A stretch of 64,000 bases of DNA from Streptomyces sp. XM4193 (GTDB lineage Bacteria > Actinomycetota > Actinomycetes > Streptomycetales > Streptomycetaceae): positions 1-64,000 of the forward strand of contig NZ_JALLGK010000003.1 in NCBI RefSeq assembly GCF_023072595.1. Direction: 5' to 3'. Of the stretch, positions 1 through 64,000 are shown in pieces. The notes under the pieces were generated by a model that saw only the letters and a program-made list of their open reading frames with translations, was not told the origin of the DNA and did not search any database. The stretch's first letter is position 1. The number at the start of each line of letters is the position of its first letter. A program made the position numbers and the translations under genes.

Positions 1-69
1 GAAGCTAAGCCTGTCCGCGCCGATGGTACTGCATGCGGGAGCGTGTGGGAGAGTAGGTCACCGCCGAAC
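1..69 (+). rRNA. rrf: 5S ribosomal RNA, 3' end only
   Basis: The window opens inside a 5S rRNA gene. The stretch GAAGCTAAGCC, then GCCGATGGTACTGCA and GGGAGAGTAGGTC, is the conserved 3' half of actinobacterial 5S rRNA. The 3' end is placed near base 69, just before an A/T-rich run and the operon terminator. The rest of the rrn operon lies to the left of the window, transcribed rightwards. The exact mature end is uncertain by a few bases. Confidence 0.93.
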
Positions 70-80
70 AATTTTTGAAG

Positions 81-117
81 GAAAGGGTCGTACCGGATCG
101 CCGGTACGGCCCTTTTC
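81..117 (+). terminator. rrn operon terminator
   Basis: A 12-bp stem (GGGTCGTACCGG pairing with CCGGTACGGCCC, one G-T pair) with an ATCG loop, preceded by AAA and followed by TTTT. It directly follows the 5S rRNA and is a classic intrinsic terminator ending the rRNA operon. Confidence 0.9.
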
Positions 118-147
118 TGCGTTGTCCCCGATGGATACGGTGTCGCT

Positions 148-1320
148 ATGAGTGGCGGCGCGCAGGTGATGTGGGACAACGCGGTGACCGGTTACGACTT
201 CGGCACCGGTCATCCGATGGATCCGGTCAGGCTGGCCTTGACGATGGATCTCGTCAAGGCTTTCGAGCTGGACCGCAGGGCTCCCGTGGTGGCGGCGAAG
301 GCCGCGGGGGAGTCCACGCTTCGGCTGGTTCATCGGGAGAGCTATATCGAGGCGGTGCGAAATGCCTCGCTCGACCCCGGCCGCGCCGACGAGTCCTTCG
401 GCCTCGGGACGACTGACGATCCGGCGTTCGCCGGTATGCACGAGGCCAGTGCGCTGATCGCCGGCCAGTCCGTGGGGGCGGCCGAGGCGGTGTGGCGGGG
501 GACGGTGCAGCACGCGGTGAACTTCGCCGGCGGTCTGCACCACGCGATGCCCGGTTCCGCGTCCGGGTTCTGCATCTACAACGACGCCTCCCTCGCCATC
601 GCCCGCCTGCTGGAGCTGGGTGCGGAGCGGGTGGCGTACGTGGACATCGATGTGCACCACGGGGACGGAGTGGAGTCCGCGTTCTGGAACGACCCCCGGG
701 TGCTGACCATTTCGCTGCACGAACACCCCAGGGTGCTGTTCCCCGGTACCGGCTGGCCGGAGGAGACCGGTGGCCCGGACGCCCCGGGCTCCGCGGTCAA
801 CGTGGCGCTGCCGCCGGGGATTTCGGACGGCGGCTGGCTGCGGGCGCTGCACGCGGTGGTACCGGAGCTGCTGGAGGCGTTCGCGCCGACGGTGCTGGTG
901 ACGCAGCACGGTGCGGACACCCACATCGAGGATCCGCTCGCTCACCTCGCGGTGACGGTGGACGCGCAGCGGGAAGCCGCGATGGCGCTGCACGACTGGT
1001 CCCACGCGCACGCGCAGGGCCGCTGGGTGGCGCTGGGCGGCGGTGGTTACTCGGTGGTCGACGTGGTGCCGCGCACCTGGACCCATCTGGTCGCGGTGGC
1101 GGCGGGTGCGCCGATCGATCCGGCGACGGAGGTGCCGGAGGCGTGGAGGCAGCGGGTGTACGCGCGTACCCGGGCAACTGCCCCCAGGCGCATGACGGAT
1201 GGGCGCAAGCCAGTGTGGCGGGACTGGGAGGAGACCGGGTACGACCCCGGCGACGCGCTGGACCAGGCCGTGCTGGCGACCCGTCGTGCCGTCTTCCCCT
1301 CGCACGGGCTGTTGCCCTGA
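148..1320 (+). CDS. acuC: Acetoin utilisation protein AcuC-like, histone-deacetylase superfamily
   Basis: Zinc amidohydrolase of the AcuC/HDAC family, 390 residues and the usual family length. By family knowledge AcuC removes acetyl groups from lysines, classically on acetyl-CoA synthetase, in the cytoplasm. Visible motifs are the His pair H131-H132, the metal-binding VDIDVHHGDG (D168, H170) and the third metal ligand D257 in GADTH, all at the spacing expected for HDACs. It begins just after the rRNA operon terminator and is probably transcribed alone. The start at 148 lacks a clear Shine-Dalgarno sequence. An in-frame ATG at 169 is a plausible alternative because the conserved part begins soon after it. 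The acetylated substrate in this organism is not known from the sequence. Confidence 0.9.
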   Translation: MSGGAQVMWDNAVTGYDFGTGHPMDPVRLALTMDLVKAFELDRRAPVVAAKAAGESTLRLVHRESYIEAVRNASLDPGRADESFGLGTTDDPAFAGMHEASALIAGQSVGAAEAVWRGTVQHAVNFAGGLHHAMPGSASGFCIYNDASLAIARLLELGAERVAYVDIDVHHGDGVESAFWNDPRVLTISLHEHPRVLFPGTGWPEETGGPDAPGSAVNVALPPGISDGGWLRALHAVVPELLEAFAPTVLVTQHGADTHIEDPLAHLAVTVDAQREAAMALHDWSHAHAQGRWVALGGGGYSVVDVVPRTWTHLVAVAAGAPIDPATEVPEAWRQRVYARTRATAPRRMTDGRKPVWRDWEETGYDPGDALDQAVLATRRAVFPSHGLLP

Positions 1321-2058
1321 GCGGTCGCGAGTCTTTCATCGGAGTGTTTGCGGCGGCCGGGCGTGCTCCCGGCTCGCGCGAGGCGGTGTTCGAGGCGTCA
1401 ACTTGCGGGTGTGGGCGGGTGGTTGGGGCTCCAGCCGCCGTCCGGCCGGTCGGGAGCACCGGGCGCGGGTACGTCGGCTGCGGGAGTTCGCGTCCATGGT
1501 CTGCGGCACCCGCCCCGCTCTGAGTGTCCGTCAGATGTGCGCTCGCGGTGGGCTGTTGTGCGTACGTCGCGATGAACTCGGGCGGGTGTCAGGGGTGGTG
1601 TGGAACTGTGGAGAGGCGCACGGGCGGGGGTCATATGCGCCCCGCGCACACCAATGCGTTCACCCTTCTCCCAACAGGCGTTTCCCGCACCGCTGTTGAC
1701 ACGGCGGCCGGGGTGCGCGGGGCAGGTGTCACGGAGGTCGGCGGGCCGGAACCGCAGGTCAGTCGAGCGATCCACGTGGTCGGGGCGGAGCTGCCGGGGG
1801 AGTGGTGACCGGCGCTGCGGGGCGGCTGCGGAGGGGTGTTGGGCGATGTTCACGTGCTTACGCTGAGCCCTGCGGGGGCTACTGAACGCTCATGCGGTAT
1901 GTACTCAAACAAACACGTCTGTCACAGTAGGGGACTGATCGCGACTCCTCTTCCCCCCTTGCATCACCCGCCCCGAATCTGGGGAGGTACGCGCATGGGA
2001 GCTGGAGACACCGGAGGGGAAGCCGGTGCCCTACATGTGCGGAAGGTTCAGGTGTGAA
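1321..2058. other. Long non-coding gap upstream of the BldC-like gene
   Basis: About 740 bases with no convincing gene. Short open frames exist on both strands, but their third-position GC is much lower than in neighbouring genes. The right part turns A/T-richer (about 1860-1960), as expected for a promoter. A small hairpin (CACCGG...CCGGTG, about 2011-2028) lies just before the next gene. The size suggests a long regulatory region or 5' leader for the DNA-binding protein at 2059. Confidence 0.5.
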
Positions 2059-2268
2059 ATGGCTGCTGGTGAGAAGCCTCTGAGCGAGGTCAACTTTCTG
2101 ACGGTGGCGGAAGTCGCCGCCGTGATGCGGGTGTCCAAGATGACCGTCTACCGCTTGGTGCACAGCGGACATCTGCCGGCGATCCGGGTGGGAAGGTCCT
2201 TCCGGGTGCCGGAGAACGCGGTGCACGAGTATCTCCGTCAGTCCTACGTGGGGGTGGAAAGCGCCTGA
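2059..2268 (+). CDS. Small MerR/excisionase-type DNA-binding protein, BldC-like
   Basis: 69-residue protein that is essentially one winged helix-turn-helix of the excisionase/MerR type: FLTVAEVAAVMRVSKMTVYR followed by the wing GHLPAIRVGRSFRVPE. Such single-domain proteins bind DNA without an effector domain, often cooperatively, as BldC does in Streptomyces development. I believe it corresponds to the BldD target called bdtA (SCO3328) in S. coelicolor, from memory only. The ATG at 2059 is preferred because the protein then starts right at the conserved region, with GGAAGG upstream. Earlier in-frame starts at 2026 and 2035 are possible. The long upstream gap suggests elaborate control. Confidence 0.85.
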   Translation: MAAGEKPLSEVNFLTVAEVAAVMRVSKMTVYRLVHSGHLPAIRVGRSFRVPENAVHEYLRQSYVGVESA

Positions 2269-2389
2269 GAAGGTCGTGATTCCGGCCCTCGGTTACGAGC
2301 ATTGACTCCAGGCGGGTAGGCTGAGCCGATGTAGGTAGTGTGGGCTCGGACGCCCCGCACCGAGTGAATCGAAGTGAGCGAGGGTAGTC

Positions 2390-2488
2390 GTGGGCTCAGT
2401 TATCAAGAAGCGGCGCAAGCGGATGGCCAAGAAGAAGCACCGCAAGCTGCTCAAGCGCACGCGTGTGCAGCGTCGTAACAAGAAGTAG
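2390..2488 (+). CDS. Ribosomal protein bS22-type small basic protein (AURKAIP1/COX24 domain)
   Basis: A 32-residue protein starting at GTG (2390), beginning [19 protein letters not shown] and ending in RRNKK. More than half its residues are Lys or Arg. It matches the short actinobacterial AURKAIP1/COX24-domain proteins, whose mycobacterial member is the small-subunit ribosomal protein bS22 seen in cryo-EM structures. It probably binds 16S rRNA. The gene is followed by a strong terminator and stands alone. Its length and charge pattern are typical for the family. It is easy to miss because of its size. Confidence 0.9.
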
Positions 2489-2530
2489 TCGCTCGGGTTC
2501 GGGCGACCGCGTCACGCGGGTCTTCTGACC

Positions 2531-2579
2531 ACAACACGGGGCTCTCTCCTCAGCAGAGGAGGGGGCCCCGTTTGTTGTG
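2531..2579 (+). terminator. Terminator after the bS22-type gene
   Basis: A 15-bp stem (CGGGGCTCTCTCCTC with GAGGAGGGGGCCCCG, G-T pairs only) with an AGCA loop, then TTTGTTG. It ends the small ribosomal-protein transcript. Confidence 0.85.
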
Positions 2580-2775
2580 TGCGGCGGAAGTCGGGCGGCG
2601 GAAGCCGGGGCGAGCGGGAGCCCGCCGCGTGGGCGGGCTGTGCGGAACGTGGGGAACCCGTCGCTTTGTGTCATCTGTTCCCGCGGTGCTCCCGCGGGCA
2701 ACCGATACGGTGTCCAGTGGCCCGGGGCGTGTACCGCAGATGTACTCGCGCCCCGTGGGCCCCGTACACAGCGGC

Positions 2776-3822
2776 ATGGGAGGGGCTTTGGGCAGAGTCG
2801 TACTCGTGACGGGCGCCGGACGGCAGCTGACGGCGCGCTTCATCCGCCGGGTGCAGCGGGACGGCGACATCGACCGGCTGATCGCCGTCGATGTGCAGCC
2901 GCCTGCGCACCAGTTGGGGTCGGCCGAGTTCATCGCCGCCGACATCCGCCAGCCGGCGATCGGGCGGCTGCTCGCGGAGCACCAGGTCGACACCGTCGTC
3001 CACATGGATGTGAACGGAACGCCGATCGGGCCCCGCGGCAGTCGGACGTCGGTCAAGGAGACCAACGTCATCGGCACGATGCAGCTGCTCGGGGCCTGTC
3101 AGAAGGCGCCCTCGGTGCGCAGGCTCGTCGTCAAGTCCAGCACGAACGTCTACGGTTCGGCGCCGCGCGATCCCGCGGTCTTCGTCGAGTCGACGGTCGC
3201 CAAGGCGCTGCCCAGCGGCGGCTTCGCCAAGGACGCGGTCGAGGTCGAGGGGTATGTGCGCGGCTTCGCCCGCAGACGTCCCGACGTCTCGGTCACGGTG
3301 CTGAGGTTCGCCAACATCCTCGGGCCCACCGCGGACACCCCGCTCGCGGAGTACTTCAAACTCCCGGTGCTGCCCACCGTGTTGGGCTACGACCCGCGGC
3401 TGCAGTTCGTTCACGAGGACGACGCGGTCGAGGTGCTGGCGCTCGCCGCGGGGGAGCCGAGGCGCGGTTCCTACAGCGCGGGCACCTTCAACATCGCCGG
3501 CGGCGGGGTCCTGCTGCTGTCCCAGTGCGCCCGACGGCTCGGCCGGCCGACGGCCCCGATGCTGCTGCCGGCGATCCGCTGGGCGGGCAGCGCGCTGCGT
3601 GCGGTGGGGGTCACCGACTTCTCGCCCGAGCAGATACGGCTTCTCACGCACGGCCGGGTCGTACGGACCTCGCAGATGCGCGAGATGCTGGGTTTCACAC
3701 CGATGTTCACCACGGCGGAGGCGTTCGGGGACTTCGCCGCGAGCCAGCCGCCGGGGCTGCTGCCGCCGCGCACCATCGCCGGCGCCGTCGACCGCATGCA
3801 GGAGGCCGTACGCCATGGCTGA
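2776..3822 (+). CDS. NAD-dependent epimerase/dehydratase family protein
   Basis: About 348 residues, extended SDR fold. The N-terminal nucleotide-binding stretch VVLVTGAGRQL resembles the TGxxGxxG signature but ends in QL rather than a third Gly. Later come VDTVVHMDV and a substrate region typical of nucleotide-sugar epimerase-like proteins. A normal SDR YxxxK is not obvious: the Tyr of NVYGSAPR has no Lys four residues on. The true reaction is therefore unknown. The ATG at 2776 is used. A TTG at 2788 has a better upstream GGGAGGGG and would start the protein exactly at the conserved GRVVLVTG, so the start is uncertain. It overlaps the next gene by 8 bases, so the two are co-translated. Confidence 0.82.
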   Translation: MGGALGRVVLVTGAGRQLTARFIRRVQRDGDIDRLIAVDVQPPAHQLGSAEFIAADIRQPAIGRLLAEHQVDTVVHMDVNGTPIGPRGSRTSVKETNVIGTMQLLGACQKAPSVRRLVVKSSTNVYGSAPRDPAVFVESTVAKALPSGGFAKDAVEVEGYVRGFARRRPDVSVTVLRFANILGPTADTPLAEYFKLPVLPTVLGYDPRLQFVHEDDAVEVLALAAGEPRRGSYSAGTFNIAGGGVLLLSQCARRLGRPTAPMLLPAIRWAGSALRAVGVTDFSPEQIRLLTHGRVVRTSQMREMLGFTPMFTTAEAFGDFAASQPPGLLPPRTIAGAVDRMQEAVRHG

Positions 3823-4915
3823 CGCCAAGGTCATTCCCTTCGACGACGACCGCAGGGGCACGGGCGGCCGTGCCTCCGGACGCACGGGGCGACCGGCCGC
3901 CCGCAGACGCAGCCGCGAGCGCGGCGACGCCGGGCTCGCCCCGGTCGGGGAGGCCCCCGGCGCCGCCGAGGACCGGGACGCCCCCACCGGGCCCGAGACG
4001 GCCGAAGGCGGGCCGCTGTCGGCGGGGGCGCCCGGTTCGTCCGCCGGGCCGCCCGTGCTGGACCGTCTGCTCGGCGAGGGCTGGGACGCCCGCACCGCCC
4101 GCGGGCTCTCCTTCCTGCGCCGCAGGCTCACCGGTGAGTACGAGGTGGACGACTTCGGCTACGACGCCGAGCTCACCGACGCGGTGCTGATGTCACTGGT
4201 GCGTCCGCTGTACGAGAAGTACTTCAGGGTCGAGGTGCGCGGGGTGGAGAACATCCCGGCCGACGGCGGCGCGCTCGTGGTGGCCAACCACTCGGGCACG
4301 CTCCCGTGGGACGGGCTGATGCTCCAGGTCGCGGTGCACGACCACCACCCCGCGGAGCGCACTCTGCGGCTGCTCGCCGCCGATCTGGTCTTCATGCTGC
4401 CGGTGGTCAACGAGCTGGCCCGCAAGGCCGGTCACACCCTCGCGTGTGCGGAGGACGCCGAGCGGCTGCTCGAGCGCGGTGAGGTCGTCGGTGTGATGCC
4501 GGAGGGTTTCAAGGGCATCGGCAAGCCGTTCTCCGAGCGGTACAAGCTCCAGCGCTTCGGGCGGGGCGGGTTCGTCTCGACCGCGCTGAAGGCGGGTGCG
4601 CCGATCGTGCCGTGCTCGATCGTCGGGGCGGAGGAGATCTACCCGATGATCGGCAACTCCCGTACGCTCGCGCGGCTTCTGGGCTTTCCGTACTTCCCGA
4701 TCACGCCGACGTTCCCGCTGCTGGGGCCGCTGGGAGCGATTCCGCTGCCGACGAAGTGGACGATCCAGTTCGGCGAGCCGATCCCGACGGACGGCTATCC
4801 GCAGGAGGCGGCGGACGACCCGATGCTGATGTTCAACCTGACCGACCAGGTGCGGGAGACGATCCAGCACACGCTGTACAAGCTGCTGGTGCAGCGGCGT
4901 TCGGTCTTCTTCTGA
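3815..4915 (+). CDS. Lysophospholipid acyltransferase family protein (PlsC-like)
   Basis: 366 residues. The first ~90 are Arg/Gly/Ala-rich and probably disordered. The rest is a glycerolipid acyltransferase domain likely acting at the membrane to move an acyl group to a lipid acceptor. The catalytic block reads ANHSGTLPWDG. His and Asp are separated by six residues, whereas classical PlsC has HX4D. Further on, MPEGFKGIGKP matches the glycerol-phosphate binding block. ATG at 3815 has GGAGG nine bases upstream and overlaps the stop of the epimerase-like gene, so they form an operon ended by the hairpin at 5050. The acceptor lipid cannot be told from sequence. Confidence 0.85.
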   Translation: MADAKVIPFDDDRRGTGGRASGRTGRPAARRRSRERGDAGLAPVGEAPGAAEDRDAPTGPETAEGGPLSAGAPGSSAGPPVLDRLLGEGWDARTARGLSFLRRRLTGEYEVDDFGYDAELTDAVLMSLVRPLYEKYFRVEVRGVENIPADGGALVVANHSGTLPWDGLMLQVAVHDHHPAERTLRLLAADLVFMLPVVNELARKAGHTLACAEDAERLLERGEVVGVMPEGFKGIGKPFSERYKLQRFGRGGFVSTALKAGAPIVPCSIVGAEEIYPMIGNSRTLARLLGFPYFPITPTFPLLGPLGAIPLPTKWTIQFGEPIPTDGYPQEAADDPMLMFNLTDQVRETIQHTLYKLLVQRRSVFF

Positions 4916-5049
4916 ACCCGCCTCTCTCCGGGGGAGCAGCAGAAACGTCTGTGCAGGCCGTGACACGTGCTCTCCGCGAGCGTGTGCGGGGTGCAAGGCG
5001 TGTGCGGGGCGGGTGGTTCGTGGGTTTCCGACGAACGGTGGGAGCAGCA

Positions 5050-5085
5050 CGGTGGCCCGGCATCCGGGAGGACGCCGGGCCACCG
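5050..5085. terminator. Bidirectional terminator between convergent genes
   Basis: Perfect 12-bp inverted repeat CGGTGGCCCGGC / GCCGGGCCACCG with a 12-base loop. It lies between the rightward acyltransferase gene and the leftward rsbN gene and can serve both. Confidence 0.75.
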
Positions 5086-5104
5086 ATTCGGGATGGCGGG
5101 AGGG

Positions 5105-6352
5105 TCAGTCGTCCCGCTCGCTCTCCAGCCCGAGCCCGGGCAGGCCGCCGGGCAGCAGCGGCGGGATGGTGATGTCCGGCGCCGAAGGACGGGAGGGCGA
5201 GTCCTCCGAACCCTTGCCTTCGCCCTTCGCGGGCGGATTGAGCAGCCCGCCCGTACCGCCGCCGAGCAGGCCCTCCTGCGAGGCGTCCGGGCTGGGGCCG
5301 GACTTGTCCGGGGCGGCGTCGTCCTCCGGGCCCCGGCTGCCGTCCTCGGCACCGCGGCCGTCCGCGTCCTCGGAGGCGGAGGGGCGTCCGTCGTCCTTCC
5401 CGGGGCCGCTGCCGTCCTCCGGCCCGGGGCTCCCGCCGGGGGTGCCCGGATCGGGCTGGCTCGGGGCCAGCTTCCGCACCGCGTAGGCGTCCCGGTTCAT
5501 CGCCTCGAACACGGAACTGACCTCGTCGCTGATGTCCTGGAGCTGGACGGGCAGCCGGCTGCGCATCGAGGTCCAGGTCTCCTGGTGCGAGTCGGCAAAG
5601 GAGGAGAGCGAACGCAGCGGGCCGAGGTCGCCGTCCCTGGAGTGTGCGTCGCTGAGGAGCCGACGGCCCTCGGCGGCGTTGCTGCTCATCGCGCCGAGTG
5701 CCTTGCGGACCTCGGTCACCGAGGTGTGGTCCAGCTCGCCGGACCTGCCGCGCTCCAGCAGCCGCCTGGCTTCGTGCATACGGTTGGAGGCGTGGTCGAG
5801 GTGGACCTTGCCGCGAGCGGTGTCGTCGCCCGCCATGTCGAGCTTGAAGTCCTCCATCCCGCGCTTCAGGCCGTACAGGCGGTCGCCGGGCAGGGCGTCC
5901 GTGCTGGCCGCGGCGACTCCGCCGAAAGCGCCGGCGGCCACGCCGACGGTCAGCCCGCCGGCAGCCAGCCCTTTGCTCAGACGGGACTTGGGACGCAGCC
6001 GGCTCATCGCGCTCCGGGGCTCCGCCCGGTGGGCACCGCGGCCGGATCGGCCGCGCTGCTCGGGCACCTGGCCGCCACCGGCCAGTTCGCGCTCCATCGC
6101 GGCGATGAGCTGCGCCCGTTGGACGCTCTTCACTTCGGGGTCCAACGCGGGCTTGGGCAGTGCACCCAGCTCCTCGGCAACGGCGAGCAGCAGACTGTGC
6201 TCGCCGGTCTCCGCCCGCTCGGCCTCGGAACCTTCCGGCGGCGTCGGGTCGCTGCCCGCGGCCTCGGGCGGCTCCTCCTCCGATCGCGCGGAAGCGTCGA
6301 GGGCCTGGGCGAAGGCGTTGGCCCGCCGGTTGGTGGACACGGATGGAATCAA
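5105..6352 (-). CDS. rsbN: Anti-sigma factor RsbN for BldN (DUF5667)
   Basis: 415 residues. Layout: a cytoplasmic N-terminal domain (about 1-140, starting with PSVSTNRRANAFAQAL) that in S. venezuelae holds sigma-BldN; one transmembrane segment (about 150-172, GLAAGGLTVGVAAGAFGG); an extracellular DUF5667 region with LPGDRLYGLKRGMEDF; and a long acidic, Pro/Gly/Ser-rich disordered tail. The TTG start at 6352 is preferred because AGGAGG lies eight bases upstream and the protein then begins at the conserved region. It sits immediately downstream of bldN but has its own sigma-BldN-type promoter (6482-6510), giving negative feedback. The identification rests on position and domain order and is firm. 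Confidence 0.92.
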   Translation of the reverse strand: MIPSVSTNRRANAFAQALDASARSEEEPPEAAGSDPTPPEGSEAERAETGEHSLLLAVAEELGALPKPALDPEVKSVQRAQLIAAMERELAGGGQVPEQRGRSGRGAHRAEPRSAMSRLRPKSRLSKGLAAGGLTVGVAAGAFGGVAAASTDALPGDRLYGLKRGMEDFKLDMAGDDTARGKVHLDHASNRMHEARRLLERGRSGELDHTSVTEVRKALGAMSSNAAEGRRLLSDAHSRDGDLGPLRSLSSFADSHQETWTSMRSRLPVQLQDISDEVSSVFEAMNRDAYAVRKLAPSQPDPGTPGGSPGPEDGSGPGKDDGRPSASEDADGRGAEDGSRGPEDDAAPDKSGPSPDASQEGLLGGGTGGLLNPPAKGEGKGSEDSPSRPSAPDITIPPLLPGGLPGLGLESERDD

Positions 6353-6481
6353 GGCGGCACCTCCTCTCATCAGCACGGTGGACTCCGGGCCTCAGGGGGA
6401 GGGTTCCACGGTCTGCTCAATGCCACCCGATCGAGTGAACGCGGGTGGACAGAGAGAGCCCACGGGGAGTCTGCCAACCCG

Positions 6482-6510
6482 ACAACGAGCGGCAGCGCAC
6501 TCGGGTTACG
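6482..6510 (-). promoter_or_regulatory. Probable sigma-BldN promoter of rsbN
   Basis: On the minus strand: CGTAAC (6510-6505), a 17-base spacer, then CGTTGT (6487-6482), about 120 bases before the rsbN start. This resembles the CGTAAC/CGTTGA-like elements I recall for BldN-dependent promoters such as bldM p1. Autoregulation of rsbN by BldN is known in S. venezuelae. The consensus is from memory. Confidence 0.65.
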
Positions 6511-6751
6511 GAGTGGCGATGATGTGACCGCAACGTGACGCAGGGGTGTTGAAGCCTCACCGGGGGTGAGTGAAAGGCGCCGATTCGGGGCCGTGAACGG
6601 TGAGTTCGCGGCGCTGCGGGATGCGGCGCTGCGGAACGGTGCGCCGCGGATCGGGGCGTCGCCGGTCGGTGTCCGGGACGCCTCCGCCCCGAAGCCGCCG
6701 GTGCTCCCGACACCACCGCCGCCACCGGTGCGGCCACCGTCGGCCGTGCGA

Positions 6752-6789
6752 ACTGCGGTGCCGTCACCGTGGTGCGCCGGCACCGCAGT
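6752..6789 (-). terminator. Terminator downstream of bldN
   Basis: Perfect 12-bp stem ACTGCGGTGCCG / CGGCACCGCAGT with a 14-base loop, 70-110 bases past the bldN stop. The surrounding gap (6353-6861) holds this hairpin, the rsbN promoter and GC-rich sequence without a gene. Confidence 0.65.
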
Positions 6790-6861
6790 GACGGGCCGGT
6801 GCCGGCGCACCGGTGACTGCCGGGTCGCGCGCGGGCGTTGTCGTCCGCGGAGGGTCTGCCG

Positions 6862-7713
6862 TCAGCGCGCCTCTTCCGGGAAGAGGCGCGCCAGCGTACG
6901 GACCGCGCGGTACTGGAGCGTCTTGATCGCGCCCTCGTTCTTGCCCATGATCCGCGCGGTCTCCGCGACCGAGAGGCCCTGGAGGAAGCGGAGCGTGACG
7001 CACTCCTGCTGCTGCGGGTTGAGCCGTCGCACCGCGTCCAGCAGCGCGGCGTTGGAGAGCGACTCCAGGACCGAGTCCTCCGGGCTGCGCTCGACCTCGT
7101 TCGCGTCCAGCATCTCGCCGGTGGTGACCTCCAGTCGGAAGCGACTGGACTTGAAGTGGTCGGCCACCAGATTGCGGGCGATGGTGACGAGCCAGGCGCC
7201 GAAGTCGCGGCCCTGCCAGGTGAAGGTGCCGATGCGGCGCAGCGCGCGGAGGAAGGTTTCGCTGGTCAGATCCTCGGCGGTGGCTTTGCTCCCGACCCGG
7301 TAGTAGATGTACCGGTAGACCGTGTCCGAGTAGTGGTCGTAGAGCTGGCCGAACGCTTCGGTCTCGCCGTCCTGGGCGCGTTCGACCAGGTCCATCATCC
7401 GCCGGCTGTCGCTGTCGGCGGTGGGCCTGCGGGCGTTGCCGCGGGCCTGGGGACGGGGGCGTTTTCCGGCGGTGCCGGTCGTTCTGGCCGCCTGGGCGGT
7501 CGGCGCGCTGGTGGTGCGGTCGGCGAGCGCGTACGCGGGGGGTGTTGCGGGTGCCGCTGCGAGGCCCGTAGCGGCGTGCGGTGCGGGGACTGTGTGCGCG
7601 ACTGCTGGGACAGCGTTCGCGGCGGGGACGGGGACAAGTGCGCACAACCGTTGGACGAGAGTGGTGCGCAACGTAGCCAGGCCCGAGGCGTCAACCCCGA
7701 CGTGTGGGTACAC
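6862..7713 (-). CDS. bldN: Developmental ECF RNA polymerase sigma factor BldN
   Basis: 283 residues from a GTG start (MYPHVGVDASGLATLR). Residues 1 to about 100 form the Ala/Pro-rich N-terminal extension peculiar to BldN, which in S. coelicolor is a pro-sequence. Region 2 follows (FGQLYDHYSDTVYRY, then TAEDLTSETFLRALR), then region 4 with the helix-turn-helix LSVAETARIMGKNEGAIKTL. Known role: it directs bldM, chaplin and rodlin genes for aerial hyphae. rsbN is the next gene downstream. A 500-base gap precedes the gene, consistent with complex developmental control. The gene is intact and of usual length. Confidence 0.95.
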   Translation of the reverse strand: MYPHVGVDASGLATLRTTLVQRLCALVPVPAANAVPAVAHTVPAPHAATGLAAAPATPPAYALADRTTSAPTAQAARTTGTAGKRPRPQARGNARRPTADSDSRRMMDLVERAQDGETEAFGQLYDHYSDTVYRYIYYRVGSKATAEDLTSETFLRALRRIGTFTWQGRDFGAWLVTIARNLVADHFKSSRFRLEVTTGEMLDANEVERSPEDSVLESLSNAALLDAVRRLNPQQQECVTLRFLQGLSVAETARIMGKNEGAIKTLQYRAVRTLARLFPEEAR

Positions 7714-8215
7714 GGGACTCCCAGAGGCAGAGCTTCCATCATGTGCGGGTTCGACACGAGTTGCCCTGGGACGGGCGTACGGGTGCCGTATTGCGTCTGA
7801 GGAGAATAACGCTTCGTGCAGGAGCTACTACGCGTGGTTGCGGAAATCGCTGTTTTGCTTCGATCTCTTATGGAATGCTGCTCGGTTGATCACCGATCCG
7901 GTGTTTGTTTCTGACCGTTTGGTGCGGGAAAGCTGCCCGCATGCCACCGAGTTGAGCCGGATCGCCGTGCGGACGACTGGCGTGCGGCGAGGTTGGGTAA
8001 GTGGCGGTGTCGCAGGAGTGATCAGAAGTCGGCTGTCGTGCGACGCCGGTGATCGCGGCGTGGTGGAACGGGGTGCGGTGCCGCGCCGTCGGAGGGCCGG
8101 CCGTGCCGGGGTGGCAGGGCCGACCGGTGGGGCGGCAGGGCGGCGTGCGGTGGGGACGCGGGACGCCGATGTGCGGTGCGGACGCGGGGCGCGGGACGCC
8201 GATGTGCGGTGCGGG
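7714..8215 (-). promoter_or_regulatory. bldN upstream control region
   Basis: About 500 bases without a gene, between bldN and the HAD gene. It includes an A/T-richer patch near 7800-7920 and a 13-base inverted repeat CACCG-ATC-CGGTG at 7891-7903, suitable for a dimeric regulator. I looked for a BldD consensus site (TNAC-N5-GTNA) and did not find a convincing one. A 24-base sequence is repeated exactly at 8158-8181 and 8191-8214. Confidence 0.5.
8158..8214. repeat. 24-bp direct repeat, two copies
   Basis: GCGGGACGCCGATGTGCGGT followed by GCGG occurs at 8158-8181 and again at 8191-8214, nine bases apart, just beyond the HAD gene stop. Function unknown. Confidence 0.8.
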
Positions 8216-9238
8216 TCAGCGCCGGCGGCGCTGGAGGGCGACCGCGGCGGCTGCTCCACCCGCGACGGCGCCCACGCCGGCCGCGGCGGGGATGCCGATC
8301 TTCGCCGCCTTGCGGCCCGTTCGGTAGTCGCGCAGCCGCCAGCCGTGCTCCCGGGCGTGGTTGCGCAGCGCGCTGTCCGGGTTGATCGCGTACGGGTGGC
8401 CGACCAGCGAGAGCATCGGGATGTCGTTGGAGGAGTCGCTGTACGCGGCGCAGCGCTCCAACTCCAGGCTCTCCGCCTCGGCGAGGGCCTTGACCGCCTC
8501 CGCCTTGGCCGGACCGTGCAGCGGTTCGCCGACGAGGCGGCCGGTGTAGACGCCGTCGACCGATTCGGCGACGGTGCCGAGTGCGCCGGTCAGGCCGAGG
8601 CGACGGGCGATGATCGTCGCCGTCTCGACGGGGGCCGCGGTGACGAGCCACACTTTCTGGCCCGCGTCCAGGTGTGCCTGGGCGAGCGCGCGGGTGCCCG
8701 GCCAGATGCGGCTGGCCATGTACTCGTCGTAGATCTCCTCGCCCATCTCCATGAGTTCGGACACCCGGTGGCCTTCGACGATGGACAGCGCGCTGGCCCG
8801 TACGTCGGCGAGGTGCTCCGGGTTCTCCGAGCCCGCGATCCGGAAGTACGCCTGCTGCCAGGCGAAGCGCAGCAGTTCGCGTGTGTCGAAGAACTCACGC
8901 TTGTACAGGCCCCGGCCGAAGTGGAAGATCGAGGCGCCCTGCATCACGGTGTTGTCGAGATCGAAGAAGGCGGCGGCGCGCACGTCGCCGGTGACCGGGA
9001 ACTCCGGCTCCTCCGGCGGGTCTTCGGCCGACTTCCCGGCGTCGGGCAGCGCCTCGGAGTCCGGGGCTTCGGCCTGCTTGGACCTGCGTGACCTGCGCGA
9101 TCCCCGGTCTGCGTCGTCCTGCTCGGCCCGGCCCGCGCGTTCCGCCTCGCGGGCCGCCTCGGCCGCGGCCTCACCGGCCAGGACACTTCGCGGTGTTGCC
9201 AAGTGCCTACGACGCGTGAGCCATGCCAGTCCGCTCAT
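8216..9238 (-). CDS. HAD-superfamily IB hydrolase (SerB-like phosphatase)
   Basis: 340 residues from ATG at 9238. An Arg/Glu-rich linker occupies about residues 20-90. HAD motif I is [11 protein letters not shown], with the nucleophile Asp as the first D of DLDNT. Motif II is the Thr of VWLVTAAP. Motif IV is [11 protein letters not shown]. This arrangement is that of HAD-IB enzymes related to phosphoserine phosphatase, many of which act on phospholipid or small phosphoesters. A C-terminal Gly/Ala-rich hydrophobic stretch ([21 protein letters not shown]) may be a membrane anchor, followed by RRRR. It is divergent from the glutaredoxin-like gene with 79 bases between. Substrate unknown. Confidence 0.88.
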
Positions 9239-9317
9239 GTGGTGAGCATAGCCATCCCGTTCCGGTGCTCCGGTGAAGCGCGGATGTCGCGGCCGCAACG
9301 GGCGCGACAATGGCGGC

Positions 9318-9554
9318 ATGAGGACTGTGACGCTCATCGGGAAGCCTGGCTGTCATCTCTGCGACGACGCACGGGAGATCATCGCGGAGGTCTGCGCGGA
9401 GGTGGGGGCCGCGTGGGAGGAGAAGGACATCAACACCGACGAGGAGCTGTACCGCAAGTACTGGGAGCAGATCCCGGTGGTGCTGGTGGACGGCGCCCAG
9501 CACGACTTCTGGCGGGTGGACCGGGGTCGGTTGCGGCGCGCGCTGGGTGCCTGA
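9318..9554 (+). CDS. Glutaredoxin-like / thioredoxin-fold protein (DUF836)
   Basis: 78 residues. The redox motif is near the N-terminus: [10 protein letters not shown], a CxxC pair in a thioredoxin fold, followed by the cis-Pro loop [11 protein letters not shown]836-type glutaredoxin-like proteins are small cytoplasmic oxidoreductases of mostly unknown partner. Its position directly upstream of the Rex operator and rex-hem operon, on the same strand, is suggestive, but a 250-base gap and a separate promoter argue against co-transcription. Confidence 0.87.
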
Positions 9555-9708
9555 GCGGGGCTCCGGCGACGATTGGGCGCACGGGCCCGGCTCGACTACC
9601 ATCGAGTACGTTTTGCCGCTCGGGGGGCTGGTCGTAAGGAGTCTGCAGGTGCTCGCTTCCGTGTGTGTGGCACCTGTCACTTCCAAGGGGCAAACTGGAC
9701 ACAATCTT

Positions 9709-9724
9709 TGTGCACGCGTTCACA
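9709..9724 (+). promoter_or_regulatory. Rex operator (ROP) in the rex-hem promoter
   Basis: TGTGCACGCGTTCACA is a 16-base dyad differing at one position from the Rex operator TGTGAACGCGTTCACA known from S. coelicolor. A likely -10 element (TAGCCT, about 9731) lies just downstream, so bound Rex would block RNA polymerase. It sits 87 bases before the rex start. The classic behaviour is repression at low NADH and release when NADH rises. Confidence 0.9.
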
Positions 9725-9810
9725 AAGGCATAGCCTGTGGGGGATGGGGCGGCCGCCGCGCACGCTGTGCACAGGGTCGCTCACCGCTTTGCGTAAACGG
9801 CAGGAGCACC

Positions 9811-10671
9811 GTGGCAACTGGCCGAACTCACCGACCGGCGACCCGAAGCCGAGGGATTCCCGAGGCAACTGTCGCCCGACTTCCGCTGTATCTGCGGGCC
9901 CTCACCGCGCTCTCCGAGCGCTCGGTGCCCACGGTCAGTTCGGAGGAGCTGGCGACCGCCGCCGGCGTCAACTCGGCCAAGCTGCGCAAGGACTTCTCCT
10001 ACCTCGGCTCGTACGGCACCCGCGGTGTCGGCTACGACGTCGAGTACCTCGTCTACCAGATCTCGCGCGAACTTGGCCTGACCCAGGACTGGCCGGTCGT
10101 CATCGTCGGCATAGGAAATCTGGGCGCGGCGCTCGCGAACTACGGGGGGTTCGCCTCCCGCGGTTTCCGGGTCGCCTCTCTGATCGACGCCGATCCGGAG
10201 ATGGCCGGCAAGGTCGTCGCGGGTATCGAGGTCCAGCACAGCGACGGGCTCGAGCAGGTCATCGAGGACAACGACGTGTCGATCGGCGTGATCGCCACGC
10301 CCGCCGCCTCCGCCCAGCCGGTGTGCGACCGTCTCGTCGCCGCGGGCATCACCTCCATCCTCAACTTCGCCCCGACGGTGCTCTCCGTGCCGGACGGGGT
10401 GGACGTGCGCAAGGTCGACCTCTCGATCGAGTTGCAGATCCTCGCCTTCCACGAGCAGCGCAAGGCGGGCGAACTCTCCGACGAGGACGCCGAGGAACTG
10501 CCGCAGGGCGCCGGGGAGGTGACCGCTTCGCCGGTCGCTCCGCCCGCGGCCTCGGTCACCAAGCGCGGCAGCGGCTCCGGCAAGTCCTCCGGCGGCGCGT
10601 CGGGCGGCGCGTCCGGCCGCAACAGCGAGCCGGGAAGTGACGGGGACGTCCCCGCCGTGATGCCGGCATGA
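9811..10671 (+). CDS. rex: Redox-sensing transcriptional repressor Rex
   Basis: 286 residues from GTG at 9811 (AGGAG upstream). The N-terminal winged helix (about 15-80) contains AAGVNSAKLRKDFSYLGSYG. The C-terminal Rossmann domain begins VVIVGIGNLGAALANYGGF and binds NADH/NAD+. The C-terminal ~60 residues are Ser/Gly-rich and variable. Rex senses the NADH/NAD+ ratio and represses respiratory genes. Here its operator lies in its own promoter, and the stop overlaps the hemA start (ATGA), so Rex also controls haem synthesis. This matches the arrangement known in S. coelicolor. Confidence 0.97.
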   Translation: MATGRTHRPATRSRGIPEATVARLPLYLRALTALSERSVPTVSSEELATAAGVNSAKLRKDFSYLGSYGTRGVGYDVEYLVYQISRELGLTQDWPVVIVGIGNLGAALANYGGFASRGFRVASLIDADPEMAGKVVAGIEVQHSDGLEQVIEDNDVSIGVIATPAASAQPVCDRLVAAGITSILNFAPTVLSVPDGVDVRKVDLSIELQILAFHEQRKAGELSDEDAEELPQGAGEVTASPVAPPAASVTKRGSGSGKSSGGASGGASGRNSEPGSDGDVPAVMPA

Positions 10672-12077
10672 GTCTGCTCGTCGTCGGACTGAGTCACCGC
10701 AGCGCGCCGGTCAGCGTGTTGGAGCGGGCGGCGCTCGCCCCCGCGGCCCGCGGCCCGCTGCTGGCCGATGTGCTGGGCGCCGAGCCCGCCACCGAGGCGG
10801 CGGTGCTCTCCACCTGCAACCGGATCGAGCTGTACGCGGACGTGGACAAGTTCCACGCCGGCGTCGCCGAGCTCTCCACGCTGCTCGCCCACCACAGCGG
10901 CGTCGGCCTGGAGGAGCTCACTCCCTATCTGTACGTCCACTACGAGGACCGCGCGGTCCACCACCTCTTCTCGGTGGCCTGCGGCCTGGACTCGATGGTG
11001 GTCGGCGAGGGCCAGATCCTCGGTCAGATCAAGGACTCGCTGGCGTGTGCCCAGGACCAGCACAGCGCGGGCCGACTGGTCAACGACCTCTTCCAGCAGG
11101 CGCTGCGGGTCGGCAAGCGGGCCCACAGCGAGACCGGCATCGACAAGGCCGGGCAGTCGCTGGTCACCTTCGGTCTGGAGCAGCTTGCCGAGGGCTCGGA
11201 GATCGCGGGCTGGGCGCGCGGCAGACGCGCGCTGGTCATCGGCGCGGGTTCGATGTCCTCGCTCGCCGCGGCGACCCTGGTCCGTGCCGGCGTCACCGAA
11301 CTGGTGATCGCCAACAGGACGTTGGAGCGTGCCCGCCGGCTCAGCACCTCGCTCAGCGCCTACCTCCCGAACCTCCCGGACGCAGCGGGTCTGCCGGACG
11401 CCGCCCCGGACACCGGGCGGAACGCTTCGGCAGACCGGCGGCTCGACGTCGCGGCCGTCGCGATGGACGCGGTGACCGACGAGCTCGCCGGTGCGGACAT
11501 CGTGGTGTCCTGCACGGGCGCCACCGGCCTGGTCCTGTCCACCGCGGACGTCGAGGCGGCCGTCTCCCGGCGCGGCGCGGACGCTCCGCCGCTCAGCCTG
11601 CTCGACCTGGCGATGCCCCGTGACGTCGACGCCGGTGTGCACCGCCTCGCGGGCGCGCGGCTGGTGGACATCGAGTCACTCGCCGACGCCGCGGCCGACG
11701 CCCCGATGTCGGCCGACGTCGACGCGGTGCGGACCCTCGTCGGCGAGGAGGTCGCCGCCTTCGGCGCGGCACAGCGGGCGGCGACGATCACGCCGACCGT
11801 GATCGCCCTGCGGGCCATGGCCTCCGAGGTGGTCAGCTCCGAAATGGCGCGGCTCGAGGGCCGGTTGCCCTCGCTCGCCGAGCGGGAGCGCGCCGAGATC
11901 ACCCAGACCGTGCGGCGTGTGGTGGACAAGCTCCTCCACGCGCCGACCGTGCGCGTCAAACAGCTCGCGGGGGAGCCCGGTGGCGCGGGCTACGCGGACG
12001 CGCTGCGGGAACTGTTCGACCTTGACCCCGAGACGGTCGCTGCCGTCAGCAAGCCCACCAGGAGCGGCCGTGAGTGA
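10668..12077 (+). CDS. hemA: Glutamyl-tRNA reductase
   Basis: 469 residues. It reduces glutamyl-tRNA to glutamate-1-semialdehyde with NADPH, the first committed step of C5-pathway tetrapyrrole synthesis. The N-terminal catalytic domain has the nucleophile Cys50 in STCNRIELYA. The NADPH domain carries VIGAGSMSSLAAATL. A C-terminal dimerisation domain follows. A ~30-residue Pro/Asp-rich insertion (about 240-270) after the NADPH strand is a lineage-specific loop. ATG overlaps the rex stop by four bases, and its own end overlaps hemC by eight. The product is used by HemL, encoded at 37727. Confidence 0.97.
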   Translation: MSLLVVGLSHRSAPVSVLERAALAPAARGPLLADVLGAEPATEAAVLSTCNRIELYADVDKFHAGVAELSTLLAHHSGVGLEELTPYLYVHYEDRAVHHLFSVACGLDSMVVGEGQILGQIKDSLACAQDQHSAGRLVNDLFQQALRVGKRAHSETGIDKAGQSLVTFGLEQLAEGSEIAGWARGRRALVIGAGSMSSLAAATLVRAGVTELVIANRTLERARRLSTSLSAYLPNLPDAAGLPDAAPDTGRNASADRRLDVAAVAMDAVTDELAGADIVVSCTGATGLVLSTADVEAAVSRRGADAPPLSLLDLAMPRDVDAGVHRLAGARLVDIESLADAAADAPMSADVDAVRTLVGEEVAAFGAAQRAATITPTVIALRAMASEVVSSEMARLEGRLPSLAERERAEITQTVRRVVDKLLHAPTVRVKQLAGEPGGAGYADALRELFDLDPETVAAVSKPTRSGRE

Positions 12078-13101
12078 GTCACCCGTCACACCTGTCCCAT
12101 CCGTCGACCCGACCGCCGGCGACACCGGCTCCGGGCAGCCGCCGCTGCGGCTCGGCACCCGCCGCAGCCGGCTGGCGATGGCCCAGTCCGGGCAGGTCGC
12201 CGAGAAGATCACCGAACTGACCGGCCGTCGCGTCGAGTTGGTGGAGATCACCACGTACGGCGACGTCTCCAAGGAGCAGCTGGCGCAGATCGGCGGCACG
12301 GGGGTCTTCGTCTCCGCGCTGCGGGACGCCCTGCTCGCCGGCGAGGTCGACCTCGCCGTGCACTCGCTCAAGGACCTGCCCACCGCGCAGCCCGAGGAGT
12401 TGGTGGTCGCGGCGATGCCGCCGCGCGTCGACCCCAGGGACGCCCTGGTCGCACGCGACGGGCTGACCTTCGCCCAGCTGCCCGACGGCGCGCGGGTCGG
12501 CACGGGGTCGCCGCGCCGCATGGCGCAACTGGCGTCCTGGGCGCGGGCGCTGGGCCGGGAGACGGAAATCGTGCCGATCCGAGGGAATGTCGACACCCGT
12601 ATTGGGTACGTGCGCTCCGGGGAACTCGACGCAGTCGTCCTCGCTGCCGCGGGCCTCACCCGGGTGGGCAGGATCGACGAGGCCACCGAGCTCCTCGATC
12701 CCCATGAGATCCTGCCGGCTCCCGGCCAGGGGGCACTCGCAGTCGAATGCGTCGCCTCGAGCACGCAACTCGCTGTCCAGCTCGGCAAGCTCGACGATCC
12801 GTTCACCCGGCTCGCCGTGACTGCCGAGCGAACCCTGCTCGCCCGGCTCGAAGCCGGTTGCAGCGCGCCCGTGGGTGCGCTCGCCGACTTCTGGGTCAAC
12901 GAGCAGGACGTCACTGAAATGCGCCTGCGCGGCGTCGTCGGGACCACCGACGGATCCACGCAGGTGCAGCTGTCCACCACCGGTTCCGTACCGGCGTCCG
13001 CCGACGAGGCGACGGCCCAGTCCATACTGCTGGGCCGTGACCTTGCCGACGCGATGCTCGCCAAGGGTGCGGCCGGTCTGATGGGGGAGCGAGCACATTG
13101 A
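12070..13101 (+). CDS. hemC: Porphobilinogen deaminase (hydroxymethylbilane synthase)
   Basis: 343 residues from GTG at 12070. It polymerises four porphobilinogens into hydroxymethylbilane. The conserved start of the fold LRLGTRRSRLAMAQS follows a ~25-residue Thr/Pro-rich extension. The dipyrromethane cofactor is attached to Cys264 in EAGCSAPVGA. The substrate region HSLKDLPT is intact. Overlaps with hemA and hemC-hemD overlap (TTGA) show translational coupling in the rex-hem operon. Confidence 0.96.
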   Translation: MSESPVTPVPSVDPTAGDTGSGQPPLRLGTRRSRLAMAQSGQVAEKITELTGRRVELVEITTYGDVSKEQLAQIGGTGVFVSALRDALLAGEVDLAVHSLKDLPTAQPEELVVAAMPPRVDPRDALVARDGLTFAQLPDGARVGTGSPRRMAQLASWARALGRETEIVPIRGNVDTRIGYVRSGELDAVVLAAAGLTRVGRIDEATELLDPHEILPAPGQGALAVECVASSTQLAVQLGKLDDPFTRLAVTAERTLLARLEAGCSAPVGALADFWVNEQDVTEMRLRGVVGTTDGSTQVQLSTTGSVPASADEATAQSILLGRDLADAMLAKGAAGLMGERAH

Positions 13102-14801
13102 GCCCCACAACCGCCCACAACGCCACCGCGTCTGCCGGCACCACCGCAGGCTCGGCAGTACCGAGTGCGCAGGCCGCGCATCGGCACTTCTACGGCGCGA
13201 ACGGTCACGTCACCTTCCTCGGCGCAGGGCCCGGGGACCCGGGGCTGCTGACACTGCGGGCTGTGGAAGCCCTCTCGCAGGCCGACGTGCTGGTCGCTGA
13301 TCCCGAGGTCCACGACGTCGTACGGACCCATGCGCGGGCAGGCGTGGACACGCCGCTCCAGGCCGTCGCGGACGAGACATCCGCCACAGCCGGTGGTGCA
13401 GCAGATCTTGTCATGCGGGCCGCGCGCTCCGGCAAGCGGGTCGTACGAGCGGTGCTCGGGGACCCGGGGCTGGACGCGGGCGCAGGTCAGGAGATGCTCG
13501 ACTGCGCCACCGAGGGCATCATCTTCGAGGTCGTGCCGGGTGTGGCCAACGTCGTGGGGGTGCCCGCCTACGCGGGTGTCCCGCTGCGGGACGCGCACGG
13601 CACCGACGTCCGTTTCATCGACTTCCGCAGCGCGGACAGCCGATGTTGGACGGAGGTCGGCGCGAGCGACGCCACCGTGGTCGTCTCCGCGACGCTGGAG
13701 ACCGTCACCGCGGCTGCCGCCGAGCTGGTCACCGCGGGCCGCAAGCCGGACACCCCGTTGACGGTGACCGTCGCCGGCACCACCACCCGGCAGCGGACCT
13801 GGTCGGCGACGCTCGGCAGCATCGCGCAGACCTTCAAGCAGGCCAAGGTGCTGCCGACCGCCGACGGCGGACAGCCGGCGATAGTGGTCGTCGGCGAGCG
13901 CAGCGCCCCCGCGCAGCGCGACCGGCTGGCCTGGTTCGAGTCCAAGCCGCTGTTCGGCTGGAACGTACTGGTGCCGCGCACGAGGGAGCAGGCCGCCTCG
14001 CTCTCCGACCAGCTGCGCTCCTACGGCGCGGTGCCGGCCGAGGTGCCGACGATCGCCGTCGAACCCCCGCGCACCCCGCAGCAGATGGAGCGCGCGGTCA
14101 AGGGCCTGGTCACCGGACGGTACGAGTGGATCGCCTTCACCTCGGTGAACGCCGTGAAGGCGGTGCGCGAGAAGTTCGAGGAGTACGGGCTGGACGCGCG
14201 CGCCTTCGCCGGTATCAAGGTGGCCGCGGTCGGCGACCAGACGGCCAAGTCCCTGGTGGAGTTCGGCGTGAAGCCGGACCTGGTGCCCAGCGGTGAGCAG
14301 TCGGCCGCCGGCCTGCTCGAGGACTGGCCGCCCTACGACCCGGTCTTCGACCCGATCGACCGCGTCTTCCTGCCGCGTGCCGACATCGCCACCGAGACGC
14401 TGGTGGCGGGGTTGATCGAGCTGGGCTGGGAGGTCGACGACGTCACCGCGTACCGGACGGTGCGTGCGTCGCCGCCGCCGGCGGAGACCCGCGAGATGAT
14501 CAAGAGCGGTGGCTTCGACGCGGTGCTCTTCACCTCCTCCAGCACGGTCCGCAACCTCGTCGGCATCGCGGGCAAGCCGCACAACGTGACGGTGATCGCC
14601 TGCATCGGCCCGGCGACGGCCAAGACCGCCGAGGAGCACGGGCTGCGGGTGGACGTACTCTCTCCGGAGCCGTCCGTGCACAGACTCGCCGCCGCGCTCG
14701 CCGAATTCGGCACCGCCCGAAGGACCGCGGCCATCGAGGCGGGCGACCCGGTCAAGCGGCCGAGCGAGAAGCGACCGACCCGCAGGAGGGCACGCACGTG
14801 A
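13098..14801 (+). CDS. hemD: Uroporphyrinogen-III synthase fused to an SUMT-like methyltransferase domain
   Basis: 567 residues from a TTG start overlapping the hemC stop. Residues ~35-265 resemble uroporphyrinogen-III C-methyltransferase: [20 protein letters not shown] and [19 protein letters not shown]. Residues ~280-540 are the HemD cyclase ([19 protein letters not shown], later [11 protein letters not shown]), which closes hydroxymethylbilane to uroporphyrinogen III. The methyltransferase half lacks the usual RLKGGDPxIFGRGxEE block: [18 protein letters not shown] stands there instead, so its activity is doubtful. The fusion is typical of actinomycetes. The C-terminal tail is rich in Lys/Arg. 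GTGA overlap couples it to hemB. Confidence 0.93.
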
Positions 14802-15787
14802 GTGACTACGGCAGCTATCCGGCCGCCCGACCCAGGCGGCTCCGCACCACCCCGGCGATGCGCCGGATGGTTGCCGAGCACCGGCCGCACCCGGCCGATC
14901 TGATCCTGCCCGCGTTCGTGCGCGAGGGGATCGAGGAGCCGGTTCCGGTCTCCTCGATGCCCGGCGTCGTCCAGCACACCAGGGACACGCTGCGCAAGGC
15001 GGCCGTGGAGGCCGTGGAGGCCGGCATCGGAGGGCTGATGCTCTTCGGGGTGCCGCTGACCAAGGACGCGGTCGGCTCGCAGGGCACGGACCCCGAGGGC
15101 ATCCTCCAGGTCGCGCTGCGGGACGTACGGGCCGAGGTGGGCGACGAGTTGGTGCTGATGTCCGACCTCTGTCTGGACGAGTACACCGACCACGGCCACT
15201 GCGGAGTCCTCGACGAGCAGGGCCGGGTGGAAAACGACGCCACCCTGGAGCGGTACGCGGAGATGGCGCTCGTCCAGGCCGAGGCGGGCGCCCACACGCT
15301 GGGCCCCAGCGGCATGATGGACGGTCAGATCGGCTTCGTGCGGCGGGCGTTGGACGAGGCGGGCCACACGGACGTCTCGCTCTTCGCCTACACCGCCAAG
15401 TACGCCTCGGCGTTCTACGGCCCGTTCCGGGAGGCCGTCGGCTCCTCGCTGCGCGGGGACCGCAAGACGTACCAGCAGGACGCCGCCAACGCCCGTGAGT
15501 CGCTGCGGGAGTTGGCGCTCGATCTGGCCGAGGGCGCGGACATGGTGATGGTCAAGCCCGGGCTGCCGTACCTGGACGTGCTGAAGACCTTCCGCGAGCA
15601 CGCGGACGTGCCGGTGGGCGTCTACCAGATCTCCGGCGAGTACGCGATGGTCGAGGCCGCGGCCGAGAAGGGCTGGATCGACCGCGAGGCGGCGATCGTC
15701 GAGACGCTCACCAGCTTCCGCCGAGCGGGCGCCGATCTGGTGCTGACGTACTGGGCGGTGGAGGCCGCGCGACTCCTGCGCCGCTGA
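14798..15787 (+). CDS. hemB: Delta-aminolevulinic acid dehydratase (porphobilinogen synthase)
   Basis: 329 residues, GTG start with AGGAGGG upstream. It condenses two aminolevulinic acids to porphobilinogen. Active-site lysines K201 (AKYASAFYG) and K253 ([11 protein letters not shown]) are present. The metal loop reads [13 protein letters not shown], with Asp where zinc enzymes have Cys, so this is the Mg-type rather than the zinc-type enzyme. It is the last gene of rex-hemACDB, ended by the hairpin at 15826. Confidence 0.97.
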
Positions 15788-15825
15788 GGCACCCACGGGC
15801 GCAGCGGAGGCGCTGGACGCAACGG

Positions 15826-15864
15826 GGACGGCCCCGGACGACTTCTCGTCGTCCGGGGCCGTCC
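15826..15864. terminator. Strong bidirectional terminator between hemB and argS
   Basis: Perfect 17-bp stem (GGACGGCCCCGGACGAC / GTCGTCCGGGGCCGTCC) with a TTCTC loop, between two convergent genes. Confidence 0.92.
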
Positions 15865-15911
15865 GTTGTCTCTTCAGCGGCGGCTGTGCGGGGCCGGCCG
15901 CGGCCCTGTGC

Positions 15912-17684
15912 TCAGAGGCGCTCGGGGGTGCGGATGCCGAGCAGCTCCATGCCCTGGTGCAGCGTCCTGGCGGTCAACTCGCAGAGGAACAGGCGGTTCT
16001 CGACGGTCGCCGGGTCCTCGGCCTTGAGCACCGGGCACTGCTCGTAGAAGCTGCTGTAGAGCGTGGCCAGCCCGTACAGGTAGGCGGTGAGCCGGTGCGG
16101 CTCGTACGTCTGCGAGGCGGTCGCCAGGGTCTGGGCGAACTCGTCCAGGTGCAGGCCGAGGGCCCGCTCCGCCGGGGCGAGCGGCAGCTCGGCGTGTGCG
16201 CGGGGGCCGGCCTCGCCCGCCTTGCGCAGGATGGAGTGGATCCGGGCGCAGGCGTACTGGAGGTAGACGCTGGTGTCGCCGTTGAGCGAGACCATCCGGT
16301 CCAGGTCGAAGACGTAGTCGCGGGACATGGAGTTGGAGAGGTCCGCGTACTTGACCGCGCCGATGCCGACCTGCGCGGCCCGCTCGGCGATCTCCTCCTC
16401 GCCCAGGTCCCGGGCCTTCTCCCGCACGACGTCCTCGGCGCGCTGGACGGCCTCGTCCAGCAGATCGACCAGCCGGACGGACTCGCCGGCGCGGGTCTTG
16501 AACGGCTTGCCGTCCTCGCCGAGCACGGTGCCGAACGCCAGCTGCTTCGCGGCGCCCTCGGGCAGCCAGCCGGCCCGCTGCGCGGTCTCGAAGACCATCC
16601 GGAAGTGGAGCGCCTGCCGTACGTCGACGACGTAGAGCAGGGTGTCGGCGTGCAGGTTGCCGATCCGGTCCCGGATCGCGGCGAGGTCGGTGGCGGCGTA
16701 TCCGAAGCCGCCGTTGGACTTCTGCACGATGAGCGGGGTCGGGCTGCCGTCCGGGCCCTTGACGTCGTCGAAGAAGACGCAGAGGGCGCCGTCGGAACGG
16801 ACCGCGACACCGGAGGACTCCAGCTCCTTCACGACCTGCTGGAGATCGTCGTTGTAGGCGCTCTCGCCGACGACGTCCTCGTCCCGGATCTCGACGTCGA
16901 GCTGGTCGTAGACGGCCCGGAAGTAGATCTTCGACTCGTCGACGATCTTGTGCCAGAGGTCGAGGGTCTCCTTGTCGCCGGACTGGAGCGGCACGACGCG
17001 GTCCCGGGCGCGGGCCTTGAACGCCTCGTCGGAGTCGAAGAGCGCGCGGGAGGCCTTGTAGACCCTGTTCAGCCGGGCCATCGCGGCCTCGCCGGCCTCG
17101 CCCGTCCCGGCGGCGTCGGACTCGTGGTCCAACTCGTGCGGGTTCTCGATGAGGTACTGGGTCAGCATGCCGAACTGGGTGCCCCAGTCGCCGATGTGGT
17201 GCCGCCGGATCACCTTCTCGCCGGAGTGCTCCAGGATCCGCATCACGGAGTCGCCGATGACCGTCGACCGCAGATGGCCGACGTGCATCTCCTTGGCGAC
17301 GTTCGGCTGCGAGTAGTCGATGACCGTGGTGCCGGGCGACGGGGCGTACGGGACGCCCAGCCGGGAGTCCTCGGCCCGGGCGGCGAGCGTGGCGACCAAC
17401 GCCTCGTCGGAGACGGTGATGTTGAGGAAGCCGGGGCCCGAGACCTCGACCTGCGCGATCGGCTCGCCCGCACCGGTCGCCAGCCGCTCCACGACCTGAC
17501 CGGCCAGCTCGCGCGGATTGCCCTTGAGCTTCTTGGCCAGCGCCAGCATGCCGTTGGCCTGGAAGTCGGCCCGGTCGCTCCGTCGCAGCAGCGGGTCGGC
17601 TCCGGCGGCCTCCGGCAGGGCAGCCGCGAGTGCGTCGGCGACGCGCTGGTCGACCGTGGTGGCGAGCGAGGGGACCGAAGCCAT
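15912..17684 (-). CDS. argS: Arginyl-tRNA synthetase
   Basis: 590 residues, class I synthetase charging tRNA-Arg in the cytoplasm. The N-terminal additional domain (about 1-110) includes GPGFLNITV. The HIGH motif is HVGH (134-137) in [17 protein letters not shown]. No clear KMSK is seen, which is normal for many ArgRS. The C-terminal DALR anticodon-binding domain ends with [13 protein letters not shown] at 17684 starts the conserved MASVPSL sequence. A good Shine-Dalgarno is not evident. It is divergent from lysS, with a 141-base shared promoter region. Confidence 0.97.
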
Positions 17685-17825
17685 GAGTGCAGCAGCCGTT
17701 CCGTCGAAGTGGTGGATTCCGGCCAGTATCCCACGGGCCGCCCACTGGCAGGCCACTGCTTTTCCGGATGGGACACTGGGACACGTCAGACGTGTACGCG
17801 CAGAGCACAGAAGGAAGTACCGCAC

Positions 17826-19568
17826 GTGGCTGAGAGCACCCCCGAGGCCGACTGGGTCTCCCGATTCGCGGACGAGGTCATCGCCGAGGCGGAACGCCGC
17901 GCCCCCGGCAAACCGATCGTCTGCGCCTCGGGGCTGAGCCCCTCGGGCTCCATCCACCTGGGCAATCTGCGCGAGGTGATGACCCCGCACCTGGTCGCGG
18001 ACGAGGTCCGGCGGCGCGGGTACGAGTGCGTCCACCTCATCTCCTGGGACGACTACGACCGCTACCGCAAGGTGCCGGCCGGGGTCGACCCCTCCTGGGA
18101 GCAGCACATCGGCAAGCCGCTGACCGCGGTGCCGGCGCCGCCCGGCAGTGAACACCCGTCCTGGGCCGCCCACTTCAAGGCCGCGATGACGGAGTCGCTG
18201 GCCGAGCTGGGCGTGGAGTTCCACGGGATCAGCCAGACCGAGCAGTACACCTCCGGGGCGTACCGCGAGCAGATCCTGCTGGCGATGCGGGAGCGCGCCA
18301 CCATCGACGGTGTGCTCGCGCGCTACCGCACCAAGGCCAAGGACGGCGGCAAGCCGGGCGCGAAGGGCCAGAAGGGCCAGAAGGGCCAGAAGCCCGTCGA
18401 CGAGGCGGAGCTCGCCGCGGCCGAGGGCTCGGGCGCCGCCGGCGAGGACGACGGCAGCGGCGGCGGTGGCGGGTACTTCCCGTACAAGCCGTACTGCACC
18501 GTCTGCGGGACGGACTTCACCACCGTCACCGCGTACGACGACGAGAGCACCGAGCTGCGCTACGAGTGCCGATGCGGCCACAACGAGACGGTGCTGCTCA
18601 GCGAGTTCAACCACGGCAAGCTGGTCTGGAAGGTCGACTGGCCGATGCGGTGGGCGTACGAGGGCGTCGTCTTCGAGCCCTCCGGCGTCGACCACTCCTC
18701 GCCCGGCTCCTCGTTCGTCGTCGGCGGGCAGATCGTGCGCGAGGTCTTCGGCGGACAACAGCCGATCGGGCCGATGTACGCCTTCGTCGGCATCAGCGGG
18801 ATGGCGAAGATGTCCAGCTCCAAGGGCGGGGTGCCGACCCCGGCCGACGCGCTGGAGATCATGGAGGCGCCGCTGCTGCGCTGGCTCTACGCACGGCGCA
18901 GGCCCAACCAGTCGTTCAAGATCGCCTTCGACCAGGAGATCCAGCGCACCTACGACGAGTGGGACGCGCTGGAGCGCCGTATCGCCGAGGGAGCGGCGCA
19001 GCCCGCGGACCTGGCGGCGCACTCCCGGTCGGTGCGTACCGCGGCCGGCGAGCTGCCGAGCACGCCGCGTCCGCTGCCGTACCGCACGCTGGCCTCGGTG
19101 GCCGACGTGACGCAGGGCGCCGAGGACCAGATCCTGCGCATCCTGGGCGAGTTGGACCCGGAGCGGCCGATCGTCTCGCTGGCGGAGACCAGGCCGAGGC
19201 TGGACCGCGCCGAGCGCTGGATCAGCACCCAGGTGCCGGCCGAGCAGCGCACCCGGGTGCGGGAGGAGCCGGACGGCGAGCTGCTGGCCTCGCTGGAGGA
19301 CGAGCAGCGCGAGAGCCTGCGCCTGCTGCTGGAGGGTCTGGACGAGCACTGGTCGCTGGACGGGCTGACGACGCTCGTCTACGGCGTGCCCAAGATCCGG
19401 GCGGGGCTGGCGCCGGAGGCGAAGCCCACTCCCGAACTGAAGGTGGCGCAGCGGGCGTTCTTCGCGCTGCTGTACCGGCTGCTGGTCGGCCGGGACACCG
19501 GTCCGAGGCTGCCGACGCTGCTGCTGGCGGTCGGAGCCGACCGGGTGCGCAAGCTCCTGGGCGCCTAG
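17826..19568 (+). CDS. lysS: Lysyl-tRNA synthetase, class I
   Basis: 580 residues from GTG at 17826, with AAGGAAG upstream. This is the archaeal-type class I LysRS found in some actinobacteria and spirochaetes, not the common class II enzyme. HIGH appears as HLGN (44-47) in [10 protein letters not shown] and KMSKS as KMSSSK (328-333). A zinc site is formed by CTVCG and CRCG (about 223-255). Between ~165 and 215 lies a low-complexity insertion with three GQK units encoded by a 9-bp tandem repeat, then an acidic Gly-rich stretch. The insertion looks like a disordered surface loop. Catalytic motifs are intact. Confidence 0.96.
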
Positions 19569-19630
19569 CCCGACGGCTCGTGCCGCTCGGCGGCTCGTGT
19601 GCGTCGGAGACTTGCCGGGGTCGGCGACGC

Positions 19631-19664
19631 GTGAGGGTCGGCGGCTCGTGAGGGTCGGCGGCTC
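19631..19664. repeat. 17-bp tandem repeat, two copies
   Basis: GTGAGGGTCGGCGGCTC is repeated exactly at 19631-19647 and 19648-19664, between the lysS stop and its terminator. Partial copies flank it. Confidence 0.75.
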
Positions 19665-19704
19665 GCGGGTCGACGACGTACGGGGCCGACGCCCGAACTC
19701 CCGG

Positions 19705-19748
19705 ACCGCTCCGGGGCGTTGCAGACCACTGCACGCCCCGGAGCGGTT
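19705..19748 (+). terminator. Terminator after lysS
   Basis: A long stem: CCGCTCCGGGGCGT pairs perfectly with ACGCCCCGGAGCGG, and inside it GCAG pairs with CTGC with one bulged T. TTCTTCTCG follows. Confidence 0.85.
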
Positions 19749-20107
19749 CTTCTCGTGTGCACGGTGCCGGCGTACGGGTCGCGGATGCGCGAGAGCGCGG
19801 GCAGGGGCCGGCCGAACGGGCCCGGCCGGTGAGCCGGGCGGTCTCGCCGTCGGGCGGTCTCGCGGCGGACCGACCACCAGGGCCCGCCCTGCGGCCGACG
19901 ACCGGCGCCGAGCACCGGCGTTCGTCCTCACCGCCGGCCGGGCCGGTGGCGCTCCCGCTGCACGGGCGGCGCGGCCCGCTTGCGCGGTCCCGCCCCCGTG
20001 GACGGCCCGGCCCCCGCGGACGGGTCCCGCACCGGTCGGGGCGCGCCCCGACCCTCCCGGGCGTGGGTGCGCCGGTGGGCGACGGGAGCGGGGGCGCGGC
20101 TGTGCCG
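19749..20107. other. GC-rich gap without a gene
   Basis: About 360 very GC-rich bases between the lysS terminator and the end of the NTF2-like gene. Open frames exist in several phases, as expected from base composition, but none has a ribosome site or recognisable protein. I see nothing functional here. Confidence 0.4.
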
Positions 20108-20665
20108 TCACCGGCCGGATCGGGCGGACATCGTGGGGGAGATCATGCGGCCGACAGCCCGGAGGGCGCCCCGCCGTTCGGGCCCGTTCGGCGGGATGAG
20201 CAGCCCCACGTACATGAATGCGTTCCCGTATTCGGCGATTCGGACGATCTTCCCGTTCTCGATGTCGAACCGAATCACATAGATGTTGCGGTAGGGCTTG
20301 CCCGTGCGGGCGACAGTCATATCGCCCTTTCCGTAGAAATGGGCCTCACGGCCGCCTTCCGCTGCGGTCCATCGCTGGTCGCGCCATCTCAGCGGGGTGA
20401 ATTTGTCGAAGAGCGCTTTCGTGTACCCGAGAACGTCCTTCTTCCCCTTGATGTCGGCCACGCAGAAGCCCTTCACCCTGCCGGCGATGATGTCCTCGAC
20501 CCCTTCGGCGGTCTTGGCCCGATGTGTCTGCATGAAAAGCTGGCGCGCCTCCGGGGCAAGGAGCCGGTCGGCGGTTTCGAGGTCCTTCGACTCGACGGCG
20601 TGGATGAATTCCCTGGCGGCATCGAGTGCGGCGTGCGGCTCGGGCGTTGGTGTCCGGTCAGACAT
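20108..20665 (-). CDS. NTF2-like / SnoaL-fold protein
   Basis: 185 residues from ATG at 20665 (AGAGGG upstream). It has the pattern of the nuclear-transport-factor-2 cone fold: [23 protein letters not shown], then [13 protein letters not shown], then [29 protein letters not shown] near the end. The last ~25 residues are a variable tail. Such proteins are small ligand-binding cones, acting as isomerases, cyclases or just binding proteins. No catalytic residue set is clear. Its third-position GC is lower than that of neighbours, hinting at a recent arrival. It is divergent from the XRE regulator at 21133, which may control it. Confidence 0.75.
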
Positions 20666-21132
20666 GGAACCCTCTGGTGATCGGTGAATTGATGCTCGGG
20701 CTGCGACGTCCCACGGCAGGAGGAGCGGCTCGTCGAACGCACTCGGGGGCCGGAGGGGCGCGGGACGCGGTGTCCGCCGGTGCGTGAACTCCGATTCGTG
20801 CGCCCACCTCCGTTCGGTGAACGTCCCGACATCCACGCCTCATCGAACTCGCGGTGGGCGAGGAGTTCCGCGCTCTCGTGCTCGTTGCGCGGGAGCCGTT
20901 TCCGTTTCCGGTGATGTCCGGCCGCCTTTGCTCGTTCGGCGAGTTCGGACCGGTTCTGGTTCAGCTCGCCGAGCAGCTCGCGTGATTCCTGAATCGGGCC
21001 GTGGGATGTGTCGCCGTGCGACTTCGAGTTTCCGCGAGTCCGTCTCGACGAAGAAGACCTCGCCGAGCCTGGTACTGCGAAGACCACGCAGCCGGGCTGT
21101 CGACCGGTGGCGCCCCTGACAGGATGGTCTGC
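20666..21132. other. Gap between NTF2-like gene and XRE regulator
   Basis: About 470 bases with somewhat lower GC than surrounding DNA. Several frames stay open on both strands, and one minus-strand frame reads like a charged coiled-coil fragment (ESRELLGELNQNRSELAE), but no start with a ribosome site accompanies it. It probably holds divergent promoters and perhaps decayed coding sequence. Confidence 0.35.
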
Positions 21133-21930
21133 ATGGCTGGCAGCGATCGGACGCAGTTCGGGGAGTACCTGCGGCGCCGGCGGGCCGCGATGACTCCGCC
21201 GGAGCCGCCGGGCGGCGTGCGCGCGTCGCGGCGGCGGGTTCCCGGCCTTCGGCGGCACGAGCTGTCCGACATCGCCGGGATCTCGGTCGAGTACTACACC
21301 CGTCTCGAACAGGGCAGGGCGCCGCGGCCCTCGAAAGAGATCCTCCTCGCCCTGGCACGGGCCCTCGATCTCTCGGGTCCGGAGCGGGACCATCTGTTCC
21401 GCCTCGCCGGAGGCCCTGTCCCCGGGCCCGAGTCGCCCGACGAGGTGATTCGGCCCGGACTGCTGCGGATGATGGGCACTCTCGACGACACGATGCCGGT
21501 GACGGTCCATGACGGCCGCCTGGACCTGCTCGCCCTCAACCGAGCGGCGGAGGAGCTGCTCGCCCCGCTGGCAGGCAGCGGCCGGTTCAGCCGCAACGTC
21601 GCCCACCAGGCGTTCACCACCACGGGAGTTGCGGACCTCCTCGGTCACGACGGAGCGAGGCAGTTCCTGCGCGTCGCCGCCGCGGAACTCCGCAGCGCGC
21701 TCAGCCGTTATCCGGACGACCCGTATCTCCAGGACATCCACGCGGAGTTGACGGCCAACAGCCCGATCTTCCCGGAGTACTGGGAACGCGGCGAGGTCGG
21801 CGCCCGGCGGTCCGCGATCAAGCACTTCAACCACCCGGACCGGGGTCGGCTGGGCTACGACATCGAGATGCTCCACGACCCCGAACGCGATCACTGGATC
21901 ATGCTCTACACCCCTCGGCCCTCCGCCTGA
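21133..21930 (+). CDS. XRE-family regulator with MmyB-like ligand domain
   Basis: 265 residues. The N-terminal helix-turn-helix (about 5-75) includes LRRHELSDIAGISVEYYTRLEQGRAPRPS. The C-terminal MmyB-like domain (about 100-260) contains LDLLALNRAAEELL and ends with HWIMLYTP. In this common Streptomyces family the C-terminal domain is PAS-like and thought to bind small ligands. The proteins often repress a divergent oxidoreductase or small enzyme gene. Here the divergent gene is the NTF2-like protein. ATG at 21133 is preferred over 21124 by spacing from AGGA. Confidence 0.85.
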   Translation: MAGSDRTQFGEYLRRRRAAMTPPEPPGGVRASRRRVPGLRRHELSDIAGISVEYYTRLEQGRAPRPSKEILLALARALDLSGPERDHLFRLAGGPVPGPESPDEVIRPGLLRMMGTLDDTMPVTVHDGRLDLLALNRAAEELLAPLAGSGRFSRNVAHQAFTTTGVADLLGHDGARQFLRVAAAELRSALSRYPDDPYLQDIHAELTANSPIFPEYWERGEVGARRSAIKHFNHPDRGRLGYDIEMLHDPERDHWIMLYTPRPSA

Positions 21931-22020
21931 CGGACAGCCGGTGTCCGTCCGCCGAATCGGCTCCGGGACGCGCCGCGGCGACTGCCCGGACCGGCCGCCC
22001 GGACCGTCTCGCAAGGCCGC

Positions 22021-22064
22021 CGCCGTACGGGGGCGACGCCGTACGGGGCCGCCGCCGTACGGGG
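22021..22064. repeat. Short tandem repeat CGCCGTACGGGG
   Basis: CGCCGTACGGGG occurs three times at a 16-base period (22021, 22037, 22053) in the 299-base gap between two convergent genes. The rest of that gap is GC-rich without a gene. An imperfect hairpin with AACTCC/GGAGTT arms near 22074-22098 could be a weak terminator. Confidence 0.6.
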
Positions 22065-22229
22065 CAGACGCCGAACTCCCGGGCTGCGGCGAGGAGTTGC
22101 CGACCCCCGGGCCCGCGCCTCCGGTCGGTCATTCGTGCACACCGCGGGGCGCGGCGGCGTACGGGGGCACGGGGAGTGCGGGCCGTACGGTGCGCGGGCA
22201 CACGGCCGCGGGGTGCGGCGGGGCCGGGG

Positions 22230-23939
22230 TCAGCCGCTGACGCCCATCTCGGCGTTGTAGCGGTCGCGGAACTCGGTGAGGTGGGAGCGGAGGTAGGGCT
22301 CGCTCAGCAGGGAACCGTCGTTGTTGGTCACTCCGAGCTGGTCGTTGAGCGCGCGGCTGAGCTGGCGTGCGCTGGGGCGCTCGCCCTTCTCCGCTATGTA
22401 CTGGCGGTAGACCGAGTAGTAGACCTCTTCGCGCTGCTCGCCGTCGGGTATGCCGACCGGCACCAACTCGGTCTCCTCCTGCGGGGATTCGGGCTCGGGG
22501 TGCCGCGGCGCGGGCTCCGGCCGGCGTCGCCGCGGCTCGGGTACGGGTTCCGGCTCCGGTACGGGCTCGGGCTCGGTCTGCGCATGGCCGAGCGCACGCA
22601 CCCGGCCGGGACCGACGGGCACCGTGACGGCCGGTTCGCCCTCCGGCTCCGGCTGCGCCGGGAACGCCAACTCCTCCTGGTGCGGGGCGCGTTCGGCCGT
22701 CCGCTCGGGGTGGTCCGCAGGGCCCGGACGGTCCGTCGGACGGGCGTGGGCGGGTGGCGTCGCCGCCCCGGAGTGCCGGGCGGCGGGGGCGAACCGGCCG
22801 GTGTCCGCAGCCTCTTCGTACCGCCCGTCGTCGTCCGGTGCCGAACCGTGCCCGTGGGCCGGTGAGTTGACGGGCCGTCCGTCGTGCACCGGGGTGCCGG
22901 CCTCGGGCCGCGGGCCGTCGTGGGGTCGGGCGGGGGCCGCGTGGTCCGACGCCCGGGCTCCACCGCGCTGCCGCGGCTCGTTCTCCCAACGCCCGTTCGC
23001 GGCCTGCCCGTTCGGTGCCTGCCCGTTCGCGGCCTGCCCGTTCGGCGACTGCGCGTCGGTGGGCGGTCGGTCGGAGGGGGCGGGGGCGGCGGCGGACCCG
23101 GGGTGGGGCCGTTCCTCGGGTGCGGACACGCGCTGCGTACGGGCGGCGGTGTCCTCGGCCGACTGCCGGGGCGCCGCGCCGCCGGTGAGCGCGGGGCGTC
23201 CGCGACCGTCGAGGGCGGCGGTGTCCGGTGCTCCTGTGCGTGTGGCCGGGACGGTGATGCCGGCCGCGTCGAGGCCGGCGGGTCCGGTCTCGGCGAGGGG
23301 GATGCCGTACTTGGCGAGTTTGAGCGGCATCAGCGACTCGACCGGTGCCTTGCGCCGCCAGGCCCTGCCGTATCGGGCGCGCAACCGGGCCTGGTAGACG
23401 AGGCGTTCCTGTTCGAGGCGGATGACCTCCTCGTAGCTGCGCAGCTCCCAGAGCTTCATCCGCCGCCACAGCAGGAAGGTCGAGGGGAAGGCGAGCAGCC
23501 AGCGGGAGATCCGCACGCCCTCCATGTGCTTGTCCGCGGTGATGTCGGCGATCCGGCCGACCGCGTGCCGGGCGGCCTCGACGGAGACGACGAACAGCAG
23601 CGGGATGACGGCGTGCATTCCCACGCCGAGCGGATCCGGCCAGGCCGCGGCGCCGTTGAAGGCGATGGTGGCGGCGGTGAGCAGCCACGCGGTCTGCCGC
23701 AGCAGCGGGAAGCCGATGCGCAGCCAGGTGAGCAGCAGATCGAGCGAGAGCAGCACGACGATGCCCGCGTCGATGCCGATGGGGAAGAAGGGCGCGAAGT
23801 CACCGAAGCCCTTGCGTTCGGCCAGATCCCTCACGGCGCTGTACGAACCGGCGAAGCCGATCGCGGCGATCACCAGCGCGCCGACGATCACCACGCCGAT
23901 CAGGACGCGGTGCGTGCGGTTCAGTTTCATCGCGGCCAC
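22230..23939 (-). CDS. DUF2637 membrane protein with disordered middle and C-terminal helical domain
   Basis: 569 residues from GTG at 23939 (GGGAGGAG upstream). Residues 8-125 hold four hydrophobic segments (VLIGVVIVGALVIAAIGFAG; IVVLLSLDLLLTWL; TAWLLTAATIAFNGAAA; VIPLLFVVSVEAARHAVG), the DUF2637 domain. A helical region to ~195 follows. About 300 residues are then Pro/Gly/Asn-rich and disordered, with NGQAxNGQA repeats. Residues ~505-565 form a compact helical domain (YYSVYRQYIAEKGERPSARQ). DUF2637 proteins occur widely on actinomycete chromosomes and plasmids, some near transfer genes. Their role is unknown. The C-terminal part may bind DNA, which would make it a membrane-tethered DNA-binding protein, but this is inference. 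Confidence 0.75.
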   Translation of the reverse strand: MAAMKLNRTHRVLIGVVIVGALVIAAIGFAGSYSAVRDLAERKGFGDFAPFFPIGIDAGIVVLLSLDLLLTWLRIGFPLLRQTAWLLTAATIAFNGAAAWPDPLGVGMHAVIPLLFVVSVEAARHAVGRIADITADKHMEGVRISRWLLAFPSTFLLWRRMKLWELRSYEEVIRLEQERLVYQARLRARYGRAWRRKAPVESLMPLKLAKYGIPLAETGPAGLDAAGITVPATRTGAPDTAALDGRGRPALTGGAAPRQSAEDTAARTQRVSAPEERPHPGSAAAPAPSDRPPTDAQSPNGQAANGQAPNGQAANGRWENEPRQRGGARASDHAAPARPHDGPRPEAGTPVHDGRPVNSPAHGHGSAPDDDGRYEEAADTGRFAPAARHSGAATPPAHARPTDRPGPADHPERTAERAPHQEELAFPAQPEPEGEPAVTVPVGPGRVRALGHAQTEPEPVPEPEPVPEPRRRRPEPAPRHPEPESPQEETELVPVGIPDGEQREEVYYSVYRQYIAEKGERPSARQLSRALNDQLGVTNNDGSLLSEPYLRSHLTEFRDRYNAEMGVSG

Positions 23940-24217
23940 CCGCGATCTCCTCCCACCCAGGCGACACCGAGCGGCGCCAAGCCTGGCACATCTGTCGCTT
24001 CCGTGTTCGAGCGGGAGTGTGCAGCGGTCTCGCCGGTGTGCTCGCGGCAGCTCTCGGCAGAGCTGTCACCAGCGTCAACTCCGGTGCGGAGCAGGGTGGT
24101 CGAAGGAGGCGGCCGGGCGGGTCGTCCGGGTGGCGCGTTCGGCGGCGCGCACCGCCCCCGTACGACCGTCCGACCCGCGCTGCGCCGGGGGTGCGCCGAA
24201 CGCGCCGCGCTCCGCCG

Positions 24218-24988
24218 TCACTTGACGGCGGTGAGCGCCTCCTTGGCGACCTTCTCGGCGTCCTTGCGCACGGAGTCCGCGCTCGGGCGCTTGGCGCCCT
24301 CGAAGCCCGCGCCGGAGTAGTCCACGGTCAGGACGACGTTGCTGCTGAGGACGACGATGCGGTGCTCGCGGTAGTCCTCGGACTTCTTGCCGTCCTTCTT
24401 CTCGGTGTCGTAGCTGATGCCGGTGGCCTTGTCGCCGACGCCGTCGAGCTTGGACTCCTTGATGGCCTTGTTGCTGCCGTCGGCCGAGACGGAGTCCTGG
24501 AGCTGGGCGGCCTGTTCGCGGGCGCGCTTGTCGCCGGAGGCTCCGCCGCTCTCGGACTCGAAGCGGTGGAAGGAGACCGTGAGCGAGCGGTAGTCGTAGT
24601 CGTCCAGGCCGGTCCACAGGCAGCTGTTGTAGCGGTCCTGGTCGGCCGTCTTCAGCTTCTTGCCGGTCTCCTTGTCGACGCCGGGGACGACGTCCTTGAC
24701 CGTCTTGGCCGCGATCGCCTTGCAGGGGTCGGGCAGGCTCTTGAACTTCACCGGCGCAGGGCTCGCCGCCGAGGACTCGCTCGCGCCCTCGGACTTGTCG
24801 TCGTCGCCGGCGTCGTCCGAGCCGAAGCAGCCGGTCAGCAGCAGCGCGGGTACGGTCGCGGCGGCCAGCAGACGGGCCAGCCGCCGGGGGGAGCGTGCGC
24901 GGCCGGCCGGCGCGGCGCGTCCCGGGGCGTCCGGGCCCGCGTCGGTGGCAGCGGTCGCGGGGGTGGGGTGTGTCGCTCGGTTCTTCAC
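24218..24988 (-). CDS. DUF3558 lipoprotein
   Basis: 256 residues from GTG at 24988. A long N-terminal region with RRLARLL precedes the hydrophobic stretch and lipobox LLTGC (Cys54), so it is an exported lipoprotein. The mature part starts with an acidic linker and then LPDPCKAIAAKTVKDVV, with a second Cys in NSCLWTG, the probable DUF3558 disulfide. The domain ends with VVLSSNVVLTVDYSGAG. DUF3558 has no assigned function. It lies 66 bases downstream of a second DUF3558 gene in the same orientation and shares its layout, so the pair is a tandem duplication. Confidence 0.85.
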   Translation of the reverse strand: MKNRATHPTPATAATDAGPDAPGRAAPAGRARSPRRLARLLAAATVPALLLTGCFGSDDAGDDDKSEGASESSAASPAPVKFKSLPDPCKAIAAKTVKDVVPGVDKETGKKLKTADQDRYNSCLWTGLDDYDYRSLTVSFHRFESESGGASGDKRAREQAAQLQDSVSADGSNKAIKESKLDGVGDKATGISYDTEKKDGKKSEDYREHRIVVLSSNVVLTVDYSGAGFEGAKRPSADSVRKDAEKVAKEALTAVK

Positions 24989-25054
24989 GGGTTCGTCGCT
25001 TTCAGGTGTGGATCAGCTGTGCGCTCGGGGCTGTCGGCCGGTGTGGACCGGTGG

Positions 25055-25984
25055 TCAGTTCTCCAACTGCCCGACGAGCTGCTTGGCGAGCTTCTGCGCC
25101 TTCTCCTGGAGTTCCTCGCTGCCCGGAATCAGGCGTTTGTCGGTGGACCACTGGTCGTACTCGACCGTGACGATGACGTTCCCCGCCCGGAAGACGAGGG
25201 TGATGTCGCGGTGCAGACCGGAATCGGCGGTGACCAACTCGTCGTTGAGGTAGGCCACATCGCCGATCGCCTCCAGCGGTCGGGGTACGAGTGCGGGGTC
25301 GGCCGCGGGGTCGTCCGGGTCGGCGGGGTCGGTGGCGTCGGCCGAGCCGTCGTCGGACGGGCCGGTCCCGTCCTCGCCGCCCTGGGGCTCCTCGGAGCCG
25401 CCGGTGTCCTCGTCGTCCGGGGTGTTCCCGGCGCCGTCGGGCTCGGCGTCCTCGGTGCTGCCGTCGCCGTCGGAGTCCTCGGAGTCCTCGGAGTTCTCGT
25501 CCTCCTCGGAGTCCTCGTCGACCGGCGGGGCCTCGTCGGGGATCTTGTCCTTGCGCGCCCGGGCGTCGTAGAGCTCCGCGGCGCGGTCGTCGTCGCTGAT
25601 CTCGCCGTCGTAGGAGACGACGCGTTCGAGGTCGATCGACAGGTGGTGGCTGCCGAGGGTGCCGGTCGACTTCCACTTGCAGCCGACCCGGCGCTCGATG
25701 TCGTACGTGACGGCGGCGGTGCCCTCGGGCAGCGGCCGGTTGGTCGGCGAGGCGCTCTCCGCGCCGTCGGCGACGAGGAGTTCGCGGAGGGTCTCCTCGG
25801 AGACGGCCCCGCACGGCTCGGGGAGCGAGGCGTGGGTGCCGGGTTTGGCGGGGCCCGTCTGGGAGCTGCCGCCGGACTTTCCGTCGCCCTCGTCCTCGCC
25901 GTCGGAGCCGCCCGTACAGCCGGTCAGGCCGAGGGTGAGCGCGATGAGCGCCGCCGTCGCGCTCCTGCGTGCTCTTCGCTGCAC
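25055..25984 (-). CDS. DUF3558 lipoprotein with acidic insertion
   Basis: 309 residues from GTG at 25984, with GGGAGG five bases upstream. Signal RRARRSATAALIALTLGLTGC gives a lipobox at Cys23. The first half (LPEPCGAVSEETLRELL; RRVGCKWKS) and the second half (DITLVFRAGNVIVTVEYDQW) match the neighbouring DUF3558 protein. Between them sits an ~80-residue run dominated by Asp, Glu, Gly and Ser (about 150-230). The insertion divides the domain between its strands and may be a solvent-exposed or cation-binding loop. It is first in the two-gene operon. Its promoter region is shared divergently with rtcB. Confidence 0.83.
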   Translation of the reverse strand: MQRRARRSATAALIALTLGLTGCTGGSDGEDEGDGKSGGSSQTGPAKPGTHASLPEPCGAVSEETLRELLVADGAESASPTNRPLPEGTAAVTYDIERRVGCKWKSTGTLGSHHLSIDLERVVSYDGEISDDDRAAELYDARARKDKIPDEAPPVDEDSEEDENSEDSEDSDGDGSTEDAEPDGAGNTPDDEDTGGSEEPQGGEDGTGPSDDGSADATDPADPDDPAADPALVPRPLEAIGDVAYLNDELVTADSGLHRDITLVFRAGNVIVTVEYDQWSTDKRLIPGSEELQEKAQKLAKQLVGQLEN

Positions 25985-26220
25985 GGTGCCTCCCGAACCT
26001 CTGAACCCACTGTCGCCTCGCTCGCGCCCGCGGCGGCGTGCGCGTACTCGGCCGCGTCGAAAACATGTTGCCGCCTCGCGGGGCGAGCAGAACACAATGT
26101 CTACCGCACACCGCGCACAGCCGTCCGGTTCGGCGGGGGCTATGTACGTCCAAGTCCGGTTATTACCGTTTACTCGACGGTGTGGCGAATCACAGCATTT
26201 TCAGGGGGAGCTGAGCAGTC

Positions 26221-27414
26221 ATGTCGTACACCGAGATGCCCGGCGCGCGCGTGCCGATCCGCATGTGGGCGGACCCGGCGACCGTCGAGGACGGCGCCCT
26301 GCGACAGCTGCAGAACGTGGCGACGCTGCCGTGGATCAAGGGTCTGGCCGTCATGCCGGACGTGCACTACGGCAAGGGCGCCACGGTCGGTTCCGTCATC
26401 GCGATGAAGGACGCCGTCTGCCCGGCGGCGGTCGGTGTGGACATCGGCTGCGGCATGTCGGCGGTGCGCACCTCGCTGACCGCCAACGACCTGCCCGGCG
26501 ACCTCTCCGGGCTGCGTACGCGCGTCGAGGCGGTCATCCCGGTCGGCCGCGGAATGCACGACGAGGCCGTCGACCCCGGTCGGCTGCACGGCTACCCGAC
26601 CGCGGGCTGGGACGACTTCTGGTCGCGGTTCGACGGCGTGGCCGAGGCGGTGCACTTCCGCCAGGGGCGGGCGGCCAAGCAGATGGGCACACTCGGCGGC
26701 GGCAACCACTTCGTGGAGATCTGCCTGGACACCGAGGGCGCCGTGTGGCTGATGCTGCACTCCGGCTCGCGCAACATCGGCAAGGAGCTGGCCGAGCACC
26801 ACATCGGCCGCGCGCAGAAGCTGCCGCACAACCAGGGCCTGGTCGACCGCGATCTCGCCGTCTTCGTCGCGGACACCCCGGAGATGGCGGCCTACCGGCA
26901 CGACCTCTTCTGGGCGCAGGAGTACGCCAAGCACAACCGCGCCGTGATGATGGGCCTGCTCCAGGGCGTCGTCCGCAAGGAGTTCAAGAAGGCGAAGCCG
27001 ACCTTCGACCGGGTGATCTCCTGCCACCACAACTACGTGGCCGAGGAGCGGTACGACGGGATGGACCTGCTGGTCACCCGGAAGGGGGCGATCCGGGCCG
27101 GCAGCGGCGAGTACGGGATCATCCCCGGTTCGATGGGTACCGGTTCGTACATCGTCAAGGGGCTGGGCAACGCGGCGTCGTTCAACTCCGCCTCGCACGG
27201 CGCCGGTCGCCGGATGAGCCGGAACGCGGCCAAGCGGCGGTTCACCGCCGGGGATCTGGCGGACCAGACGCGCGGCGTGGAGTGCCGCAAGGACTCCGGT
27301 GTGGTCGACGAGATCCCGGCCGCGTACAAGTCGATCGACCAGGTCGTCGAGCGGCAGCGGGACCTCGTCGAGGTCGTCGCGAAGCTGAAGCAGGTCGTCT
27401 GCGTCAAGGGCTGA
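26221..27414 (+). CDS. rtcB: RNA-splicing ligase RtcB
   Basis: 397 residues. It joins 2',3'-cyclic phosphate or 3'-phosphate RNA ends to 5'-hydroxyl ends using GTP and manganese. Signature blocks are intact: DVHYGKGATVGSV, GVDIGCGM (C77, metal ligand), GTLGGGNHFVE, CHHNYV and SHGAGR with His326, the residue that becomes guanylylated. No archease gene, the usual activating partner, is adjacent. ATG at 26221 has GGGGGAG upstream. The gene is followed by a strong terminator and stands alone. Its role in Streptomyces (tRNA or damage repair) is not shown by context. Confidence 0.96.
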   Translation: MSYTEMPGARVPIRMWADPATVEDGALRQLQNVATLPWIKGLAVMPDVHYGKGATVGSVIAMKDAVCPAAVGVDIGCGMSAVRTSLTANDLPGDLSGLRTRVEAVIPVGRGMHDEAVDPGRLHGYPTAGWDDFWSRFDGVAEAVHFRQGRAAKQMGTLGGGNHFVEICLDTEGAVWLMLHSGSRNIGKELAEHHIGRAQKLPHNQGLVDRDLAVFVADTPEMAAYRHDLFWAQEYAKHNRAVMMGLLQGVVRKEFKKAKPTFDRVISCHHNYVAEERYDGMDLLVTRKGAIRAGSGEYGIIPGSMGTGSYIVKGLGNAASFNSASHGAGRRMSRNAAKRRFTAGDLADQTRGVECRKDSGVVDEIPAAYKSIDQVVERQRDLVEVVAKLKQVVCVKG

Positions 27415-27420
27415 CACCGA

Positions 27421-27455
27421 CGGGCCGGCCCCCGCGAGGTGCGGGGGCCGGCCCG
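27421..27455. terminator. Terminator between rtcB and the SDR gene
   Basis: Perfect 15-bp stem CGGGCCGGCCCCCGC / GCGGGGGCCGGCCCG with a GAGGT loop, six bases after the rtcB stop. It serves both convergent genes. Confidence 0.9.
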
Positions 27456-27571
27456 TGCGTGTGCGTGGCCGTGTGCGGTCCGTCCGTTGCGGGCCCGTGT
27501 GTGCGGCCCGTCCGTGTGCGTCCGAGGGGTTGCCGTGTGCGTCCCGGCTCCGCGGGCGTCCCGGCGGGCGG

Positions 27572-28336
27572 CTACTGCTCGCGGTGGAGCTTGCGGTTGG
27601 CGGCCTGAGCACGGGGGCGCACGACGAGCAGGTCGATGTTGACGTGCGGCGGCCTGGTGACCGCCCAGGTGACCGTGTCGGCGACATCCTCGGCGGTCAG
27701 TGGGTCCGGTACGCCCGCGTACACCGCGTCGGCCCGCTCGGTGTCGCCGCCGAACCGGGTCAGCGCGAACTCCTCGGTCTTCACCAGCCCGGGCGCCACC
27801 TCGATGACGCGCACCGGCTCGCCGCACAGCTCCAGCCGCAGCGTCTCGGCGAGCGCGTGGGCGCCGTACTTGGCGGCCGAGTACCCGCCGCCGCCCTCGT
27901 ACACCGCGAGCCCCGCGGTGGAGGAGAGCACCACGACGGTGCCGTCGCCGCTCGCGGTGAGCGCCGGCAGCAGCGCCTGGGTCATGTGGAGAACACCGAG
28001 GACGTTGACCTCGTACATCGTCCGCCAGTCCGCGGGGTCGCCCTCGGCGACCGAGTCCAGTCCGAGCGCTCCGCCCGCGTTGTTGACCAGTACGTCGACC
28101 GAGCCCTGCGCGGTGAGTTCACCGGCGAGCGCGTCCACGGCGGCCCGGTCGGTGACGTCCAGCGGACGGGCCAGCGCCTGGTGCCCCGCGCCGGTCAACT
28201 CCTCGGCCAGCGCCTCGATCCGCTCCGTGCGGCGTGCGGTGAGCACCACGCGGTAGCCGGCGGCGGCCAGCCCGCGCGCGGTGGCGGCACCGATGCCGCT
28301 GCTCGCTCCGGTGACGACGGCGGTGGGGGCGGACAT
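27572..28336 (-). CDS. Short-chain dehydrogenase/reductase
   Basis: 254 residues, classical SDR, with GAGGAG six bases before ATG 28336. Cofactor motif VTGASSGIGAATA, LVNNAGGALG, and the catalytic Ser with YSAAK (Tyr-xxx-Lys) are present. An Arg after the first strand (LTARR) suggests NADP(H). Substrate unknown. It lies next to the MarR-P450-CDPS locus but is separated from it by the rightward marR gene, so membership in that pathway is uncertain. Confidence 0.9.
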   Translation of the reverse strand: MSAPTAVVTGASSGIGAATARGLAAAGYRVVLTARRTERIEALAEELTGAGHQALARPLDVTDRAAVDALAGELTAQGSVDVLVNNAGGALGLDSVAEGDPADWRTMYEVNVLGVLHMTQALLPALTASGDGTVVVLSSTAGLAVYEGGGGYSAAKYGAHALAETLRLELCGEPVRVIEVAPGLVKTEEFALTRFGGDTERADAVYAGVPDPLTAEDVADTVTWAVTRPPHVNIDLLVVRPRAQAANRKLHREQ

Positions 28337-28612
28337 CTGGACTCCTCTGCGCGGGGCGACGGGGACGGCCGTACGGGGCGCCCGCACCGGTCGTGACCGG
28401 TCGGCACCCTGCCCCGAAGGCTAACGCGCTGCTCCGACCCCGCGCGGGCGTCCCCCGCACCGGGCCGCGGCACTGCGGTCCGGCGTCGGGGCGGCGGGCT
28501 GTGCGGTGGGACGAAGGGGCGGCGGGAGGGAACGGCGGGAACGGAGGGTGCCGGGCCCTGGCGGATCGACGTCGGATCGGGTATTCGCGTGCGGAGGACG
28601 ATGCTCGGGACA

Positions 28613-28634
28613 CGTGCGCTGCGCACGCTATTCT
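28613..28634 (+). promoter_or_regulatory. Palindrome and -10 element before the first marR gene
   Basis: CGTGCGC-T-GCGCACG (28613-28627) is a perfect palindrome that abuts TATTCT (28629-28634), a good -10 element. The GTG start follows only seven bases later, so the transcript is probably leaderless. The palindrome is a natural autoregulatory operator. It shares the half-site TAGCGTGC (minus strand) with the site before the second marR gene. Confidence 0.6.
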
Positions 28635-28640
28635 GACGGG

Positions 28641-29108
28641 GTGGATCGTGATGTGGAGACCGAGGTCGGGCACGAAGTGGCCCGCGCGCTGGGCCAGTTG
28701 CTCAAGCGCAGCGCACGCACCTGGCTGTACGCCGGGTTGACCGAGGGGCTGGGGGAGGGCGTCGACGAGGTCACCTACCCGGTGCTGAGCGGCCTCGCCA
28801 GGACCGGGCCGTGCAGCGCCGCCGAGCTGGCGTGGGAGGTGGGCCTGGACCGCTCCGGCATCAGCCGTCGCGCGGGCCGGCTGGAGTCGGCGGGGCTGCT
28901 GCGCCGGGAGCCCGATCCGCACGACGGCCGAGCGGTGCTGCTGGTGCTCACCGACCGCGGCGTGGAGGCGAACGACCTGCTGCGCAGACGACTGGTGCGG
29001 CGGATAGAGGACTCGCTGGCCGAGTGGCCGCCCGAGGAGGCGCGGGCGTTCGCCGCCGGGCTGCGGCGGTTCGCCCTGGAGGGCCCGTTCGCCGAACCCC
29101 TGGCGTGA
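28641..29108 (+). CDS. MarR-family transcriptional regulator (first of a paralogous pair)
   Basis: 155 residues from GTG 28641. Winged helix: CSAAELAWEVGLDRSGISRRAGRLESAGLL, then the wing DPHDGRAVLLVLT. It shares GEGVDEVTYPVLSGLAR with the second MarR protein (31664-32125), so the two are paralogs from duplication. No Shine-Dalgarno is visible and the -10 element is close, fitting a leaderless mRNA. It is convergent with the P450 gene. It likely binds the palindrome at 28613 and perhaps the promoter of the CDPS/P450 operon. An alternative start is GTG 28653. Confidence 0.87.
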   Translation: MDRDVETEVGHEVARALGQLLKRSARTWLYAGLTEGLGEGVDEVTYPVLSGLARTGPCSAAELAWEVGLDRSGISRRAGRLESAGLLRREPDPHDGRAVLLVLTDRGVEANDLLRRRLVRRIEDSLAEWPPEEARAFAAGLRRFALEGPFAEPLA

Positions 29109-29120
29109 GGCCCGCCGCAC

Positions 29121-29148
29121 CGGGACGGGCGCGGCGCGGCCCGTCCCG
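29121..29148. terminator. Terminator between marR and P450
   Basis: Perfect 10-bp stem CGGGACGGGC / GCCCGTCCCG with an eight-base loop in the 97-base gap between two convergent genes. Confidence 0.7.
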
Positions 29149-29205
29149 TGCCGGGGTGGCCGTCCCGCAGTCGCTCCGGTCGACTCCTCGGCGGCCGACC
29201 GCCGT

Positions 29206-30441
29206 TCAGCGCGCGTCGGCGCCCGGGCGGGGCCGGAACTCCACCGGCAGCGCGACCGGTCCGCGGGTGTACACGCCGCTCTCCTCGTAGCGGAACCCGG
29301 AGGCGTACCGCACGTCCTCCAACAGCGGCAGCAGCAGCCCGGCGACGGTCTCGATCTCGGTGCGCACGAAGGAGGCGCCGACGCACATGTGCAGACCTGC
29401 GCCGAACGCCAGATGCTGCGCCGCCGCGGTGAACGACCGTGCCGCGCCCAGGTCCTGGCGCTCCATGTCGAAGCGGTCGGGCTCGTGGAAGACCTCCGGG
29501 TCCCGGTTGGCCGCTCCGATCACGCAGAACACAGTGGACCCGGCCGGCACCGTCGTGCCGGAGAGCTCCACGTCGGCCACGGCACGACGCGGGATCAGCT
29601 GTACGGGCGGCGTGCAGCGCAGCGTCTCGGCGAGCGCCGCGGGCAGCAGCTCCGGACGGGCGCGGAGCCTCGCCAACTGGTCCGGGTGGTCGATGAGATG
29701 ACGGAAGAGCAGCCCCAGCGTCTTGTCCGCCGGCTCGGTGGCGGCGGCGAGCACGTTGATGATGAGCGCCGTGACGTCGCCGGTGGTCAGCGCCGTCCCG
29801 TCGTACTCGGCCGCGCACAGACGGGAGATGAGGTCGTCGCCGGGACGGGCTCGGCGCTCCTCGATGATGGGGACGAGGTACTCCTCCAGCTCCTCGGCGC
29901 AGTGCACGCAGTGCGCCCGGCGCTCGGGCGTCATGACGATGCTGGTGATGAACTCGGCGACTCCGCTGTGCCAGGCGGCGACCTTGCGCCAGTCCCGTTT
30001 GTCCAGCCCCAGCACCTCCAGGGTGACCTGGATGGCCAGCGGCTTGCCGAACTCGCCGACCAGGTCGACGCGTCCGCGGGGGAGGAACGGCGCGATCAGG
30101 GCCTGTGCGTTGGTGCGGATCGCCTCCTCCTGGTCCTTCAGCGCCGAGCCGGTGAAGGCGCGCACCACGATCTTGCGCTTGGCGGTGTGCTCGGCGCCCG
30201 CCATCTGTGCCAGCACCGGACCGCGCATCACGGGCTCGGCGCGCACCCGCAGCGTCTCGGTGGTGAACGTCTCGTGGTCGGTCAGCACCCGGCGCACGTC
30301 CCGGTGGCGGGAGACGAACCAGCTGTCGACGGCGGGTTCGTGGTGGACCGGACGTCGTTCCCTCAGCTCGGCGAAGCTGCGGTAGGGGTCGTGCGCGTAG
30401 TCCGTTGACAGCACGCTGAAATCTGAGATGACGGTGGGCAT
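29206..30441 (-). CDS. Cytochrome P450, probable cyclodipeptide tailoring enzyme
   Basis: 411 residues from ATG 30441 (GAGGAG upstream). Soluble bacterial P450: haem loop FGAGLHMCVG with axial Cys353, and ETLR in helix K (ExxR). The I-helix reads LAAATEPADKT (T235-E236), whereas most P450s have AGxE/DT there, so the proton-relay pair is atypical. The gene lies 79 bases downstream of the cyclodipeptide synthase on the same strand. In known CDPS clusters the paired P450 performs C-C coupling, hydroxylation, aromatisation, dimerisation or nucleobase transfer on the diketopiperazine. The actual reaction here cannot be told. It needs ferredoxin and reductase from elsewhere. Confidence 0.9.
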   Translation of the reverse strand: MPTVISDFSVLSTDYAHDPYRSFAELRERRPVHHEPAVDSWFVSRHRDVRRVLTDHETFTTETLRVRAEPVMRGPVLAQMAGAEHTAKRKIVVRAFTGSALKDQEEAIRTNAQALIAPFLPRGRVDLVGEFGKPLAIQVTLEVLGLDKRDWRKVAAWHSGVAEFITSIVMTPERRAHCVHCAEELEEYLVPIIEERRARPGDDLISRLCAAEYDGTALTTGDVTALIINVLAAATEPADKTLGLLFRHLIDHPDQLARLRARPELLPAALAETLRCTPPVQLIPRRAVADVELSGTTVPAGSTVFCVIGAANRDPEVFHEPDRFDMERQDLGAARSFTAAAQHLAFGAGLHMCVGASFVRTEIETVAGLLLPLLEDVRYASGFRYEESGVYTRGPVALPVEFRPRPGADAR

Positions 30442-30520
30442 CCGAACTCCTCTGCCGCGACTGCGTGGAAGGCTGCGGCGTGGCCGAATTGCGTACAACA
30501 CGCGTGTCGTCGACGGTAGT

Positions 30521-31249
30521 TCAGATACGCGCGGATGCATCCTCGGTGACGGTCAGATAGCCCTGGTGCGGACCCGCGGTGAGCGAGAACGCCCCGGCGA
30601 AGATCCGCTCGCCCAGTTCCCACCGCTGGTGGTAGGCGAGCAGCGACTCCTCCACGCCGAGCAGCGCGGGAGTGTGCAGAAAGAAGGGCAGCTCGGCCAG
30701 TACGTAGGGGGCCGCGTGCTCGGCCTGGGCGGCGGTGACCGGGGTCGAGCGGCCGTGCACCGTCCGCAGCCTGCCCAGTACGGCCTTGGCGGCCATTTCC
30801 AGACAGGCGCCGCGGAAGGCGGGATCGTTCTCGTACGCCGTGGTGGCGAGCGCGAGGAAGCGGCGGTAGGCCGGCTGCTCCTCGAAGTCGGAGATCTGGT
30901 GGACGCCGATCTCTCCGCCGCGCACGCCGAGGCGGACCAGCGCCTCCTCGACGGACCTGCGGTTGCGGCGGATCGCGCGCCGGGCCTTGTAACGGGCCTT
31001 GCCCTCGGGGGTGTCGAGCGCCTCCAGCTGGAGTGCGGCGGTCCGTTCGCCCGCGAGCAGTACGTCGACCCGGGCGAAGGCGGCGTGCGCCCAGCGCACC
31101 AGCCGCGCGACGTAGGCGTCGGAGAACCGGCTGTTGAAGGGGCTCACCCCCAGCAGCACATGCCTGCCGCGGCGGTGGATGTCCCGGCAGTTGGCGGTGG
31201 CGGGAGAGGTCAGGAAGGTGCTGGTGTCCGCGTGGACCGTCGTGGACAT
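30521..31249 (-). CDS. tRNA-dependent cyclodipeptide synthase, NYH subfamily
   Basis: 242 residues. CDPSs make 2,5-diketopiperazines from two aminoacyl-tRNAs. Family landmarks, aligned by eye with AlbC: LLGVSPFNS with catalytic Ser36 and Asn39 (AlbC S37, N40); an Arg-rich helix (about 87-98, YKARRAIRRNRR) for tRNA binding; YVLAELPFF with Tyr182 and Glu186 (AlbC Y178, E182); and LLAYH with Tyr206-His207 (AlbC Y202-H203). The N-Y-H set marks the NYH subfamily. Pocket positions differ from AlbC (Phe189 for Leu185, Gln208 for Ile204), so the product is probably not cyclo(Phe-Leu). ATG 31249 has AGGATGG upstream. It is followed by a P450 gene in the same operon and flanked by paralogous marR genes. 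Confidence 0.92.
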   Translation of the reverse strand: MSTTVHADTSTFLTSPATANCRDIHRRGRHVLLGVSPFNSRFSDAYVARLVRWAHAAFARVDVLLAGERTAALQLEALDTPEGKARYKARRAIRRNRRSVEEALVRLGVRGGEIGVHQISDFEEQPAYRRFLALATTAYENDPAFRGACLEMAAKAVLGRLRTVHGRSTPVTAAQAEHAAPYVLAELPFFLHTPALLGVEESLLAYHQRWELGERIFAGAFSLTAGPHQGYLTVTEDASARI

Positions 31250-31419
31250 GGGGCCATCCTCTCGGCGGGGGCATCTGGACGGAGCCGCGCGGTGTGCCGC
31301 GGCGGGTGCGGGACGTGCGTGCGGGTGCGGGCCGGCGGTGCCGGGGCGTGCGGAGGTGCCGTCGACCGGGGCTGTGCTGCGGGGAGTTGCGGGTCGCGGG
31401 GGAGCGGGGATGTTGCGTA

Positions 31420-31625
31420 CGAGCAGTGCGGGCGGTGCGGGCGGTGCGGCGGTGCTGACTGTGCGGGCGGTGCCGGCGTACGGGTGGTGCCTTGCGGTGC
31501 CGGCGTACGGGTGGTGCCTTGCGGTGCTGACGTACGGGCGGTGCGGACGTACCTGCGGTGCGTACGGGCGGTGCTGGCGTACGGGTGGTGCTGGCGTACG
31601 GGCGGTGCGGTGCGGTGCGCGGGCG
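31420..31625. repeat. Minisatellite-like repeats upstream of the CDPS gene
   Basis: Two exact 27-bp units (GCGGTGCCGGCGTACGGGTG plus GTGCCTT) at 31467-31493 and 31494-31520, followed by a degenerate series built on GTACGGGYGGTGC with ~15-18-base spacing to about 31625. They occupy much of the 414-base gap between marR and the CDPS gene, i.e. the region where the operon promoter should be. No gene is present in the gap. Confidence 0.8.
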
Positions 31626-31663
31626 GCGGGCCCGGGCGGCTGCCGGGTGCCCCCGACGGGCCG

Positions 31664-32125
31664 TCAGGCGCTGTGCGGATCGGTGAAGAGATTGCTCTCG
31701 ACGAAGCGGCGGAAGATCTTCACGAAGACGGCCACCTCCTCCTCCGACCACTCGGCGAGGTAGTCGCCGATCAGCGAGGCGAGCCGCTCGCGCATGACCG
31801 TGACGGCCTCCTGCCCGCGGGGCGTGAGGACGAGCAGGGTGCCGCGGCTGTCGCGGGGGTCGGTCGTGCGCGCCAGGAAGCCGTAGTGCTCCAGCGTGGT
31901 GGCGCGGCGGCTGACGACGGAGCGGTCCACGCTCACGTCCTGGGCCAGCTCCGCCGAGGTGCAACTGCCGCGTCTGGCAAGGCCGCTGATGACCGGATAG
32001 GTGACCTCGTCGATGCCTTCGCCGACGCCTCTGGTGAGAGCTCCGTACACCCGGGATCGCATGTCGCGCCGCAGCAGCACGGTGAGTGCCTCCGACACAT
32101 CGGCTCCGTAGCCCCCGTCATCCAT
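31664..32125 (-). CDS. MarR-family transcriptional regulator (second of a paralogous pair)
   Basis: 153 residues from ATG 32125. Helix-turn-helix region CTSAELAQDVSVDRSVVSRRATTLEHYGFL and wing DPRDSRGTLLVLTPRG. The segment GEGIDEVTYPVISGLAR is nearly identical to the other MarR protein. It lies upstream of, and in the same direction as, the CDPS/P450 operon. No Shine-Dalgarno is seen. TAAGTT (minus strand, about 10 bases upstream) could be the -10 of a leaderless transcript and overlaps the dyad at 32134-32160. A TTG start at 32134 is possible. Confidence 0.87.
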   Translation of the reverse strand: MDDGGYGADVSEALTVLLRRDMRSRVYGALTRGVGEGIDEVTYPVISGLARRGSCTSAELAQDVSVDRSVVSRRATTLEHYGFLARTTDPRDSRGTLLVLTPRGQEAVTVMRERLASLIGDYLAEWSEEEVAVFVKIFRRFVESNLFTDPHSA

Positions 32126-32133
32126 GTCGCCCA

Positions 32134-32160
32134 ACTTAGCGTGCCCTGTGCACGCTTAGT
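32134..32160 (-). promoter_or_regulatory. Dyad operator before the second marR gene
   Basis: ACTTAGCGTGC and GCACGCTTAGT form an 11-bp inverted repeat with one mismatch and a five-base centre, directly upstream of the marR start and overlapping its likely -10 element. Probable autoregulatory MarR operator. The 240 bases beyond it (to the copA terminator) contain no gene. Confidence 0.65.
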
Positions 32161-32399
32161 CGTGCGCGCACAGGACTGTGGCAAGTGTCACGTTGCTGTG
32201 CGGGCGGGGCTCGGTACGGGGCTCCGGGCCGGGCGGGTGGTGCGCCCCGGTTCTCCCGCGGTCCGCACTCCGTACGGCACCCCTGTGCGCCCGCGCGGCA
32301 ACGACCCGTACGCCCGCGCACACCAGGCCCGACGGCAGCGCGGCCGGGCAGCCGGGGTCCCGCAGCCGCGGCCGGACACGCGCGGCCGGACACGCACGG

Positions 32400-32446
32400 C
32401 GGCGGCCCCGAACTCCCGTTGCGCGGTGTGGAGTTCGGGGCCGCCG
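32400..32446 (-). terminator. Terminator after copA
   Basis: Perfect 17-bp stem: GGCGGCCCCGAACTCC pairs with GGAGTTCGGGGCCGCC, plus one more C-G pair, with a 13-base loop, 35 bases past the copA stop. Confidence 0.88.
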
Positions 32447-32480
32447 GTCGGAGGTGCGGTTCGGCCGGGGACGGCCGGGG

Positions 32481-34754
<2,274 letters not shown>

Positions 34755-34883
34755 TTCCGCTCCTCGTACGTCCTCTCAGGATGTCACTGCCGTCCGGCGC
34801 GCCCGCACCTGCGTCGCGCCCGGTCAGGCCGGGCCCGGTGGTGTGCGCGTGCCCCCGGGCCTGTCGGACACTGCTTCGTGAAC

Positions 34884-34900
34884 ATACCCACAGGGGGTAT
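34884..34900. promoter_or_regulatory. CsoR-like copper operator, copA side
   Basis: ATACCC-ACAGG-GGGTAT dyad, matching the TACCC...GGGTA pattern of CsoR operators. It lies 130-146 bases upstream of copA. A weaker third copy (CATACCCCC, about 34919) lies between the two main sites. Confidence 0.75.
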
Positions 34901-34965
34901 TGTTCCCGCCCTGTGCGGCATACCCCCGTGCCGTATCTGCCTGCCGGGCGGAAAGCTTAGCGTCT

Positions 34966-34984
34966 CATACCCCGAGGGGGTATG
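34966..34984. promoter_or_regulatory. CsoR-like copper operator, exported-protein side
   Basis: CATACCCC-GAG-GGGGTATG, a perfect 8-bp dyad, 48 bases upstream of the gene at 35033. Same pattern as the site at 34884. No csoR gene is in the window, so the repressor would be encoded elsewhere. Confidence 0.78.
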
Positions 34985-35032
34985 TTGAACTGCGCAGGAC
35001 GCGCCTCGCGCGGTCATTCGAAGGAGTACGGG

Positions 35033-36028
35033 ATGAACACCGGAACGAAGATCGGCGCCTTCGCGGGTGCCCTCGCGCTGACCTTCGGCGCCGCCTGGGG
35101 CGTCGGGGCCGCGGCGGGGCCCTTCTCGGCGGACCGGCCGAAGGCCCCGCACGGAAGCGGCCACGACGCCGGCCGCGAGGACCGCGACGGGCACGGCGGG
35201 GAACGGGGCGCGGAGCACGGCGACCGGGCCCACCCGGAGACCGCGCCCGGCGGACTGGAGATCAGCAAACAGGGGTACACGCTCGACCTCCACACCCCGA
35301 GGATCACCGCCGACGGGTCGAAGAAGTCCGAGCTGCGCTTCCGGATCCGCGACCGGGACGGCGATCCGCTGACCTCCTACGCCGTCGAGCACGGCCGGGA
35401 GCTCCACCTCATCCTCGTCGACCGCGACCTCGACACCTTCTGCCATCTGCACCCCACCCGCGCCGCGGACGGCACCTGGAGCACGGACGTCTCGCTGCCG
35501 CGGGCCGGGGCCCACCGGCTGTTCGCCGACTTCAAACCGGACCGCGAGGGCGCCGAGGCTCTCACCCTCGGCGCCGATCTGGCCGTCGCCGGTGCGTACG
35601 AGCCGGCCGAACTCCCCGAGCCGTCCGACGTGTTCGAGCTGAAAGACGGCTACCGGGTCGAGCTGGACGGTAGGTTGACCCCCGGACGCCCCGAGAGGCT
35701 GACCCTGCGGGTCGGCAAGGACGGCGAGCGGGTCACCGATCTCCAGCCCCATCTGGGCGCGTACGGCCATCTGGTCGCCCTGCGCGCCGGCGATCTGGCG
35801 TACCTCCACGTCCATCCCGAGGACGATTCCGGCGACGGCGGGGCCGAAGCCGGGCCGGCGATCTCCTTCTCCGCGACCGCGCCGAGCGCGGGCGACTACC
35901 GGCTCTTCCTGGACTTCCGCCACGAAGGCACCGTCCGCACCGCCGAGTTCACCGTTTCGGCCGGTCCCGGCCGGGACGGAGAAGAGGACCACGACCGCTC
36001 GCCGAAGGACCGGCACCACGACCACTGA
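35033..36028 (+). CDS. Exported His-rich protein, likely copper-responsive
   Basis: 331 residues from ATG 35033 (AAGGAG upstream). Residues 5-30 form an uncleaved or Ala-x-Ala-type signal (GAFAGALALTFGAAWGVGAAAG) without a lipobox. A His/Asp/Gly-rich linker (about 40-80) follows, then two beta-rich repeats, each with a similar motif: CHLHPTR (about 140) and YLHVHPED (about 260). The C-terminal tail ends in DRHHDH. The paired HxHP motifs look metal-binding. Divergent to copA and preceded by a CsoR-like operator, it is probably a periplasm-side copper buffer or chaperone. I do not recognise a named family. Confidence 0.78.
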   Translation: MNTGTKIGAFAGALALTFGAAWGVGAAAGPFSADRPKAPHGSGHDAGREDRDGHGGERGAEHGDRAHPETAPGGLEISKQGYTLDLHTPRITADGSKKSELRFRIRDRDGDPLTSYAVEHGRELHLILVDRDLDTFCHLHPTRAADGTWSTDVSLPRAGAHRLFADFKPDREGAEALTLGADLAVAGAYEPAELPEPSDVFELKDGYRVELDGRLTPGRPERLTLRVGKDGERVTDLQPHLGAYGHLVALRAGDLAYLHVHPEDDSGDGGAEAGPAISFSATAPSAGDYRLFLDFRHEGTVRTAEFTVSAGPGRDGEEDHDRSPKDRHHDH

Positions 36029-36081
36029 GCCGCGGGCGCACTGTCGTGCCTGCGGCCGAACTCCACGGAGGGAAACGGCAG

Positions 36082-36648
36082 ATGACCGATACGGCGGGTT
36101 CGCGCATCGTGTTCACCGGAGGCCCGGGCTCGGGGAAGACCACGCTGGTCGAAGCCCTGGCCGCCCGCGGTTTCGCCGTTGTGCCGGAGGCCGGCCGCAG
36201 CGTCATCCGCGATCAGCTGTCGGTCGGCGGGCCGGCGCTCCCGTGGCAGGACGCCGCGCTGTACACGGAGTTGATGCTGGCGGAGGCGCTGCGCGCGCAT
36301 CGTGCGGTCGAACCGGGCGTCCGGCCCGTCTTCTTCGACCGCGGCGTGGTGGACGTGCACGCCTACTGCCGGCTCCGCGGCGCGTCACCGGCGGCGCATC
36401 TGCGGCGCGCGGCGACCGAAGTCCGGTACGACACCCGGGTGTTCCTCGCGCCGACCTGGCCGGAGATCTATGTGCGGGACAGCGAACGGCGCCAGACGTA
36501 CGAGGAGGCGGTGCGCACCGAGGAGGCGTGCGCCGAGTCCTACCGGCTGCACGGCTACGAGGTCGTCCCGCTGCCGCGTGCCACGGTGGCCGAACGCGTC
36601 GACTTCGTGCTGGCCGCGCTCAACCCGCCCCGCACACCGGACAACTGA
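36082..36648 (+). CDS. P-loop AAA-family ATPase/kinase-like protein
   Basis: 188 residues. Walker A is FTGGPGSGKTTLVEAL (about 10-25). A DRGVVD segment (about 90) resembles the second Asp motif of small kinases, and WPEIYVRDSERRQTYEEA forms a lid-like Arg-rich region. This matches the AAA_28 group of small NTPases related to nucleotide or NadR-type kinases. Substrate unknown. ATG 36082 has GGAGGG ten bases upstream. It follows the exported copper protein by 53 bases and may be co-transcribed, but no functional link is evident. Confidence 0.83.
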   Translation: MTDTAGSRIVFTGGPGSGKTTLVEALAARGFAVVPEAGRSVIRDQLSVGGPALPWQDAALYTELMLAEALRAHRAVEPGVRPVFFDRGVVDVHAYCRLRGASPAAHLRRAATEVRYDTRVFLAPTWPEIYVRDSERRQTYEEAVRTEEACAESYRLHGYEVVPLPRATVAERVDFVLAALNPPRTPDN

Positions 36649-36786
36649 GAACACCACCGCCGCCGAGCCTCGCCCCTGCCACCGGGCGCCGAACAGCTCC
36701 GCCACCGAACAGGCCCCGGGCCTGCGGCCCGCCCCAAGTCCCCGGGCGCCGTCGGGAGTCGACCTCGCCGCCGGGAGTCGACCGGG

Positions 36787-37224
36787 CTACGGCCAGACCA
36801 GGCAGTACGGCTGGTGGCCGGCCTCGTGCAGACGGTGGCTGAAGTCCTGCCACTCGCCGAGGAGTTTGTACACGTCGAAGGCGTCCCGGGGGCCGCCGCG
36901 GTCGGGGACGGTGGACCAGATGAACGCCGCCGCACCGACCGACTCCTCGCCGACGCCGCGCAGCGGATCGACGACCGTTGTGGGCAGCTTGACCACCGCG
37001 TAGTCGGGGTGGAGGACGACCAACTCCAGGGGTGGGACGCGGTGCAGAGGTATGCCCTCTATGCCGGTGAGCACCATCGCCGCGACCGTCTCGGGCTTGA
37101 TCTTGGTGAACAGCCCGCCCTGGCCCAGCTCGTCGCCGCCCAGCTCCTCCGGGCGCATCGAACGGGGAACGCGGGCAGCCGTCGCTCCGTCGGGTGCGCC
37201 GAAGTACTTGTAGGTCACCCCCAC
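36787..37224 (-). CDS. Conserved hypothetical protein
   Basis: 145 residues if started at GTG 37224 (VGVTYKYFGAPDG). No known domain is recognised. Features: SMRPEELGGDELG, a central hydrophobic pattern ETVAAMVLTGIEGIPLH, LELVVLHPDYAVVKLPT, and a C-terminus ending PYCLVWP. The frame remains open upstream to GTG 37458 and ATG 37428, adding ~70 residues of RSDD-like low complexity with many rare AGG codons. I consider that extension probably non-coding or a variable linker. It lies upstream of hemL in the opposite orientation. Confidence 0.65.
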   Translation of the reverse strand: MGVTYKYFGAPDGATAARVPRSMRPEELGGDELGQGGLFTKIKPETVAAMVLTGIEGIPLHRVPPLELVVLHPDYAVVKLPTTVVDPLRGVGEESVGAAAFIWSTVPDRGGPRDAFDVYKLLGEWQDFSHRLHEAGHQPYCLVWP

Positions 37225-37726
37225 GAGGCTGCCACCCCTGCTGTTCTCCGTGCTCGACCTGTCGTCGGACCTCTTGCCGGATCCGTCGACGGGTCCGTCG
37301 TCCGACCTGTCGGGGGACCTGTCGTTCGACCTTCTGCCGTCTGCGGCGTTTCTCCGGTGTCTGCCGCGCGGAACGCTCCCCGGCCCGAGGTCACCCGAGC
37401 CGTCGCCCAGCCCGCCACCGCGCTGCATGTCACCACCTGCACTCGTTCGCGGCCTCACCGCGCGACCCGGTCATCGTGTGTCAGAGACCTCCCCCCGATC
37501 CGACGGGCGAAACGCCCCGCCGTCACCGCGCGCGGCGCTCTGACACCATGGCTTGTGTGAGCTGTCCCGACCCGGCACCAGTTTCGCAGATCGGCGCCCC
37601 GGAGAGGCACAGCTTTCGGCAGCCCGTTCCGGTTGCCGGCTTGCGCGCCTCCACCGGTGGGGATCTTCGTCGAGAGTAACCGCCCGGGGCGCGGCCGAGT
37701 GTCCGTATCAGCAGGTCAGGAGCAAA

Positions 37727-39043
37727 GTGCCTTATCCAGTTGAAGCCCCGGTGTCCCAGTCGCTCTTCGACCGCGCCGACCGGGTCACCCCGGGCGGGGT
37801 GAACTCCCCGGTGCGGGCCTTCCGCGCCGTGGGCGGAACGCCTCGCTTCATGGTCTCCGGTTCCGGTCCCTGGCTCACCGACGCGGACGGCCGCGAGTAC
37901 GTCGACCTCGTCTGCTCCTGGGGCCCGATGATCCTCGGCCACTCCCACCCGGCCGTGATCGAGGCCGTACAGGCGGCGGTCGCCAGGGGCACGTCGTTCG
38001 GCACGCCCGGCGAGGGCGAGGTCGAGCTGGCGGAGGAGATCGTCGCGCGGATCGCGCCGGTCGAGCAGGTGCGGCTGGTGTCCTCCGGCACCGAGGCCAC
38101 CATGTCGGCGATCAGGCTGGCGCGCGGCTTCACCGGGCGGGCCAAGGTCGTGAAGTTCGCGGGGTGTTACCACGGTCACGTGGACGCGCTGCTGGCCTCG
38201 GCCGGGTCGGGCGTCGCCACCTTCGGCCTGCCGGACACCCCGGGCGTCACGGGTGCGCAGGCGGGCGAGACGCTGGTGCTGCCGTACAACGATCTGGACG
38301 CGGTGCGCGCCGCGTTCGCCGCGCACCCGGGCGAGATCGCCTGTGTGATCACCGAGGCGTCGCCGGGGAACATGGGCGTCGTCCCGCCCGGCGAGGGCTT
38401 CAACGCCGGGCTGAAGCAGATCTGTTCGGACAACGGCGCGCTCTTCGTCTCGGACGAGGTGATGACCGGTTTCCGCGTCTCGCAGGCCGGTTGGTACGGA
38501 ATCGACGGGGTGGCGCCGGACCTGATGACCTTCGGCAAGGTCATGGGCGGCGGCTTCCCGGCAGCCGCCTTCGGCGGTCGGGCCGACGTCATGGCCCACC
38601 TCGCCCCGGCCGGCCCCGTCTACCAGGCCGGCACCCTCTCCGGGAACCCGGTCGCCACCGCAGCCGGTGTCGCCCAGCTCCGGCAGCTCGACGCGACGGC
38701 GTACGAGCGCGTCGACGCCGCGGCGGACGCCGTACGGGCCCTGACCGCCGAGGCGTTGGAGAAGGCGGGCGTGGCGCACAGCCTGCAGAGCGCCGGCAAC
38801 ATGTTCTCCGTCTTCTTCACGCCGGACGGCGCACCGGTGACCGACTACGCGAGCGCGAAGACCCAGGAGGCGTACCGCTTCACCCCGTTCTTCCACTCGA
38901 TGCTCGCCGACGGGGTGTACCTGCCCCCCTCGGCCTTCGAATCCTGGTTCGTCTCGGCGGCCCACGACGAGCGGGCGATCGAGCGCGTCGCCGCCGCCCT
39001 GCCTGCCGCCGCGCGAGCCGCCGCGCAGGCCGAACCCGCCTGA
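37727..39043 (+). CDS. hemL: Glutamate-1-semialdehyde 2,1-aminomutase
   Basis: 438 residues from GTG 37727 with AGGAG close upstream. PLP enzyme that converts glutamate-1-semialdehyde, the HemA product, to 5-aminolevulinate. The PLP lysine is K271 in [26 protein letters not shown] near the start and [11 protein letters not shown] before the lysine are family signatures. It is separated from hemACDB by about 22 kb. It starts a run of rightward genes that includes the cytochrome c maturation set. Confidence 0.97.
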
Positions 39044-39089
39044 GCGACCCCGGCACGTGTCCACAGCAGCCACCAGCGGAGCGGAAGTC

Positions 39090-39803
39090 ATGAGCAGCAG
39101 CACCACTTCGGGAGCCGGCACCGGCGTGCCCGACAAGACCGTCACCGTCGTCCACCTGATGCGCCACGGCGAGGTCGACAACCCCGAGGGCGTCCTCTAC
39201 GGGCGGCTTCCCGGCTACCACCTCTCCGAGCTCGGCCACCGGATGGCCGAGCGGGTCGCCGAGCACCTGGCGGGCAACGACGTCACCGCCGTCGTCGCCT
39301 CGCCGCTGGAGCGTGCCCAGGAGACGGCCGCGCCCATCGCCAAGGAGCACAGCCTCGACCTGACGACGGACGAGCGGCTGATCGAGGCCGGCAACGTCTT
39401 CCAGGGCAAGACCTTCGGCGTCGGCGACGGCGCGCTGCGCAAGCCGGGCAACTGGAAGCATCTGCGCAACCCCTTCCGCCCGTCCTGGGGCGAGCCGTAC
39501 ATCGAGCAGGTCGTACGGATGAAGGCCGCGCTCGACGCGGCGAAGGACGCGGCGCGCGGCCACGAAGCGGTGTGCGTCAGCCACCAGTTGCCGGTGTGGA
39601 CGATCCGCAGCTTCGTCGAGCGCCGGCGTCTGTGGCACGACCCGCGCAACCGCCAGTGCACCCTCGCCTCGCTGACCAGCTTCACCTACATCGGCGACCG
39701 GATCGTCTCGGTCGGCTACTCGGAGCCGGCCCGCGATCTGGTGCCCGCGCACCTGCTGGCCGGCGCCAAGCCGGTCAAGGGGGCCAAGGGCTTCGGCGCC
39801 TGA
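39090..39803 (+). CDS. Histidine phosphatase family protein (phosphoglycerate mutase-like)
   Basis: 237 residues. The catalytic LMRHGEVDNP with phosphohistidine His is at about residue 28, the second His in VCVSHQLPV, and the acidic residue in the ERLIEAGN stretch. Broad acid-phosphatase or mutase fold. The substrate is unknown. It sits 46 bases after hemL in the same direction and before the ResA-like gene, a conserved order in Streptomyces as I recall it. Confidence 0.9.
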   Translation: MSSSTTSGAGTGVPDKTVTVVHLMRHGEVDNPEGVLYGRLPGYHLSELGHRMAERVAEHLAGNDVTAVVASPLERAQETAAPIAKEHSLDLTTDERLIEAGNVFQGKTFGVGDGALRKPGNWKHLRNPFRPSWGEPYIEQVVRMKAALDAAKDAARGHEAVCVSHQLPVWTIRSFVERRRLWHDPRNRQCTLASLTSFTYIGDRIVSVGYSEPARDLVPAHLLAGAKPVKGAKGFGA

Positions 39804-39982
39804 GTCGGGAGCGAGCAGGTCCGCCGGTGCGCAGGCACGACCCGTACCGGCGGGCCCGGCACCCGCTGTACCGCTTTCGGCTCCGGTCCGGCCACCGCGT
39901 CCGGCGGTCGTTGACCAGCCAGGACGATCGGGACAAGGGGGGGCGGGGCGGACCGCTTCAGGGTGCATGCGAAACTTTTCAC

Positions 39983-40660
39983 ATGAGTCTCCGTCGTACC
40001 CCCCGGCGCCTGCCGAACCGCCGCGCCACCATGTACGCGGCGGTCGCGGTGAGCGGGGTCGTACTGCTCTCCGGCTGCGGCACGCAGGACAAGCCGTCCT
40101 CCGACGGGGAGGACAGCCAGTACCTGGCCGGCACCGGCCGGGTGACCACGGTGCCCAAGGAGAAGCGGCAGAGCGCCCCGGACCTGTCCGGCGAGACGGT
40201 CGACGGCGAGCAGCTCAAGCTCTCGGACCACGAGGGCAAGGTCATCGTCCTCAACGTCTGGGGCTCGTGGTGCCCGCCCTGCCGCAGCGAAGCCCCCGGC
40301 TTCGCCAAGGTCTCCAAGGAGATGGAGAAGAAGAACGTCCAGTTCATCGGGATCAACACCAAGGATCTCGACGTCGCCAACGCCAAGGCGTTCGACCGCA
40401 CGTACGGCATCACCTACCCGAGCTTCTTCGACCCCAGCGGCAAGCAGGTGCTCCGCTTCCCCAAGGGCAGCCTCAACCCGCAGACGATTCCCTCCACCCT
40501 GGTCCTGGACACCGACGGCAAGATCGCCGTACGGGCGCTCAAGGACCTCAGCGAGGAGGAGCTGCGCGAGATCCTGAAGCCGGTCGTCGCGGAGGCCGGC
40601 GGCAGCGGGGACGACGCGAAGGCCGGGGGCGCGGAGTCGCCTCCGGCGGACGCGAAGTGA
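39983..40660 (+). CDS. ResA/TlpA-like thioredoxin lipoprotein
   Basis: 225 residues. Lipobox LLSGC gives a lipid-anchored protein at Cys32. The thioredoxin active site is WCPPC (C97, C100) in VLNVWGSWCPPCRSEAPG, and the cis-Pro appears in QTIPSTLVL. By family it reduces the haem-binding cysteines of apocytochrome c outside the membrane, with electrons from CcdA. No Shine-Dalgarno precedes ATG 39983, so a leaderless mRNA is possible. The next genes are ccdA, resB and ccsB. Confidence 0.92.
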   Translation: MSLRRTPRRLPNRRATMYAAVAVSGVVLLSGCGTQDKPSSDGEDSQYLAGTGRVTTVPKEKRQSAPDLSGETVDGEQLKLSDHEGKVIVLNVWGSWCPPCRSEAPGFAKVSKEMEKKNVQFIGINTKDLDVANAKAFDRTYGITYPSFFDPSGKQVLRFPKGSLNPQTIPSTLVLDTDGKIAVRALKDLSEEELREILKPVVAEAGGSGDDAKAGGAESPPADAK

Positions 40661-40679
40661 ACCGGGGAAGCGCCGCCTC

Positions 40680-41471
40680 ATGCAACTGACAGCAGCCGCC
40701 GCGGTTCCCGAGCTGGCGTTCCTGGCGACCGCGCCCAACGAGACCGTGCTGAGCGGAGCCCTGCTCCTGGCGCTCCCGGTCGCGATCCTCGGCGGACTCG
40801 TCTCCTTCTTCTCGCCCTGCGTGCTCCCGCTCGTCCCCGGCTATCTGTCCTACGTCACCGGGGTCGGCGGTACGGACCTCGCGGACGCCCGGCGCGGTCG
40901 GATGCTCGCCGGTGCGCTGCTCTTCATCGCGGGCTTCACCGCGGTGTTCGTCTCCGGCGGCGCCCTCTTCGGCTACTTCGGCTCGACGCTGATGGAGCAC
41001 CGGGACGTCATCTCCAAGGTGCTCGGAGTGCTCACGATCCTGCTGGGTCTGAGCTTCATGGGCGTCATCCCGCTCTTCGGCCAGCGCGAGTTCCGCATCC
41101 ACAAGAAGCCGGTGCTGGGACTTGCCGGGGCGCCGATGCTCGGAGTGCTGTTCGGCATCGGCTGGACGCCCTGCTTCGGCCCGACACTGGTCGCGGTCCA
41201 GGCACTGGCGATGAACGAGGGAAGCGCCGGTCGCGGCGCGCTGCTGATGGTGGCGTACTGCCTGGGACTGGGCCTCCCCTTCGTACTGGTCGCGCTCGCG
41301 TTCCGCCGGGCGCTCGGGGCCTTCGACTGGGTCAAGCAGCACTACGCGTGGGTCATGCGGATCGGCGGGCTGATGCTGATCGCCGTCGGTCTGCTGCTGG
41401 TCACCGGAGTCTGGGACCGGATCGTCTACGACATCCAGGTGTGGTCGAGCGGCTTCACCGTGGGGATCTGA
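40680..41471 (+). CDS. ccdA: Cytochrome c biogenesis protein CcdA
   Basis: 263 residues with six hydrophobic segments. The two redox cysteines lie in FFSPCVLPLVPGYLSY (Cys47) and GWTPCFGPTLVA (about Cys164), each in a transmembrane helix. CcdA passes reducing equivalents from cytoplasmic thioredoxin to extracytoplasmic thioredoxin-like proteins, here the ResA-like protein encoded 19 bases upstream. It is three bases from resB. Confidence 0.95.
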   Translation: MQLTAAAAVPELAFLATAPNETVLSGALLLALPVAILGGLVSFFSPCVLPLVPGYLSYVTGVGGTDLADARRGRMLAGALLFIAGFTAVFVSGGALFGYFGSTLMEHRDVISKVLGVLTILLGLSFMGVIPLFGQREFRIHKKPVLGLAGAPMLGVLFGIGWTPCFGPTLVAVQALAMNEGSAGRGALLMVAYCLGLGLPFVLVALAFRRALGAFDWVKQHYAWVMRIGGLMLIAVGLLLVTGVWDRIVYDIQVWSSGFTVGI

Positions 41472-41474
41472 GCT

Positions 41475-43346
41475 ATGAGCGACACCACTGACAGCAACGG
41501 CAGCAGCTACGGCACCGGCACCGCGGACGCCGACGGCGCCACGGCGCGCACCGGCTCCACGGCGGCCGGCGGCCCGGGCTCCGAACCCGCCTCGGGCCCC
41601 GGCTCCACGGAGGAGGCCACCGAGGCGGCGGCGCAGTCGCAGTTGAGCACGGCGCCCGTCGAGGAGGCGCCGAGCGGTCCGAAGCTCTCGCTGTTCGGCT
41701 GGCTGCGCTGGTTCTGGCGGCAGCTCACCTCGATGCGGGTGGCGCTGCTGCTGCTTCTGCTGCTCTCGCTCGCCTCGGTGCCCGGTTCACTGATCCCGCA
41801 GCGCAACGCCAGCCCGTTCCGGGTCGCCGAGTTCCTCCAGAACAACCCGAAGCTCGGGCCGGTCTACGACAAGCTCCAGCTGTTCGACGTCTACAGCTCG
41901 GTCTGGTTCTCGGCGATCTACCTGCTGCTGTTCGTCTCGCTGATCGGCTGCATCGTCCCGCGCACCTGGCAGTTCGTCGGGCAGCTGCGGGCGAAGCCGC
42001 CGAAGGCCCCGAGCCGGTTGAAGCGGATGCCCGCGTACACCACCTGGCGGACGGAGGCCGAGCCGGCCGAAGTCCTCGGCGGTGCGCGGAAACTGCTGCG
42101 CGGCAGGCGCTTCCGGGTCGCCGACGGCGAGGGCTCGGTCTCGGCGGAGAAGGGCTATCTGCGGGAGCTGGGCAACCTCTGCTTCCATCTCGCGCTCATC
42201 GTGATGCTCGTCGCGTTCGCGGTGGGGCAGCTCTGGAGCGTCGAGGGCGGCAAGCTCGTCGTCAAGGGCGGCGGCTTCGCCAACACCCTGACCCAGTACG
42301 ACGACATCAAGTCCGGCGCCCTCTACGACTACGACGACCTCGACGGTTTCGGCTTCACTCTGGAGGAGTTCCACTCCAGCTTCGAGGAGAGCGGCCCGGA
42401 GCGGGGCACGCCTCGCGACTTCCGCGCCGACATCAGCTACTGGGAAGGCGCGGACGGGCCGGAGAAGAAGGCGTCCATCGAGGTCAACAAGCCGCTGACG
42501 GTGGGCAGTTCCAAGGTCTACCTGCTCGGCCACGGCTACGCCCCGGTCGTCACGGTCAAGGACGGCAAGGGCGACGTCGCCTTCCGCGGCCCCGTTCCGT
42601 TCCTGCCGCAGGACGGCGACCCCAACCTGACCTCCCAGGGCGTGGTGAAGGTCACCGACTACCAGGACGCCAAGGGGAAGAAGGAGCAGCTCGGCTTCGT
42701 CGGCATCTTCACCCCGACGTACGGGATCGACGAGGTGCGCGGCCCGCACTCGACCTTCCCCGGGATGAAGTACCCGGCGATCTTCCTCTCCGCCTACCGC
42801 GGCAACCTCGGCATCGACACCGGACTCCCGCAGAGCGTCTACCAGTTGAACCAGCGCGGGATGGAGCCGTTCGAGACCGAGGACGGCGACATCCTGCGCC
42901 AGAGCCTGCGGCCGGGCGAGACGATGAAGCTGCCGGACGGCGCCGGCTCGCTCACCTTCGAACGCGTCGAGCGCTGGGCGACGTTCCAGATCTCCCAGAA
43001 GCCGGCCAGCGGTTGGGCGCTCGGCGGCGCGCTCGTCGCCATCGGCGGCCTCGCGGCCTCGCTCTTCCTCCAGCGCCGCCGGGTCTGGGTGCGTGCGTAC
43101 GCGGACGAGGACGGGCGTACCGTCGTGGAGATGGCGAGTCTGGGACGCAGCGAGTCGGCCAAGGTGCCGGAGGAGCTGGGCACCCTGGCCGAACGTCTGC
43201 GCGCCGATTCGGCACCGCTGCCCCCCGCGCCCGAAGCGAACGACGCCGTACCCGAACGGGGCGACGCCGCGGGCCCCGACGACACCAGTGGCAACAACGA
43301 CTCGGTGGGTCCTTCTGCCGACGACGACGGCCCACGAAGGAGCTGA
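41475..43346 (+). CDS. resB: Cytochrome c biogenesis protein ResB (CcsA-type system II partner)
   Basis: 623 residues. A Ser/Ala/Gly-rich cytoplasmic N-terminus (about 1-75) is followed by hydrophobic segments at about 88-108 (VALLLLLLLSLASVPGS), 138-158, 232-254 and 515-537. The last two bracket a large external domain. A variable acidic C-terminal tail closes the protein. ResB forms the haem transport and ligation complex with CcsB in system II cytochrome c maturation. Tight spacing with ccdA and ccsB (three bases each) indicates one transcript. Confidence 0.95.
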   Translation: MSDTTDSNGSSYGTGTADADGATARTGSTAAGGPGSEPASGPGSTEEATEAAAQSQLSTAPVEEAPSGPKLSLFGWLRWFWRQLTSMRVALLLLLLLSLASVPGSLIPQRNASPFRVAEFLQNNPKLGPVYDKLQLFDVYSSVWFSAIYLLLFVSLIGCIVPRTWQFVGQLRAKPPKAPSRLKRMPAYTTWRTEAEPAEVLGGARKLLRGRRFRVADGEGSVSAEKGYLRELGNLCFHLALIVMLVAFAVGQLWSVEGGKLVVKGGGFANTLTQYDDIKSGALYDYDDLDGFGFTLEEFHSSFEESGPERGTPRDFRADISYWEGADGPEKKASIEVNKPLTVGSSKVYLLGHGYAPVVTVKDGKGDVAFRGPVPFLPQDGDPNLTSQGVVKVTDYQDAKGKKEQLGFVGIFTPTYGIDEVRGPHSTFPGMKYPAIFLSAYRGNLGIDTGLPQSVYQLNQRGMEPFETEDGDILRQSLRPGETMKLPDGAGSLTFERVERWATFQISQKPASGWALGGALVAIGGLAASLFLQRRRVWVRAYADEDGRTVVEMASLGRSESAKVPEELGTLAERLRADSAPLPPAPEANDAVPERGDAAGPDDTSGNNDSVGPSADDDGPRRS

Positions 43347-43349
43347 CCA

Positions 43350-44447
43350 GTGAATCTCGCCGCGGCGGACAATCAGTCGCTCGCCGACCTCAGCCGGGTG
43401 CTGATCCTGTCGGCGATGGCGGTCTACACCTGCGCCTTCGTGGCGCACATCGCCGAGTGGGTGTTCGGCAGTCGCAGCAAGGTGGCCCGTACGGCCGCCG
43501 CGCTGGCACCGAAGAAGAAGTCGCCGTACACCCGGCCGACGGAGAAGGAGACCGAGGCGGCGGCCGGCGCCGGCACTGCGGTGCTGGAGAAGCCCGAGGT
43601 CGTCACCCGCTCCGCGCTCGGCGGCCGCCCCGACCTGCCGGACGGCACCGGCGGCGGCTCCGGCGGTGACGCACAGGGCGACGTCTACGGCCGGGTCGCC
43701 ATCGCGCTGACCGTCCTCGCCTTCGCCCTGCACGCGGCCGGCGTCCTCACCCGCGCGTTCTCGGTGACCCGGGCGCCGTGGGCGAACATGTACGAGTTCT
43801 CCATCACCTTCTCCATGGTGGTCGTCGGCGCCTACCTGGTGCTGCTGGCGGCGAAGAAGAACGTGCGCTGGCTCGGTCTGGTGCTGGTCACCACGGTGCT
43901 GCTCGACCTCGGTCTGGCCAACACCGTGCTCTACACCGAGAGCGACCAACTGCCGCCCGCGCTCGACTCGGTCTGGCTCTGGATCCACGTCTCGCTCGCC
44001 ATCCTCTGCGGCGGACTGTTCTACCTCGGCGCGGTCGGCACCGTGCTCTACCTCTTCCGGGACAGCTACGAGAACAAGCTGGAACAGGGCGGCAAACCGG
44101 GCGTCTTCGCCACCTCGGTGCTGGAGCGGCTGCCGTCGGCGGCCTCGCTGGACAAGTTCGCGTACCGGATCAACGCGGCGGTCTTCCCGTTCTGGACCTT
44201 CACCATCATCGCCGGCGCGATCTGGGCCGAGGACGCCTGGGGCCGCTACTGGGGCTGGGACGCCAAGGAGGTCTGGTCCTTCATCACCTGGGTCGCCTAC
44301 GCGGGTTATCTGCACGCGCGGGCGACGGTGGGCTGGAAGGGTCGCAAGGCCGCGATGCTTGCGATCGTCGCCTTCCTCTGCTTCCTCTTCAACTACTACG
44401 GCGTCAACCTGTTCGTGAACAGCCTGCACAGCTACAGCGGCGTCTGA
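43350..44447 (+). CDS. ccsB: Cytochrome c biogenesis protein CcsB (ResC)
   Basis: 365 residues from GTG 43350 (GAAGGAG upstream). Multi-pass membrane protein. The haem-handling tryptophan-rich motif is WGRYWGWDAKEVWSF (WWD domain), with conserved histidines in FALHAAGV, IHVSLAILC and the C-terminal NSLHSYSGV. A hydrophilic loop (about 45-105) is lineage-variable. It presents haem for ligation to apocytochrome c with ResB. It is the last gene of the operon before the terminator at 44495. Confidence 0.95.
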   Translation: MNLAAADNQSLADLSRVLILSAMAVYTCAFVAHIAEWVFGSRSKVARTAAALAPKKKSPYTRPTEKETEAAAGAGTAVLEKPEVVTRSALGGRPDLPDGTGGGSGGDAQGDVYGRVAIALTVLAFALHAAGVLTRAFSVTRAPWANMYEFSITFSMVVVGAYLVLLAAKKNVRWLGLVLVTTVLLDLGLANTVLYTESDQLPPALDSVWLWIHVSLAILCGGLFYLGAVGTVLYLFRDSYENKLEQGGKPGVFATSVLERLPSAASLDKFAYRINAAVFPFWTFTIIAGAIWAEDAWGRYWGWDAKEVWSFITWVAYAGYLHARATVGWKGRKAAMLAIVAFLCFLFNYYGVNLFVNSLHSYSGV

Positions 44448-44494
44448 CCGAGCAGTTCAACACGCGAGCGACTCGGCGCGCGTACGACTCACCT

Positions 44495-44535
44495 GCGAGC
44501 GGCCCGGCGGAACCTCTCCCGCCGGGCCGTCGCGC
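44495..44535. terminator. Terminator after ccsB
   Basis: Stem CGGCCCGGCGG / CCGCCGGGCCG (11 bp perfect, extendable through GCGA/TCGC with a mismatch) with an eight-base loop, between convergent ccsB and the deacetylase gene. Confidence 0.82.
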
Positions 44536-44572
44536 CGCGTGCCGTACGGGCCGACCGACCGCCCGCTCGTGT

Positions 44573-45943
44573 TCACGGTGCCTGGGCACCCGCACCCTCC
44601 GGCTGACCGGACGCCCCCTCGGTCGCACCGGCCGTCTCACCGCCGCCCGTGCTGCCGCCTGTCTCGCCGCCGCCCGTGCTGCCGCCTGTCTCGCCGCCCG
44701 TGCCGCCGCCGAGGAACGTCTTCCAGCCCTCGGCGGGCGCCTGGCCCACGTTCAGCCCGCGCAGCTTCGTCAGGACCGCCGGGTCCTGGGCGTCCAGCCA
44801 GTCCACCAACTGGCGGAAGGACACCATGCGCACGTCCTTGTGGCCGGATTCGGCGATCCGCTTGATGGTGTCCTCGACGGCGTCCATGTAGATGCCGCCG
44901 TTCCACTGCTCGAAGTGGTTGCCGATGAACAGCGGTGCCCGGTTGCCGTTGTAGACGCGCTCGAAGCCGCCGAAGTACGCGTCGGTGGCCTGCTTGCGCC
45001 AGGCCGGGTAGTTCTCCGGCGGGCCCTTGGTGGAGGCGTTGGACTGGTTGGCGAGGATGTTGTAGTCCATCGAGAGGACCTCGAAGCTCTTGCCGGGGAA
45101 GGGGATCGATTGGAGCGGCAGGTCCCACACCCCCTGCTTCTTCGCGGGCCAGATCTGGAGCCCGCCCGAGGAACTGGAGTCGTAGCGCCAGTTCAGCTCG
45201 GCGGCGGTCGGCAGCAGGTTCTCCTGGCCGAGCAGACAGGGCGTACGGGCGCCGATCAGCTCCTTGCGGTAGTCGAACGGCAGTGGCTCCAGATCGTCGA
45301 AGCCGGTGTTGGTCCGCCACTTGTTGACGAAGTCCATCGCCTGGTCGATCTCCGAACGCCACTGCTGCGGAGTCCAGTTCTCCACCGAGCCCTGGCCGCC
45401 GCAGAAGTGGCCGTTGAAGTGGGTGCCGACCTCGTGGCCCTCCAGCCAGGCCGCACGCAGGTTCTGCAGCGTGAGCTTGATGTTGGCGTCCTTGAGGTAC
45501 CCGATGTCGGAGGCGCCGACCGGGTTGTTCGGCGGCTTGTAGAGCTTGGCCTTGGACTCCGGCAGCAGATAGAGGCCGGAGAGGAAGAAGGTCATCGCCG
45601 CGCCGTGCTCCTTGGCCACCTTCCTGAAGCGCGGGAAGAGGCCGTTGCCCACCTCGCCGGCGCCGTCCCAGGAGAAGACCACGAACTGCGGCGGGGTCTC
45701 GCCCGGTTCGAGCCGGCGCGGTTTCTCCGGCTGGTTGGGCTGCGGCCCGGTGTCGGCCGTGGAGCCGTCGCCGATCGGCTTGGCCTGCTCCTTCTTCCCG
45801 CCGTCGCCGTCCTTGCCGTCGCCCTTGCCGGGCTTGCCCGAGCCGGACTCGTCCCCTGTGGAGCAGCCGGCGACACCCATGGCCATGAGGGCGGTAGCCC
45901 CCACACCGAGCAGGCCGCGTCGGCTTATCCCGCCATCCGACAT
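44573..45943 (-). CDS. Tat-type lipoprotein with polysaccharide deacetylase-like domain
   Basis: 456 residues. The N-terminus ISRRGLLGVGATALMAMGVAGC combines a twin-arginine signal with a lipobox (Cys27), so a folded lipoprotein is exported. The catalytic barrel starts with FSWDGAGEVGNG, where NodB-type enzymes have TFDDGP. The metal pair is present in GTHFNGHFCGG (HxxxH type). The C-terminal tail is a Thr/Gly/Glu repeat (TGGGETGGS) encoded by a 24-27-bp tandem repeat near 44640-44710. It could trim N-acetyl or other groups from cell-wall or exopolysaccharide. The altered first motif makes activity uncertain. The gene is convergent with ccsB and unrelated to it functionally. Confidence 0.85.
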   Translation of the reverse strand: MSDGGISRRGLLGVGATALMAMGVAGCSTGDESGSGKPGKGDGKDGDGGKKEQAKPIGDGSTADTGPQPNQPEKPRRLEPGETPPQFVVFSWDGAGEVGNGLFPRFRKVAKEHGAAMTFFLSGLYLLPESKAKLYKPPNNPVGASDIGYLKDANIKLTLQNLRAAWLEGHEVGTHFNGHFCGGQGSVENWTPQQWRSEIDQAMDFVNKWRTNTGFDDLEPLPFDYRKELIGARTPCLLGQENLLPTAAELNWRYDSSSSGGLQIWPAKKQGVWDLPLQSIPFPGKSFEVLSMDYNILANQSNASTKGPPENYPAWRKQATDAYFGGFERVYNGNRAPLFIGNHFEQWNGGIYMDAVEDTIKRIAESGHKDVRMVSFRQLVDWLDAQDPAVLTKLRGLNVGQAPAEGWKTFLGGGTGGETGGSTGGGETGGSTGGGETAGATEGASGQPEGAGAQAP

Positions 45944-46103
45944 GTACGTGTTCCCCTCACAACGGTGCAGATCTCTCGTTCTCGTGCAGGAGAGGATCGC
46001 CGCCGGAAGGGTCCGGGTTCCAGAGCGGGAGCGGATTTGCGGAAACTTTGCTGGGACCTTCAGGCCGTTGAAAACGGCACCGGAAGCGGGTGCGGAAGCC
46101 GGG

Positions 46104-46526
46104 TCAGCTCTTGGCGGGCGGGGGAGGAGTGTCCTCCGGGCCGCCGGTGTCGCCCTTGCCCTTGCGGTTGCGGCGGAACTCCTCCTCCCAGCGGTCGAGG
46201 GACTCCTCCGCGTCCGGCTTGCGGGGCCGGCCCCCGCCGGAACCCGAACCGTCGTCCTCGCGCAGGGACTTGAGGAAGTCGGGGTTGTCGTCCGGCGCGA
46301 CCCAGCGGCGCTCGTTCGCCTTGGTGGAGCCGTACGCGGTCTTGCGGGGGCGGCCCACCGCGAACCAGGCGATCGGCCCGATCAGCACCTGGCCGAAGAG
46401 CAGGACGATGATGACCCACATCACCTTCGGCAGCTTGCGCACCTCTTTCTCAGGGGTGTTCAGGCAATCGATGAAGGCGTAGATCCACACTGCCAGGACC
46501 AGGAGGAACGGCAGGTACTTGATCAT
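46104..46526 (-). CDS. PLDc_N-domain small membrane protein
   Basis: 140 residues from ATG 46526 (GAGGAG upstream). Two hydrophobic helices: MIKYLPFLLVLAVWIYAFIDC and LPKVMWVIIVLLFGQVLIGPIAWFAVGRP, the phospholipase D-nuclease N-terminal (PLDc_N) domain without the catalytic part. A charged, disordered tail follows. Such proteins are common in Streptomyces and have no known role. Alone, it is an integral membrane protein, not a nuclease. It is divergent to the UbiD-family gene. Confidence 0.86.
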   Translation of the reverse strand: MIKYLPFLLVLAVWIYAFIDCLNTPEKEVRKLPKVMWVIIVLLFGQVLIGPIAWFAVGRPRKTAYGSTKANERRWVAPDDNPDFLKSLREDDGSGSGGGRPRKPDAEESLDRWEEEFRRNRKGKGDTGGPEDTPPPPAKS

Positions 46527-46740
46527 GGGGAACGCTCCTCTGGTACGTCCTGCTGCGACCGCGCTACCAGTCCAGCGTAATGGGCGCACCGCCCCGACGG
46601 GGCACGGGTGCGGACCGGACTTTCCGGCACCGCGGGTCACGAGCCGGACATCGGCCCGTGAAACGCCCGCCGCGGTCGTCCGAACCGCCAAGGCGCTCCC
46701 GGCCACGGACGGGTCGGCCCGGTAGCCGATACTGGGTCGC

Positions 46741-48186
46741 ATGGCTTATGACGATCTCCGCTCGCTGCTGCGGGCGTTCGAGCGCGACGGTGAACTGAAG
46801 CGGGTCAAGGCCGAGGTGGACCCCCACCTGGAAGTCGGCGAGATCGTCGACCGGGTGAACAAGGCAGGCGGACCCGCCCTGCTCTTCGAGAACGTCAAGG
46901 GCTCCTCGATGCCCCTGGCCATGAATGTCTACGGCACCGACAAGCGCCTGCTCAAGGCGCTCGGGCTGAAGTCGTACTCGGACATCAGCGACAAGATCGG
47001 CGGGCTGCTCAAGCCCGAACTGCCGCAGGGGTTCGTCGGTTTCCGCGAGGCGTTCGGCAAGCTCGCCGGCGTCAGCCACGTGCCGCCGAAGAAGGTGAAG
47101 GACGCCCCGGTCCAGGAAGTCGTGATGACCGGCGACGAGGTGGACCTCGACCGGCTGCCGGCCACCTTCACCTGGCCCGAGGACGGCGGGTCCTTCTTCA
47201 ACCTGGGCCTGACCCACACCAAGCACCCCGAGACCGGTGTGCGCAACCTCGGGCTCTACCGGCTCCAGCGCCACGACCGCCGCACCATCGGAATGCACTG
47301 GCAGATCCACAAGGACAGCCGCAACCACTACCAGGTCGCGGCCAAACGCGGTGAGCGCCTGCCGGTCGCGATCGCTTTCGGCGCCCCGCCCGCCGTGACG
47401 TACGCCTCGACCGCACCGCTGCCCGGCGACATCGACGAGTACCTCTTCGCCGGCTTCCTCCAGGGCAAGCGGGTGGAGATGGTCGACTGCAAGACCGTGC
47501 CGCTCCAGGTGCCCGCGCACGCCGAGGTCGTCATCGAGGGCTGGCTGGAGCCGGGCAGGATGCTGCCCGAGGGCCCGTACGGCGACCACACCGGCTTCTA
47601 CACGCCGCAGGAGGACTTCCCGGCGCTGACCATCGACTGCGTCACGACCCGCCGGCGCCCGCTGCTCCAGTCGATCGTGGTCGGCCGCCCGCCGACCGAG
47701 GACGGTCCGCTGGGCCGGGCGACCGAGCGGTTCTTCCTGCCGCTGCTCAAGATCATCGTCCCGGACATCGTCGACTACCACCTGCCCGAGTCCGGCGGCT
47801 TCCACAACTGCGCGATCGTCTCGATCGACAAGAAGTACCCGAAGCACGCGCAGAAGGTGATGCACGCCATCTGGGGCGCGCACATGATGTCGCTGACCAA
47901 GCTGATCGTGGTGGTGGACAGCGACTGCGACGTCCACAACCTGCACGAGGTCGCCTGGCGCGCGCTAGGCAACACCGACTACGCCCGCGACCTCAGCGTC
48001 GTCGAGGGCCCGGTGGACCATCTCGACCACGCCTCGTACCAGCAGTTCTGGGGCGGCAAGGCCGGTATCGACGCCACCACCAAGTGGCCCGAGGAGGGCT
48101 ACGCCCGCGGCTGGCCGAACATGGTCCGCTCCGACCCGGCAACCGCCGCACTCGTGTCCGGGCGCTGGCGGGAGTACGGCCTGTGA
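46741..48186 (+). CDS. Menaquinone biosynthesis UbiD-family decarboxylase
   Basis: 481 residues. UbiD-family decarboxylases use prenylated FMN made by UbiX, encoded here at 54248. Family blocks are ALLFENVKGSSMPLAMNVYGT near the start, PEDGGSFFNLGLTHTKHPETG and EGPYGDHTGFYTP (the Glu/Asp-rich active site). Coupled by GTGA to mqnP, it probably decarboxylates the prenylated naphthoate intermediate of the futalosine pathway. The S. coelicolor counterpart is, from memory, SCO4490. No promoter element is obvious in the short gap before it. Confidence 0.93.
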   Translation: MAYDDLRSLLRAFERDGELKRVKAEVDPHLEVGEIVDRVNKAGGPALLFENVKGSSMPLAMNVYGTDKRLLKALGLKSYSDISDKIGGLLKPELPQGFVGFREAFGKLAGVSHVPPKKVKDAPVQEVVMTGDEVDLDRLPATFTWPEDGGSFFNLGLTHTKHPETGVRNLGLYRLQRHDRRTIGMHWQIHKDSRNHYQVAAKRGERLPVAIAFGAPPAVTYASTAPLPGDIDEYLFAGFLQGKRVEMVDCKTVPLQVPAHAEVVIEGWLEPGRMLPEGPYGDHTGFYTPQEDFPALTIDCVTTRRRPLLQSIVVGRPPTEDGPLGRATERFFLPLLKIIVPDIVDYHLPESGGFHNCAIVSIDKKYPKHAQKVMHAIWGAHMMSLTKLIVVVDSDCDVHNLHEVAWRALGNTDYARDLSVVEGPVDHLDHASYQQFWGGKAGIDATTKWPEEGYARGWPNMVRSDPATAALVSGRWREYGL

Positions 48187-49226
48187 GTGCGGCCGGCGGT
48201 TCCCCTGCCGGTGGTTCCCCGGGCGCCGGGGGCAGCCCCGCCGGCGCCCCGGGCGGCTCCGGGACGGCTTCCGACGGGCCCGGCGGGTCCGCGGCGGCCC
48301 TCGACGGGGCCGCCGCTCCGGCCGCCGGGGCTCCCGCTCCGGCCGCCGGCGTCGGTGGCCGGGTGCGCGCCTTCCTGCGCGTGGTGATGATCGAGCACTC
48401 GGTCTTCGCCCTGCCGTTCGCCTACATCGCCGCGCTCACCGCGATGTACCGGGACAGCGAGTCCGTGCACTGGTGGACGCTGCTGGTGGTCACGGTCGCG
48501 ATGGTCGCGATGCGCACCTTCGCCATGGCCGCGAACCGGATCATCGACCGCGAGATCGACGCCCGCAATCCGCGCACCGCCGGCCGGGAGCTGGTCACCG
48601 GAGCGGTGTCGGTGCGCACCGCGTGGACGGGCGCGCTGATCGCGCTGGCCGTCTTCTTCGCCGCGGCGGCACTGCTCAACCCGCTCTGCCTGATCCTCTC
48701 GCCGCTCGCGGTGGTCCCGATGGTGGTCTACCCGTACGGCAAGCGCTTCACCGACTTCCCGCACGTCATCCTGGGGCTGGCCCAGATGATCGGCCCGGTC
48801 GGCGCCTGGTTCGCGGTGACCGGCAGCTGGTCCTGGGAGGCGGTCGTCCTCGGCCTCGCCGTGGGCGTCTGGATCGGCGGCTTCGACCTGATCTTCGCCT
48901 GCCAGGACGTCGAGGCCGACCGGGTCGAGCGCGTCGGCTCGGTGCCGGCGCGGTTCGGGATCGCCGCCGCGCTGTACGCCTCCCGCGTCAGCCACGTCGT
49001 GACGCTCGGCCTGTTCGTCTGGTACGGCCTGCTCACGGACGCGGGGCTGTTCTTCTGGGCGGGCCTGGTGGTCGTCGCCGGGGCGTTCGTCTACGAGCAC
49101 TCGTTGGTGCGGCCGGGCGACCTCTCCCGGCTGACCCGCGCGTTCTTCACCGTCAACGGCTTCATCGGAATAGCGCTCTTCGTCTTCGCGCTGGTCGACC
49201 TCGTGGTGCGCGGGCTGACTCCCTGA
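48183..49226 (+). CDS. mqnP: Menaquinone biosynthesis prenyltransferase MqnP (UbiA family)
   Basis: 347 residues from GTG 48183, overlapping the decarboxylase stop (GTGA). The first ~60 residues are Gly/Ser/Ala-rich and disordered. The membrane part has the two Asp-rich prenyl-diphosphate motifs: NRIIDREIDARNPRTAGR and CQDVEADRVERV. It transfers a polyprenyl chain to 1,4-dihydroxy-6-naphthoate or its derivative in the membrane. The pair with the UbiD gene, plus ubiX and mqnE nearby and mqnA at the window end, places it firmly in the futalosine pathway. Confidence 0.93.
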   Translation: MSAAGGSPAGGSPGAGGSPAGAPGGSGTASDGPGGSAAALDGAAAPAAGAPAPAAGVGGRVRAFLRVVMIEHSVFALPFAYIAALTAMYRDSESVHWWTLLVVTVAMVAMRTFAMAANRIIDREIDARNPRTAGRELVTGAVSVRTAWTGALIALAVFFAAAALLNPLCLILSPLAVVPMVVYPYGKRFTDFPHVILGLAQMIGPVGAWFAVTGSWSWEAVVLGLAVGVWIGGFDLIFACQDVEADRVERVGSVPARFGIAAALYASRVSHVVTLGLFVWYGLLTDAGLFFWAGLVVVAGAFVYEHSLVRPGDLSRLTRAFFTVNGFIGIALFVFALVDLVVRGLTP

Positions 49227-49270
49227 CGGTCGTTGCGGGCCCCGGGTCGAGGTCCGCGCGGCCCGGGGGC

Positions 49271-49861
49271 TCAGCCGTTGCGGTTGAGCAGCCCGCCCTC
49301 CAGCAGCCGGACCACTCTGGCGATGGCCTGGTGCTTGGTCAGCTTCTGCTCGCCGACGGCTTCCAGGCCGGCCATCATCGAGTACCAGAGGATGCGAACG
49401 AACCAGTCGTCGTCGATCTCCGGGTCGAAGTAGCCCTCCTGGCGGCCCCGGTGGAAGAGCATGCCCACCGGGATGTGCGAGGCCTCCCAGGCGCGTTCGT
49501 CCCAGTCGAGTTCGGAGTGCTCCAACTCGTTGAAGAGGAAGCCCACCCGCGGGCCGAGGTCGAACATCGCGGGCACCAGCCGGTGCAGCGCCTCCTCGGG
49601 CGTGCCCGAATCCAACTCGGCCTCGACGAAGGCGATTTCGGTCGCGCGTGAGGCGTCCTTGACCAGAGCGCCCACCAGGGCGGCACGGTCCGGGTAGTAG
49701 CGGTGCAGCGTGCTGCGACCCACCTCGGCGGCCTTGGCGATCTCGCTGAACGGCGCGTTGCGGTCCTGGCTCATCACGGTGACGGCGGCGTCCAGGATCG
49801 CCCGCCGGGTGCGGGAGGTGGTGCCGGGAGTCTGCGAGGTGGAGGAAACCGATCGAGCCAT
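49271..49861 (-). CDS. TetR-family transcriptional regulator
   Basis: 196 residues. The N-terminal helix-turn-helix (about 18-62) reads ILDAAVTVMSQDRNAPFSEIAKAAEVGRSTLHRYYPDRAAL. The C-terminal ligand domain is all-helical, with WDERAWEASHIPVGMLFH. It is divergent from the two PH-domain membrane genes, with a strong 38-base dyad (49912-49949) between them, so it most likely represses itself and that operon. No Shine-Dalgarno is evident before ATG 49861. A TATCAT sequence ten bases upstream suggests a leaderless message. The ligand is unknown. Confidence 0.88.
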   Translation of the reverse strand: MARSVSSTSQTPGTTSRTRRAILDAAVTVMSQDRNAPFSEIAKAAEVGRSTLHRYYPDRAALVGALVKDASRATEIAFVEAELDSGTPEEALHRLVPAMFDLGPRVGFLFNELEHSELDWDERAWEASHIPVGMLFHRGRQEGYFDPEIDDDWFVRILWYSMMAGLEAVGEQKLTKHQAIARVVRLLEGGLLNRNG

Positions 49862-49911
49862 GACGGGGATGATACGCAGCCTGCCCCATGGAGAGACGTA
49901 CCGATCCACTG

Positions 49912-49949
49912 TGGAACAACACCGTCTCTTTGTGAGACAGTGTGTTCCA
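49912..49949. promoter_or_regulatory. TetR-type operator between the regulator and the PH-domain operon
   Basis: TGGAACAACACCGTCTC, five bases TTTGT, then GAGACAGTGTGTTCCA: an imperfect dyad of ~17-base arms with a perfect GTCTC/GAGAC core. It ends at the A of the PH-gene ATG, so binding would cover that promoter or start. Confidence 0.75.
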
Positions 49950-50437
49950 TGGAGATACAGTTGCGTCCACCGCACCACCGCGTCGAGCGGCGCGCCGTCG
50001 GCCTGTGGACGGCCCGCGCGCTCTCGCTGGTGCTTCCCGTCGTCCTCGCGCTGGGCGCCGCCGCGACGATCTGGCCCGCCTCGCGCACCTGGACCGTGCC
50101 GCTGCTGGTGGTCGCCGCGGTGCTCGGAGCGCTCTACGCCGCGGTCATGCCGTCCTGGCGGTACGCCGTGCACCGCTGGGAGGTCACCGACGACGCGGTG
50201 TACGCCGCCGCGGGCTGGTTCGTCCGCGAGTGGCGGATCGCGCCGCTGTCCCGGATCCAGACCGTCGACACCGTCCGCGGTCCGATGGACCAACTGCTCA
50301 ACCTCTCGACGCTGGTGGTGACCACGGCCTCCTCCAGCGGTGCGGTCACCATCCGCGGTCTCGCCCCGGGCGTGGCCCGCGAGGCGGCCGACCGGCTCAA
50401 CACCTCCACGCAGCTCACGCCGGGAGACGCCACATGA
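49949..50437 (+). CDS. PH-domain (bPH_2, YdbS-like) membrane protein
   Basis: 162 residues. Two transmembrane helices (ALSLVLPVVLALGAAATIW; VPLLVVAAVLGALYAAVM, about 27-65) precede one bacterial pleckstrin-homology domain with WEVTDDAVYAAAGWFVREWRIAPLSRIQTVD. YdbS and its partner YdbT in Bacillus are membrane proteins of this type linked to envelope stress and bacteriocin resistance. The start codon lies inside the TetR-type dyad and no Shine-Dalgarno is present, so the transcript may be leaderless. It overlaps the next gene (ATGA). Confidence 0.88.
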   Translation: MEIQLRPPHHRVERRAVGLWTARALSLVLPVVLALGAAATIWPASRTWTVPLLVVAAVLGALYAAVMPSWRYAVHRWEVTDDAVYAAAGWFVREWRIAPLSRIQTVDTVRGPMDQLLNLSTLVVTTASSSGAVTIRGLAPGVAREAADRLNTSTQLTPGDAT

Positions 50438-52092
50438 GCGAGCCCACCGCCACCGCTTCCGCATCCACCGCGGCGCCCGCCGTCGCCGTCGCCGGCGAAG
50501 AGCCCGCCACCGCCGAGCCCGTCCACACCGAGCCCGCCACCGCCGCGCCCGCCGATGTCGAGCCCGCCGTCGAGGTCGGTGCCGCACCGGCGGCCGATGC
50601 TCCCGACGTGCCGTGGCTGCGGCTGGACAAGCGTGTCGTCTGGGTCAACGCCCTGCAGTTGCTGCTCTCCCAACTGCCGGCGATCGTCGCCCTGTTCGTC
50701 GTCGGCGCCAACCCGGGAACGGTCTGGCCGCTGGCGATCATCGCCGGCTGGGGAGTGGTCCGCTCGACCGCGGATCTGGTCCGCTGGCTGCGGACCCGCT
50801 ACCGGATCACCGAGGCGTACGTCGAACGGCGCACCGGCCTGTTCGTACGGGAGTTCCGCTCCGTGCGGCGGGACCGCATCCGCAGTGTGGACGCCGACGC
50901 CAAGCTGCTCCAGCGGGCGGCCCGGCTGCGGCGCGTCACCATCGGCGCGGGGCAGGCCAACACCGCCGGTGAGAGCGCACTCACGCTCAACGCGGTCTCC
51001 CTCACCGAGGCGAGGGCGCTGCGCCACCAGCTGCTGGGCGCGGCCGAGGGCGCGGACGGCGAGTCCGAAAGCCCCGCCGGCACCGTGCGGTTGGCCGGAT
51101 TCCGCTGGTGGTGGGTCTGCTACAACATGTTCAGTGTCTGGGCCTACCTCACCGCCGCCGGTCTGCTGTGGGGCGCCTACTGGATGACGATGATGTTCGG
51201 CCTCGACCTCGGCGGCTGGATCACCGGGCTCGCCGACTGGGACGCGCTGGGACTGCCGCTCACCGTGCTGCTCGCCCTCGCGGGCACCGGCACGCTCGGT
51301 GTGCTGGGCATGGCGGTGGCCTTCTTCACCGAGCACGCGAACTTCCGCCTGGAGCGGGTGCCGACGCCGGACGGGACCGTACTGCGCACCAGCCAGGGGC
51401 TGTTCAAGACCCGCGAGGTCACCCGGGACGACAAGCGGCTGCGCGGGGTGACCCTCTCCGAACCGCTGCTGTGGCGCTGGATGCGGACGACCGACACCAA
51501 CGTCGTCACCACCGGGCTGTCGGTGTGGAGCTCGGCGGCCACCATCCTGCCGCGCGGACCGATGGGCACCGCGCGGCGCGTCGCCGACGCCGTGCTCGCG
51601 GAGCCCGACAGCCCGTTGGGAGCGCCGCTGCGCCGCCACCCCGCCACCGCACTGCGCCGTCGGGCCGGTTGGGCGCTGATGGTCAGCGGCGCGGTGTGCG
51701 GACTGCTGGCCTGGCTCGGCGCGACCACCGCGGTGCCGGACCGCGCCTGGTGGCTGACGGCTCTGGTGCTGCTGCCGCTCACGCTCACGCTCGCCGCGGT
51801 CGGGCACCGCGCCCTCGGCCACACCATCGCCGGACGTCATCTCCTGGTGCGCTCCGGCGCGCTCAGCCGGACCACCACGGCGCTGCGACGCGACGCGGTC
51901 AGCGGTGTACGGGTGCGGCAGTCGCTGCTCCAGCGCCGCCTCGGCCTGGCGACCGTCTCGGTGAGCACCGCGGCCGGCCACGGCGTGTACGAGGCGCCCG
52001 ATCTGGCCGCGGGCGAGGCCGCCGGCTTCGCCGCGGAATGCCTCCCGGTCCATGTGGAGCCCTTCCGCACCGACCGCCCCGCCCCGAGCTGA
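50434..52092 (+). CDS. Multi-PH-domain (YdbT-like) membrane protein
   Basis: 552 residues. An Ala/Pro/Glu-rich cytoplasmic stretch (1-62) precedes three units of paired hydrophobic helices plus a bPH_2 domain. The first is around 66-205 (RYRITEAYVERRTGLFVREFRSVRRDRIRSVD), the second around 225-390 (ANFRLERVPTPDGTVLRTSQGLF) and the third around 410-545 (AGRHLLVRSGALSRTTTALRRDAVSGVRV). It is co-translated with the smaller PH protein, the same pair arrangement as YdbS-YdbT. Predicted to be a membrane envelope-stress complex under the TetR regulator. Ligand unknown. Confidence 0.87.
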   Translation: MSEPTATASASTAAPAVAVAGEEPATAEPVHTEPATAAPADVEPAVEVGAAPAADAPDVPWLRLDKRVVWVNALQLLLSQLPAIVALFVVGANPGTVWPLAIIAGWGVVRSTADLVRWLRTRYRITEAYVERRTGLFVREFRSVRRDRIRSVDADAKLLQRAARLRRVTIGAGQANTAGESALTLNAVSLTEARALRHQLLGAAEGADGESESPAGTVRLAGFRWWWVCYNMFSVWAYLTAAGLLWGAYWMTMMFGLDLGGWITGLADWDALGLPLTVLLALAGTGTLGVLGMAVAFFTEHANFRLERVPTPDGTVLRTSQGLFKTREVTRDDKRLRGVTLSEPLLWRWMRTTDTNVVTTGLSVWSSAATILPRGPMGTARRVADAVLAEPDSPLGAPLRRHPATALRRRAGWALMVSGAVCGLLAWLGATTAVPDRAWWLTALVLLPLTLTLAAVGHRALGHTIAGRHLLVRSGALSRTTTALRRDAVSGVRVRQSLLQRRLGLATVSVSTAAGHGVYEAPDLAAGEAAGFAAECLPVHVEPFRTDRPAPS

Positions 52093-52185
52093 TCCGATCC
52101 GAGCTGACCCGCCCCGCGGCGGCGCCGTCCGCGCTGATCCGTCCCGGGCCGGCCCGAGTCGCGCCGGGCCGGTCAGGCCGGAGCC

Positions 52186-52205
52186 GCCCCGCGCCGGCGC
52201 GGGGC
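52186..52205. terminator. Possible terminator between PH operon and rhomboid gene
   Basis: GCCCCGCGCCGGCGCGGGGC is a perfect 20-base palindrome in the 124-base convergent gap. As a hairpin it would need a small loop, so a terminator role is likely but unproven. Confidence 0.5.
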
Positions 52206-52216
52206 GACGCGGGCGG

Positions 52217-52858
52217 TCAGCTCCAGGGGCTCGGCCCGATCCCGCCCGGCGGCACCTGCTGCCGGCGGGGCGGGGTGCGTCTGAGCCAGAACGCCGCGAG
52301 CACTCCGCCCAGCAGGCCGAAGAGGTGGCCCTGCCAGGAGATGCCGGAGTTCGTCGGCAGCACGCCCCACAGGATCGAGCCGTAGAGGAGCAGCACCGTG
52401 ATGCCCACGGTGATGTCCAGCGCGTCCCGTTCGACGAAGCCGCGCACCAGCAGGTAGCCGAAGAGGCCGAAGACGACTCCGGAGGCGCCCGCGGTGTTCG
52501 ATCCGTCGGGGGCGGTCAGCCACACTCCGAGGCCGCTGACGGTGATGATGACCAGTACGACACCGAGGAAGCGCGCCATTCCGCGCACCGCCGCGAGGAA
52601 GCCGAAGACCAGCAGCGGCAGCGTGTTGGCCATCACGTGGTCCCAGCCGAAGTGCAGGAAGGCGGCCGGGAAGATGTCCGGCACCTCGTCGAGCTCGCGG
52701 GGCCGGATGCCGTACTCGCGGACGATGGGGCCGTCCGGGCCGTCGATCGCCTCCAGGACCCACAGGACGGCGATCCACCCCAGCATGAAGGTCGCCGCCG
52801 TCATCGCCCGGGCCCGGCGCGTGCCGGTCTGCCCGGATCCGCTCGGTCCGTACGCCAT
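52217..52858 (-). CDS. Rhomboid-family intramembrane serine protease
   Basis: 213 residues with six hydrophobic segments. The catalytic dyad is Ser126 in AGASGVVFG (GxSG) and His178 in SWQGHLFGLLGG. The HxxxN motif, H74VMAN78, stabilises the oxyanion. Rhomboids cut transmembrane proteins within the membrane. The substrate is unknown. The C-terminal tail is Arg/Pro-rich. ATG 52858 has GGGGGTG upstream. It is convergent with the PH-domain operon. Confidence 0.92.
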   Translation of the reverse strand: MAYGPSGSGQTGTRRARAMTAATFMLGWIAVLWVLEAIDGPDGPIVREYGIRPRELDEVPDIFPAAFLHFGWDHVMANTLPLLVFGFLAAVRGMARFLGVVLVIITVSGLGVWLTAPDGSNTAGASGVVFGLFGYLLVRGFVERDALDITVGITVLLLYGSILWGVLPTNSGISWQGHLFGLLGGVLAAFWLRRTPPRRQQVPPGGIGPSPWS

Positions 52859-52994
52859 CGAGCACCCCCGGCGTCGTCATTCGTCTGTCGGCCGCGCGCC
52901 CCCCGGTGCACCGGGCGGTGCGCCGCGGGGCCGCGGAAGGCGGCTCGGGAGCCGCGAGACCCCCGAGGACCAGCCTATACAGCCGGAACAACGG

Positions 52995-54146
52995 CTAGCG
53001 CAGGGTCGAGAGTTCCGGGTGGCGGGAGGCGGCGTACGCCAGCGCCTCCAGCAGGTCGTGCGGCGCCAGCAGCTTCGCGTCGACGGGGGCGGCCACCGAG
53101 ACCACCTCGCCCGCCGCGAAGGTCAGCTTCAGCGGCAGCGCGCCGGAGCGGCCCCGGTCGAACTGGCCCACGTCGACGGTGAGTGTGGACAGGCGCTCGT
53201 GCCGGATCGCGAGTCCGACCCGTACGTCCTTGTCGGGTGCGCGCTCCAGCATGTCCAGATCGGGGTCGCCGAGCTGGGCGCGGACCGGAGCGAGGGCCTT
53301 GCCGAGCTCGTGGGCGGCGTCCTTGGCGTTGAGCGTGAGGGTGATGTGCTCGGCGCCCTCGCGCTTTCCGGCGGAGGCGAAGCGGGCGCGTTTGCCGAGC
53401 GCCTTCTCCACCGCGGACACCACCTGCTGCTGCAGCGCCGGCTCCCGCAGCAGCGCGGTGGCCTGGGCGATCCGGTCGCTGCTCTCGACGGCGCCGTCGC
53501 CCCCGCCGCCCAGCGCGCGGCCGATCTCGCCGAACTCGTTCGGGCTGACCCGCACCCACTCGCCGCGCAGCGCCGAGCGGGCGGTCGCCAGCGAACCGGG
53601 CAGCTGGCGCGCCAACTCCTCCAGCTCGCCCGCCCGTCCGGCCATCGGGCCGTCGTCCCCGACCTCCCTGGCCAGTGCGGCGAGGTTGACCCGGGTGTAG
53701 AGCTTGCGGTCCACGGACTTGAGGGCGAAGACGTCGTTGCCGCCGAAGTTGAGGGCCGCGGCGTTGTCGAAGCGGTCGTTCTTCGCCACGTCGCGCAGCG
53801 GCATCCCGGCGCTGACCGCCGCGGCCAGCTCCAGATCGGCGAGCAGCCGGGCGTGCCGGCGCGCGTTGCCGCCCTTGCCGGGGCCCTCGCCCTCCTGGAG
53901 GTAGGCGAGGATCTGCTCCTCGGTCGCGTCGAACCGGGCGGTCACCGAGACGCTGTCCCGCTCGCCGAGCTTCTCGACGGCCTGCTTGACCTTCATCGCC
54001 GACGTCAGGTGGTCGGCCGCCGAACAGGCGCTGCCGACGCCGACGAGCAGGGCGGCCGAGGTGAGGATCGCGACGGTGCCGCGGCCTCTGCGCGTGGTGT
54101 CGATGTCGGCCTCCCCGGGGGCGTGTGCAGATCGCTCGCCCACCAT
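52995..54146 (-). CDS. Putative exported protein of unknown function
   Basis: 383 residues. RRGRGTVAILTSAALLVGVGSAC is a signal peptide-like or anchoring sequence. The Cys after GSA is not in a canonical lipobox, so lipidation is uncertain. The mature part is a long alpha/beta domain: MKVKQAVEKLGERDSVSVTARFD, DVFALKSVDRKLYTRVNLAAL, HITLTLNAKDAAHELGKAL and RHERLSTLTVDVGQFDR. These resemble the LppX/LprG-like cone shape in pattern only. I do not recognise the family. It faces the ubiX gene divergently. Confidence 0.7.
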   Translation of the reverse strand: MVGERSAHAPGEADIDTTRRGRGTVAILTSAALLVGVGSACSAADHLTSAMKVKQAVEKLGERDSVSVTARFDATEEQILAYLQEGEGPGKGGNARRHARLLADLELAAAVSAGMPLRDVAKNDRFDNAAALNFGGNDVFALKSVDRKLYTRVNLAALAREVGDDGPMAGRAGELEELARQLPGSLATARSALRGEWVRVSPNEFGEIGRALGGGGDGAVESSDRIAQATALLREPALQQQVVSAVEKALGKRARFASAGKREGAEHITLTLNAKDAAHELGKALAPVRAQLGDPDLDMLERAPDKDVRVGLAIRHERLSTLTVDVGQFDRGRSGALPLKLTFAAGEVVSVAAPVDAKLLAPHDLLEALAYAASRHPELSTLR

Positions 54147-54247
54147 TGTGCGCCCATCGGTCGCGGAGCCCGGTACGCCCCCGCCGTATCCCTTCCCGCC
54201 CCGGCCGGGCGGAACGGGCCCGGACGTCACCCCCTAGGGTCGGGGGT

Positions 54248-54958
54248 GTGACGGAGAGTTCCGAGGGTTCGATACGGCGTATGCCCTGGCTTGTCGGTGT
54301 GTCGGGAGCGTCCGGGACGCCGTACGCGGCGGCGGTGATCCGCGGTCTGCTGGACGCCGGCGAGCAGGTGGACCTGGTGGTCAGCCGCGCCTCGCGGCTG
54401 ACCCTGCTGGACGAGACCGGGCAGCCGTTCCGGGACGCCCACTGGCGGGAGGACCTGCGCCGGTGGCTGGCGCGGGGGGCGGACGGCAGTCCGGAGGCTT
54501 TCGCGGATGTGCTCGGGGCGTTGGACGAGCCGGGCCGGGTGCGGCACTGGGCGGCCGGCGATCTGGCGGCGGGCCCCTCCTCGGGTTCCTACGGCTGCCG
54601 CGGCATGCTGATCGTTCCGGCGTCGACGGCCTGTGTCGCGGGCGTCGCGCTCGGACTGTCCAAGGACCTGCTGCAGCGCGCGGCGAGCGTGACGCTCAAG
54701 GAGCGCAGGCCGCTGGTGGTCGCGGTGCGGGAAGCACCCCTGAGCGGGCAGACCCTCAAGCAGCTGGTCGCCCTCGACGAGGCGGGAGCGGTGGTGCTGC
54801 CGGCCTCGCCCGCCTTCTACGCGGGAGCCACCCACATCCAGCACCTGGTGGACTTCGTGGCCGGCCGGGTGCTGGACGCGGTGGGTGTCGAGCACGGTCT
54901 CTACCGGCGCTGGGAGGGCGAGTTGGGCGGCGCGGCACGGGGGACCGCGGACGGCTGA
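54248..54958 (+). CDS. ubiX: Flavin prenyltransferase UbiX
   Basis: 236 residues from GTG 54248. UbiX makes the prenylated FMN cofactor needed by UbiD-type decarboxylases such as the one at 46741. It starts with WLVGVSGASGTPYAAAVIRGL, the FMN-binding strand, and has SSGSYGCRGMLIVPASTACVAG and RRPLVVAVREAPL. Middle residues ~60-90 are a lineage-specific insert. TAGGGT eight bases before the GTG is a fair -10, so a leaderless message is plausible. A later ATG at 54281 would start right at MPWLVGVSG and is a real alternative. Confidence 0.92.
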   Translation: MTESSEGSIRRMPWLVGVSGASGTPYAAAVIRGLLDAGEQVDLVVSRASRLTLLDETGQPFRDAHWREDLRRWLARGADGSPEAFADVLGALDEPGRVRHWAAGDLAAGPSSGSYGCRGMLIVPASTACVAGVALGLSKDLLQRAASVTLKERRPLVVAVREAPLSGQTLKQLVALDEAGAVVLPASPAFYAGATHIQHLVDFVAGRVLDAVGVEHGLYRRWEGELGGAARGTADG

Positions 54959-55159
54959 TCGGCCGCTCCCGAATCGGTGGCACGCTCATGAACGCGCTCT
55001 GGGCTGGGTAGTGCAGGCTCAGGCAGTCCGATGCCTTAGATTCAGTTCCGGATTTTGTTTCTGACGGCAGGTCGTGCGGGGCCCGTCGTCGTGCGGCACA
55101 CCGTCCGGCACAGGCCGTACGGCGACGACGGGATGACGACGAAAAGGGGCACGGGACCG

Positions 55160-55612
55160 ATGGACGCGGTGGACAGACAGCTCATCCAGGCGTTGCGCGA
55201 GAACGGCAGGGCCTCGTACGCGGAGTTGGGCCGACTCGTCGGGCTCTCCGGGCCGAGTGTCACCGACCGCATCAACCGGCTGGAGGCCGCGGGCGTCATC
55301 ACCGGTTACCGCGCGACGGTCGACGCCGCCTCGCTGGGGCTCGGGGTCACCGCGCTGATCGGCATCCAGCTCAGCGACGCCACCGACCACGAGGAGGTCG
55401 CGGGGCGGCTGGAGTCCCTGGGCGAGATCGAGGACTGCTGGTTCATCGCGGGGGACGACTCGTACATGCTCAAGGTCCGGGCGAACAACGTGGACGGACT
55501 GCAGAGCACGATCCGCAGGCTCTCCCAGACGAAGGGCGTTTCGCGCACCCGCACCACGATCGTGCTCTCCACCAAGTGGGAGAACCGCGTCGGCGAGCGT
55601 CCCGAGGACTGA
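55160..55612 (+). CDS. Lrp/AsnC-family transcriptional regulator
   Basis: 150 residues. Helix-turn-helix (about 3-55): MDAVDRQLIQALRENGRASY, then GLSGPSVTDRINRLEAAGVI. The C-terminal RAM domain holds SLGLGVTALIGIQL and the typical GEIEDCWFIAGDDSYMLKV, which binds amino acids. It lies between ubiX and mqnE, in the same direction and with its own short promoter gap. Orthologs sit at this place in S. coelicolor, as I recall. Whether it regulates menaquinone genes is not known. ATG 55160 is used; ATG 55133 is possible. Confidence 0.88.
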   Translation: MDAVDRQLIQALRENGRASYAELGRLVGLSGPSVTDRINRLEAAGVITGYRATVDAASLGLGVTALIGIQLSDATDHEEVAGRLESLGEIEDCWFIAGDDSYMLKVRANNVDGLQSTIRRLSQTKGVSRTRTTIVLSTKWENRVGERPED

Positions 55613-55838
55613 AGCCGCGGGCCCGAGCCGGCCGCGGGGCGTCCGCGCGGACTTCGCGCCGTCCGGACGGGCGTCCGCGGTCTCCGGACGGTGTCCAGAA
55701 CACGGTCCCGCGGGCGTCCGCGGAGGCCGGTCCGCTGCGCGGCGCACCGGGAGGATTGCGCCGAAACCGGTTGGCGTACGCTCGCATGGGCACGCAGTCG
55801 CGCGAGACTGCGCCGGCGAGATTTGGGAGGCGCGACGC

Positions 55839-57005
55839 ATGGACGCTGGACTCAAGCGGGAGCTGGAGGACAAGGTCCGTTCCGGTGAGCGACTGAGCCG
55901 CGAGGACGGCATCGCTCTCTACGAGTCCGACGACCTCGCCTGGCTCGGCGGCCTCGCCCACGAGGTGCGCACCGCGAAGAACGGCGACGTCGTCCACTTC
56001 AACGTCAACCGCCACCTCAACATGACCAACGTCTGCACGGCCTCGTGCTCGTACTGCTCCTTCCAGCGCAAGCCGGGCGAGAAGGACGCGTACACGATGC
56101 GCATCGAGGAGGCCGTGCGCCTGGCCAAGGCGATGGAGGGCGACAACCTCACCGAGCTCCACATCGTCAACGGCCTGCACCCGACGCTGCCCTGGCGCTA
56201 CTACCCGCGCTCGCTCAGCGCGCTCAAGGAGGCGCTCCCGGAGACGGTCTCGCTGAAGGCGTTCACCGCGACCGAGATCCACCACTTCGAGACCATCTCC
56301 GGGCTGAGCGCGAGCGAGATCCTGGACGAGCTGATCGAGGCCGGGCTGGAGTCGCTGACCGGCGGCGGCGCGGAGATCTTCGACTGGGAGGTGCGGCAGC
56401 ACATCGTCGACCACCGCACCCACTGGGAGGACTGGTCGCGCATCCACCGCCTCGCGCACGAGAAGGGCCTCAAGACCCCGTGCACGATGCTCTACGGCCA
56501 CATCGAGGAGCGCCGCCACCGCGTCGACCATGTGCTGCGGCTGCGTGAACTCCAGGACGAGACCGGCGGTTTCCAGGTCTTCATCCCGCTGCGCTACCAG
56601 CACGACTTCGTCGACATGAAGGACGGCAAGGTGCGCAACAAGCTCCAGGCGCGCACCACGATGGCCTCGGGCGCCGAGGCGCTGCGTACCTTCGCGGTCT
56701 CCCGGCTGCTGTTCGACAACGTCCCGCACGTGAAGGTGTTCTGGGTGATGCACGGGGTGCAGACCGCCCAACTCGCTCTCCAGCACGGCGCGGACGACAT
56801 GGACGGCTCGGTCGTCGAGTACAAGATCACTCACGACGCGGACAACTTCGGCACCCCCGACAAGCTCGGCCGCGAGGACCTGCTGGAGCTGATCACCGAC
56901 GCGGGATTCCGGCCGGTGGAGCGCAACACCAGGTACGAGATCCTCCGCGAGTACCCGGGCCCCGACCCGCAGCGCCGCGAGTCCCCGCAGCCGATGAGGC
57001 TCTGA
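55839..57005 (+). CDS. mqnE: Aminofutalosine synthase MqnE (radical SAM)
   Basis: 388 residues. It couples the MqnA product (3-[(1-carboxyvinyl)oxy]benzoate) to S-adenosylmethionine, giving aminofutalosine, the second step of the futalosine menaquinone pathway. The radical SAM cluster motif is C66xxxC70xxC73 in NVCTASCSYCSFQRKP, as expected for the MqnE/MqnC group. GGGAGG precedes ATG 55839. The product is linked to a GNAT gene two bases downstream. mqnB, mqnC and mqnD are outside the window. Confidence 0.95.
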   Translation: MDAGLKRELEDKVRSGERLSREDGIALYESDDLAWLGGLAHEVRTAKNGDVVHFNVNRHLNMTNVCTASCSYCSFQRKPGEKDAYTMRIEEAVRLAKAMEGDNLTELHIVNGLHPTLPWRYYPRSLSALKEALPETVSLKAFTATEIHHFETISGLSASEILDELIEAGLESLTGGGAEIFDWEVRQHIVDHRTHWEDWSRIHRLAHEKGLKTPCTMLYGHIEERRHRVDHVLRLRELQDETGGFQVFIPLRYQHDFVDMKDGKVRNKLQARTTMASGAEALRTFAVSRLLFDNVPHVKVFWVMHGVQTAQLALQHGADDMDGSVVEYKITHDADNFGTPDKLGREDLLELITDAGFRPVERNTRYEILREYPGPDPQRRESPQPMRL

Positions 57006-57007
57006 CC

Positions 57008-57532
57008 GTGGTGCTGCGATACGAGCTGGACCCGGTCGCCGACCAGCAGCTCGCGACCGGGATCAGCCGGCTGTGGGCGGACGTCACCAACGCCGGCGGC
57101 GCGGTGGGGTTCCTGCCGCCCGTCACCCCGGCGGAGACCCGGCCCGAGGTGATCATGCACTTCGCCGCGGTCTCCGAGGGCCGCACCCGTCAGCTGGTGG
57201 GGTTCGACGCCGACGGTGAGGTGAAGGCCACCGCCTACATCACCTTCAACCGGCGCTCCCTGATGCGACACTGGGTGTGGCTCTACACCGTGATGGTCCA
57301 CCCCGATCTCCAGGGCCGGGGCGTGGGCCGGGAGTTGATGTCCGCGGTCGCCGAGGAGGTGCGCGGCTTCGAGGGGGTCGGGGCCATCCGGCTCACCTGC
57401 CGGAGCAACCAGGGCAACGAGCGCTTCTACGAGGCGTGCGGCTACAAGGAGGTCGGGCGGGTGCCCGGCGCCATCAAAGTCGGCGAGGGCGAGTACCGCG
57501 ACGACGTCACGATGTGGCTGACGCTCTCCTGA
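57008..57532 (+). CDS. GNAT-family N-acetyltransferase coupled to mqnE
   Basis: 174 residues from GTG 57008, two bases after the mqnE stop. The acetyl-CoA binding core is VMVHPDLQGRGVGRELM, and the late strand GNERFYEACGYKEVGRVPGAI is also typical. Substrate unknown. The tight spacing means translational coupling with mqnE and suggests a role near menaquinone synthesis or simple housekeeping of its transcript. Confidence 0.9.
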   Translation: MVLRYELDPVADQQLATGISRLWADVTNAGGAVGFLPPVTPAETRPEVIMHFAAVSEGRTRQLVGFDADGEVKATAYITFNRRSLMRHWVWLYTVMVHPDLQGRGVGRELMSAVAEEVRGFEGVGAIRLTCRSNQGNERFYEACGYKEVGRVPGAIKVGEGEYRDDVTMWLTLS

Positions 57533-57665
57533 GGGCGGACGCCCGCGGGCGTTCCCGGTGGGGCGCGCGCGAGGGCGTGCGCCGGGTGCGTCCGGCCCGT
57601 ACGTCCGGTGCGTGCGTCAGGTCCGCACCGCAGTCAGCAGACCCGCAGCAGAAGGATGATCCGCA

Positions 57666-58112
57666 GTGACCAGCACACAGAGCACGCCGCGCTCGGGCAA
57701 GCCCGCAGACGAGGCCGGGGGCAAGCCCGCCGACAAGTCCGAGGGCAAGCCCGCCGTCACGGCCGCGGACGAGTCCGCGGGCAGGTCCGAGGTCGCGTCG
57801 GCGACGGGTGGGAAGCCGACCGCGGCGCGCGCCACCCTGCACTACACGCTGCTGCGGCTCGCGCTGTTCGTCGGGACCTTCGCGGTGCTGGCCGCGCTGG
57901 CCTGGGTCGGAGTGATCCCCGAGGGCATCGGCAAGTCCAACCCGCTGTGGCTCTTCGCGCTGGCCATCCTGATCTCCGCGCCGCTGAGCCTCGTACTGCT
58001 GCGCAGGCAGCGGGACGCGATGTCCGAGCAGATCGTGCCCAAGGTCGAGCGGGCCTCGTCGAGCTTCAAGGGCAGGCTCGCGGAGAACCGCAGCCGCGAG
58101 GACGAGGTGTGA
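57666..58112 (+). CDS. DUF4229 membrane protein
   Basis: 148 residues from GTG 57666 (AGAAGGAT upstream). Residues 1-55 are a Lys/Gly/Ser linker with GKPAD repeats. Two hydrophobic helices (LHYTLLRLALFVGTFAVLAALAWVG and LWLFALAILISAPLSLVLLRR) and a charged tail form the DUF4229 domain. Function unknown. It follows the mqnE-GNAT unit by 133 bases. Confidence 0.87.
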   Translation: MTSTQSTPRSGKPADEAGGKPADKSEGKPAVTAADESAGRSEVASATGGKPTAARATLHYTLLRLALFVGTFAVLAALAWVGVIPEGIGKSNPLWLFALAILISAPLSLVLLRRQRDAMSEQIVPKVERASSSFKGRLAENRSREDEV

Positions 58113-58183
58113 CAGCCGCTGCCGCTGCCGCTCGCGGTCGAGCACGGCGTCCGGCGCTGTAACGCTCGTCACTCACCTTCGCG

Positions 58184-58218
58184 CACCCCGACGGGAATCT
58201 CCTTTCCCGCTCGGGGTG
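58184..58218 (+). terminator. Terminator after the DUF4229 gene
   Basis: CACCCCGACGGGAA and TTCCCGCTCGGGGTG form a ~14-bp stem with one bulge, 72 bases past the stop codon. It ends the transcript before the leader-peptide promoter. Confidence 0.72.
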
Positions 58219-58250
58219 TTGTGCTTCCACGAGTTCCGCAGTAAAAGTTT

Positions 58251-58271
58251 GGCTTTGAGTGCATCAAAGCC
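58251..58271. promoter_or_regulatory. Inverted repeat before the leader peptide
   Basis: GGCTTTGA-GTGCA-TCAAAGCC is a perfect 8-bp inverted repeat 21-41 bases before the leader ORF. It lies where a promoter would be and may be a binding site for a sulfur or cysteine regulator, or a transcript hairpin. Confidence 0.5.
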
Positions 58272-58291
58272 TGGGTGTTAGCGTGGAGGCC

Positions 58292-58429
58292 ATGACAAAC
58301 GCAGCCGTACGACCCGCACCGGCGAGCGCGACGCTCGTCGCGCGGCTGCACGTCGACCTCTGCCGCTGTGTCGTCGCGGCATGTCCCCCCTGTACCGGCC
58401 GGGCCCGACCCGGCTGTCGCCGCGGCTGA
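58292..58429 (+). CDS. Cys-rich leader peptide (putative cysteine-responsive attenuator)
   Basis: 45-residue ORF starting at ATG 58292, with GGAGG just upstream. The core RLHVDLCRCVVAACPPC matches the RxHVDLxR pattern of the small 'putative leader peptides' that precede sulfur and cysteine genes in Streptomyces. Cysteines fall at 24, 26, 31, 34 and 42, so ribosome stalling at Cys codons could sense Cys-tRNA. It lies 210 bases upstream of a TcyP/DctA-family symporter. No obvious alternative hairpin pair was resolved in the gap. Confidence 0.72.
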   Translation: MTNAAVRPAPASATLVARLHVDLCRCVVAACPPCTGRARPGCRRG

Positions 58430-58639
58430 CGCAGCCGGTCGGCGCGGACACACCGGTCAGCCGGGTCTCCGCCGCCGACCGTCTCCCGCAGTCCGGCCGA
58501 CCGCGTCCCGGCTGCCCCCGCGCCGGACACGCACCCGGCACGCCCGCCGCGCAGCGCCGCTCGGCCCCCGCCCGCGCCTCGACGGCGCACCGCTGTTCTC
58601 CCCACCGCCCGTCTCCTTCCACGCACCCGGAGTGTGCCC

Positions 58640-60088
58640 GTGTCCTCCTCGTCCCCGACGTCCGCTCCCAGACCCGCCGAATCGCGCGGTCTGCTCGCAC
58701 GCATACCCAAGGTGCCGTTCTGGGCCCAGATCCTGGCCGGTCTGGTGCTCGGCGTGCTGCTGGGCTGGCTGGCCCGCAGCGGTGACATCTCCTGGCTCGG
58801 CACCGCGCTGGAGCGGATCGGCGGCACCTTCGTCCAGCTGCTGAAGCTGGCGGTGGCGCCGCTGGTGTTCTTCGCCATCGCCATCTCCATCACCAATCTG
58901 CGCAACGTCTCCAACGCGGCCCGGCTCGCCGGTCGCACGCTGCTGTGGTTCCTGATCACCTCGCTGATCGCGGTCGGTGTCGGTATCGCCATCGGCCTGC
59001 TGAACAACCCGGGCTCGGGCAGCGAGCTCGACCCCAAGAGCGGTACGGCGCCCGAGACTTCGGGCTCCTGGCTGGACTTCCTGACCGGCATCATCCCGGA
59101 GAACGTGATCACGCCGTTCACCGAGCTGAACGTGCTGCAGATCGTGTTCATGGCCGTGGTGACCGGTGTCGCCGCGCTCAAGCTCGGCGCCAAGGCCGAC
59201 CCGCTGCTGACCTTCGGCGAGTCCGTGCTCGCGCTGCTGCAGAAGGCGCTGTGGTGGGTCATCCGCCTCGCCCCGCTGGGCACCCTCGGTCTGCTCGGCA
59301 ACGCGATCAACGAGTACGGCTGGGGCCTGATCGGCGACTACGCGACCTTCACCCTCGACGTCTACATCGGCTGCCTGCTGATCCTCTTCGGTGTCTACCC
59401 GCTGCTGCTGGCACTGGTCGCCAAGGTCAGCCCGCTGCAGTTCTTCCGCGGTGCCTGGCCCGCGATCCAGCTGGCCTTCGTCTCGCGCTCCTCGGTCGGC
59501 ACGATGCCGGTCACCCAGAAGGTCACCGAACGCCTCGGTGTGCCGAAGGAGTACGCCTCCTTCGCCGTGCCGTTCGGCGCGACGACCAAGATGGACGGCT
59601 GCGCGGCGATCTACCCCGCGCTGGCCGCGATCTTCGTCGCGGAGATCTTCGAGGTGAGCCTCGGCATCCAGGACTACCTGCTGATCGTCCTGGTGTCGGT
59701 CATCGGCTCCGCGGCGACGGCCGGTCTCACCGGCGCGGTGGTCATGACGACCCTGACCCTCTCCACCCTGGGCCTGCCGCTCGAGGGCGTGGGCCTGCTG
59801 CTCGCCATCGACCCGATCCTGGACATGATCCGCACCGCCACCAACGTGGCCGGGCAGGCGGCCGTACCGGTGCTGGTCGCCGCGCGCGAGGAGATCCTCG
59901 ACCTGGAGACGTACAACTCGGCCAAGAGCTTCGACATCGAGGCCGAGAGCGGTGCCGACGAAGCCGGCTCCCCGGGCGGCTCCGACGGCCGGTCCGACGG
60001 AGGCGCGGGCGGCGGTTCCGACAGCGGTTCGGACGGCGGTACGGGCGGGCCCTCGGGCTCCCGGCCCGATCCGGTTCCGGCTTCCTGA
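58640..60088 (+). CDS. DAACS-family symporter, probable cystine transporter (TcyP-like)
   Basis: 482 residues from GTG 58640 (CCGGAG seven bases upstream). About eight transmembrane helices plus two re-entrant loops of the dicarboxylate/amino acid:cation symporter family. The first loop has FVSRSSVGTMPVTQKV. The second has PFGATTKMDGCAAIYPA (Cys321). SSxGTxPVT and GCAxIYPA resemble the cystine carrier TcyP more than DctA or glutamate carriers, as far as I recall those sequences. The late helix has AIDPILDMIRTATNVAGQA. The C-terminal ~45 residues are Gly/Ser/Asp-rich. The upstream Cys-rich leader supports cystine or cysteine-linked uptake. Confidence 0.87.
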   Translation: MSSSSPTSAPRPAESRGLLARIPKVPFWAQILAGLVLGVLLGWLARSGDISWLGTALERIGGTFVQLLKLAVAPLVFFAIAISITNLRNVSNAARLAGRTLLWFLITSLIAVGVGIAIGLLNNPGSGSELDPKSGTAPETSGSWLDFLTGIIPENVITPFTELNVLQIVFMAVVTGVAALKLGAKADPLLTFGESVLALLQKALWWVIRLAPLGTLGLLGNAINEYGWGLIGDYATFTLDVYIGCLLILFGVYPLLLALVAKVSPLQFFRGAWPAIQLAFVSRSSVGTMPVTQKVTERLGVPKEYASFAVPFGATTKMDGCAAIYPALAAIFVAEIFEVSLGIQDYLLIVLVSVIGSAATAGLTGAVVMTTLTLSTLGLPLEGVGLLLAIDPILDMIRTATNVAGQAAVPVLVAAREEILDLETYNSAKSFDIEAESGADEAGSPGGSDGRSDGGAGGGSDSGSDGGTGGPSGSRPDPVPAS

Positions 60089-60141
60089 GGCCGACGCCTC
60101 CCGGCGCCCCGGGCCGCCTGCGCACCCGCGGTCCTTCTCGA

Positions 60142-60188
60142 AACAGCACGGCGCCCGCCGGTCAACCTCCGGCGGGCGCCGTGCTGTT
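60142..60188. terminator. Very strong terminator after the symporter
   Basis: Perfect 20-bp stem (AACAGCACGGCGCCCGCCGG / CCGGCGGGCGCCGTGCTGTT) with a TCAACCT loop. Confidence 0.94.
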
Positions 60189-60371
60189 GTCTGTGCGTTG
60201 CCGCGGGGTTTCGATCAAGCACGCGCGGGACCGCCGGTCGTTCCGTGCCCGTCCGGTGAAAGTCCCGCCCCGTCCCCTCCCGGGTCTGGCCAAATACGCG
60301 CGCGCACGAGACCCTACTCCTCAGTAATTGTTGAAACTCTGTCAACAGCACGAGCGTTGGAGGGAGGCCGT

Positions 60372-62327
60372 ATGTCCGCGCAACGTTCGCCCGCGGGCCA
60401 CGACCCGAACCAGGCCGCCCTCGACCTCCCGGAAGTGCTTCGCCGCCCCGACCTCCGCCAGATCGCCGGCGTGGTGCGCGAGGCCGAACTGGCGCCGCTC
60501 GCCCCGCCGGTGCTGGAGGGCTCCCTCGCCGACATCCCGTTCCTCAACGCGGCCGAGGCGCCCGCCGACGTGGTGTACTCCCGCAAGGACGAGACCGGCC
60601 ACTGGTACGACGTCACCTCCGGCGAGTTCGCCGCCGAAGTCCTCGCGGTGGCCAAGGGGTTGATCGCCAGCGGGCTCCAGCCGGGCGACCGGCTCGCGAT
60701 CATGTCGCAGACCCGCTACGAGTGGAACCTGCTCGACTTCGCCGCCTGGTCCGCCGGCCTGATCACCGTCCCGCTCTACCCGGGTTCCTCGGGCTCGCAG
60801 ATCCGCACCGTCCTCCAGGACGCCTACGTCTCCGGGATGGTCGTCGAGGACGTCGAGGGCGTGCGCGAGGTCAGCGCGCTGCGCGGCGCCGTACCGGATC
60901 TGGAGCACCTCTGGCAGCTGGACAACGGCGCGGTCGGCCAACTCGCCGCCGCCGGCCGGAGCATCCCCGACGCCCTGGTCCACGAACGCCGCCGGGCCCA
61001 GCAGCCCGACACCGTCGCCACCCTCATCTACACCTCCGGCACCACCGGCCGTCCCAAGGGCTGCGTAGTCACCCACGCCAACTTCTTCGCCGGCGTCGAC
61101 AACGCCGTGAGGCTGCTCGACCCGGTGTTCCGCGGCGTCTCGGGCCAGCCGGCCAGCACGCTGCTCTTCCTGCCCCTCGCCCACGTCTTCGGCCGGATGG
61201 TCGCCGTGGGCTGCCTGCGGGCGCGCGTACGACTCGGCCACCTCGCCGGCATGCAGGCCGAGCAACTCCTCGCGGATCTGCGCACCTTCCGGCCCACCTT
61301 CCTGCTCGCCATCCCGTACGTGCTGGAGAAGGTCTTCAACACCGCGCGCGCCACGGCGGAGGAGATGGGCCGGGGCTCGTCCTTCGACCGGGCCGCCAGG
61401 ATCGCCTCGCGCTGGGGCGACGCCTGGAGCCAGAGCCTCAAGGGCGAGGGGAAGGGCCCCGGTTTCGGTCTGCGCGCCGCCCGCGGGGTGTACGACTCGC
61501 TGGTCTACAAGCGCATCCGTGCGGCGCTCGGCGGCAACGTCCGCCATGTCATCTGCGGCGGTTCGCCGCTCGGCGAGCGGCTGAGCGCCTTCTACGCAGG
61601 CGCCGGCATCGAGGTGTACGAGGGGTACGGCCTCACCGAGACCACCGCCGCCGTCACCGTGACCCCGCCGCTGCGCCCCAAGCCCGGTACGGTCGGCTGG
61701 CCGATGCCGGGCATGGCCGTCCGGATCGCCGACGACGGCGAGATACTCCTGCGCGGCGGCCAGGTCTTCTACGGCTACTGGGACTCCCGGCAGCAGACCG
61801 TGCCCAAGGAGACCGACGACGAGGGCTGGTTCGCCACCGGCGACATCGGCGCGCTCGACGACGAGGGCTATCTGACGATCACCGGCCGCAAGAAGGATCT
61901 GCTGATCACCTCCGGCGGCAAGAACGTCGCGCCCGCGCCCCTGGAGGACTGGCTCCGCTCCCATCCGCTCATCGACCAGGTGCTGGTCGTCGGCGACAAC
62001 CGCCCGTACCTCACCGCGCTGGTCACCCTGGACCCCGAGGGCCTCGCGCACTGGCGGCGGATGCACAAGAAGGACGATGTGCTGCTGCACCGGCTGGTGG
62101 ACGACGCGGAGCTGCGGGACAACATCCAGCAGGCGGTCAACGAGGCGAACAAGCTGGTCTCGCGCGCCGAGTCCATCCGCCGCTTCGCCGTCCTCCCGCT
62201 CCAGTTCACGGCCGAACACGGCCATCTCACACCGACGTTGAAGCTGCGCCGGGCGGCGATCCTGCGCGAGTTCTCCCGCGACATCGCCGACCTCTACGCG
62301 CGCGACGGCCTCGACTCGGGCGACTGA
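60372..62327 (+). CDS. Long-chain acyl-CoA ligase / AMP-dependent synthetase
   Basis: 651 residues from ATG 60372 (AGGGAGG upstream). AMP-forming ligase of the FadD15-like type. The P-loop reads IYTSGTTGRPKGC, followed by EGYGLTETTAAVTV, ATGDIGALDDEGYLTITGRKKD and the C-terminal lysine region TPTLKLRR. It activates fatty acids to acyl-CoA in the cytoplasm. A weak TTGTTGA...TCAACA dyad near 60327-60346 may be regulatory. The gap before it is otherwise plain. Confidence 0.93.
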   Translation: MSAQRSPAGHDPNQAALDLPEVLRRPDLRQIAGVVREAELAPLAPPVLEGSLADIPFLNAAEAPADVVYSRKDETGHWYDVTSGEFAAEVLAVAKGLIASGLQPGDRLAIMSQTRYEWNLLDFAAWSAGLITVPLYPGSSGSQIRTVLQDAYVSGMVVEDVEGVREVSALRGAVPDLEHLWQLDNGAVGQLAAAGRSIPDALVHERRRAQQPDTVATLIYTSGTTGRPKGCVVTHANFFAGVDNAVRLLDPVFRGVSGQPASTLLFLPLAHVFGRMVAVGCLRARVRLGHLAGMQAEQLLADLRTFRPTFLLAIPYVLEKVFNTARATAEEMGRGSSFDRAARIASRWGDAWSQSLKGEGKGPGFGLRAARGVYDSLVYKRIRAALGGNVRHVICGGSPLGERLSAFYAGAGIEVYEGYGLTETTAAVTVTPPLRPKPGTVGWPMPGMAVRIADDGEILLRGGQVFYGYWDSRQQTVPKETDDEGWFATGDIGALDDEGYLTITGRKKDLLITSGGKNVAPAPLEDWLRSHPLIDQVLVVGDNRPYLTALVTLDPEGLAHWRRMHKKDDVLLHRLVDDAELRDNIQQAVNEANKLVSRAESIRRFAVLPLQFTAEHGHLTPTLKLRRAAILREFSRDIADLYARDGLDSGD

Positions 62328-62544
62328 CCCCGCCCCCGCCCCCGCTCCCGCGCGGGCGCCGGGGCGCGTGCGGGGCGCCCGGGTGTGCGGAGCGGCGGGC
62401 GGCGTCGCGGTTGGCGGCGGTCGTGGGCGGGTACGTACCCGCGACCTCCTCCCGCGCCGAAGGTATCGCGGGCGTGTCGGTGGGTACTGCTCAACCAGTC
62501 ACGGTGCGACCGGTGCTGGTCCGGTCGGGGTGGAAAGGAGCGTC

Positions 62545-63042
62545 GTGGGCTTCACGTTGCGGGTGCCGACGGAAGAGGACGCGTACGTCTGGCACGAGCT
62601 GTTCGACGACCCCGAGGTCATGGAGTTCCACGGCGGCAGGGCGCATTCGGTCGCCGTCTACGAGGAGTTGACGGCCCGCCAGCGCGCGCACGACGCCACT
62701 CTGGGCTACTGCCTGTGGACGGTGCTGAGCCCGAGCGGTGTTCCCGTCGGGTTCGTCGGCGCCCAGCCCTGGCAGCCGCAGGACTGGGGCCCGGTGGGCG
62801 AGATCGAGATCGGCTGGCGTCTGGGGCGCGAGCACTGGGGCCAGGGATACGCGACCCGCTGCGCGCAGGAGACGCTGCGCCGGCTGAAGGAGATGGGCGT
62901 GCCGCGGGCGGTCGCCATGGTCGCCGAGGGCAATCACCGTTCGGCGGCGGTGGCCGAGCGCCTGGAGATGCGGCACGTCGAGTCGTTCACGATCCCGCAC
63001 CGCGGCACCCGCGGCCGTCGCTACGAACTCGCCCTGGCCTGA
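62545..63042 (+). CDS. GNAT-family N-acetyltransferase (RimJ-like)
   Basis: 165 residues from GTG 62545 with AAAGGAG four bases upstream. The RimJ/RimL type is shown by FTLRVPTEEDAYVWHELFDDPEVMEF, EIGWRLGREHWGQGYATR (the acetyl-CoA loop) and HRSAAVAERLEMRHVESF. It acetylates an N-terminal or other amine. The substrate is unknown. The 217-base upstream gap shows no other feature. The following gap (63043-63223) contains GC-rich direct repeats of GGCCGGTCTCGC and no gene. Confidence 0.88.
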   Translation: MGFTLRVPTEEDAYVWHELFDDPEVMEFHGGRAHSVAVYEELTARQRAHDATLGYCLWTVLSPSGVPVGFVGAQPWQPQDWGPVGEIEIGWRLGREHWGQGYATRCAQETLRRLKEMGVPRAVAMVAEGNHRSAAVAERLEMRHVESFTIPHRGTRGRRYELALA

Positions 63043-63223
63043 GGCCGGTTCGGCCGCCCCGGCACCGGGTCTCGCGTCGGCCGGTCTCGCAGGCCGGTCT
63101 CGCGCCGGCCACCTCCGGCGCAGGCCGGTCCCGCGCCGGCCGGGCGGCGGGGGCAGCCCCCGCGCCGGGGCCGGGCCGCGTCCGCCGGTTCGGTTCGCGT
63201 CCGGCGGGGGCGGGCACACATGC

Positions 63224-63252
63224 AGGAGCCCCCGCTGGCAGCGGGGGCTCCT
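63224..63252. terminator. Terminator between GNAT gene and cold-shock gene
   Basis: Perfect 13-bp stem AGGAGCCCCCGCT / AGCGGGGGCTCCT with a GGC loop. It lies downstream of both convergent genes. Confidence 0.88.
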
Positions 63253-63281
63253 TGGTGCTCAGCAGGTGCTGAAGCTTCAGA

Positions 63282-63485
63282 TCAGAGAGCGGTGACGTTC
63301 TCCGCCTGCGGGCCCTTCGGGCCCTGGGTCACATCGAAGCTGACGGCCTGGTTCTCCTCGAGAGAACGGAAGCCGTTGGCGTTGATTGCGGAGTAGTGGA
63401 CGAAGACGTCGGGGCCTCCGCCTTCCTGAGCGATGAAGCCGAAGCCCTTCTCGGCGTTGAACCACTTCACGGTTCCGGTAGCCAT
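63282..63485 (-). CDS. Cold-shock protein (CspA family)
   Basis: 67 residues, the full length for this family. RNP1 (KGFGFIA) and RNP2 (VFVHYSA) RNA-binding motifs are intact in the OB fold that starts [18 protein letters not shown]. It is an RNA chaperone, often abundant. AAGGAGGG six bases upstream of ATG 63485 is a near-perfect ribosome site. The gene has a long leader with a hairpin (63553-63579). Confidence 0.96.
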
Positions 63486-63507
63486 AAGCCCTCCTTGGGC
63501 CTATTAA

Positions 63508-64000
<493 letters not shown>

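Follow-up and report, generated by a model that had tools for sequence, protein, structure and literature searches.

In the window, that is, the whole stretch of 64,000 nucleotides of Streptomyces sp. XM4193 DNA that was analysed, a short cysteine-rich reading frame precedes a gene for a carrier of the DAACS family (SDF, PF00375), and both genes lie on the forward strand together with the regulatory elements described below. The leader peptide ORF (58292-58429) comprises 45 codons, starts with ATG and encodes MTNAAVRPAPASATLVARLHVDLCRCVVAACPPCTGRARPGCRRG, which contains an RLHVDLCR motif and five Cys codons, at 58361, 58367, 58382, 58391 and 58415. Its stop codon is separated by 210 bases from the GTG start of the carrier (58640-60088; 482 amino acids), and upstream of the leader is an inverted repeat with 8 bp arms (GGCTTTGA-GTGCA-TCAAAGCC; 58251-58271, arms 58251-58258 and 58264-58271). 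These features are exactly as described in the original prediction. The ORF finder gives a carrier start at 58634, but GTG 58640 is the most likely start because the upstream GTG lies directly behind the Shine-Dalgarno (SD) sequence. Downstream of the carrier, a likely terminator hairpin can be read from the sequence at 60147-60190 (CACGGCGCCCGCCGG...CCGGCGGGCGCCGTG), and a terminator scan reports a terminator-like site at 60170-60186. A search of Rfam returned nothing relevant at the leader, and matches to mir-598 within the carrier gene were dismissed as chance.

The ORF finder places the leader start at GTG 58259; this GTG precedes the conserved -10 box (TAGCGT, 58279-58284), which makes ATG 58292 the likelier start. 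This box belongs to a promoter (58255-58284) with a -35-like TTGAGT (58255-58260), an 18-nt spacer and a conserved GTGTTA context, which a generic sigma-70 scan misses. ATG 58292 follows the -10 box by 7 nt, a spacing of the kind described for leaderless mRNA in actinobacteria. The leader mRNA is therefore likely to be leaderless and to start at this ATG. The -10 box recurs at leaderless spacing at 94 of 103 distinct loci, with the GTGTTA-box directly before the start codon.

Overlapping the -35 region is a candidate operator (58243-58269) of three TCAAAG/CTTTGA half-sites 11 bp apart, the first of which is degenerate in the window (TAAAAG). It takes in most of the inverted repeat, which amounts to two thirds of the three-half-site motif; the repeat singled out in the original prediction is thus present, as part of a promoter motif and not of the attenuator discussed below. 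The two-site core of the motif is found at 89 of the 103 loci. In each of six genomes searched a near-exact match occurs only at this promoter, and further matches in these genomes have two mismatches and are at control level, giving no other targets. The motif is probably the operator for a regulator.

Conservation of the leader was assessed in an even sample of the genus comprising 81 Streptomyces genomes, of which 57 have the carrier (56 of them matching at E 1e-200 or better, and one, in G041, in a match broken into pieces). An H(V/I)DLxR leader is positioned directly upstream of the carrier, at the same position, at 52 of the 57 loci, is degenerate at two (L015, L019) and is absent from three (L031, L072, L073). 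Most of the named relatives (GTDB genomes) also retain the motif, some with one-residue variants such as LDVDLCR, LYVDLCR, HVGLCR or HVDLCL, and two have no leader (L115, L176). All five of these loci without the leader keep the three-half-site promoter motif, and in L072, L115 and L176 the start codon of the carrier itself is found at leaderless distance, so that in L072 the carrier is read directly from its own ATG by the same promoter. Since the operator motif is kept at loci that lack the leader, it would represent a separate control. Among carriers of other actinomycete families, YVDLRR...CPA is encoded upstream in L095 and L096, RRHVDLLRTCTALC in L097 and RRHVDLRRQASAIC in L098, and L099-L102 have the carrier without a leader. 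The carrier thus need not be under cysteine control, since the leader is degenerate or missing at some five of the 57 Streptomyces loci and missing from L099-L102.

Where the leader is present, it changes in the manner of a coding sequence. Across the 103 distinct loci, variability in a 12-codon core is 0.026, 0.031 and 0.126 at codon positions 1, 2 and 3, and the ratio of synonymous to nonsynonymous codon changes is 154:59, where single changes made at random would give 31:77, in a comparison that is uncorrected for kinship. Cys accounts for 32% of the codons after HVDL at these loci, with two to eight Cys per leader. With the same proviso about relatedness, the coding type of the codon changes means that the leader is translated, or selected as a coding sequence; it is both conserved, as had been predicted, and under coding selection. 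The idea that it is a functionless chance ORF could appeal to its shortness and to the score of the window's copy against the NCBIfam model NF042934 (cis_reg_atten, 'putative leader peptide'), 20.3 bits with a cut-off of 27, but is close to refuted by the conservation of position, codon-level selection, promoter and Cys richness over 103 loci. One locus (L057, G002 contig C124) has an internally duplicated leader, RCMSAICRCMSAPC, with eight Cys codons after HVDL.

Leaders of relatives score 21-29 bits against NF042934, most of them 21-27, and the cut-off is passed by one of the seven carrier leaders tested, with 29.2 bits; the family and these leaders have in common a small, Cys-containing upstream ORF with the RxHVDLCR core. 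The relatives' leaders also weakly match the Cys-rich mycobacterial family Ms4527A (NF042936). Like the probably leaderless ORF described here, the mycobacterial polycysteine leaders (Ms4527A; Ms5788A, NF042933) are leaderless short ORFs with Cys codons near the end, placed upstream of cysteine or sulfur genes, and their attenuation is described, in later papers citing the work, as dependent on cysteine supply. In contrast to these, the present leader precedes a DAACS carrier and has other pairing strands, and the match between the two is weak (13-22 bits of 45). The genome of the window contains six further NF042934-like sites that were read as leaders. The genes that follow them encode a ThiS/CysO-like protein and PLP enzyme (CysM-like), a sulfite/nitrite reductase, an NMT1-type ABC binding protein, a GST-like protein, a two-domain rhodanese (sulfurtransferase) and a cysteine dioxygenase-like protein, and it is plausible that five of the six leaders precede sulfur-metabolism genes, the GST-like gene being the exception. 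The association of RxHVDLxR Cys leaders with sulfur genes, on which the original prediction had relied, is upheld in this kinship and in the sister leaders, with scores mostly below the family cut-offs, and the comparisons support placing the leader with the actinobacterial Cys-leader peptides.

Two of the six sites have features of their own. At L043 (G000 contig C13, ~230061-233114) the gene behind the Cys leader is the cysteine dioxygenase-like one (CDO_I), with a rhodanese next in line; switching on cysteine breakdown during cysteine shortage would be senseless, so that this enzyme may have a different thiol as its substrate. At L041 (G000 contig C16, ~296311-299361) the leader before the GST-like gene, CPLLTCRRHIDLLRVAGAS, has its Cys codons ahead of an HIDL motif.

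For cys operons, upstream Cys leaders were predicted by Seliverstov et al. in 2005 (PMC1262725); such leaders were observed to be leaderless and occupied by ribosomes in 2015 (PMC4633059), and in M. smegmatis they have been reported to respond to cysteine (Canestrari et al. 2020, doi 10.1111/mmi.14498, cited in PMC9031893 and PMC9094748). This kind of attenuator is therefore already known. A literature search of incomplete coverage found no report of a Cys leader before a DAACS carrier; the proposed attenuator is thus of an established cysteine type, placed on a group of carriers for which that search gave no earlier example.

The scores of the carrier against the NCBIfam DctA, GltP and SstT models are all far under the cut-offs, DctA ranking best with 209 of 513 bits, and the sole other SDF protein of the genome is a true DctA (L037). 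In trees that included E. coli TcyP, DctA and GltP, cystine transporters annotated in plasmid records, GltPh and actinobacterial relatives, the carrier falls in a deep, separate clade (15 rows, support 100/99) that is mostly actinobacterial and includes one alphaproteobacterial plasmid copy from Ensifer (59% identity). Grouping the carrier with DctA is rejected (AU p 0.0004) and grouping it with DctA and GltP is weakly rejected (p 0.033), and the original prediction is borne out to the extent that the carrier does not belong with the dicarboxylate transporters. The best tree makes the carrier clade the sister of TcyP (79/93); with long branches at both ends, this relation is not conclusive and is best taken as a lead. 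The predicted TcyP type accordingly needs qualification: the carrier is placed beside TcyP, in a distinct clade outside it, with 34% identity to the E. coli protein.

The sister placement is supported by two shared features. A one-residue insertion in TM7, GC[AG], is present in 15/15 rows of the carrier clade and 6/6 rows of the TcyP group and in 0/17 others, which agrees with the earlier reading of the GCAAIYPA loop as TcyP-like, and a Pro after the TM8 acid ([DE]P) is common to both clades. TcyP symporters (E. coli YdjN and those of B. subtilis and C. jejuni, Cj0025c) are DAACS proteins with this insertion and a TM8 [DE]P..D..R pattern. The second loop cited in that reading, SSVGTMPVT, fares differently, as rows annotated TcyP read SSA(A/G), and unrelated members of the DAACS family can read SSVGTLP or SSSGTLP. 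Specific to the carrier clade, and without counterpart in TcyP, are a Lys at the position of GltPh N310 and a one-residue deletion in HP2. DctA, GltP and GltPh resemble the carrier as PF00375 proteins and in overall architecture, whereas they do not have the TM7 insertion. Residues equivalent to GltPh D394 and R397 are retained in the carrier, whereas DctA has Ser at 394.

These residues bear on the possibility that the carrier is an ordinary symporter of acidic amino acids or C4-dicarboxylates, with a leader serving general stress or sulfur economy. The retained R397 equivalent, which in GltPh binds the side-chain carboxylate, and the first rank of DctA among the models, despite a score so far under its cut-off, would fit that explanation. 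We consider it improbable given the rejected DctA grouping, the D394 equivalent, the separate genuine DctA in the genome and the sulfur genes behind five of the six other such leaders. On the best reading of the sequence evidence, this carrier, usually labelled 'dicarboxylate symporter', would take up cystine or a related sulfur compound. The claim that this label misleads is thus substantiated by the phylogeny for the exclusion of DctA, and cystine stays a probable substrate deduced from relatives. There is a precedent by analogy in C. jejuni Cj0025c, which was annotated as a dicarboxylate transporter, is 35% identical to B. subtilis TcyP and was shown to carry cystine (PMC8015009). Were the assignment to hold, a carrier of many Streptomyces that is filed under a dicarboxylate family name would be reassigned to cystine uptake.

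It could also be that the leader senses cysteine and the carrier imports S-sulfocysteine, a mixed cysteine disulfide, cysteine or a sulfonated acidic amino acid. The separation of the clade from TcyP, its own TM7 and HP2 features and the annotation of E. coli TcyP as cystine/sulfocysteine are in keeping with such a substrate, but the TM7 insertion and TM8 pattern held in common with TcyP favour cystine as the simplest choice, and we regard these other sulfur compounds as rather unlikely. Neighbouring genes of the carrier in other families revealed no sulfur link, and in one of them (L210) the carrier is near an aspartate ammonia-lyase-like gene.

Two plasmid-borne relatives may be mentioned in passing. 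The 59% identical Ensifer canadensis copy on plasmid pT173e (L188/L217, near 60305-61501) is beside an OsmC-like gene and was probably acquired by transfer. On a Streptomyces coelicoflavus plasmid (L195), a divergent SDF carrier adjoins a D-cysteine desulfhydrase gene and is a candidate importer of D-cysteine or a related compound.

RNA folding points to a link between the leader and the translation start of the carrier. In the window, the predicted minimum-energy structure pairs a strand overlapping the Cys codons (strand 2, 58365-58380) with a strand spanning the leader stop codon (strand 3, 58419-58435); in relatives, the equivalent of strand 3 is located 7-20 nt beyond the stop codon. The main clade shows 10-13 contiguous predicted pairs between the first Cys codons of the leader (TGCCGCTGTATG) and a strand past its stop codon, CATGCAGCGGCG, with 98% of cells paired as against 17-65% when the strands are slid; changes in this stem are consistent and one-sided, with no compensatory double changes. 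Alternatively, the downstream strand can fold into a hairpin with another strand (GCGGC/GCCGC), behind which is a C-rich segment that could base-pair with the SD sequence. Other clades have the same layout built from other sequences. At about ten loci the HVDLC strand is itself the predicted partner of the SD sequence and start codon, and in an alifold of 22 relatives it likewise pairs with this region.

The SD sequence GGAG (58629-58632) and the GTG start of the carrier (together 58629-58642), between which a TGTG(T/C)CC spacer is conserved in many relatives, are predicted to open when the Cys codons of the leader are covered. Over 52 loci, covering the HVDL-Cys codons makes this opening cheaper by a mean of 0.94 kcal/mol, compared with 0.05 in dinucleotide shuffles, and the gain exceeds 1 kcal/mol at 26/52 loci versus 3/52 shuffles (Wilcoxon p 6e-4, which is optimistic because the loci are related). 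The effect is modest overall and weak in the window itself, where the gain is 1.8 kcal/mol when covering begins at the His codon, and whole-leader positions at Cys 24, 34 and 42 yield about 1 kcal/mol. A strict ungapped test found the stem between leader and downstream region to exceed shuffles at only 21/52 loci, and a less strict test, in which duplex energies were computed between the entire leader and the intergenic region, gave no signal; the probable cause is that long duplexes with gaps carry no useful information in GC-rich RNA. According to this modelling, the SD site of the carrier would become accessible while a ribosome waits at the Cys codons.

The same Cys-sensing leader might instead act by premature transcription termination, either Rho-dependent or at a U-poor hairpin. 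A U-rich hairpin resembling a terminator follows the leader in some relatives (L019, GGACCTCCCGGCTTTTTT), and Rho has been proposed for the mycobacterial cys leaders (Seliverstov et al. 2005, PMC1262725). Against this, the terminator scan found no terminator-like site between leader and carrier in the window, a U run is present in few relatives and it is specifically the SD region that is predicted to open. Translation-level control is most likely, with termination as a live rival that we hold to be possible and distinctly the weaker candidate.

Collectively, these observations lead us to propose, as a probable scheme, that a cysteine-responsive attenuator with an SD-opening switch drives a cystine-type carrier and is joined by a second input from a regulator at the operator. 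RNA polymerase would start at the ATG of the leader itself, and the first ribosome would load on this leaderless mRNA and read the 45-codon leader. With sufficient Cys-tRNA, the ribosome would reach the stop codon and the Cys-codon strand would pair with the downstream strand, leaving the anti-SD strand, a role taken by the HVDL codons in some clades, free to close the SD sequence and start codon of the carrier, which is then off. When Cys-tRNA is short, the ribosome would wait at the proposed site formed by the HVDL codons (58349-58360) and the first four Cys codons (whole span 58349-58393), covering their strand, so that the alternative hairpin forms, the SD sequence opens and the carrier, most likely an importer of cystine or a close cysteine disulfide, is turned on. 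The second, independent input would probably be supplied by a regulator that occupies the three operator half-sites across the -35 box. Within this scheme the Cys-rich leader very probably gauges cysteine and switches the carrier on during shortage, and the control of the gene by cysteine availability, as originally predicted, appears well supported by comparison of the loci; we infer the translation-level switch, the substrate and the repressor. Firmicute TcyP is under CymR-type control, in contrast to the Cys leader on the carrier here. If the scheme is correct, it adds a transport gene to those actinobacterial genes whose expression follows the cysteine supply by means of a waiting ribosome.

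More tentatively, the conserved RLHVDL core that actinobacterial Cys leaders share may not be passive, its codons serving as an anti-SD RNA strand, its nascent peptide aiding the pause, or both. The motif, the Cys codons and the SD sequence of diverse sulfur genes might then form one common switch, to which a dedicated operator unique to one gene would be added here. Related species in which the leader is kept, degenerate or lost, with the operator kept throughout, would offer a clean system for studying how the HVDL motif works. As to the protein that might bind this operator, a gene for an Lrp/AsnC-type regulator (55055-55612) lies in the window about 3 kb upstream of the carrier and is a candidate.
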